Shown: in pieces, positions 1 through 33,666 of the stretch
Layout of the letters: every line of letters starts with the position of its first letter
How positions within the stretch are numbered: the stretch's first letter is position 1
DNA from: Ferruginibacter sp.
GTDB taxonomy: Bacteria; Bacteroidota; Bacteroidia; Chitinophagales; Chitinophagaceae
NCBI GenBank assembly: GCA_025350645.1
Contig: JANXXM010000109.1
Location: forward strand, 1 to 33,666
DNA length: 33,666 bases
Direction: 5' to 3'
Notes under the pieces: model-generated
Databases searched by the model: none
What the model saw: the letters and a program-made list of their open reading frames with translations, nothing else
What the model was told of the DNA's origin: nothing
Made by a program: the position numbers and the translations under genes

Positions 1-157
1 CTTTTGCTTTTTGTATTAATGCCGGGGTTGTAAATAAATCTATTGCTGTAAATGCCAATATTTTTGCGGCTACTATCATTCCTTTTATGCCAATGTATTT
101 ACCACCAAAGGCTACAGCTTGGCAGCAAGGTATAATTTTTACAAATAACTCAGCCAC
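1..157 (-). pseudogene. C-terminal fragment of an M20-type (AbgB-like) amidohydrolase, broken
   Basis: Read on the minus strand, bases 157 to 2 are open for 52 codons and run off the window edge. The translation contains YIGIKGMIVAAKIL, then TAIDLF and PALIQKAK. This resembles the C-terminal region of AbgB-like amidohydrolases, where a small-residue/KGM segment is followed by an AAK helix and an 'AIDLF.. P.L...AK' stretch. Upstream the frame hits a stop at 167-169, with no start codon and no amidohydrolase sequence before it, so the rest of the gene is missing or frameshifted. The match is from memory of the family, not a search. The fragment could be a true decayed remnant or a product of assembly errors. 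Confidence 0.4.
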
Positions 158-356
158 CGTTTTTCTTTATGACCTTGTTCATAGGTATCAAATTATCACA
201 AAGATTCGTGTCGCCTTTACCTTTTTTTCAATGTGTTTCGAAGAGATACAAACCACGGCATAAACACAATCAATATTATTTTTCTTAAATTATCTTCAAA
301 TTTTAAATGTATCGCCAACTTTGTGGCGTATTCCTGCTTTTTCCATTTTTAAAAAT
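158..356 (-). other. No intact gene; short coding-like fragments in shifted frames
   Basis: A 16-codon minus-strand ORF starts with ATG at 346 and stops at 296-298 (MEKAGIRHKVGDTFKI). Reading continues in other frames with plausible amino-acid composition, including pieces such as NNIDCVYAVVCISSKHIEKK and FDTYEQGHKEKRWLSYL, each ended by a stop. The pattern suggests a small decayed gene with several frameshifts. I do not recognise the family. Confidence 0.25.
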
Positions 357-577
357 TTAAAATTTGATTACCAACTCTATTGCGTTTTCGGCTATCTCGT
401 TTTTTGATTTTACCCAATTGTTTTTGCTAGTGCCGGCGTTTCTTTTAAATAGAGTAATTCCAAAAACATATTTGGTTTAGTCAGTTTAAAGTAACAGAAT
501 TCAAAAATACTTTCGGTAAAACTATTTTGATCCATTTTATAGCATTGCTTTTGTAATTCGTTTTTGGCAGCTTGCAT
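357..577 (-). pseudogene. Frameshifted small gene, family unknown
   Basis: A minus-strand ORF of 55 codons starts at the ATG at 575-577 and stops at 410-412. Near 470-485 a second frame takes over and stays open to the stop at 357-359, with segments KYVFGITLFKRNAG and NNWVKSKNEIAENAIELV. The second frame reads more like a protein than the tail of the first (basic and amphipathic, with an ending rich in A, E and I). The two pieces are best explained as one protein of about 70 residues with a frameshift in the middle. No domain is recognised. The 578-643 stretch before it shows nothing else. Confidence 0.3.
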
Positions 578-643
578 ACTTTCTAAATCTACGTATTACT
601 ATAAAAATTTACTAATCACCAAATACAATAATTTTATGCTACT

Positions 644-1225
644 TCATCCCGGGGCTTGTATTAGTCGTTCATGATACGCATGTCTTAAAGGGTCTTTATT
701 TTTTTTACAGTAATTGGTAAAATAATGGTGCGTTTCTAAAAAGGCAATTTGCATTTTATTCCATGCTTTTTCATTTAACGATGGGGTTAATGATTGCAAT
801 TCTTTAAATAATAAATGCGCTTTTTCAGCAACACAATTAGTTCCTAAATATTCCAAATCTGCATCGGCCATTATTTCTTCTAATTTATTAGTGGGCGTTT
901 GCAAAATTTTTGTAGCCATTATCATTCCGTTTATTTTTATAATTTCATTTTTTGTAAAACCATATTTGGGTAAATATTTTTTTGCCAATAGGCAGCTCAC
1001 TTCTTCATGCCCTGCGTAGGTATTTACGTAGCCTGTATCATGCCACAATGCTGCGGCACTCAATAGCTCTAATTCTATATTGGTACAGTTTTCATACGTG
1101 CCTATTTCAATTACTTTTGCCAGCACATATAAAGTGTGTTCATAATTGTGGTAACAATAATTTGGCGGCAGTTTACGCTTTAGCATATCTGTTACAAAAT
1201 CTTTCATAACGAGTTTACTTTGCAT
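644..1225 (-). CDS. HD-domain metal-dependent phosphohydrolase
   Basis: The 193-residue protein carries the HD-superfamily metal site: H26 and H30 in YHNYEH, H62-D63 in LWHDTGY, H73 in AGHEE, and Asp residues near 121-123 in MADADLEYLG. Members of this family cleave phosphomonoesters or phosphodiesters, often nucleotides, but the substrate cannot be read from sequence. No signal peptide or membrane segment is present, so it is probably cytoplasmic. The start at 1225 overlaps the end of the upstream YitT-like gene by 11 bases. A second in-frame Met at 1207 (MKDFV) is an equally good start and would remove the overlap. Close packing suggests co-transcription with the YitT-like gene. Confidence 0.85.
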   Translation of the reverse strand: MQSKLVMKDFVTDMLKRKLPPNYCYHNYEHTLYVLAKVIEIGTYENCTNIELELLSAAALWHDTGYVNTYAGHEEVSCLLAKKYLPKYGFTKNEIIKINGMIMATKILQTPTNKLEEIMADADLEYLGTNCVAEKAHLLFKELQSLTPSLNEKAWNKMQIAFLETHHYFTNYCKKNKDPLRHAYHERLIQAPG

Positions 1226-2177
1226 GTGCTTTGTGTTTTAATATTCCGCCAGATGCCTCTTTTATGCTTTGCACATACATGAAGGCTTTAGGATCTATGT
1301 TTAATACGGCATCTTGTATTTGTTTTATTTCTAACCGGGTAATAATGGTTACTATAATTTCACAATCTGTACTTATATCATAACTACCGGGCAGGTACCC
1401 TCTTTCGCCTTTATAAACAGTTATGCCTTTTCCCAAATCGTTTACTAAAAAGTTTTTTATTTCTTCCTGTTTGCACGATACAATATTCATTGCGGTAAAT
1501 TCTTCTATACCATCTACCACATAATTGATTGCCCGTGTTGCAGTAAAATAGGTGATGATGGAGTACATGGCAGTTTCTATTCCAAATTGAAAACCTGCCA
1601 CGCCAAAAATTATTACGTTGATGAGTAAAACAATTTCACTGTTAGAAAATCCGGTTTTTCTTCCGGTAAAAACTGCAATTACCTCTGCTCCATCTATTAC
1701 GGCACCACCTCTAATAACGAGCCCCACACCTGTTCCCATCAATATTCCACCAAAAATGGCTATCAATAATTTATCGTGCGTTATAGGATTTATATTAATA
1801 AAAAGCAAACCAACTGATAGTAGTATAACTGCAACTGTAGTTTGCACTGCAAATGTTTTTCCTATTCTTTTATACCCCCAATAAATAAAAAATACGTTTA
1901 AAATAATTACCAGAAAACTAATATTAATATGAAATATTTCGTGGAGTAAAATAGAAATTCCTGTTATACCCCCATCCAAAAATTTATTGGGTATCATAAA
2001 GCCCTTCATGGCAAGTACAGCAAGGCTGGTACCTATAAATATTAATAAAATATTTTTTGGCGATGTTACCATTTTCCAATCTACCTTATCTGTTTTATGT
2101 TTATAGCTCATGGCGGTATTTTTATTTTTAACAAAAACGTATTTGTTGGTAACGGTTCCTTTCGTAGAATCTTCCAT
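1215..2177 (-). CDS. YitT/DUF2179 family membrane protein
   Basis: The 320-residue protein has a hydrophilic N-terminus of about 37 residues and then five or six hydrophobic segments between about 38 and 215. The segment DGGITGISILLHEIF is typical of YitT-type membrane domains, and a second DGAEV-containing loop follows around residue 160. The C-terminal ~90 residues form a soluble DUF2179-like domain with GKGITVYKGERGY. Family members are inner-membrane proteins of unresolved function. The N-terminal tail before the first membrane segment is longer than usual, so a later start is possible, but the Met at 2177 is kept because the frame is open and composition is coding-like. The HD gene overlaps its 3' end. 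Confidence 0.85.
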   Translation of the reverse strand: MEDSTKGTVTNKYVFVKNKNTAMSYKHKTDKVDWKMVTSPKNILLIFIGTSLAVLAMKGFMIPNKFLDGGITGISILLHEIFHINISFLVIILNVFFIYWGYKRIGKTFAVQTTVAVILLSVGLLFININPITHDKLLIAIFGGILMGTGVGLVIRGGAVIDGAEVIAVFTGRKTGFSNSEIVLLINVIIFGVAGFQFGIETAMYSIITYFTATRAINYVVDGIEEFTAMNIVSCKQEEIKNFLVNDLGKGITVYKGERGYLPGSYDISTDCEIIVTIITRLEIKQIQDAVLNIDPKAFMYVQSIKEASGGILKHKAHAK

Positions 2178-2224
2178 AATTGTCTTTTATTTTAAGATGG
2201 ATAATTATTCTCCAATCAATAAAG

Positions 2225-2312
2225 TGTCCGCCTGAGCTTATCAAAGGCGGGTTCGTTTACTGCAACGGGTTCTACAAGCTCACGCTATCCCTCAAGCCAG
2301 TGTTAAATCAAA
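2225..2312. repeat. Degenerate palindromic intergenic repeat, copy 1
   Basis: The 155-bp gap between two minus-strand genes contains TGAGCTT (2233-2239) and its exact complement AAGCTCA (2276-2282), with two more outer GC pairs and a 36-base loop. A similar hairpin-forming sequence occurs at 4362-4448. In both copies the hairpin is followed on the plus strand by a related 'ATCAAACTTTT' stretch. The GCCTGAGCTT(A/G)TC(A/G)AA core resembles a widespread intergenic palindrome in Bacteroidota genomes. This copy lies just downstream of the adenylate cyclase stop codon and might act as an RNA 3'-end structure. Confidence 0.55.
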
Positions 2313-2332
2313 CTTTTTGTCATCTAAGTTTT

Positions 2333-4309
2333 TTAATTTAATTGAATTTCTGTCTGATAATTGGCAAATGTTTCCACAATATTTTCTTTCATAGCTTCAG
2401 CAAAATACATATCAATTACCCCCTTATTTTTTGCTTCAATTTTACCTCTGTAAACACAATCAAATTTTTCTTTTACCAATTCATAGGTAGTTCCACTAAT
2501 ATTTACTCTGCCCACCTCTCCGCTGCTTTCCATTCGGGAGGCAGTGTTTACCGTATCTCCCCAAATATCATAAGCAAATTTTTTAATACCTACAATACCC
2601 GCCACCACCGGGCCTGAGTGAATGCCAAGGCGCAGTTCGAAATAAGGCAGTCCATTTTGTATTCTTTGCTGCTTGTTCATTTCAATAAATTGTACCATCT
2701 CCAATCCTGCGCTCACTACATCAAAAGGGTGTGTGTTGTTGCACACAGGTAAGCCGCCTGCACACATGTATGAATCGCCAATGGTCTTTATTTTTTCTAT
2801 TCCATACCTTTCCACAATTCTATCAAATTCGCTATAGCAATAATTTATTTCTGCCACCAGTTCCTCTGGTGTAAGTATTTCACTTGCTTGTGTAAAATTT
2901 TTAAAATCTGTAAACAATACACTTACTAAATCTAATCGTTTTGTTTTTGCAGTGCCAGTGGCTTTTAATTCTTCGGCAGTTTCGGCAGGTAAAATATTGA
3001 GTAATAACTTATCGCTTCTTTTCTTCTCATTACCAATTTTATTTCTTTGTTTAAAAAATACGGATGCAAATAGCAGCACAGTTAAAAACCCTCCAATAAA
3101 ACCGTACTTTACCATTTTCTGTCTTTGTATTTCTCTTCGTTGTATTTCTTTGTTCTTGTTTAATAAACTAATTTCTCCTTCTTTTTTTTCCAGGTCAAAA
3201 CCAAATTGCAATGTTCCAAGTTTCTTATCTGTATTGATGTTGTAAATAGTATCTTTTATGGTAAGGAGCAAGTTTTGGTATTTAAATGCATTGGTATAAT
3301 CTGCTTGTTGAGCATACGATTCTGATAAACCCTGGTATGCATCTTTCATTTCCACATTAGCATTTAGCGGCATGGAAACTTCTATAGATTGCTGAAAAGT
3401 TTTAATAGCGGAGGCTACATCCCCACTTGCCTTATAAGCTTGCGCCAGCGCAACGAGGGATTGTGTTTGGTCTAGTTTTGTATCTAGCTTCTTAGCAATA
3501 TTATAAGCCTCAGTATGTATTTGTATTGCCTTTTCAAAATTTTTTTGCCTTGTAAAAACCCTGCCAATATAATTCAATGTATATGGCAAATCTTCAGTGC
3601 CCTTGTATGCTTTTTCGGATTGGCGCAGGTACTCCAGTGCTTTTTTATCGTCTCCCATTTTAAAATACAATTCACCAAGATTAACAGCAGATGTGCCTAT
3701 TGAATAATCATCTTTTATGGCAAGACTGAGTTGAAAGGAACGAAGAAAATAATCTAGTGCTTTTTGATAAGTGACAGGTTTATTCAAATATACCGCTCCA
3801 ATATTGGTGAGTGAGGTTAGTATTCGTAAAGTATCATTTAGTGCTTCAGACATTTTTAAGGATTGCAAATGCAACTCCAAAGATTTTGCATCATCCCCTT
3901 GGTTAAAGTAAACTGCCCCCTGGTTACTAAGCATATTGGCAACGCCTTTTTTATCATTCAATAATTTATACACTTCTATTGCCTGATGCCAGTTTAAAAT
4001 AGCTTCTTTATATTTTCCTCCTAAGTAATAACCCTTACCTATATTTTTATAAGCAAGTGCTAAGCCTGGTTTGTAATTGATGCGTTCTGCCAACGATTTT
4101 GCGGTGTTAGCAATAACAATAGAAGTATCGGGATTGGAATTAAAAAAAGATTTACTCAATACATTTAATACATCTACTCTTGCGCTATCTGTAACACTCG
4201 TTAATAATATTTTTTTTAGACTATCTGCTTCATTGGCAAAAACTTTCGTTTGAAAGCAACTAAAAAAAATGATGCTCATTAAAATAATTCGTAGATTTTT
4301 TTTTGTCAT
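2333..4309 (-). CDS. TPR-repeat class III adenylate cyclase, membrane-anchored
   Basis: The 658-residue protein has an N-terminal signal sequence (about residues 1-26), about 340 residues of tetratricopeptide repeats expected outside the cytoplasmic membrane, one membrane helix (about 399-418), a short coiled-coil linker, and a class III nucleotidyl cyclase domain (about 435-640). Both metal-binding Asp residues are visible, D468 in LFTDFKNFT and D512 in KTIGDSYM. The adenine-selecting pair K508 and D581 (in DIWGDTVN) and the transition-state residues N588 and R592 are also present, so it should make cAMP rather than cGMP. TPR input from the periplasm could control the cyclase. No cyclic-nucleotide-binding partner is encoded nearby. 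It appears to be transcribed alone. Confidence 0.9.
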   Translation of the reverse strand: MTKKNLRIILMSIIFFSCFQTKVFANEADSLKKILLTSVTDSARVDVLNVLSKSFFNSNPDTSIVIANTAKSLAERINYKPGLALAYKNIGKGYYLGGKYKEAILNWHQAIEVYKLLNDKKGVANMLSNQGAVYFNQGDDAKSLELHLQSLKMSEALNDTLRILTSLTNIGAVYLNKPVTYQKALDYFLRSFQLSLAIKDDYSIGTSAVNLGELYFKMGDDKKALEYLRQSEKAYKGTEDLPYTLNYIGRVFTRQKNFEKAIQIHTEAYNIAKKLDTKLDQTQSLVALAQAYKASGDVASAIKTFQQSIEVSMPLNANVEMKDAYQGLSESYAQQADYTNAFKYQNLLLTIKDTIYNINTDKKLGTLQFGFDLEKKEGEISLLNKNKEIQRREIQRQKMVKYGFIGGFLTVLLFASVFFKQRNKIGNEKKRSDKLLLNILPAETAEELKATGTAKTKRLDLVSVLFTDFKNFTQASEILTPEELVAEINYCYSEFDRIVERYGIEKIKTIGDSYMCAGGLPVCNNTHPFDVVSAGLEMVQFIEMNKQQRIQNGLPYFELRLGIHSGPVVAGIVGIKKFAYDIWGDTVNTASRMESSGEVGRVNISGTTYELVKEKFDCVYRGKIEAKNKGVIDMYFAEAMKENIVETFANYQTEIQLN

Positions 4310-4361
4310 TATTTTAATTATTTTAAATTTTATAGTGTGCCATGTTTCAAATTATTACAGA

Positions 4362-4448
4362 GTCAGCCTGAGCTCGTCGAATGTGGCTTCGTATATGCAT
4401 ACCAGCTTCAATAGGCTCGGCTTGACACTTTAACTGTATCAAACTTTT
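4362..4448. repeat. Degenerate palindromic intergenic repeat, copy 2
   Basis: The gap between the giant exoprotein gene's stop and the adenylate cyclase start contains GCCTGAGCTCGTCGAA (4366-4381). Facing it is a partly complementary TTCAATAGGCTCGG (4407-4420). Pairing is imperfect (GAGC/GCTC, GAA/TTC and several wobble pairs). The sequence after the hairpin (ATCAAACTTTT, 4438-4448) matches that after copy 1. Together the two copies support a dispersed repeat family rather than chance similarity. Confidence 0.5.
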
Positions 4449-4478
4449 ATCAGTTATAAATAACTTAATTTATCTTTC

Positions 4479-7400
4479 CTACAGCTTTACCAGTTTAATA
4501 ACTTTCCTTTGATCACCCTGTATTACTTCTACCCAATAAATACCACTCATCCATGAGTCTGTATTTATTTTTATTTTATTATTTGCCACAGTTTTTTGCA
4601 GGTACATTAATTTACCACTTGTATTTATAACCCTCATTTGTACTGGCGTAAAGTTGTCTTTTGCTTTTGTAGAAATATCGAAAAAATGCACAAAAGGATT
4701 TGGAGTAATGAGCACATCAAAAACTGGTATGTCCAGTGCTTTATAAACAGGTTTATCTTGTATTGCAGCAAATTCTTCCGGTGGAATATTATTCCCTGGA
4801 TTAGCTTTAAGTCCGCTTGCATTTACCCTTAAACAGAAGGCATCCATTTTTACATAATCGCAGGTAACAAAACTTTGTACCCTTGCTTTTGTAGCCCCCG
4901 CAGGTGCCGTAGCAGTGATGCTGTAAAAAGCCAATTGGCCAAAATTTGCATCTACGTTTTGATTAACTGCTACATCGGTTTGACTTAATACTGTACCAGC
5001 AGCATTGCGGAATATTAAACTCAGTTTAGGGTTGCAAGCCAGGCCAGGTGTATGGGTTCCAGCAAAGCCACTAAGGGTTAGCGTAGTACCAGCAGTTATT
5101 GTTACATCCTGGTAAACGGTAGAATTTTTGTTAAAAGAATTATTAAAACCATTCTTAGTTCCACATGCTACATAACCAGTACCAGATGATACGGTACCCC
5201 CAATTGCACTCCAGCCGGTAGTTCCATTTTCAAAACTTCCATTGGTTAATAAATTGCCAGAAGTATTTATACAATTACAATCAGGTAACAATCCAAAATC
5301 ATAGGAATTATTGGTATTATTATTGGCATCGGGCTCGTTTCCTATAGATAGTGTAATGGCCAGTCCTCTTATTTCATTCCCCACTTGCACGGATCCGTTA
5401 TCATCATTGTTTATATTATTATCTGGGTCAGCAGCATTTATATTGCTACTTACATAACCATTAGGAATAATGGCACCTACAATATAATTTCCTGGAGCAA
5501 GGCCGGCAAAAGAATAATATCCACTGGCATCTGTTATGGTAGTTGCTATTGCCGAACCATCTGCCACATTATTATTGTCATTATCCTTATACAGCTTCAT
5601 GGTAATATTCCTCATGCCATTTTCACTACTGCTGTTTATTCCGTTATTATCTGCATCGTACCATACTCTATTGCCCAATACCAATATTGATGGAACAAAT
5701 CCTGCATCAATATTATTATTTGTTTGATTTGAAGCTAACACAATCCCTGTTGCTACTCCGTTTAAAGGGTCACTATCTTTTGTAACATCAGTACCTATTT
5801 TACCGGGTGATGCGCTAAACCCCGCAGGTGTTGTAAAGGAAACACCGTAAGTTCCCTGCATCAAATTATTGAAGCTGTATGCTCCATTGCTATTGGTTGT
5901 TGTAGTTGTCAAAATTGTTCCTGCACTATTTAATAAACTAACCGTTACTCCTGCAATACCTGGTTCATTTATATTTTGAATACCGTTTCCATTATTATCT
6001 CTAAAAACAAAATCGCCAATGGATGAACAATTTGGTGGAGATATAATAACACTCGTAATAAGAGAAATACAACCTGTGGTATTTTTTGCAGTGAGGTTAT
6101 AAGTTCCTGCCGCAACTCCTGTAAACACTCCTGTTGTATTAGTGTAGGTACTTCCGTTTATACTAAATGTTAATCCTGTTTTTGCTGAAGTAACCGTTAT
6201 TGTTCCTGTAGCTAAGGTGCAGGTAGGTTGCGTAACAGAAGCAGTTGGCGAAGCAGGTAAAACACCTGGTGTAGCTATTACAGTTGCCACTGCACTTGTG
6301 CAACCATTAACCGTTTTTGTAAGTGTATAATTACCGGCAGTACTTACCGTAATAGAAGCAGTAGTTGCACCAGTACTCCACAATAAAGCACCTGTAGCTG
6401 TTGTGGAAAGTATAGAGCTTCCACAATTATTTCCTATCGTTAAAATTGGTGCAGATAATAATGCTGGCACAGTTAATATTCCATTTTTATAAACAGGAAT
6501 ATAATTTGGTACAGCACCTTGTTGTAACAATGCAGAAGGAAAAATTTTATAAGTACCGGGGCTAAGATTGCCAGTGCCTGCGTTTACATTTGTATTCGTA
6601 AGCACTGTGTATACAGGGCCTGTAGCCACTACATTGCTATCTGCATCTTCGTATTGATACATTGCTTTAGTACTTTTATAAATAGGTTGTTCTCCATTAC
6701 AGCCTGCAATGGTATCTTTTGCTTTTACAATTAAAGTATCAGGTATAATGGTAAGATTACCCAAACCATAATTAATATCAAAGTTTTCAGACATCAAAAC
6801 ACCTGGGCCAATTAACCAGTTGCCAACAGTAATTCCTGATATCATATTCATCGATTCAAAGCCTAATAAAGAATCACTATTTAATCCATATACATCCAAA
6901 GAATCTACAATGAGCAATACGTCATCGTTTGTTTCATCATTAAAGCTATTGCTGTTTACAGCAGCTTTTCCGTTTACAGCTTGTTTACCATTTACCATTT
7001 GTTTTCCGTTTACAGCGGCTTTACCATTTACCATTTGCTTTCCATTTACTGCAGCCTTACCGTTTACAGCCTGTTTACCATTTACGGCTTGTTTGCCATT
7101 GTATATAATTGCATTTGCAGAATCGACCTGGTAATCAAAAACCGACTCTGGTGCTACAGGAATATAATACGTAGAATCGTATTTAATAATTCCGTTTACT
7201 GCTTGTTTACCATTTACTGCCTGCTTACCATTTACTGCAGCTTTCCCGCTTGTCATAAAACTCATGTTAAGAAAATCGCTTGCAGTTAGTGTTAAACCAT
7301 TCACTGCCTGCTTCCCGTTAATTAATATCATTGAATTTGACATAGGAGATTTATGTACAAAAACCAATGAATCTAAAAAAGCTGATTGCTCCAACGGATC

Positions 7401-10400
7401 TATCAAGGAAGCATTGTATGCATAATTAAATTTTAATTGTTTTCCTTTTATGGCTCTACCATACGCTACCGTAGTATCTTTTGGTGTAATGGTAAGCGGC
7501 ATCCTGTTTATGGTTAGCAACCCATCTACGAAATTGTAATTATACAATGCGGATAATGTAACAGATGCAGGCAAGGAAAGATTGGTAACAGAGGAAGATG
7601 CTCGCCTGTAATACAAACCAATATTGCTTTGGTTATTTGCTGAAGATGTAAATATCACATCTGTTAAACCGAGGTCTGTAATTGTTATTCCTGTTGAATC
7701 TAACGGTATATTATTAATTTTTACTGCAAAGGAATAGGCAGGTATTTTTTCACCAAATTTTTTCGTTGCACTATTCACTGTTACGGTTACATTGGCTGGC
7801 ATTGTTCCAAAAAAGTACAACGAATCGCTTTTACCACCATCTAAATTATTGGTAGTAATACCGGGATTATAAATTACCAAAGGTGGGTTACCCATAAAAG
7901 CAGGAATACTTGCGGTAAGCTGTTTTCCATTATTTGTAACCAATGTTGGTATTGTATCGTAGCGGAAAATTACTTTTGCATTATTGCTAAAATATTCTCC
8001 TTTCATTACAACAGTAACGGGGTTTACACCGGGTGTGTATGCAGAATCTTGCAGGCGCATAGTATCTACTAATGGAAAAGGAGTTGAGAAGGTTTTTAAT
8101 GCGGCATCTGCTTGTATAAAACCATAACCACTATTTACATCATAGCCTGGCGTGTCCATATCAATGGCACTTGTTTGCAAAATTGTTTTCATTTGAGCCC
8201 CTGTAAAAGATACTCCATTAAAATATTTTTTCTTGGCTTCCATAAGCAAAGCGGCTACAGCAGCCGCATGTGGTGCAGCAGCAGATGTACCAAAGAAATT
8301 AGGGAAAGGATCACTATCAATATTTACTCCACCAAAATTTACAGTAGTGTTTACGCCGTTTGGTGCGGTAATATCTGGCTTAAATCTATTATTACCATTT
8401 ATTAATGTACCACCTCTTGAGGAGAATGATGCTATTGTTGGCACATTGCCATACTCAGGTGTATTGCTGTACAATACCGCCCCTACTGTGATTGCGCCTG
8501 CTGCATTGGCTTGTCCAAGTACAGTGCCCGTACCTTGTGTGTTGCTGGTAATAGTACCTTCACCTCTATAAATTACATATTTAAAACGTACGTTTCTGTT
8601 GCCACCTTTTCTGGTAACAATAATTTTTGCATCTACATCTGCAAGTACAACAAATGGACATACTTCGAACGGATCGCCATTTAAATTATTTCTGTTAAAA
8701 CCAAATTTTCTACCACCGAATTTATCTACTAAATAAATATCTAAATCATCCAGCGCACCTAAGGCGTCTTTATCAGAATAAAATTTATCATCCCATTGCA
8801 ATGTGATGGTATAAGTGCCTTTTGTAAGCGAAATATTTTGATAAACATTACCCCCACCAAAATCATGTGCCATGCCTACATAGCCTGCGGGTGCTGTAAT
8901 AGGAGCAAATACTCCTTCATAAGATTTTGTACCAAAGTTACCCGCAGAGGTAAAATAACTTACCCCACTTGCTGTAACATTATCTACTGCTTTTGCAATA
9001 ACACCATCAGCAAAAAATGGTTCTGTTATGTAAGTGATATCATCTACAATTACATTACAACCACTGTCTCTTAATGCTTTTATACCTTCTGCAAAATCAT
9101 CAGCACTTTTAAAACCACTCCTAAAATACAATGCAGCATCCGGCGCTACATCATGCACAATTTGCAGCATGGCACGCCCTTCATCTGTTGCTTTACCATA
9201 AGGATATTCTTCTACATTTTTTACGGGTATAGTATGTACAGGATTTCCTGTACCTGGTAAATCTCCATTAATAACATCTAACTGTGCAGGGTTACCAAAC
9301 TTGGTATTATAGCTATCGCTCATTACACCAATTTTAATTCCACTACCAGATATTTTCCAGGCTTCTTTTGCTCTGTCGCTTCGCATTGCTTTATCGCCCT
9401 GCGTAGTTGTAAGCCCAGTAAATGCCGAAGTAATTGGCGTAAAATAAGGACGTACATATCTTATAAATTGTGGCAATGAATTTAGCAATGGTAAATTTGC
9501 AATAGGAAAAAAACCAGTAATGATAAGTGAAGAATTTCCATTATCTACAAAACTATTCATGCCATACGCAGGTGTTTGTAATAAAGTTTTTAAAGCCTGA
9601 TAATTTAAAGAAGTTGCAATTACTTCTATCAACACTTCGTTGCTGGAATCTCTGATAAGAAAAATATTATTAGTAGCAGTTGTATCTACCAGCGAATTAG
9701 GAAAATTAAATAACTGCGTAAGTTCAGCACCAATAAGGCTTGCAGTAGTATCGTTGGTTGGTGGTGCATAATATGGAATGATGCAGTTAGTACGAATAAC
9801 TCTTAATGTAGCAGAAGCAGTGCAACCATTAGCATCTGTAACGGTATAATTGTATATACCTGCTGCAAGGTTTGTTGTTGGGCTTCCGCCATAAGTATAA
9901 GGAGTTGTACCACCTGTAGCAATCAATGTAACGTTGCCAGTTAATTGTCCGCTTTCTGTACAAACAATTAATGTATCAGCTGCAGATGTGGTAAGTGTTA
10001 CATTACAACAAATGGTGCCTGTAACTACGCCACCTGGTGCTACCCAGTTAGATGTTGGGCCGGCTAATGCAAAATTATTCAGTGTACCATTGTTATTATT
10101 TCCACTTGCATCTACCAAATTAGTAACTCCTGAATTACTAGCAGAAGCTATTCCCTGGTTAAAATGATAAGCAGCCAACAAGCCTGATTGCGCTTGTATT
10201 TCACAATTTCTATTTGCCAATATTTGTGCAGCTGTACGCACCGTATTCCATACCCTTACTTCATCAATGTTACCATCAAATTCATCGCCACTATATGCAT
10301 TTGTACCAATACGAGTAATGGCGCCGTTGCCAATAAAAGTTGATGGAATAATAGCCTGCCCTATTAAAATACCATCTCTATAAATCTTTCTTTCTTTCGT

Positions 10401-12707
10401 TACATTATCAAAAGTACATGCCCAATGATGCCAAATTAAATCAGTTGTAATAGGAATTTCGAAGTCGTTAGGGCCACCCCAAAAATTAAAAATAAATTTA
10501 TTTGTATTTGAAAAACCGATGTGTAAGAGTTGATTATTACTTCCCGAAGAACCCTGCGAAAAAGCTACATCATAAGTGTTTGTAGTGTTTCGTTTAAGCC
10601 ACATTTCTACCGAGAAAGATTTATTGGTTACATCAACACCTGGGTTAGCAATATTTACATTGTCATTGCCACCATCAAAACTTAAAGCTGCAGCAGGTGC
10701 ATTTAATGGGCAGGTTAAACTATAAGTAGCAGTAACATCTTTAGCAGCACTCCAGTTGGTATTCATGTAAGCTACATTGTCAACTTTTATACAAGTTAAT
10801 GCTGGATTATTGGTGGCTACAAAAGTGCTGAGGTTAGTATTGTTTCCATTTTGCATGTTCAAACTCGTCAAAGCATTGTCAGCGCAATACAAAGAGGTAA
10901 GTAAACCATTTGCACTTACATCTAAAGTGGTAATATTATTGTTGTAACAGAAAAGGGTTGTCAAGTTTGGATAACCGGATACGTTTAATGAGGTTAAATT
11001 ATTTTGCTGACACTGCAAACCCGTAAGTGTATTTGTAACAGGAAGATTTAATGCTGTTAATTGGTTATTGGCACAACTTAAGGTGATTAAATTTGTATAA
11101 GGCGTAAGATTTAAAGTACCCGTTAAAGCATTTGAAAATACTAAAATTGTATTGAGTGTTGCGTTACCTGTTAGCGTTAAATTACTAATGTTATTAAGGC
11201 CGCAATTCAAGGATTGTAAAGCAACATTTGTACTAAGATTTAAGGTTGTCAAACTATTATTACCGCAACTTAAATTTTGTAAATTAATATTTGCCGAAAC
11301 ATTAAGCGCTGTTAAATTATTACTACTACAATCTAAAACCGTAAGTAAAGGAAACGCTTCAATACCTGTTAAACTGGTAATGCCTAATCCATTAACAGTA
11401 ATAGCTCCATTATATGCTGCAGCTTCTGTACATTGTATTTCTCCATCTGCATTTGTATTAATAGAAGTATTGGCTAGCAAAGCAGCTTTAAAAATAGGGT
11501 CAGGTATATTTACAGTACATGTTAATTCGCCTACCTCAAAATCGCCGAGGGTATTAAAGCCATTAGCCGTAATACTGGTTGCTGTTTGGCCGCTTACAGA
11601 AGGATACGTCCATGTGGGAGATATAAACTTTCCTACTTTAAATAACGTAGGGCTTGCTGCAGGGTCAGCATCAGCAGTTACCCAACTAAAATTTGCTGAT
11701 GCGTTGGTAAACGTTAAGCCGTTATTACTTAAACTCCAATATCGATTTACCGTTTTGCTTGCTATAAAGTTTGAAGATGATAAATTTGGATGATCGCTGC
11801 TTGTTGTATTAATATTTACACCACCTGTACCCGAAGAGCCCTGCAAAGTAAGAGTAACTGGTTTGTAGCCGCCTGCATCACCTATGCGATATAATTTTGT
11901 TGAAGTACCTGCCCCATAATTTAATTGCAGATTACCATCTACAAACCATTCTGTAGCGGAGTTATTTTGAGTAGATGCGGTAGTAGCAAGTATAAGATTA
12001 CCGGTAGATATTACATTTCCAAAATTGAAATTTAAAAGGTCAGTTATAGTTTGGTTACCCGATATTATACAACCGTTATTATTAGAGGTGATTAGTGTAC
12101 GTATTACACCTGTACCCGATATAGTTGTTGTAGTTACATCGGGCCTTGGGTTTAATTCTGTATTAATAGTACCATTGTTAATTAAGGTTAAGCCTCTGTA
12201 TTGCAAATTAGATGTTGGCCCTTCAATTAAAGCACCTGCATTTACCGTAAGTAAACAATTATTGCCCCAGGCAGATGCAGCAAAGCCATTTAAAGTTAAA
12301 TCTGCACCTGCACCATTATTGATGGTTAAAGTAATACCGCCTGTAATTGGAGCTATTTGTCCACCTGTTTCTACCACTGTTTGGTCTATTGTAACATCTG
12401 CTGTAATACGCACGCTTGTTGGGCTTCGTACAGTAATAACGCCATCATTAAAATCGGGCGATACCGTGGCAGGCACCCAACTTACTCCATCAAATTTTTC
12501 CCAGGTAACAGGGTTGTTCCATGCCACAAAAGTGGCTGTAATTATACTTCTATAATCTCCCGCTGTTTGTGCCTTAGCATTTTGAGAATTTAAACATAAT
12601 ATACTTATAAAAAGCACAAAAGCTACTTGTGCAATTTTCTTTTTAAAAGCTAATAATAAAAGAGACAGTTTTTTTGAAATGAAGTTGGTTACAGTAAAAT
12701 GATACAT
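4479..12707 (-). CDS. Giant multidomain T9SS-exported protein with subtilase-like domain
   Basis: The 2742-residue protein begins with a long signal peptide (cleavage near residue 47, after KAQ) and ends in a type IX secretion C-terminal domain (about 2666-2742, ITPNPF then a SGIYWVEV-type strand). So it should cross the outer membrane and be surface-attached or released. In between I see: beta-rich N-terminal region; Bacteroidota-type leucine-rich repeats (about 440-616); LamG-like domain (about 672-860); SprB/Ig-like segment (about 920-966); subtilase-like domain (about 1120-1540) with D1131, E1176, N1257 and S1475; MBG-like regions (about 1636-1756 and 1980-2083) flanking GKQAVN-type repeats; further Ig/SprB-like sequence; two SdrD/Cna-B-like domains (about 2228-2476); and a beta-sandwich carbohydrate-binding-like region (about 2481-2630). 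Glu stands in the catalytic His position, so protease activity is not certain. An adhesin or processing role is possible. Confidence 0.85.
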   Translation of the reverse strand: MYHFTVTNFISKKLSLLLLAFKKKIAQVAFVLFISILCLNSQNAKAQTAGDYRSIITATFVAWNNPVTWEKFDGVSWVPATVSPDFNDGVITVRSPTSVRITADVTIDQTVVETGGQIAPITGGITLTINNGAGADLTLNGFAASAWGNNCLLTVNAGALIEGPTSNLQYRGLTLINNGTINTELNPRPDVTTTTISGTGVIRTLITSNNNGCIISGNQTITDLLNFNFGNVISTGNLILATTASTQNNSATEWFVDGNLQLNYGAGTSTKLYRIGDAGGYKPVTLTLQGSSGTGGVNINTTSSDHPNLSSSNFIASKTVNRYWSLSNNGLTFTNASANFSWVTADADPAASPTLFKVGKFISPTWTYPSVSGQTATSITANGFNTLGDFEVGELTCTVNIPDPIFKAALLANTSINTNADGEIQCTEAAAYNGAITVNGLGITSLTGIEAFPLLTVLDCSSNNLTALNVSANINLQNLSCGNNSLTTLNLSTNVALQSLNCGLNNISNLTLTGNATLNTILVFSNALTGTLNLTPYTNLITLSCANNQLTALNLPVTNTLTGLQCQQNNLTSLNVSGYPNLTTLFCYNNNITTLDVSANGLLTSLYCADNALTSLNMQNGNNTNLSTFVATNNPALTCIKVDNVAYMNTNWSAAKDVTATYSLTCPLNAPAAALSFDGGNDNVNIANPGVDVTNKSFSVEMWLKRNTTNTYDVAFSQGSSGSNNQLLHIGFSNTNKFIFNFWGGPNDFEIPITTDLIWHHWACTFDNVTKERKIYRDGILIGQAIIPSTFIGNGAITRIGTNAYSGDEFDGNIDEVRVWNTVRTAAQILANRNCEIQAQSGLLAAYHFNQGIASASNSGVTNLVDASGNNNNGTLNNFALAGPTSNWVAPGGVVTGTICCNVTLTTSAADTLIVCTESGQLTGNVTLIATGGTTPYTYGGSPTTNLAAGIYNYTVTDANGCTASATLRVIRTNCIIPYYAPPTNDTTASLIGAELTQLFNFPNSLVDTTATNNIFLIRDSSNEVLIEVIATSLNYQALKTLLQTPAYGMNSFVDNGNSSLIITGFFPIANLPLLNSLPQFIRYVRPYFTPITSAFTGLTTTQGDKAMRSDRAKEAWKISGSGIKIGVMSDSYNTKFGNPAQLDVINGDLPGTGNPVHTIPVKNVEEYPYGKATDEGRAMLQIVHDVAPDAALYFRSGFKSADDFAEGIKALRDSGCNVIVDDITYITEPFFADGVIAKAVDNVTASGVSYFTSAGNFGTKSYEGVFAPITAPAGYVGMAHDFGGGNVYQNISLTKGTYTITLQWDDKFYSDKDALGALDDLDIYLVDKFGGRKFGFNRNNLNGDPFEVCPFVVLADVDAKIIVTRKGGNRNVRFKYVIYRGEGTITSNTQGTGTVLGQANAAGAITVGAVLYSNTPEYGNVPTIASFSSRGGTLINGNNRFKPDITAPNGVNTTVNFGGVNIDSDPFPNFFGTSAAAPHAAAVAALLMEAKKKYFNGVSFTGAQMKTILQTSAIDMDTPGYDVNSGYGFIQADAALKTFSTPFPLVDTMRLQDSAYTPGVNPVTVVMKGEYFSNNAKVIFRYDTIPTLVTNNGKQLTASIPAFMGNPPLVIYNPGITTNNLDGGKSDSLYFFGTMPANVTVTVNSATKKFGEKIPAYSFAVKINNIPLDSTGITITDLGLTDVIFTSSANNQSNIGLYYRRASSSVTNLSLPASVTLSALYNYNFVDGLLTINRMPLTITPKDTTVAYGRAIKGKQLKFNYAYNASLIDPLEQSAFLDSLVFVHKSPMSNSMILINGKQAVNGLTLTASDFLNMSFMTSGKAAVNGKQAVNGKQAVNGIIKYDSTYYIPVAPESVFDYQVDSANAIIYNGKQAVNGKQAVNGKAAVNGKQMVNGKAAVNGKQMVNGKQAVNGKAAVNSNSFNDETNDDVLLIVDSLDVYGLNSDSLLGFESMNMISGITVGNWLIGPGVLMSENFDINYGLGNLTIIPDTLIVKAKDTIAGCNGEQPIYKSTKAMYQYEDADSNVVATGPVYTVLTNTNVNAGTGNLSPGTYKIFPSALLQQGAVPNYIPVYKNGILTVPALLSAPILTIGNNCGSSILSTTATGALLWSTGATTASITVSTAGNYTLTKTVNGCTSAVATVIATPGVLPASPTASVTQPTCTLATGTITVTSAKTGLTFSINGSTYTNTTGVFTGVAAGTYNLTAKNTTGCISLITSVIISPPNCSSIGDFVFRDNNGNGIQNINEPGIAGVTVSLLNSAGTILTTTTTNSNGAYSFNNLMQGTYGVSFTTPAGFSASPGKIGTDVTKDSDPLNGVATGIVLASNQTNNNIDAGFVPSILVLGNRVWYDADNNGINSSSENGMRNITMKLYKDNDNNNVADGSAIATTITDASGYYSFAGLAPGNYIVGAIIPNGYVSSNINAADPDNNINNDDNGSVQVGNEIRGLAITLSIGNEPDANNNTNNSYDFGLLPDCNCINTSGNLLTNGSFENGTTGWSAIGGTVSSGTGYVACGTKNGFNNSFNKNSTVYQDVTITAGTTLTLSGFAGTHTPGLACNPKLSLIFRNAAGTVLSQTDVAVNQNVDANFGQLAFYSITATAPAGATKARVQSFVTCDYVKMDAFCLRVNASGLKANPGNNIPPEEFAAIQDKPVYKALDIPVFDVLITPNPFVHFFDISTKAKDNFTPVQMRVINTSGKLMYLQKTVANNKIKINTDSWMSGIYWVEVIQGDQRKVIKLVKL
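6954..7097 (-). repeat. Coding 18-bp tandem repeat, eight units (GKQAVN type)
   Basis: Eight consecutive 18-bp units in the giant gene encode hexapeptides GKQAVN, GKAAVN or GKQMVN (residues 1871-1918). Synonymous positions vary between units (for example cca versus ccg for the Gly complement), so these are not freshly copied repeats. The protein pattern is kept while the DNA has drifted, implying selection on the peptide. Confidence 0.9.
7194..7247 (-). repeat. Coding 18-bp tandem repeat, three units
   Basis: Three further units of the same hexapeptide (GKAAVN, GKQAVN, GKQAVN; residues 1821-1838) are separated from the eight-unit block by a 32-residue non-repeat linker. A single related unit (GKQAVN, residues 1798-1803) lies at 7299-7316. 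Confidence 0.85.
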
Positions 12708-13265
12708 GGTAAAATGTTTAAAAAAAATGATTAATTAAACCCTGTTTTAAGATTTTTTAAAACGAAGGGCCGCAGGTTTTTTATAGTGTTGGATTCACTA
12801 TTTTAATAATGCCGGGGATTTTTTTTAGAACACAGTTAGGTCTTCAGATGGAATTGAATAGTATTTTAAAGTATTGGTAACAACAAAAAATATTTATTAA
12901 TTATACACAGGTAATTTTTTTTTGATTAGCTATAATACTCACTCCTGTAAACAAATAATGTTTATAAATGATCATGCAAATGTCCAGGCAAATAATATTT
13001 TTATTGTATATTAATTCACTATTAATCCGTATATTTTCATCAAATTATAGGACAAATTGTGCAGGAGCAGGATAAATTCGTCATTTTAAAAATGTTTACC
13101 TGCTAAAAAATATTTTTGTGAAAATTTATTACGCACTTTGTATTTTCCTTCCTTCCCTTTGAAAAAAACCTAAACAAAAGATTCGTCCTATACGGCTACA
13201 CTCCATTTGCAAACGAGCAGGTTTATTTACTAATAATACCAAAAAAGAAGAAATTTTATTGTAGA
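12708..13265. promoter_or_regulatory. Divergent intergenic region between giant exoprotein and hybrid regulator
   Basis: This 558-bp AT-rich gap holds no convincing ORF and must contain both outward-facing promoters. A small hairpin, ATAGTG/CACTAT at 12783-12801 with a 7-base loop, would lie in the leader of the giant gene. A TAnnTTTG-type -7 box (TATTTTTG, 13111-13118) lies 148 bp before the regulator's start, without a clear -33 TTTG. On the minus strand, a TTTG (12977-12980) 17 bases from ATTATTTG (12952-12959) is a weak candidate for the giant gene. An AraC-type regulator could bind here, but I cannot define an operator. Confidence 0.45.
13111..13118 (+). promoter_or_regulatory. Candidate -7 promoter box for the hybrid two-component gene
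   Basis: TATTTTTG fits the Bacteroidota -7 consensus TAnnTTTG, but no good -33 element is visible. In such AT-rich sequence a chance match is quite likely. Confidence 0.25.
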
Positions 13266-16200
13266 ATGATGAAGCACTTTGCTACCATTAAAACTTTTGT
13301 ATGCTTTGCAATTATACTTGCATCCATTAATGTACATGCGCAATCTACGCCTGGGTATGAAAGTATTGCTGCTACACAAGGTTTATCGCAGGGTATGGTG
13401 TATGATATTATACAAGATAAAGAAGGCTTTATATGGGTAGGTACAAAAGATGGTCTTAACCGTTATGATGGCTATAATTTTAAAGTATTTACCAACGATC
13501 CTTACAATGCCAAAAGTTTAAGCAGTAATAGTATTAATAAATTGTTTGAAGACAGCAAAGGACGAATATGGGTGGGTACAGAAAACGAGGGCCTCAATAT
13601 TTATGATAAAAAAAGTGGTGATTTTTTTAGAATACTGCATAGTAATGCAAACGAAAACAGTCTTTCTAATAATGTTATAAAATTGATGGAAGAACTGCCG
13701 GATGGCAGGGTGATGGTTGCTACAGATGATGGTAAAATAAACATCATAACACTTGCCATTAATTTTTTAGACAAAAATGTAGCACTAACTATCACTAAAA
13801 CATCTACGCCCAATAATACTAAAGTGTATGGTATGGCAAATGATAAAAATAAAAATACTTGGATTGGAAGTATGGATGGTACTGTGTATAGATACGATGC
13901 TGTGAAAAATAGTTTTATAAAATTAGCCAATGCACAATTACTCAACAATGGTTATTTTACCAATGAGCAAACAGCCTTAATTAATAGTAACCTTTATTTA
14001 TATGATGGAACAGAAGTGACCCCATTATTTGATACAACCAAAATACCCCAAGGCAATATCATTTTTAAACCCAATAGTGCCCTATGGGATAAGCACCATA
14101 GAGAATTGTCTTTTTATGATGTAAGTGCTTGGGGGCCTGATAAAAAAATTAATTGGAATCTTAAACTACCTACAGATAAAAGAATTGTTTACCCTTTTAT
14201 ATTTGACCACTCAGGTATGTTGTGGTGTGGTACTGTTGGGTATGGTTTAAGAAAATATAATGTAGCTAGCGATAAATTTAATGCACAACTTACTGCCTAT
14301 AGCATTTACAGCATAGTGCCCAATACAGATAATGATATTTTTTTGGGAGATGTTGGCTACAGATGGAAAAGGCAACAAAATAAAAATATACAAGAGGAAG
14401 CTTTTGCCAACATACCACAGGTAACACAAATAGATAATTTTATTATTGCAAAAACAGGTGACTACTGGCTTAAAAGCGACAATAAAGGCTACTTTAAATA
14501 TAACCCTGTTACCAATAAATTAACACCTTATCCTTCTATAAATAATTATGAAGGAATGGGCTCCAAACAACCCATTATAGAGGATAGCAAAAACCAAATT
14601 TGGTTTGGTGGTTTGGGAGGTGTTTTTATGCTGTTAAACAGCAGTACCGAAAAAATAGCTACCATAAATATTAATACCAATGCTGCTAAACCTTTATCAG
14701 ATTTTGCAGTATCTACTGCTTTATTTGAGGACAAAAATGGAACGTATTGGATTGGTACTTTAGATGGTTTTGCAAAAGTCAATTTAGCCAATTCAACAAA
14801 TGCTGAAACACAAATAAGATGGTATTACAATAATAGTAATCCTAATTCTCTTAATTACAATCATGTTTCTTGTTTTTTAGATGATCCTTCTAATACCAAT
14901 TATTTATGGATAGGTACCAAAGGTGGAGGATTGAATAGGCTGGAGAAATCTACTGGCAATTTTTTTCACCTAACTGTAAAAGATGGTTTGCCTGATAATG
15001 TGGTGTATGGATTATTGGCTGATGATGCAGGTAACATTTGGGGAAGTACAAACAAAGGTCTTTTTTGTATGAGCGCATCAAATAATAAATGGACTTTTAA
15101 AAATTTTACTAAGGCGGATGGTTTGCAGGATAATGAATTTAACACAAATGCATACACAAAATTGCCCAATGGACATTTGGCTTTTGGTGGCGTAAATGGG
15201 TTAAATATTTTTGACCCAAAAGAAATATTAGCCAAAAATTTTACACCGCAAGTTTTTATTACAAATATTTTAGTAAATAATTTACCTGTACTCCCAAATG
15301 ATAAAACTGGCGTATTAAAAAATACCATTGAGCAAACAGAAAATATTTCTCTTAATTACTTGCAAGATATTCTTACGCTAGAATTTGCAGCATTAGATTT
15401 TACCACTGCTTCGCAAAATAAATACCGTTATAAATTAGAAGGGGCAGATAAAGATTGGATAGAAGCAGGTACAAACAGGAGTGCTACTTATTTGCATTTG
15501 CCTTCAGGGAAATATACTTTTAAAGTGCAAGGCAGCAATAGCAAAGGCGTATGGAGTGAACATATTGCTATATTAAAAATTAATGTATTGCCGCCATGGT
15601 GGCGTACTTGGTGGGCTTACATGTTGTATTTATTTGCACTTGGGTTTGCAGTAAGAGCCTATTTTAAATTTAAAGTAAACAAAGCAAAACTACAAAACCA
15701 ACTAAATTTTGAACAGCAAGAAGCCAAGCGAGTAAAAGAATTGGATGCGGTAAAAACGCAACTATATACAAATATTACACATGAGTTTCGTACACCACTT
15801 ACGGTAATACTTGGTATGGCGCAGCAAGTAAAAGATAAACCTGCAGAGCACTTTGATAATGGTATGAATATGATTATACGCAATGGAGAAAACTTGCTTA
15901 AGCTAGTGAATGAAATGCTCGACTTATCAAAACTGGAAAGCGGAAAAATGGAATTGAATTTAACGCAAGGAGATGTAATACATTTTTTAAGATACATGGT
16001 AGAGTCTTTTCAATCACTAGCAGAAAGCCAAAAAAAGCAGTTTCACTTTTTATCGGAAATAGATAGTTTATATGTAGGATACGATGGAGAAAAGCTACGG
16101 CAAATTGTTACCAATTTATTATCAAACGCATTAAAATTTACACCAGAAAAAGGGAACGTATATATTTCTATTGCTGCCGGTATAAAAGCAGAAAAAACAG

Positions 16201-17342
16201 TTACAACACTTATTATAAAAGTAAAAGATACCGGCATAGGCATACCCGAAAGCCAGTTGGAGCATATATTTGAGCGTTTTTATCAATTAGACAACAGCCA
16301 TACAAGAAAAGCAGAAGGTACAGGTATTGGCCTTGCACTTACCAAAGAACTGGCAAAATTAATGAATGGAGATGTTACCGTAAAAAGCCCGCCAACAGGG
16401 GCAAATAAAGGAACAGAATTTACGGTAACCTTGCAATTGCAAAAAGTAAATACACAAGAAGTAACTGTTGCAAATACTTTTGAGGGAAATGGATTTTCAA
16501 CAAAAATTATTAACAATGCTGACTATATAAATGCAGAAAATAGCGATACTCAAAAACCATTAATCTTATTGGTAGAGGATAATGCAGATGTAGTAGCATA
16601 TACCGCTAGTTGCCTGCCGGATTATAGATTAGCGGTAGGCAAAGACGGAAAAGAAGGATTGGAGATTGCCGCAGAAATCATTCCGGATTTAATTATTACC
16701 GATGTAATGATGCCCTACATAGACGGGTTTGAACTTTGCCGTATGCTGCGTGCAGAGGAACGCACAAGCCATATACCCATTATTATGCTTACGGCAAAGG
16801 CAGATATTAAAAGCAAACTCGAAGGCTTGGAACGTGGTGCAGATGTGTATTTGGAAAAACCATTTCACAAAGATGAATTGCTGCTGCGTATAAAAAAATT
16901 ATTGGAGCTTAGAAAAAAATTGCAACAGTATTATATAAAGTATGCAGGTATTAATGTTGTACCAGTAGTAATAGAAACTAATACTATTTCGGAAATCCCT
17001 TTGTATATTGAACCTGTAGAAAATGAATTTGTAAAAAAAGTAAGAGAAGCTATAGAGACACATATAGAAGATATAAACTTTTCTGTAGAGCAATTGTGCA
17101 AATATATTTTTATGAGCCACTCACAGTTGCATAGAAAACTTGATGCCCTCACTGGTTTCTCACCCAATAAATTTATTAGAATTATCCGTTTAAATAAAGC
17201 AAAAGAATTATTGCAAACTAATGAAAAAAGCATAGCTGCTATTTCGCTGGATTGTGGGTACAACGACCCCGGTTATTTTACAAGAGTTTTTAAGCAGGAG
17301 TTTGGTGTAACGCCTCAGGAGTGGCGGTTGCAGGAAAAATAA
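13266..17342 (+). CDS. Hybrid two-component system sensor/regulator (one-piece HTCS)
   Basis: The 1358-residue protein fuses a whole signalling pathway. It has a signal peptide (1-25, ending VHAQ), a periplasmic two-component-regulator propeller of repeated 'IWVGT..GLN..' blades (about 30-690), a Y_Y_Y domain (about 695-770), and a membrane helix (about 778-803). The cytoplasmic part is a HisKA domain with phospho-acceptor H839 in THEFRTP, a HATPase_c domain (about 940-1060) with DTGIGIP and GTGIGLAL, a receiver with D1146 in ITDVMMP, and an AraC-type HTH (about 1255-1358). In Bacteroidota such proteins sense sugars or other ligands in the periplasm and switch on adjacent operons. No susC/susD-like genes flank it. 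The divergent giant exoprotein gene is the obvious candidate target. Its 3' end is four bases from a convergent gene. Confidence 0.93.
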   Translation: MMKHFATIKTFVCFAIILASINVHAQSTPGYESIAATQGLSQGMVYDIIQDKEGFIWVGTKDGLNRYDGYNFKVFTNDPYNAKSLSSNSINKLFEDSKGRIWVGTENEGLNIYDKKSGDFFRILHSNANENSLSNNVIKLMEELPDGRVMVATDDGKINIITLAINFLDKNVALTITKTSTPNNTKVYGMANDKNKNTWIGSMDGTVYRYDAVKNSFIKLANAQLLNNGYFTNEQTALINSNLYLYDGTEVTPLFDTTKIPQGNIIFKPNSALWDKHHRELSFYDVSAWGPDKKINWNLKLPTDKRIVYPFIFDHSGMLWCGTVGYGLRKYNVASDKFNAQLTAYSIYSIVPNTDNDIFLGDVGYRWKRQQNKNIQEEAFANIPQVTQIDNFIIAKTGDYWLKSDNKGYFKYNPVTNKLTPYPSINNYEGMGSKQPIIEDSKNQIWFGGLGGVFMLLNSSTEKIATININTNAAKPLSDFAVSTALFEDKNGTYWIGTLDGFAKVNLANSTNAETQIRWYYNNSNPNSLNYNHVSCFLDDPSNTNYLWIGTKGGGLNRLEKSTGNFFHLTVKDGLPDNVVYGLLADDAGNIWGSTNKGLFCMSASNNKWTFKNFTKADGLQDNEFNTNAYTKLPNGHLAFGGVNGLNIFDPKEILAKNFTPQVFITNILVNNLPVLPNDKTGVLKNTIEQTENISLNYLQDILTLEFAALDFTTASQNKYRYKLEGADKDWIEAGTNRSATYLHLPSGKYTFKVQGSNSKGVWSEHIAILKINVLPPWWRTWWAYMLYLFALGFAVRAYFKFKVNKAKLQNQLNFEQQEAKRVKELDAVKTQLYTNITHEFRTPLTVILGMAQQVKDKPAEHFDNGMNMIIRNGENLLKLVNEMLDLSKLESGKMELNLTQGDVIHFLRYMVESFQSLAESQKKQFHFLSEIDSLYVGYDGEKLRQIVTNLLSNALKFTPEKGNVYISIAAGIKAEKTVTTLIIKVKDTGIGIPESQLEHIFERFYQLDNSHTRKAEGTGIGLALTKELAKLMNGDVTVKSPPTGANKGTEFTVTLQLQKVNTQEVTVANTFEGNGFSTKIINNADYINAENSDTQKPLILLVEDNADVVAYTASCLPDYRLAVGKDGKEGLEIAAEIIPDLIITDVMMPYIDGFELCRMLRAEERTSHIPIIMLTAKADIKSKLEGLERGADVYLEKPFHKDELLLRIKKLLELRKKLQQYYIKYAGINVVPVVIETNTISEIPLYIEPVENEFVKKVREAIETHIEDINFSVEQLCKYIFMSHSQLHRKLDALTGFSPNKFIRIIRLNKAKELLQTNEKSIAAISLDCGYNDPGYFTRVFKQEFGVTPQEWRLQEK

Positions 17343-17346
17343 ATGA

Positions 17347-17997
17347 TTATATTTTTATTAAAAGCCTAAGCCCCAACGGAAAACTTGCTTGTATTTCTTT
17401 TGTATTGGTTACGATATTTTGACGGTTGAAAATAGTACCAAATCTGTAACAGCTTGCAGGTTCATTTAATATAAATTCCATTCTCTGTTTTATGCCCAGC
17501 CCAAAATATGGCTCTAGCCACAACTTATTATTTTTTGAAAGATTAATGAGATATGCACTTTTAAAATTGAGCCCAATTATATTTTTTCTAATTTTAAAAG
17601 TTGTAAACTCCTCATAAGTTCTCACATTGTTTACACAGTCTTTTCCAAGCCAGTCGGTAAGTTTTGTAGTTACTGTTTTAAAATTCAGTTCTGCCTCTAC
17701 ATAAAATTTTTTGTAATAATCCGTATAATATCTAATGGCTGGTCTTAGTAAAAATCCGGAAGAGTTTCCATTTTTTAGTTGGTAATACCTGCTGTAAAAA
17801 ATATAACCTGCATCTAGCGATACTGATAAATTATCTTTCAACCTGTATTCCATTCCACCCGAAATATTTGTTTCTATGGGGTCTAACAAGCCAGAGACAT
17901 TTATTCTTACAAATTTATCATTTGCATGAAATATTTTTTTTTGAGAAATGGCATTTTGAAAAAGCATAAGCATTACAACACAAAACAAAAATTTCAT
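17347..17997 (-). CDS. Exported protein, probably outer-membrane beta-barrel, unknown function
   Basis: The 216-residue protein has a clear signal peptide (about 1-19, ending NAISQ). The rest alternates polar and aromatic/hydrophobic residues in strand-like stretches (YRLKDNLSVSLDAGYIFY, KFYVEAELNFK, NKLWLEPYFGLGIK), as in small outer-membrane barrels. The last strand ends in LRLLIKI. Two or three Cys residues occur in the middle. Its ATG shares one base with the stop codon of the upstream LVIVD lipoprotein gene (TGATG), which indicates translational coupling. It is the last gene of a probable three-gene operon and converges on the hybrid sensor gene. I cannot name a family. Confidence 0.7.
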   Translation of the reverse strand: MKFLFCVVMLMLFQNAISQKKIFHANDKFVRINVSGLLDPIETNISGGMEYRLKDNLSVSLDAGYIFYSRYYQLKNGNSSGFLLRPAIRYYTDYYKKFYVEAELNFKTVTTKLTDWLGKDCVNNVRTYEEFTTFKIRKNIIGLNFKSAYLINLSKNNKLWLEPYFGLGIKQRMEFILNEPASCYRFGTIFNRQNIVTNTKEIQASFPLGLRLLIKI

Positions 17998-18761
17998 CAG
18001 ATAATTTTGGTAATAAAAATAGGATTTCCTTTATTGGTTATGTCAAATAATATTACCCCATCTTTTGCCCAGGCAATAAGTGTATTGCCGTAAGGAATAA
18101 CATCGTAAACCCATTCTTGTGGGCGAACATTTCTTAAATATTCCGGGTTATATTCTGTTGCAATGCTATAAACACTTAAACCTGTTTTTGTGGCTACATA
18201 AAGACAAGTATCTGCAAAGCCCAACCCATAAGGCTCTTGCAGGTTTCTAAATGTTTTTTGTATCGGGTTAGCAATATTCCTAATGTCGTACACAGCTAAA
18301 ATACTTTGTGTACCACCACCGCATGCACTGTTGGTTCTTAATGTTGCATACGCTACCGTATCTCTTGCTATTACAGGGTCGCATCTTCTCAATACATTTG
18401 GAGAAATGGCCGTACTTAATTTTTCCGGAGTTTCAGGGTTGATAATAGAAAAGATATACACCACACTTGTACTTCCAATAAATAATTTGTCTTTAAAAGG
18501 ATAAATAGTTTCAATTTCAAAACCTACTGATACCGTATTTTTTAAAACAGGATCAGCTAAGTTTGAAAGCGAAAATACTTTTAAATGCTGTTTATCTACC
18601 GTGTACAAATAATTGCCTACAATGGTAAATCTTGCAGTACTGCCACCCGTGCCAGTACCAGCATTATTTGCAAAACTGCTATCTGCAGCATCCGTTTTGG
18701 TGCATTGCATACTAAGCAATGATACAGCAGTAAGTAAAAAGATGTGCAATAAATATTTCAT
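17997..18761 (-). CDS. LVIVD-repeat surface lipoprotein
   Basis: The 254-residue protein has a lipoprotein signal (lipid-modified Cys expected at C20, in LLSMQC) followed by a low-complexity Gly/Thr linker. It then has about four beta-propeller-like repeats of the LVIVD type, seen as 'LKVFSLSNLADPV', 'VYIFSIINPETPE', 'LAVYDIRNIANPI' and 'VILFDITNKGNPI'. Such proteins are found in Bacteroidota as predicted surface or periplasmic propellers of unknown ligand. It sits 49 bases downstream of a second, shorter lipoprotein of the same type and is coupled to the next gene by a one-base overlap. Confidence 0.8.
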   Translation of the reverse strand: MKYLLHIFLLTAVSLLSMQCTKTDAADSSFANNAGTGTGGSTARFTIVGNYLYTVDKQHLKVFSLSNLADPVLKNTVSVGFEIETIYPFKDKLFIGSTSVVYIFSIINPETPEKLSTAISPNVLRRCDPVIARDTVAYATLRTNSACGGGTQSILAVYDIRNIANPIQKTFRNLQEPYGLGFADTCLYVATKTGLSVYSIATEYNPEYLRNVRPQEWVYDVIPYGNTLIAWAKDGVILFDITNKGNPIFITKII

Positions 18762-18810
18762 TTTCTAAAATTTTTTAACCAATAAATGTTGAGTGAAAAA
18801 TAAGCTGTAA

Positions 18811-19341
18811 TTACCGCCTGCAGTTGGGCGCAGGAATAGTTTTTTGTTCCCAGCCTACAATAATTCCTTTGCTCTTATCTATACATTCAAAATAAGTATT
18901 ACTAACGGGAGGGTAACTTTGATCAATAAGCGGGAAAGCATTTTTTACTCTTTTTACAAGTACAGGAGCAATAGGATTTGAAATATCAAATACAACTAAA
19001 TCACTCACATTATTACAATACATAAAAGATCCCTTTATAGAAATTTCAGTACTGAAGGGAACTTTTAAAAAAGCTACTTTTTGAGCATTTGCAGGGTTGG
19101 TATTATTGATGATATGATAACCTTTGTATTGGTCATTCTGATAAATATAATTGCCATAAGCGTATATTTTACCGGCTTTTACGGTAGGGGTTACCGCTTC
19201 CACTTTAATATTTTCCACCTCAGTCAATTGCATATATACGGGTATATAAGCGTTTACTGTAGCAGTATTTTGTATGTTTTCGTTGTTTCTTGTACACGAA
19301 CTCATTAATATAAAAAGTAGGGAAACGTAAATTAGTCGCAT
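18811..19341 (-). CDS. Short LVIVD-type lipoprotein
   Basis: The 176-residue protein starts with a lipoprotein signal (C16, in ILMSSC). It contains repeats like those of its neighbour: 'YKGYHIINNTNPANAQ' and 'LVVFDISNPIAPVLVK'. The C-terminal part after about residue 140 is not repeat-like and ends in a Cys-Arg-Arg tail (PAPNCRR). The pair probably arose by duplication within this lineage, and the first gene of the operon is the shorter. No -7/-33 promoter match stands out upstream. Confidence 0.75.
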   Translation of the reverse strand: MRLIYVSLLFILMSSCTRNNENIQNTATVNAYIPVYMQLTEVENIKVEAVTPTVKAGKIYAYGNYIYQNDQYKGYHIINNTNPANAQKVAFLKVPFSTEISIKGSFMYCNNVSDLVVFDISNPIAPVLVKRVKNAFPLIDQSYPPVSNTYFECIDKSKGIIVGWEQKTIPAPNCRR

Positions 19342-19578
19342 GGCAATTATTTTCTTTATGACACGCTAACTATTTTTATTGCTGCTTCAATAAAATTATG
19401 TAGAAAATAAATTTAGATTCAATATTTGTTGTGTTTATGTTTTTCCCACGCTATGGATTGTGCAAACAACACTAATTATCATAGTATACACAAACACAGG
19501 CGTGGCTAAGACAAAAGCAAAGGCAAGTGGCTACAAAGAAAATGGTATATTGTACAGTTATTCATTAAACTGACTACA

Positions 19579-20733
19579 ATGCTTTTCAATAAAAAATTTA
19601 TTTTCCAAAATTATTTTTTCTCTGTTTTGTTACTTTTATTTTCATGTACAGTTACCTCATTTGCGCAGCAAAAAAAATGGATGATGGTGCCTTTTGAAAA
19701 AGCCGATGCAGCTAATCCATGTTTATATCCTCTTGCTACAACTTTTAAAGACCCTATACTTAAATACAATATTGCATGGGAAGAAAAAGATGTTTTTAAC
19801 CCTGCCGCAGTGGTAAAAAATAATACTGTTTATTTATTATATCGGGCACAGGATAAAACTGGCAAGCCTGCCGGCACATCCAGAATAGGCCTGGCTTACA
19901 GCAAAGATGGCCTTCATTTTAAAAGAAGAAAAACCCCCGTGCTTTTTCCGGATAATGATGCCTATAAAAAATACGAATGGGAAGGCGGTTGCGAAGATCC
20001 AAGAATTGTGGAGGACGATAAAAATAATTATTACATGACGTATACTGCTTATGATGGCACTACTGCAAGATTGTTTATAGCCACATCCCGTGATCTTATA
20101 CACTGGAAAAAACACGGTTCTGTTTTTAAAAATGCGGCAGGTGGTGCGTTCATCAATTACTGGTCAAAATCAGGTTCAATTGTATGCAGCAGAAAAGGCT
20201 CAAAGCTTATAGCAGAAAAAATAAAAGGAAAATACTGGATGTATTGGGGAGAGTCTAATATATACATGGCTACCTCAAATAATTTGATAGACTGGGTGCC
20301 TGTTGCAGAAACAGATCCCGCAAAAAAACAATTTGATTCTCTTCGGAATTATGAAGCATTTAAAATACTTTTTGCGCCCCGCAAAAAAAGTTTTGATAGT
20401 GAACTGGTAGAACCCGGCCCACCTGCAATCCTTACAACTGCCGGTATTGTTTTTATATACAACAGTAAAAACAGTGCAGTGTATGGCGATAAAGCCTTGC
20501 CCGACGGTGTATACAGCGCAGGGCAAATTTTATTGGATAAAAATGACCCCACCAAAGTGCTGGACAGGTGCGATACCAATTTCTTTAAACCCGATAAGCC
20601 GTACGAAATAACCGGGCAGGTAAACAAAGTTTGTTTTTTAGAAGGGCTTGCACATTTTAAAACCAAATGGTTTTTGTATTATGGTACCGCAGATTCTAAA
20701 ATTGCTGTGGCGGTAAAGGGAGATGGGAAATAA
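19579..20733 (+). CDS. Exported GH130-like glycosidase/phosphorylase
   Basis: The 384-residue protein has an N-terminal export signal (about 1-30), with a possible lipobox at C23 (LFSC). The remainder matches the five-bladed propeller layout of GH130: FNPAAVV near 73, RIGLAYSKDG near 102, then the signature GGCEDPRI at 136-143 with D140 as the expected catalytic acid. Later come 'WGESNIYMATSNNLIDW', 'LVEPGPPA' and 'EGLAHFKTKWFLYYGTAD'. GH130 enzymes act on beta-mannosides, usually as cytoplasmic phosphorylases. An exported enzyme is more likely a hydrolase such as the known beta-1,2-mannosidase members, but I could not check the phosphate-binding residues. No other carbohydrate genes adjoin it. 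Confidence 0.8.
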   Translation: MLFNKKFIFQNYFFSVLLLLFSCTVTSFAQQKKWMMVPFEKADAANPCLYPLATTFKDPILKYNIAWEEKDVFNPAAVVKNNTVYLLYRAQDKTGKPAGTSRIGLAYSKDGLHFKRRKTPVLFPDNDAYKKYEWEGGCEDPRIVEDDKNNYYMTYTAYDGTTARLFIATSRDLIHWKKHGSVFKNAAGGAFINYWSKSGSIVCSRKGSKLIAEKIKGKYWMYWGESNIYMATSNNLIDWVPVAETDPAKKQFDSLRNYEAFKILFAPRKKSFDSELVEPGPPAILTTAGIVFIYNSKNSAVYGDKALPDGVYSAGQILLDKNDPTKVLDRCDTNFFKPDKPYEITGQVNKVCFLEGLAHFKTKWFLYYGTADSKIAVAVKGDGK

Positions 20734-20813
20734 TTGGGGTTGAAAATTATGGCGAGGGTATATTTTTATTCTGGTAAAATTTTTTTGTTTAATTGTTTCA
20801 ATAAATATTTCAT

Positions 20814-21065
20814 TCATTTCTTTACTGCGAGGGTCTGCAAATACAAAGGATAGATAAGGTTTGCATAAGCCGCATTTCCTTTAATTATTGCCAGTTCATC
20901 TATTTGATTTTGAAAATTATAGAGTGGTTTACCTACACCCATAAATTCCATATCCATTATGAGCAAAACAAAGCGTGTGTACAGGGGATAATATCCTATC
21001 AGCAAATCAATCATGTCTTTTTGTGTTTTGGCAATATCAAAACCGGGCAAAGGATAATAACCTGC
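20814..21065 (-). pseudogene. C-terminal remnant or small ORF of unknown family
   Basis: A minus-strand frame is open from just after a stop at 21066-21068 to a stop at 20814. It reads very much like protein (AGYYPLPGFDIAKTQ, DLLIGYYPLYTRFVLL, MDMEFMGVGKPLYNFQNQ, YANLIYPLYLQ). The only in-frame ATG is at 21014, which would give 66 residues and cut off the conserved-looking beginning. Because good coding sequence extends upstream to a stop with no start codon, I read this as the tail of a larger gene whose front part is lost. I do not recognise the family. The sequence further upstream (21069-21397) shows no matching continuation. Confidence 0.4.
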
Positions 21066-21068
21066 TTA

Positions 21069-21397
21069 ATGATTTGTCAATATTTGGTGCAATGATTTTA
21101 AGAATCTTAAGCGCAATTTTTTTATTCAACAATTTTATGATCCATTGAATAGCATTGTGCTTTTTTATTTACCGGCTAGGAAAAAGAAAATAAACCGATA
21201 TAAATCCCTTTACAAAATTATCCGGCACATGATTAATAGTGAATCAGTGAGCGTGGGTATTGTGATATATTTTGCGTGGTATTGAAAGTATGTTAATGAT
21301 TTTATTTTAAATCCTTTTCTTCATAAACAACTCCCCGCCAGAGTTACCCCATATACAGCCAAAGTTGCATGTTGCTTTCAGTTTTTCTTCTCGTCTG
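21069..21397. other. Intergenic stretch, nothing recognised
   Basis: No ORF of coding-like composition, no hairpin terminator and no promoter match stand out in these 329 bases. They separate the broken ORF from the stop codon of the DUF262 gene and may be a junction of past rearrangement. Confidence 0.4.
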
Positions 21398-23188
21398 TCA
21401 AAGTCCGAAATAATAATCTTTAATTTTCAATGCCATTTGTTTTCGTCTTAGATTTAAAAATTCATTATAATCTTCAATAGTCATTTGCATTATTTCTATT
21501 GGTACACAATTCATTTTTAAGTTGTCTAAAAGTTGTTGTTCTGTTGCAAGTCCGCTTACTTGTTGATTTTGTTCAATCATTTGTTTTGTTATAACTTCAA
21601 AATAATCTTTCGGTGGTTTGTTGCCAACTTTTATGTTTATTTCAGATTGCATATAAACGTAGTTAGCAATTTGATTATACTTACTTCTGTCTAAACCGTT
21701 ACGTTTTAAATAGTCCTTTGGAAAAAGATGGTGAATGTCACCACGAAGAGAAATAAGGTCGCCCACTAAAACGTCTTTTGATAAAAAACCTCTATCATTA
21801 GCTTTTACCTGTGATGCTAAAAAAACGTGGAAGTATGGACTACTTGCAACCGAAGTGTCCAAGCTTTGCGGAAGCGAAGCATTCCAAAATGCGTCGGATA
21901 ATTCGCCTTCTTCTTTTTCTTTTAAATATTCATCAAATGGTTTTTGTGAAATTTGTTTGATGTCAAAATCAAACGAACTTTCGGGTGAACCTGAATATCT
22001 ACCTGTCAAAATTGAGTAAACTAACCAACGTCTAACAAAACTCTCAATAGAAACAGAATTAACGCCCAACTCTTTGAGTTTTAAATAAACGATATATGCA
22101 AAGTTTATGGCGTTTTGTGAACGTATAAGTTTTGGTGAAATAAAACCTGCTGATTTTATTATCATCAAAAACCTTTTGAAATTCGTTTCGTTAATAAAGT
22201 TATTTACGCCTATTCTTAATGTCGCAAATGATTGTTCTGCGATTGTATCTTCGTAAGTTCTTGTTTCAAAATTTCTTCCTGATAACAAACTTACCAAATC
22301 TGAAAGTCGTCCTCTGTTGAATTGTGAAGTAAATGCAACACGAATAAGGTCGTTGTAGTCTGGGTCATACAAGTCCTCATTTTCGGTTTTAAGCCATTGC
22401 ATTTTTTGGAAGTAATCTGTCTTTGCAAATTCTTTATCATTATCAACTATATGCTTGTAAAACTCTGGTGCAATAGCCAAATGACAGAAATAATCAATTG
22501 CTTTTCGTAATTCGTTTCCGTTATAATCTGTGTTTGAAGCAATTTTACTCATCGCAAAATCTGCTTGACTTAATACAACACCTTTTGAATTGATACGAAT
22601 AAAAATTTCCGTTACCGTTTCAATATCTAAGTCGTGAGATAATTCAATGAGTCCGATTTGTTTTTTAGGTATGTTGATTAAGTTAGAGAATGAATTTCTA
22701 ACGTGCTTTTTATCTGCATCTGGATTGAGTTCAAAATATTCGTCAGCAATTTCAAATAAATCGGTTTTGCCATTAATTGCTTCTGCGATGTCGTGAAGCC
22801 AAGTTTTATCTTTTAGAATAGCAGGGTTCTGTACTTCAAATTTTTCTGAAATGGGATTGAAAGCAATTTTAATTTTTATTCGTTGATAGGTTTTGTTTAT
22901 TACATATTGCCCAAGTATAGCAGCAGTCAATGCTGTAACTCTTTGTTGTCCATCAATAAGTATTTTTTTTCCTTCACTCAAACTGCCGTCTTTTAGACGG
23001 ACATTTGGATTTCGCCAAGCAATAACATAACCAATAGGATAGCCTTGATACAAACTGTCCATCAAGTCTCTAACTTTTGAACTGTCCCAAACAAAAGGTC
23101 TTTGTATTTCAGGGATTGCAATTTCACCTGAATTCACCCAAGCTAAAACTGTTTCAATTAAATGTTGGTTTACTGAATATTTCTGCAT
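21398..23188 (-). CDS. DUF262/DUF1524 protein, GmrSD-like type IV restriction enzyme
   Basis: The 596-residue protein has an N-terminal DUF262 (ParB/sulfiredoxin-like) domain with [18 protein letters not shown] (25-42) and the nucleotide-binding DGQQR motif at 79-83. Its C-terminal DUF1524 His-Me-finger-type nuclease region has [13 protein letters not shown] with H486/H487, followed by the '[18 protein letters not shown]' segment. GmrSD enzymes cut phage DNA carrying modified bases, using NTP hydrolysis in the DUF262 part. Length fits the fused one-chain form. It stands alone, without a methyltransferase, as expected for type IV. The flanking genes are a broken ORF and a shortened response regulator, so the locus looks like an acquired defence gene. 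Confidence 0.85.
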
Positions 23189-23308
23189 TTAGAATTTCTA
23201 AGATTTTGGTCTGTATTGAAATTGTGTAGAGTGTCGAATAAAATTGCAAGCAACAGCCAAGGCTTTGTGCAAGTTAAGAAATAGTATTCCTTCTGCTTGA
23301 AACAAATA

Positions 23309-23908
23309 ATGGCTAAATATACAAAAGTTGATGATATCAACAAAAGCCAAATAGCATTCCTTTTGGAAAAAAATTTTACAGAAATTTTAAACGAAAATAA
23401 TATACCAGACCTTGTATTGCTGGATATAAATATGCCGGAGATGGATGGATATCAAACAGCAAAATGGATACGAACAAATTACAAAGATGTAAAAGTGCTA
23501 GCCCTTAGCGTAAATGATAACGAGAGTGCTATTATACGAATGCTAAAATGTGGTGCAAAGGGATATATATTAAAAGACAGCGAACCCGAAGAACTAAAAC
23601 TTGCCATAGATAATGTGGTAAGAAAAGGATTTTATTACAGCGACCTGGTAAGCAATAAACTTATTTATGCTATCAATAAAACTAGGCATGAAGACGAAGA
23701 AATTTCGTTTACAGAAAAAGAAATTTCGTTTTTAAAATATGCCTGCACAGAATATACCTATAAAGAAATAGCAGAAATAATGAGCGTAAGCCCCCGCACA
23801 GTAGATGGCTACAGAGATATTTTATTTAACAAGCTCCAGGTAAAAACAAGGGTAGGTTTGGTGATGTATGCTATAAGCTATAATATTATAAATCTTAGCA
23901 AAATTTAA
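23309..23908 (+). CDS. NarL/LuxR-type response regulator with shortened receiver
   Basis: The first ATG gives 199 residues. The receiver keeps phospho-acceptor D39 in PDLVLLDINMPEMDG, the LALS and GAKGYILKDS segments with the conserved Lys, and a C-terminal LuxR-type HTH (about 135-190, EIAEIMSVSPRTVDGYRDIL). The phospho-acceptor is normally near residue 55 and is preceded by beta-1 and an acidic pair. Here only about 38 residues precede it, and they do not align with the usual beginning apart from a VDD at 7-9. Either the front of the receiver has been deleted or replaced, or the true start lies in lost sequence. No partner histidine kinase is adjacent. Function may be phosphorylation-independent, or the gene may be dying. 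Confidence 0.65.
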   Translation: MAKYTKVDDINKSQIAFLLEKNFTEILNENNIPDLVLLDINMPEMDGYQTAKWIRTNYKDVKVLALSVNDNESAIIRMLKCGAKGYILKDSEPEELKLAIDNVVRKGFYYSDLVSNKLIYAINKTRHEDEEISFTEKEISFLKYACTEYTYKEIAEIMSVSPRTVDGYRDILFNKLQVKTRVGLVMYAISYNIINLSKI

Positions 23909-23917
23909 AAAATTATT

Positions 23918-24676
23918 TTAAGCCTGCGGCTTCCATTTGTGGAGCATTACATCTTCGTTACTCAAAGCCACCAGCCTGTTTCTTTGCTCTGGCAAAATAT
24001 TTACCCATGTGGTCCACATGCCTTTATTGTTGGTAATCCATTGCCACCGGTCATTAAAAACGGTAACATCTGCAAAGGGATATTGTGTTATAAACCTGCG
24101 GTGGTAAGGGTGTATGCGCCGCATAACAAATTTTGTGAGCCAAAAATATTTTCTGGAATAAGGGTCTTTTTTTATAAGCTCATAATGCTGCTGTATGGTA
24201 TTTAACTGCTCATTGTGCAACAGCATCTGGTTTCCCTGGGCTACTGCTGCTGCATCATCTTTCATTATAGATTGCCAGCAGGAGGTATAGCTGTGGGTAT
24301 GTTCAGTCATTTCATCTGCCTGCATACAGGTTTGTAAGAGTAGGTTTTTATCTGCTAAAAATAATTCGTGCTGCCATGCTATGCTATCAAAAATATCTTT
24401 GGCAGTGCTCATTACTTGCTGTGTGAGTACGCAGGGGTCTTTGGCTATTTTTATAACATTATTCATACCATACAATACCTGCCCGCCGGTAAGCCTTGCC
24501 AGCCCTGCCCAGTAAAATTTTTGTGGTTGCAAAAAATATATTGCCTGGTAATATTTATAAAGTAAATGAAGGGTTTTTTCGTTTGCCTTAAAACCAAGTT
24601 CCGGCATCCATTCCGCTTCCGTTATGCCGGCTCTTTCGTAAGCATACTTTTTATATTGCTCCTGTACACTTATCAC
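23918..24676 (-). CDS. Conserved-looking hypothetical protein, 252 residues
   Basis: No family is recognised with confidence. The protein is soluble and helix-rich, with many aromatic residues. It lacks a signal peptide. Segments that look conserved are FYWAGLARLTGGQVLYGM (about 54-71), GNQMLLHNEQLNTIQQHY (about 149-166) and 'FNDRWQWITNN' near 210. The start is GTG at 24674-24676: the upstream frame is open to a stop but holds no ATG, and the nearby ATG is out of frame. It converges with the response regulator, nine bases apart. The following 267 bases to 24943 hold only a short repeat. Confidence 0.65.
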   Translation of the reverse strand: MISVQEQYKKYAYERAGITEAEWMPELGFKANEKTLHLLYKYYQAIYFLQPQKFYWAGLARLTGGQVLYGMNNVIKIAKDPCVLTQQVMSTAKDIFDSIAWQHELFLADKNLLLQTCMQADEMTEHTHSYTSCWQSIMKDDAAAVAQGNQMLLHNEQLNTIQQHYELIKKDPYSRKYFWLTKFVMRRIHPYHRRFITQYPFADVTVFNDRWQWITNNKGMWTTWVNILPEQRNRLVALSNEDVMLHKWKPQA

Positions 24677-24897
24677 ATCAGTTTTTTTATATGAATAAGA
24701 AATTATAATTGATAAATATATTTATTTCGAAAAAATTAAAGTATAAAACTTTTTTGTTGGGAAATATAAAAATGATAAGCGGTTATGTTTATTATTTATG
24801 GTTATGTCATTGCAAAAAAAAGTCGCTCTTAATTACCAACTTTTGCTTAGGTTCATAAAGGATAACTTTTTGTCAACTTATTTTAGGCATATACATC

Positions 24898-24950
24898 TGT
24901 CTCAAATCTTATGTCTTAAATTTCAATACTAATATCTCAATACTCAATAC
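24898..24950. repeat. Degenerate short repeat (TATTGAG-like)
   Basis: On the minus strand this stretch reads as loosely repeated TATTGAG/TATTAGTATTGA/ATTTGAGACA units. Its first copy supplies the final Tyr codon and TGA stop of the beta-lactamase-like gene. Similar degenerate AT-rich runs occur between genes of Bacteroidota, but a database comparison is needed to be sure that this is one. Confidence 0.35.
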
Positions 24951-26263
24951 TTTTTTAGCTCCGGCAAATACTGTTTCTTTCTAGCAGCTTCCATATCGTA
25001 CAAAGCCTGGCCAAGGTTTTTCATAAAAGGGAACCCGATAGTTTCATAATCATATTTATCATCGTTTAAAATTTCATCTCTATTGCAATAAATAGCAGCA
25101 GATACCATAAACTCAATTTTTTTATCGTAGTCTGTAACATAGGCTGCATCTATAACCTGGCCATAAGCATCTCCTACTTTATTAAATATGCGTATGTTTC
25201 TATTTACATTGCGGGCTTCGCCACCATACAAAATAAATTTTGCATAGCCATCTGTAAAACTGCTGTCGTAAGAAGGATAATCAGATTCTGATGGGAACAT
25301 GCTCATGTATTTTAATACAAAATTTCTATCTTCCTCTGTTATATTAAACCGCATAGCTGCAGCCACTTTCTCCGGGAAAATGATACTCGTAAGTATGGTA
25401 TTCAACTCCTCCAGGTTAAGCCTGTTTTTAGCAGAGAAATCCATTGGCGTATTTTTTAAAATTTCGCTGGCATAATACCCATTGCCTATAGAGTCTTTTC
25501 TTTTTTCATATTTTTCTTTGTTAAACTGCATGGGCTGCCTGTAAATAATATTATTATCTGTATCAAAAAAAGTTACAGGGTTTGTATGCCTGTTTTCATC
25601 TTCTGTAAGAGCAGTTGACAGCCGGTGTAGTATTTGTGCATCTGTGTATCCTTTTTTGTGAAGCTGGCTGTTTATATATTCCTGGCCAAGAAATTCGTAG
25701 AGCCGGTTAAAAGCATCGTTATCGCTCACTAAAAATATTTTTTTTATGTAAGATGCAATACTGGGTTTTCCATTTGCAGTATTGGGGTCGTTATATACTT
25801 CCGTTTGCCCGCTGTAAGATGCCTGAGTAAGCATGCTGCTGTTCTTATCAAGTCCTTTTATTTTTAATTCATTTATTTTTTGAAGTGCAAGCAGTGCCAC
25901 GGGGAATTTTACTGTAGATGCTGGATAATAATACCGCCTGTTATTTTTATTGTAATAGAAAGAAGTAAGATTTGCATTGCCGTTTTTATCCCTGTTTATC
26001 TGTGTATAAATAATTTGCACATTCCATTGCTTTTTGTTTTTGATGATATCATCAAATTTTCCTGGATATTTTTTAAAGAGTGCTTCAAAAAATCCATCAT
26101 CTGCGGCAGTACTGGCATTATTTTCTACAATTTTTGTATTTGTTTTATGTAGCATAGAGTTTATTTCAGGCTTTTGTTGCTCAGCCATTTTAGCAGTACC
26201 ACAGGCGCATTGAAATATTGTAGACAATACAGCAAGTATAATACAGCTACTTTCAATTTTCAT
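24944..26263 (-). CDS. Class A beta-lactamase-like serine hydrolase, exported
   Basis: The 439-residue protein starts with an export signal followed by a Cys-rich junction (FQCACG, C19/C21), so it may be a lipoprotein. The catalytic SxxK motif is S116-T-V-K119 in YYPASTVKFP, and an SDN motif lies at 180-182. The third motif of this fold, normally KTG, is best matched by K362-V-G in NKVGDAYG. A Glu-rich TEDEN segment follows the SDN. Class A beta-lactamase-related hydrolases include antibiotic-hydrolysing enzymes and cell-wall or esterase-like relatives. The extra length (usual ~290) and unusual KVG make a true beta-lactamase uncertain. It appears monocistronic. Confidence 0.75.
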   Translation of the reverse strand: MKIESSCIILAVLSTIFQCACGTAKMAEQQKPEINSMLHKTNTKIVENNASTAADDGFFEALFKKYPGKFDDIIKNKKQWNVQIIYTQINRDKNGNANLTSFYYNKNNRRYYYPASTVKFPVALLALQKINELKIKGLDKNSSMLTQASYSGQTEVYNDPNTANGKPSIASYIKKIFLVSDNDAFNRLYEFLGQEYINSQLHKKGYTDAQILHRLSTALTEDENRHTNPVTFFDTDNNIIYRQPMQFNKEKYEKRKDSIGNGYYASEILKNTPMDFSAKNRLNLEELNTILTSIIFPEKVAAAMRFNITEEDRNFVLKYMSMFPSESDYPSYDSSFTDGYAKFILYGGEARNVNRNIRIFNKVGDAYGQVIDAAYVTDYDKKIEFMVSAAIYCNRDEILNDDKYDYETIGFPFMKNLGQALYDMEAARKKQYLPELKKY

Positions 26264-26403
26264 ATAAATAATTTGAATGCAAAATGAGCATTTTTTTTGT
26301 ATTTACTACTTTATGCTTTTACTGGTGTTATTTTTTTTGGCACATTTACTGTTTAATATTTTATGCATTATTACGATTTATTTTATTTTAGATAACAAAT
26401 TTC

Positions 26404-26431
26404 AATTATTTCAAAATAATTTGAAATAATT
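26404..26431. promoter_or_regulatory. Perfect inverted repeat, candidate operator
   Basis: AATTATTTCAAA (26404-26415) and its exact complement TTTGAAATAATT (26420-26431) flank a 4-base spacer, about 95 bases before the fasciclin start. A 12-bp arm is longer than expected by chance even in AT-rich DNA. It may bind a dimeric regulator or form a cruciform. Confidence 0.5.
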
Positions 26432-26434
26432 TTC

Positions 26435-26446
26435 GGATTTAAATCC
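26435..26446. promoter_or_regulatory. Perfect 12-bp palindrome GGATTTAAATCC
   Basis: This palindrome begins four bases after the larger inverted repeat and about 67 bases before the fasciclin start codon. Proximity of the two symmetric sites suggests an operator region, but no regulator can be assigned. Confidence 0.4.
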
Positions 26447-26512
26447 AGAAGTTGTTAAATCTCGTAGCTTTACAACTCTTAATTAATAACCAAATACAAT
26501 TAAACAAAAATT

Positions 26513-27124
26513 ATGAAAAAGACATTATTATCTTTCGTTATGGCAGCATCTGCATCTGCTCTTTTGCTTACTGCATGTACTGAAGAAAAAAAGACTACAG
26601 AAACAACAACTTCTACAACCACTAAAGATACTGCCACTAAAATGGCAGATCAGCCAAAAATGAGTGAAGAAGCTGGTGTAATGGTAGGTGGAAGCAAAAT
26701 GGTAGCTTCTAAAAATATTGTAGAAAATGCAGCAGGTTCCGCAGACCATACCACATTGGTAGCAGCAGTAAAAGCCGCAGGCTTGGTAGAAACATTGAGT
26801 GGTGCTGGTCCGTTTACAGTATTTGCTCCCACTAATGAAGCATTTGCTAAATTACCCGCAGGCGCAGTAGATAATTTGCTAAAGCCGGAAATGAAGAAAG
26901 ATCTTACTGGTGTGTTAACTTACCATGTAGTTGCAGGAGCTTTAAAAGCAGCTGATCTTAAAGACGGCCAAATGCTAAAAACAGTACAAGGTGAAGAATT
27001 AAAAGTTACCGTAAAAGATGGTAAAGTAATGATTAACGGTGCTACAGTAACAATACCAGATGTGGTTAGCAGCAATGGCGTTACTCATGTTATAGATGGC
27101 GTATTGATGCCTAAGAAGAAATAA
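26513..27124 (+). CDS. Fasciclin (FAS1) domain lipoprotein
   Basis: The 203-residue protein has a lipoprotein signal (C22 in LLLTAC) and a Thr/Lys-rich low-complexity linker (about 25-45). One FAS1 domain follows (about 66-202), with [15 protein letters not shown] near residues 102-116, a central VLTYHVVAG and the closing [15 protein letters not shown]1 domains are cell-surface adhesion or matrix modules. The ATG at 26513 is well supported by the signal peptide. It is a single-gene transcript: symmetric upstream elements lie at 26404-26446, and a strong Rho-independent terminator follows. Confidence 0.92.
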
Positions 27125-27150
27125 TTAAAATTGTTTGTTTTGATTTTAAG

Positions 27151-27180
27151 AGAGCCGCTCCATAAGAGTGGCTCTTTTTT
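27151..27180 (+). terminator. Rho-independent terminator after the fasciclin gene
   Basis: AGAGCCGCTC (27151-27160) pairs with GAGTGGCTCT (27166-27175), with one G-T wobble, around a CATAA loop. A run of T follows, 27 bases after the stop codon. Confidence 0.9.
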
Positions 27181-27317
27181 ATTTTATGCTTGGAGTAAAT
27201 AATTTACCTTTTAAAAGTGGTACCTGCGCACTGGCATATAAACACCATGAATGCATGAATAAATTATCTTAAAAGTTTATTGTATAAATTAATATTCTGG
27301 TTAGTTTAATTAAATTT

Positions 27318-27434
27318 ATGAAAACTCTGCAACATTATTATTCCGTTTGTGGCTTGGTTATTTTAAATTATCTATTTGCTACTACTTACAAAAAAAATGC
27401 CTTCAGCACGTTTGCAAAAAGCATTTATATTTAA
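27318..27434 (+). CDS. Possible small membrane peptide, 38 residues
   Basis: An ATG-initiated ORF of 38 codons lies in the 327-bp gap between the fasciclin terminator and the convergent mqnC gene. Its middle is hydrophobic (CGLVILNYLFATTY), flanked by a short N-terminus and a basic tail (KK, K). No promoter or ribosome site stands out, and no family is known to me. It may be a chance ORF. Confidence 0.22.
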   Translation: MKTLQHYYSVCGLVILNYLFATTYKKNAFSTFAKSIYI

Positions 27435-27451
27435 AAAATAAAAAGTCGGTT

Positions 27452-28573
27452 CTAATAATCTATAAGCTGTTCTTTCATCTCCGGCATTTTTCTCCATTCA
27501 TATTGCTGGTTGCGCAATTGCGGCTCAAAACCCGCCATGCGTATAGATTCCTGTATTGTGTTTGACGTAAAGCGGTGTGGTGCACCCGCAGCACTTACTA
27601 CATTTTCTTCTATCATTATACTGCCAAAATCATTTGCACCAGCGTTTAAGCATAACTGTGCTACGGGTTTGCCTACCGTAAGCCAGCTTGCCTGTATATT
27701 TTTTATATTGGGCAGCATTATTCGGCTCATGGCTATCATGCGTATATATTCTTCGGGAGTGGTTAAATTATGCACACCTCTTATTCTCGCCAGTAGAGTA
27801 TCTGCATCCTGAAAAGTCCATGGTATAAAAGCAAGAAACCCTTTGGCATCTGCAGGTTTGCGGCTTTGTACTTCTCTTATTTTTTCCAGGTGTTCAAAGC
27901 GTTCCTGCAGGGTTTCCACGTGGCCAAACATCATAGTAGCGCTGGTAGTAATATGCTGGTTATGCGCCTCATGCATTATATCCAGCCACTCCTGCGCACC
28001 GCATTTGCCTTTACTTATGAGCCTGCGCACCCTGTCTGTAAGTATTTCTGCACCAGCGCCCGGCAAGCTATCCATACCGGCCTCTCTAAGTGCAGTTATT
28101 ACTGCTTTGTGTGTGCTCTTTTCCAGTTTTGTAATGTGTGCTATTTCCGGCGGCCCCAGTGTATGTAATTTTATACTGGGGTAAAGGCTTTTTAGTTCCT
28201 TAAATAAATTTACATAAAAAGATAAACCCAGCTGCGGATGGTGGCCGCCCTGTAATAATAACTGGTCGCCGCCATAAGCCACGGTTTCTTCTATTTTTCT
28301 TTTGTAGGTTGCTATATCTGTTATGTAAGCATCTTTACTACCGGGTATACGGTAAAAGTTACAAAATTTACAGTTGGCAATACATACGTTTGTAGTATTT
28401 ACATTTCTGTCTATCTGCCAGGTTACTTTGCCATGCGGTACCTGTATTTTGCGAAGCTCATTGGCTACATACATCAATTCTGTTAATGCAGCATTTTCAA
28501 ACAAAAACACGCCTTCTTCTACAGTAAGAAACTCAAAGGCCATTGCTTTTTTATATAAATCCTGTACGTTCAT
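27452..28573 (-). CDS. mqnC: Cyclic dehypoxanthinyl futalosine synthase (menaquinone synthesis)
   Basis: The radical-SAM protein carries the Cys cluster C64, C68 and C71 (NVCIANCKFCNFYR) that binds the [4Fe-4S] centre. MqnC signatures are also present: QLLLQGGHHP, the late FLAFIPWTFQ segment and GANDFGSIMIEENVV. MqnC cyclises dehypoxanthine futalosine in the futalosine route to menaquinone. The last two segments fit MqnC better than its relative MqnE. The start is set at the ATG at 28573 (MNVQDLY), giving 373 residues. An in-frame ATG at 28636 would add a 21-residue non-conserved leader that overlaps a TACTTTTG promoter box, so it is unlikely. No other mqn gene is in the window. Confidence 0.92.
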   Translation of the reverse strand: MNVQDLYKKAMAFEFLTVEEGVFLFENAALTELMYVANELRKIQVPHGKVTWQIDRNVNTTNVCIANCKFCNFYRIPGSKDAYITDIATYKRKIEETVAYGGDQLLLQGGHHPQLGLSFYVNLFKELKSLYPSIKLHTLGPPEIAHITKLEKSTHKAVITALREAGMDSLPGAGAEILTDRVRRLISKGKCGAQEWLDIMHEAHNQHITTSATMMFGHVETLQERFEHLEKIREVQSRKPADAKGFLAFIPWTFQDADTLLARIRGVHNLTTPEEYIRMIAMSRIMLPNIKNIQASWLTVGKPVAQLCLNAGANDFGSIMIEENVVSAAGAPHRFTSNTIQESIRMAGFEPQLRNQQYEWRKMPEMKEQLIDY

Positions 28574-28596
28574 AAAATGGAGAATTTTATTATTTG

Positions 28597-28604
28597 CAAA
28601 AGTA
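28597..28604 (-). promoter_or_regulatory. Candidate -7 promoter box for mqnC
   Basis: On the minus strand TACTTTTG matches TAnnTTTG and lies 23 bases before the mqnC ATG at 28573. A matching -33 element is not obvious. Its position inside the longer alternative ORF supports the shorter protein. Confidence 0.45.
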
Positions 28605-28641
28605 CATTCATTACCTTGTATTACATAAATAACCAACTGCT

Positions 28642-29820
28642 ATAAAATATATATTTGCTATATTAACAATTTTTATTGGAGGCATAAGCCATGCACAAAA
28701 AAATGATGCAAAATTTATTATGCAGATTTCTTTTAAAACTTATACCGGGGGCGTTATTGCGTTAGATGCTAAAGTAGGCACAGATACCACCACCCTCACT
28801 TTTATTTTAGATACTGGCAGTGGCGGCATTTCGCTGGACTCTGCCACCTGCAGGTTTTTAAAAATTAATACAAGACTAAGCGATACTACCGTAACCGGCA
28901 TTGCAGGCAAAAAAAGAGTAGCTTTTGTTTTTGATCAAACACTTACGCTGCCGGGTTTAAAAACAGACCATCTTAATTTTTATGTAAATGATTATAGTGA
29001 ACTAAGTGCTATTTATGGAGAGCGAATAGATGGAATTATTGGTTACGCCTTTCTAAGCAAATATATTTTAAAGATAAATTTTGATTCTTCGCAGATACAG
29101 ATTTTTAGCCAGGGTAAAATAAAATATGGAAACAATGGCACTTTGCTTACACCCGCCATAAATAGCCTGCCGGTGCAAAAATTAACCGTAAAAGACAATA
29201 GAAAAGTGAGTTTTGATTTTTATATGGATACCGGAGCAGGGCTGTGTTTTTTAATGAGCGATACCTTTGCCAGCGATAGCAATATTATTTCCTCTAAAAG
29301 GAAACCGGTAACCACCCAGGCAGAAGGGCTTGGCGGCAAAACCCTTATGAGGCTTACAGTAGTAAAACAATTACGTATAGGGCCATACAGGTTTAGAAAT
29401 GTACCTGCCCACTTATACGACGATAAGTTAAACATTACCGCTTACCCCTATACCGGAGGCTTGCTCGGCAATGATTTGATGCGCAGGTTTAACATGACCT
29501 TAAATTATGCAGCAAGAGAAATTTTTATAGTGCCCAACAGCCATTTTTTTGAAGAATTTGATTATGCTTATACCGGTTTAATGTTGTACGATGATGGCGA
29601 TGCTGGCATCATTATAAAAGATATTATTAAAGGATCTCCGGCAGATAAAGCCGGTTTAAAAGAGAATGATGTGGTAATAGGCATCAACAATAATTTTTCA
29701 GGAAAAATCATAACCTATTCTAATTTATTGCAAAAGGCAAAAGAAAAAATTAAACTGCTTATAAAGCGGGATAATATTTTTGAAATAGTAACTATACAAC
29801 CCACGAGTATATTACCATAA
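28642..29820 (+). CDS. Exported retropepsin-like aspartyl protease with PDZ domain
   Basis: From the first in-frame ATG (28720) the protein has 366 residues. Asp-protease motifs are ILDTGSGG (about residues 30-37) and a second MDTGAG (about 168-173), a two-lobed arrangement. A C-terminal PDZ domain (about 280-362) has GSPADKAGLKENDVVIGINN. The frame is open for 30 more codons upstream, to a stop at 28630-28632. That stretch reads as a signal peptide, K-Y-I-F-A-I-L-T-I-F-I-G-G-I followed by SHAQ, but no ATG, GTG or TTG precedes it. The first codon in the natural position is ATA at 28642. So the real product is probably exported and starts at AUA, or the ATG was lost by mutation or misread. A TATATTTG box at 28650-28657 complicates this view. 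Confidence 0.8.
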   Translation: MKYIFAILTIFIGGISHAQKNDAKFIMQISFKTYTGGVIALDAKVGTDTTTLTFILDTGSGGISLDSATCRFLKINTRLSDTTVTGIAGKKRVAFVFDQTLTLPGLKTDHLNFYVNDYSELSAIYGERIDGIIGYAFLSKYILKINFDSSQIQIFSQGKIKYGNNGTLLTPAINSLPVQKLTVKDNRKVSFDFYMDTGAGLCFLMSDTFASDSNIISSKRKPVTTQAEGLGGKTLMRLTVVKQLRIGPYRFRNVPAHLYDDKLNITAYPYTGGLLGNDLMRRFNMTLNYAAREIFIVPNSHFFEEFDYAYTGLMLYDDGDAGIIIKDIIKGSPADKAGLKENDVVIGINNNFSGKIITYSNLLQKAKEKIKLLIKRDNIFEIVTIQPTSILP

Positions 29821-29844
29821 ACTTTTTTTAACCTGTGCTGTTCG

Positions 29845-29852
29845 TACATTTG
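29845..29852 (+). promoter_or_regulatory. Candidate -7 promoter box for the first M16 gene
   Basis: TACATTTG matches TAnnTTTG exactly. A T-rich stretch (29823-29829) lies at about the -33 distance. The box ends five bases before the start codon at 29858, so transcription would begin at or next to the ATG. Confidence 0.45.
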
Positions 29853-29857
29853 CCATT

Positions 29858-31096
29858 ATGATACAATTTGAAAAATTTACTTTAGATAATGGTTTAAGGG
29901 TTTTGGTACATGAAGATAAAAGTACCCCGATGGCAGTGGTAAATGTATTGTACGATGTAGGCGCAAGAGACGAAGACCCGGCAAAAACAGGCTTTGCACA
30001 TTTATTTGAACACCTTATGTTTGGCGGCAGTATAAATATACCTGTATATGATGAGCCACTGCAGGTGGCAGGTGGCGAAAATAATGCCTATACTACCAAT
30101 GACCTTACCAACTATTATTGCCAGTTGCCGGCAGAAAATATTGAAACAGCTTTTTGGCTGGAAAGTGACAGAATGCTGAGCCTCGCTTTTGGCAAAAAAA
30201 GCCTGGAGGTACAGAGAAAAGTAGTGTGCGAAGAATTTAAAGAACACTATATAAATAAACCATACGGCGATGTATGGCACAAATTAAGACCTGTGGTATA
30301 TACCACACACCCCTATAAATGGATGACGATTGGCGCATCTCTTAAACATGTGGAAGACGCTACTACGGCGGATGTGAAAGCTTTTTTTAAAAAACATTAC
30401 AATCCTTCTAATGCTATACTGGTAGTGGCAGGTAATATAAATATTGTACAGGTAAAAGCCCTTGCGCAAAAATGGTTTGAGCCTATACCTTCCGGCGAAA
30501 AATACACCCGCAACTTGCCCGCAGAACCAAAGCAGACTGCACCTCGTTTTATAGAAGTAAAGGCTGCAGTGCCATTAGATGCATTGTATAAATGCTGGCA
30601 TATTTACCCCCGTACAGATGACCGGTATTATACTGCCGATTTGATATCTGATATTTTAAGTGGCGGCGGCTCATCCCGTTTGTATCAAAGCCTGGTAAAA
30701 GAACAACAGCTTTTTAGTAATATAGATTGTTACCACATGGGCAGTACAGATGCTGGCATAATGATAATAGAAGGCAAGCTGGTAAAAGGTGTAGATATAA
30801 AAAAGGCTGATAAAGCAGTAGAAGCAGAATTAAAAAAACTACAGCAAACAGGCATTACCGGCGCCGAACTGGAAAAGGTAAAAAATAAAACAGAAAGTGC
30901 TATGGCTTTTGAAGATATGAGTCTTATGAACAGGGCAAGCAGTATTGCCATGTACGAACTGCTCGGCGATGCTGACCTTATGAATAAAGAACTAGATAAA
31001 TATAACGCCGTAACAGCAGAGGGAATGCTGGCCGAAACAAGGATAATTTTTGATGAGAATAATTGCAGTACGATGTATTATTTATCGGAAAATTAA
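29858..31096 (+). CDS. M16-family zinc peptidase, catalytic subunit
   Basis: The 412-residue protein has the inverted zinc motif HxxEH at H48-L-F-E51-H52 (GFAHLFEHLMFGG) and the distal Glu ligand at E125/E126 (VVCEEF). A second, non-catalytic half contains GGGSSRLYQSLV. No signal peptide is present in this frame, so it looks cytoplasmic or at least not Sec-exported. In bacterial M16B pairs one subunit supplies zinc and catalysis and the other supplies substrate-binding Arg/Tyr residues. The next gene is that partner. The gap between the two is 117 bases. A likely promoter overlaps its 5' edge. Confidence 0.92.
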   Translation: MIQFEKFTLDNGLRVLVHEDKSTPMAVVNVLYDVGARDEDPAKTGFAHLFEHLMFGGSINIPVYDEPLQVAGGENNAYTTNDLTNYYCQLPAENIETAFWLESDRMLSLAFGKKSLEVQRKVVCEEFKEHYINKPYGDVWHKLRPVVYTTHPYKWMTIGASLKHVEDATTADVKAFFKKHYNPSNAILVVAGNINIVQVKALAQKWFEPIPSGEKYTRNLPAEPKQTAPRFIEVKAAVPLDALYKCWHIYPRTDDRYYTADLISDILSGGGSSRLYQSLVKEQQLFSNIDCYHMGSTDAGIMIIEGKLVKGVDIKKADKAVEAELKKLQQTGITGAELEKVKNKTESAMAFEDMSLMNRASSIAMYELLGDADLMNKELDKYNAVTAEGMLAETRIIFDENNCSTMYYLSEN

Positions 31097-31213
31097 TATC
31101 CTTTCACAAAGTAGCTATAATAATCATTCAACATAGGTCAACAATTTTAAGGTCAAATTAAATGTAAGACCTGATAATGAAACCTTGTAAAATAAATAAT
31201 TTTAAATAGTATA

Positions 31214-32494
31214 ATGCTCAACAGAACAATAGCCCCACCCATTACAGATTCTACCAACTTTAAACTTACCCTCAAGCCATACGATTTTTTTACGCTAGAT
31301 AATGGTGTACCAGTGTATGCAATAAATGCAGGCGCACAGGATGTGCTGCAGATAGAAATGGTTTTTTATGCAGGTAACTGGTTCGAAAAAAACAAATCTA
31401 TAGCAGCTGCCACCAATTTTTTATTAAAAAACGGAACTACGGGCAGCACCGCATTTCAGCTAAATGAAGCCTTTGAATATTATGGTGCTTCCTGCTCCCG
31501 TGCCTGTTATAACGAAACTGCTGTGCTATCTTTACACACCCTATCCCGCCATACCGATAAGCTGCTTCCTATAATGAAAGACATGCTTACCCATGCAATT
31601 TTTTCTCAGGAAGAACTTGATATATTTAAGCAAAATAGCAGGCAGCGGCTTTCTGTAAATTTACAAAAATGCGAATTTGTTGCCGGCCGCACCATAGATA
31701 AATTATTGTATGGGGAGACGCACCCTTATGGCACTTTTACAAATGTGGAAGATATAGATGCACTAACACCACAACAACTAAAAACATTTTACCAGCAGCA
31801 TTATATAAATGGAAAATGCGCCATTTTTGTATCGGGTAATTTGCCTGCAGATATTAATGAAATGCTCAACGAAAATTTTGGAAAACTTACTCTTACTAAA
31901 CCAACATTTACCGTAAATAAAATACCTACAACACAGGCCTCAGAAAAAAAAATACGCATACAAAATGATGAAAATGCTGTACAGGGTGCTATTCGTTTAG
32001 CGCAAAATTTTCCCAACCGGCATCATCCGGATTTTATGAAAGTAATTGTACTTAATAACTTATTTGGTGGCTTTTTTGGCAGCAGGCTCATGAGTAATAT
32101 ACGGGAAGAAAAAGGGTACACGTATGGCATATACAGTTACCTGCAAAACCATACACAGGAAAGTGCCTGGCTCATAAGCACAGAGGCCGGCAAAGAAGTA
32201 TGCGATGCTACAATTGAAGAAGTGTATAAAGAAATGAAACTCCTAAGAGAAGAGCTGGTAGATGAGGAGGAGCTTTCGCTGGTGCGTAATTATATGATTG
32301 GTGGAATACTTGGAGACCTGGATGGCCCTTTTCAAATAATGGCCAAATGGAAAAATATTATTTTAAACGGGCTGGATGAAACCTATTTTTATGATTCTGT
32401 AAAAGCTATTAAAGAAACCGCAGCAGAGGAGCTGCAAGCACTTGCACAAAAATATTTGAACCCGGAAAATTTTTACGAACTAGTGGTTTACTAA
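31214..32494 (+). CDS. M16-family peptidase-like partner subunit, non-catalytic
   Basis: The 426-residue protein shares the M16 fold but lacks HxxEH. The equivalent region is NFLLKNGTTGSTAFQLNEAF. It keeps the R...KGYTYGI segment (SNIREEKGYTYGIYSYL, about 295-311), whose Arg and Tyr are the substrate-binding residues supplied by the non-catalytic partner in heterodimeric M16B enzymes. Length and position directly after the catalytic subunit support a two-subunit peptidase. No export signal is seen. The 117-bp space between the genes has no terminator. Confidence 0.88.
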   Translation: MLNRTIAPPITDSTNFKLTLKPYDFFTLDNGVPVYAINAGAQDVLQIEMVFYAGNWFEKNKSIAAATNFLLKNGTTGSTAFQLNEAFEYYGASCSRACYNETAVLSLHTLSRHTDKLLPIMKDMLTHAIFSQEELDIFKQNSRQRLSVNLQKCEFVAGRTIDKLLYGETHPYGTFTNVEDIDALTPQQLKTFYQQHYINGKCAIFVSGNLPADINEMLNENFGKLTLTKPTFTVNKIPTTQASEKKIRIQNDENAVQGAIRLAQNFPNRHHPDFMKVIVLNNLFGGFFGSRLMSNIREEKGYTYGIYSYLQNHTQESAWLISTEAGKEVCDATIEEVYKEMKLLREELVDEEELSLVRNYMIGGILGDLDGPFQIMAKWKNIILNGLDETYFYDSVKAIKETAAEELQALAQKYLNPENFYELVVY

Positions 32495-32555
32495 TGCAGC
32501 ACTACACATAGCCGGGTAATATTAAGGGTTTAAAACTTGCCAAAATAATTTAACT

Positions 32556-32903
32556 ATGAAATTTATCACCCGCCTTTTTATTTCCGCTATCACTGTTTTT
32601 GTACTTTCAAAAATACTATCCGGCATACATGTAGATAATTTTGTGACTGCAATAATTTTTGCACTTTCTCTGGCATGCTTAAACGCCATTGTAAAACCTA
32701 TTTTAATATTGCTAACGCTACCCGTTACATTAGTAACTTTAGGCCTTTTTTTATTTGTAATTAATGCTGCTTTAATTTTGCTTGCAGACAGGCTCGTGGA
32801 GGGGATAAGGGTGGATGGCTTTTGGTGGGCCCTTCTGTTTAGTATTATTTTGTCAGTTTTTTCCTCAGCTACAGATACTGCTTTAACCTCTTCTGAAAAA
32901 TAA
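32556..32903 (+). CDS. Phage-holin superfamily IV (PF04020) membrane protein
   Basis: The 115-residue protein is nearly all membrane helix, with four segments (about 4-22, 28-45, 48-80, 88-106). It has the family segment ACLNAIVKPILILLTLPVT and the later VEGIRVDGFWWALLFS. Despite the family name, chromosomal members in Bacteroidota are not part of prophages and their role is unknown. There is no prophage gene nearby. It follows the M16 pair by 61 bases and could be co-transcribed. Confidence 0.85.
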   Translation: MKFITRLFISAITVFVLSKILSGIHVDNFVTAIIFALSLACLNAIVKPILILLTLPVTLVTLGLFLFVINAALILLADRLVEGIRVDGFWWALLFSIILSVFSSATDTALTSSEK

Positions 32904-33144
32904 TTTAGAAAAAAAATAGGGATTGCACTATCTTATAAATTATTAAAGCGGGTATTTTTATTTTTTACAATTAAATATACACTGTAGTTATTATAATAAT
33001 ACTGATTAAAATTCGTTATGCTTAGTGTTCTCTATGCAAACCAAATAACCGTATGCATGTAAATAATCAGGAGAAAAAATAAGGAAATTAAAATACCCTC
33101 TTTACAAAGCTTTTAACTGTCCACTAAAGTATTTACCAGGAACT

Positions 33145-33633
33145 ATGACCAATTTTGACATTAAAAAAAGCATAAAGCATCTCTTTTTATTAATACATAT
33201 TGGAGCGCTGCTTATTATTCTGGCAGGCATGTTTACCGTTTATACTATCATTGTTTCTCAAAACAAAAACCTTGTAGAGGAGCGGTTTGAAGAAACCAAA
33301 AGGGATGTGAACAGGGAGCTGGATATTTTTTCCAGTGAAAGAAAAAATTACGCAAATTATAATTCTTACTGGGACGCACTGGCCAATACCTTCAGGAATA
33401 ATGATTCTGTATGGATACAAAATAACTTTTTAAAACAATTATCGTTATACAACATTAATTACATCTGGTTCGATAATAATAAACTGGAACAGTTCATTTA
33501 TTATGATAACGAAACCCATCAGCATACAGAACCATACCTTGCTAATAAAACTACGCTACAAGATTCGCTTTCTAAAAATGGCTTTAGGCAATTTTATACT
33601 TTTGTAAGTTCAATTAATAAGTGCAACAAATAG
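33145..33633 (+). CDS. CHASE4-type sensor, N-terminal part only
   Basis: The 162-residue frame has an N-terminal membrane helix (about 13-35). A CHASE4-like extracytoplasmic segment follows (about 40-150), with ELDIFSSERKNYANYNSYWD and NYIWFDNNKLEQFIYY. Proteins with this domain normally continue into a second helix and a histidine kinase or cyclase. This one stops at 33631-33633 and the remaining 33 bases do not supply a second helix. The final residues (SSINKCNK) are not domain-like, which suggests that the gene is interrupted at about 33610. The ATG is preceded closely by AGGAA. Confidence 0.7.
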   Translation: MTNFDIKKSIKHLFLLIHIGALLIILAGMFTVYTIIVSQNKNLVEERFEETKRDVNRELDIFSSERKNYANYNSYWDALANTFRNNDSVWIQNNFLKQLSLYNINYIWFDNNKLEQFIYYDNETHQHTEPYLANKTTLQDSLSKNGFRQFYTFVSSINKCNK

Positions 33634-33644
33634 GTTTCATCTTC

Positions 33645-33666
33645 TTTTGAGGGGTACCCCTCAAAA
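33645..33666. repeat. Perfect 22-bp palindrome at the end of the window
   Basis: The half-site TTTTGAGGGGT (33645-33655) is followed directly by its exact complement. It can fold into a 9-bp stem with a 4-base loop. It lies 11 bases past the premature stop of the CHASE4 gene. It could be a subterminal hairpin of an IS200/IS605-type element, a bidirectional terminator, or a palindrome produced at a contig edge. Confidence 0.7.

Follow-up and report, generated by a model that had tools for sequence, protein, structure and literature searches.

Protein-specific hexapeptide words change in step with the groove of a neighbouring TPR sensor and suggest an unrecognised peptide-and-receptor system in Chitinophagales

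Why does a large surface protein of a Ferruginibacter genome repeat one hexapeptide, and why does each of its relatives repeat a hexapeptide of its own? The question is raised by one gene in the window, the whole 33,666-nucleotide stretch of DNA that was analysed. The answer proposed here is that the repeated words are probably ligands, recognised by the TPR domain of a membrane sensor that the neighbouring gene is predicted to encode. The gene and its blocks of words are as follows:

4479..12707 (-): array gene, encoding a surface subtilase of 2742 aa
6954..7097 (-): block 3, eight words, exact matches
7194..7247 (-): block 2, three words, exact matches
7299..7316 (-): block 1, one isolated word, LIN[GKQAVN]GLT, exact match

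The pattern GK[QA][AM]VN has twelve exact matches in this gene, spanning 6954-7316 (-) in blocks of eight, three and one, just as the sequence-only reading had described; in 2000 shuffles of the protein its mean count is 0.001 and its maximum 1. TRF detects the array in the window DNA at 6955-7100, with periods of 18 and 36 bp and 66-77% matches, and a second stretch at 7195-7238 with 92% matches. The earlier observation that the codons differ while the peptide is kept also holds: all six NGKQAV copies differ as 18-mers, and the identity among their codons, 0.48, is not above the 0.53 expected from the gene's own codon usage. The antisense frames open across the array (6820-7134 and 6981-7289, (+)) are an expected by-product of the repeat. 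A search of the genome itself at E<=1 finds the array in no gene besides 4479-12707 (-). No named domain had been recognised in the pattern, and in Pfam and NCBIfam the window array indeed stays under the cut-off of every model.

The array protein consists, in order, of an N-terminal region, LRR, laminin-G-like, S8, TIG-like, MBG and array-MBG parts, two SdrD_B stretches and a Por tail, where the TIG-like part is assigned from homologues and MBG_2 from a Pfam match. The parts that matter most here are placed as follows:

8121..8624 (-): Peptidase_S8 stretch, residues 1362-1529 (Pfam E 3.4e-17), containing GTSAAAPHAA
6717..7787 (-): MBG_2 domain and array-bearing MBG-like domain, a conserved unit (alignment A2, 23 sequences; Pfam MBG_2)
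4491..4703 (-): Por_Secre_tail, the C-terminal sorting signal of type IX secretion (PF18962, E 4.7e-9)

By profile match, the window protein and its homologues are members of the Peptidase S8 family and predicted proteases. PF00082 matches the window protein and 10/10 homologues scanned, all of which also contain MBG_2 and four of which contain TIG, and an S8-to-MBG profile has matches in 19/19 further upstream stretches. An S8 alignment of 22 sequences shows conservation of 95% or more for the Ser of GTS and the DEGRAM Glu, and of 75% or more for the Asp. This Glu, which lies inside the conserved DEGRAMLQIVHD motif of the array gene, presumably occupies the place of the S8 catalytic His in a sedolisin-like manner. 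The MBG-type surroundings reported earlier are real, if weak in the window, where PF18676 (MBG_2) reaches E 5e-4 and 21.0 bits, below the gathering score of 25; homologues reach 43 bits, and 23/23 members of alignment A2, from which the divergent L043 was left out, match at E<=0.1 (best 8.5e-14). Three of the 23 also match Pam3_gp18 (best 2.6e-5). Homologous array proteins measure 1617-2472 aa in 12 complete frames, with most uncut open frames some 1500-5100 aa long. Upstream of the array gene lies a divergently oriented neighbour, 13266-17342 (+), a hybrid two-component regulator of 1358 aa with Reg_prop, Y_Y_Y, HisKA, HATPase, response regulator and AraC HTH domains.

The array had been called unusual. 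It is not unique, in that it belongs to a conserved MBG_2-type domain of Chitinophagales proteins; its peculiarity is that every protein repeats a word of its own. A protein search of 98 genomes, its own included, gives matches at E<=0.01 in 13 (two loci were set aside, the collagen-like L014 and L013, which was not read in frame). Scanning named genome contigs gives 23 loci, for the most part from MAGs, with titles that name Chitinophagaceae, Chitinophagales or other Bacteroidetes; two named isolates among them, Ilyomonas limi 17mud1-8 and Ginsengibacter hankyongi BR5-29, have related arrays. In profile scans, again with the own genome included, relatives are found in 30/396 genomes of the order, 47/394 of the family and 5/395 of the phylum; none of 41 pattern matches in viral contigs is a relative. 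The 1+3+8 slot layout recurs in the independent assemblies L021, L022 and L024, which, together with the arrays of the two isolates, contradicts the suggestion that the array might be an assembly artefact.

Among 68 proteins there are 50 distinct words, assigned by hand, in phase, from translations, with 8-residue words reduced to their last six residues. They include GKQAVN, ARQAVN, GKRSVN, GRALVN, AKSIIN, TRGLVN and IKSVVN, and further GKQLVS, GKAIVA, AKSLLN, AHAIVN, GIPLVN, GLSLVN, LRGIVS and ARPLVN. In 23 proteins, identity between blocks of one protein is 0.657, against 0.400 (sd 0.017) when blocks are re-dealt, a value as high being reached in 0/5000 trials; the same slot compared across proteins gives 0.453. 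Isolated copies outside the blocks bear the same word. Slots 3f and 3h in one subfamily keep their own sequence instead of the protein's word, L027 and L074 mix words, and 8-residue words occur in several proteins (L061, L062, L072). In L061, L062, L162, L163, L167 and L171 such words (NGVPVAIV, NGQAVTIV, NGTLVQLV and the like) occupy the place of the hexapeptide. Some close relatives have a word in common (four g92 genomes, two g122 and three g43), and different words are found among other g43 members and members of g1 and g36. In the proposed comparison, unit number is 12 in the window, L021 and L022 while the word changes. A slippage-driven hypervariable array was rejected on this ground.

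The regular Lys had been thought to serve in binding, cross-linking or spacing. Only 30/50 distinct words have K or R at position 2 (V, I, L, T, Q, H, G, A or E in the rest), which makes Lys-based cross-linking unlikely, and a role as a binding element fits best. Cross-linking was dropped on this variability despite a match of one of the 23 A2 members to Cementoin, a transglutaminase-binding repeat, at E 5.1e-5, its score against the cut-off not being given.

Within proteins, the codons of like words are identical at 0.488, against 0.385 expected from local usage (4065 codon pairs), and the excess is present in 19/23 proteins. Some DNA copying is thus remembered, yet synonymous sites are near saturation. 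L071 holds 31 GLSLVN copies in 30 distinct 18-mers, with a codon identity of 0.31 against 0.32 expected; L068 has 31 distinct 18-mers for 33 copies and L055 has 14 for 14. Between L068 and L071, which belong to the same genus, 35 aligned word copies (of 47 and 37 in total) agree in 0.99 of residues, by construction, since only matched words were compared; the codon identity of these words is 0.29, and the flanks are 45% identical. A codon-linkage test for DNA copying gives p<=0.05 in 4/45 proteins, in a table that includes a row for L031 where another repeated 6-mer was picked. Codon saturation, taken together with the sharing and switching of words, indicates that words persist beyond the saturation of synonymous sites and nonetheless give way to a wholly different word in other lineages, in some cases under one and the same genus label.

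These data bear on the view that 18-bp units spread neutrally, by slippage or gene conversion, with no specific role. It draws on residual DNA similarity in L042 (0.84), L032 (0.64), L034 (0.63) and L025 (0.62), and on identical 18-mers common to different blocks of L025 and L034. Such spreading is at odds with identical peptides in near-random codons, with the presence of both Ser families (AGY and TCN) within the words of L028, L037 and L038, and with the constant unit number of 12; it also gives no reason for the words to track a TPR groove, as described below. Neutral concerted evolution is already disfavoured and appears very improbable. The ligand reading would account for this odd repeat, in which identical peptides with near-random codons are swapped wholesale between lineages.

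A second view treats the array as structure: identical units would stack in a beta-solenoid, a beta-meander or an adhesive spacer, and the sensor would merely be co-regulated. Type IX-secreted surface proteins are often adhesins, and 333/402 repeat spacings of up to 30 residues equal 6, 8, 12 or 18 (two rows of the spacing table picked other repeats). The six-residue period and aliphatic residues resemble bacterial hexapeptide/YdcK beta-solenoids, and L026 matches the YdcK profile at 2e-9. This match is far under the cut-off, however: the NCBIfam YdcK model matches 2/23 members at E<=0.1, with 36.8 (L026) and 14.3 bits against 350, and the array therefore does not map onto this described repeat family; the Pfam YdcK repeat matches 1/23 members (E 0.038). 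Unlike in such solenoids, hydrophobic positions differ across words, and 8-residue words stand in the same place in L061 and L062. The structure prediction asked for earlier yielded domain models, AlphaFold2 giving a mean pLDDT of 64.5 for A2 and 53.6 for A3 (L026 first), in which the word blocks have low confidence (58-67, 45-46 and, for the eight-copy block, 24-29 in A2; 25-54 in A3). Both runs leave the array unmodelled, with no confident fold, and Foldseek with the first model (A2) returns zero matches at E<=0.001. A left-handed beta-helix is accordingly a weak candidate. A structural array would also not explain the same word in isolated copies away from the blocks, and it would not lead one to expect words that coevolve with a TPR groove encoded by another gene. 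It is considered unlikely.

Beside the array gene, the window contains a second gene of interest:

2333..4309 (-): downstream sensor, 658 aa, with a hydrophobic N-terminus, TPR domain, TM segment and class III adenylate/guanylate cyclase

This protein is a predicted class III nucleotidyl cyclase by profile match (PF00211, 1.3e-53; TPR_12, 6.4e-37), with hydrophobic segments from a hydropathy scan. The sequence-only reading had observed neither that the words are protein-specific nor that a sensor gene is coupled to the array gene. A comparison of neighbouring ORFs gives one recurrent same-strand downstream family, which combines TPR repeats, a TM segment and a class III cyclase or histidine kinase; TPR models match 6/6 sensors scanned. 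The TPR sensor is adjacent in 67/73 evaluable loci, with one ORF between in three (L079, L094, L101). The count comprises 17/19 for the window and L021-L043 (five lacking downstream sequence), 23/25 for L076-L101 (L086 not evaluable, L102 a duplicate) and 27/29 for L144-L174 (L145 a duplicate, L170 not evaluable). The evaluable loci without an adjacent TPR sensor are L039, where SprB repeats come next instead, L042, L095, L100, L156 and L168. L100 (G556) encodes an NGLSVI array protein of another family, next door to a GAF histidine kinase of 419 aa. In L028, L035, L037 and L038 the output half of the sensor is a histidine kinase, in place of the class III cyclase of most others, and the TPR half and gene order are kept despite this. 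Untruncated sensors are 633-755 aa from stop to stop. In a plain hydropathy scan, which predicts topology, a hydrophobic segment begins at residue 392-446 in 36/37 sensors and an N-terminal segment exceeds the threshold in 24/37. The genome itself has one strong member of the sensor family, at 1026 bits, the next best scoring 121 bits. No terminator-like site was found between the array gene and the sensor gene in the window.

Do word and sensor change together? Word and TPR distances correlate at 0.521 in 33 pairs, taken from the first 37 without the truncated sensors L026 and L027 and without L031 and L088, which have no S8. The partial correlation, once S8, TIG+MBG, flank and effector are accounted for, is 0.353, a value reached in 0/2000 permutations; with fewer controls, a preceding analysis (n=35) had given 0.381. 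The remaining partial correlations with the word are 0.044 for S8, -0.041 for TIG+MBG, -0.028 for the MBG flank and -0.018 for the effector half. In 24 of 31 later pairs (those without a full S8 stretch or near-identical being left out) the partial correlation of word and TPR is 0.440 (p 0.0005), S8 shows a weak one of 0.178 (p 0.03), and the effector gives -0.10. The subtilase in cis was rejected as the coevolving partner, the correlation of word and S8 given TPR being -0.002, but 0.178 in the later pairs. Because partial Mantel tests are liberal with related sequences, word evolution was also simulated on S8, combined and TPR trees, and the simulated words reached the observed value in 1, 0 and 1 of 400 runs (mean partial r 0.05-0.07, sd 0.11-0.12). 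The simulations reduce the liberal bias only in part, and their words were slightly under-diverged (mean distance 0.56-0.57 against 0.60).

Such a correlation might arise from shared history without contact, if the array and sensor genes travelled as a pair, by inheritance or by transfer, and had a genealogy unlike that of the subtilase. The genes are adjacent, and TPR and flank distances correlate at 0.71. Yet the MBG flank between array and sensor gene and the effector half carry no signal once TPR is included, and words simulated on the TPR tree itself rarely reach the observed value. Shared history is given a somewhat lower chance than the structural array, and the residue-level pattern also tells against it.

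For this pattern, TPR motifs were numbered from the conserved N-x-G, taken as positions 6 and 8; in Pfam TPR_1, model position 6 falls on residue 210 of the ATG ORF (224 in frame numbering), and residues are numbered along the stop-to-stop frame 2336-4351 of the window sensor. In PMC1261162, TPR positions 2, 5, 9, 12, 13, 33 and 34 form the variable concave ligand-binding face, and the Asn at position 6 contacts the peptide backbone. A column scan of 65 sensors (68 pairs minus L026 and two near-identical sensors) gives a mean partial r of 0.074 for the 24 usable columns at positions 2, 5, 9, 12 and 13 of five motifs, against -0.005 for 333 other columns (p 4.7e-5), a difference reached in 0/400 runs by permutation and by each of two tree simulations. 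Shifting the position set by -3, +4 and +7 gives 0.071, 0.055 and 0.049, and other shifts 0.03 or less; these three shifts share helix face and positions with the original set, so the signal comes mainly from positions 2, 9 and 12. The covariation is thus concentrated on one TPR helix face, and in two codons it is sharpest:

3935..3937 (-): codon of TPR Asn139 (Asn125 of the ATG ORF), motif 2, position 2; covaries with word residue 6
4025..4027 (-): codon of TPR Tyr109, motif 1, position 12; covaries with word residue 5

Word position 6 correlates with TPR139 at r 0.85 (next column 0.22) and word position 5 with TPR109 at r 0.59, and simulated or permuted maxima reach these values in 0 and 0-2 of 400 runs, respectively. 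Word positions 1-4 have no comparably clear TPR partner, their best r of 0.20-0.30 being reached in up to 59/400 null runs. Words with Asn6 are paired with Asn139 in 59/61 cases and words without it in 0/7, where residue 139 is Thr (three LRGIVS), Leu (GKAIVA), Arg (GKQLVS, GRALVS) or Lys (GKAIFS). This rule was noted from three proteins, before G029 (one copy, at the contig start) and other later sensors were examined; three genera in the count were examined after that point. Parsimony gives 3-4 changes of Asn6 and 4-5 of Asn139, so that the loss of Asn6 represents just 3-4 independent events. The sole exceptions among the 68 pairs are L165 and L166, which have irregular AVVILN repeats and Asp139. 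The 8-residue words of L061, L062, L162, L163, L167 and L171 end in Asn in phase, and their paired sensors keep Asn139. Words with Val5 go with Tyr109 in 45/47 cases and words with another residue 5 in 6/21 (Fisher p 1e-6 and 0.003 when split by set, relatedness ignored). T179 was rejected as a second specificity residue when its companion rule failed in held-out pairs.

By computation, then, the two genes are linked, the words are protein-specific, and their coevolution with the TPR groove extends to individual residues. A word that changes in step with the sensor groove suggests an unrecognised peptide-and-receptor system in Chitinophagales. In the proposed system, a type-IX-secreted subtilase would carry many copies of one short linear ligand, which the TPR domain of the next-gene membrane sensor would bind directly, at a putative periplasmic site. 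Multivalent or peptide-induced dimerisation of the sensor may then switch its cytoplasmic cyclase or kinase: either the multi-copy ligand would cluster and dimerise the sensor, or cut peptides would bind singly. Reader and words might meet on the intact protein, for example during export, or through peptides cut by the subtilase. Against binding counts the outer-surface sorting signal of the array protein, whereas the sensor TPR domain is predicted to be periplasmic.

Release as free peptides is plausible. It is in keeping with the presence, within the array protein itself, of a subtilase whose GTS and DEGRAM motifs are conserved, and with the residues flanking word runs, N, S, D or G preceding in 212/227 and G, A, S or T following in 192/227; since many neighbouring residues are word variants, this preference is a mere hint of cutting. 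The weak tracking of the word by the subtilase itself counts against release. Taken further, the system might be a lineage-specific peptide-pheromone system of Bacteroidota, in which a cut-out word is read by the next-door sensor. The surface subtilase would carry about 5-50 copies of its own signal hexapeptide, the word serving as a private code, and after cutting at [NSD]-[GAST] junctions the peptides would re-enter the periplasm, where the TPR-cyclase or TPR-kinase would read them. GKQAVN has a mass of about 620 Da, by arithmetic, near the porin limit. This pheromone version is held tentatively, as somewhat doubtful.

If the ligand reading is true, databases already contain dozens of ligand-receptor pairs of natural specificity, whose ligands can be read off the arrays and whose receptors are given by the adjoining genes; a TPR-peptide recognition code could be learned from them. 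The reading would also assign a ligand to the membrane TPR-cyclases and TPR-kinases of Bacteroidota, and suggest peptide communication or self-monitoring in a phylum for which the searches of open-licence PMC papers showed no described case. That literature, as searched for MBG repeats, repeat evolution, TPR-cyclases and Bacteroidota peptide signalling, yielded no description of such a system, and no ligand for the TPR domain of TPR-class III cyclases.

Its parts have known counterparts. The MBG_2 domain of the YGX type (PF18676) resembles the domain that the array interrupts, but its model, 72 positions long, has no room for the array. Membrane-bound TPR-class III adenylate cyclases likewise combine the TPR and cyclase domains of the present sensor. 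There is also a likeness to the RRNPP(A) systems (Rap-Phr, NprR, PlcR, AimR), in which a TPR receptor is encoded next to a short-peptide gene. These systems are found in Firmicutes and their mobile elements. By PMC11343458 and PMC10075063, they involve extracellular proteolysis, and some Phr propeptides contain repeated pheromones; a conserved Asn in Rap proteins anchors the main chain of the pheromone (PMC11343458). The sensor has TPRs and the genes are adjacent, and covariation at ligand positions points to peptide binding. Their definition in PMC10075063 includes a small propeptide (10-100 aa) and a cytosolic receptor of 250-500 aa. Here, by contrast, the receptor is a membrane sensor of 633-755 aa, by predicted topology, with a cyclase or kinase, the word is carried by a large secreted subtilase (2742 aa in the window), and the host belongs to the Bacteroidota. 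With neither a small propeptide nor a cytosolic receptor of that size, the system is not an RRNPP member; by analogy, its logic is that of the RRNPP systems.
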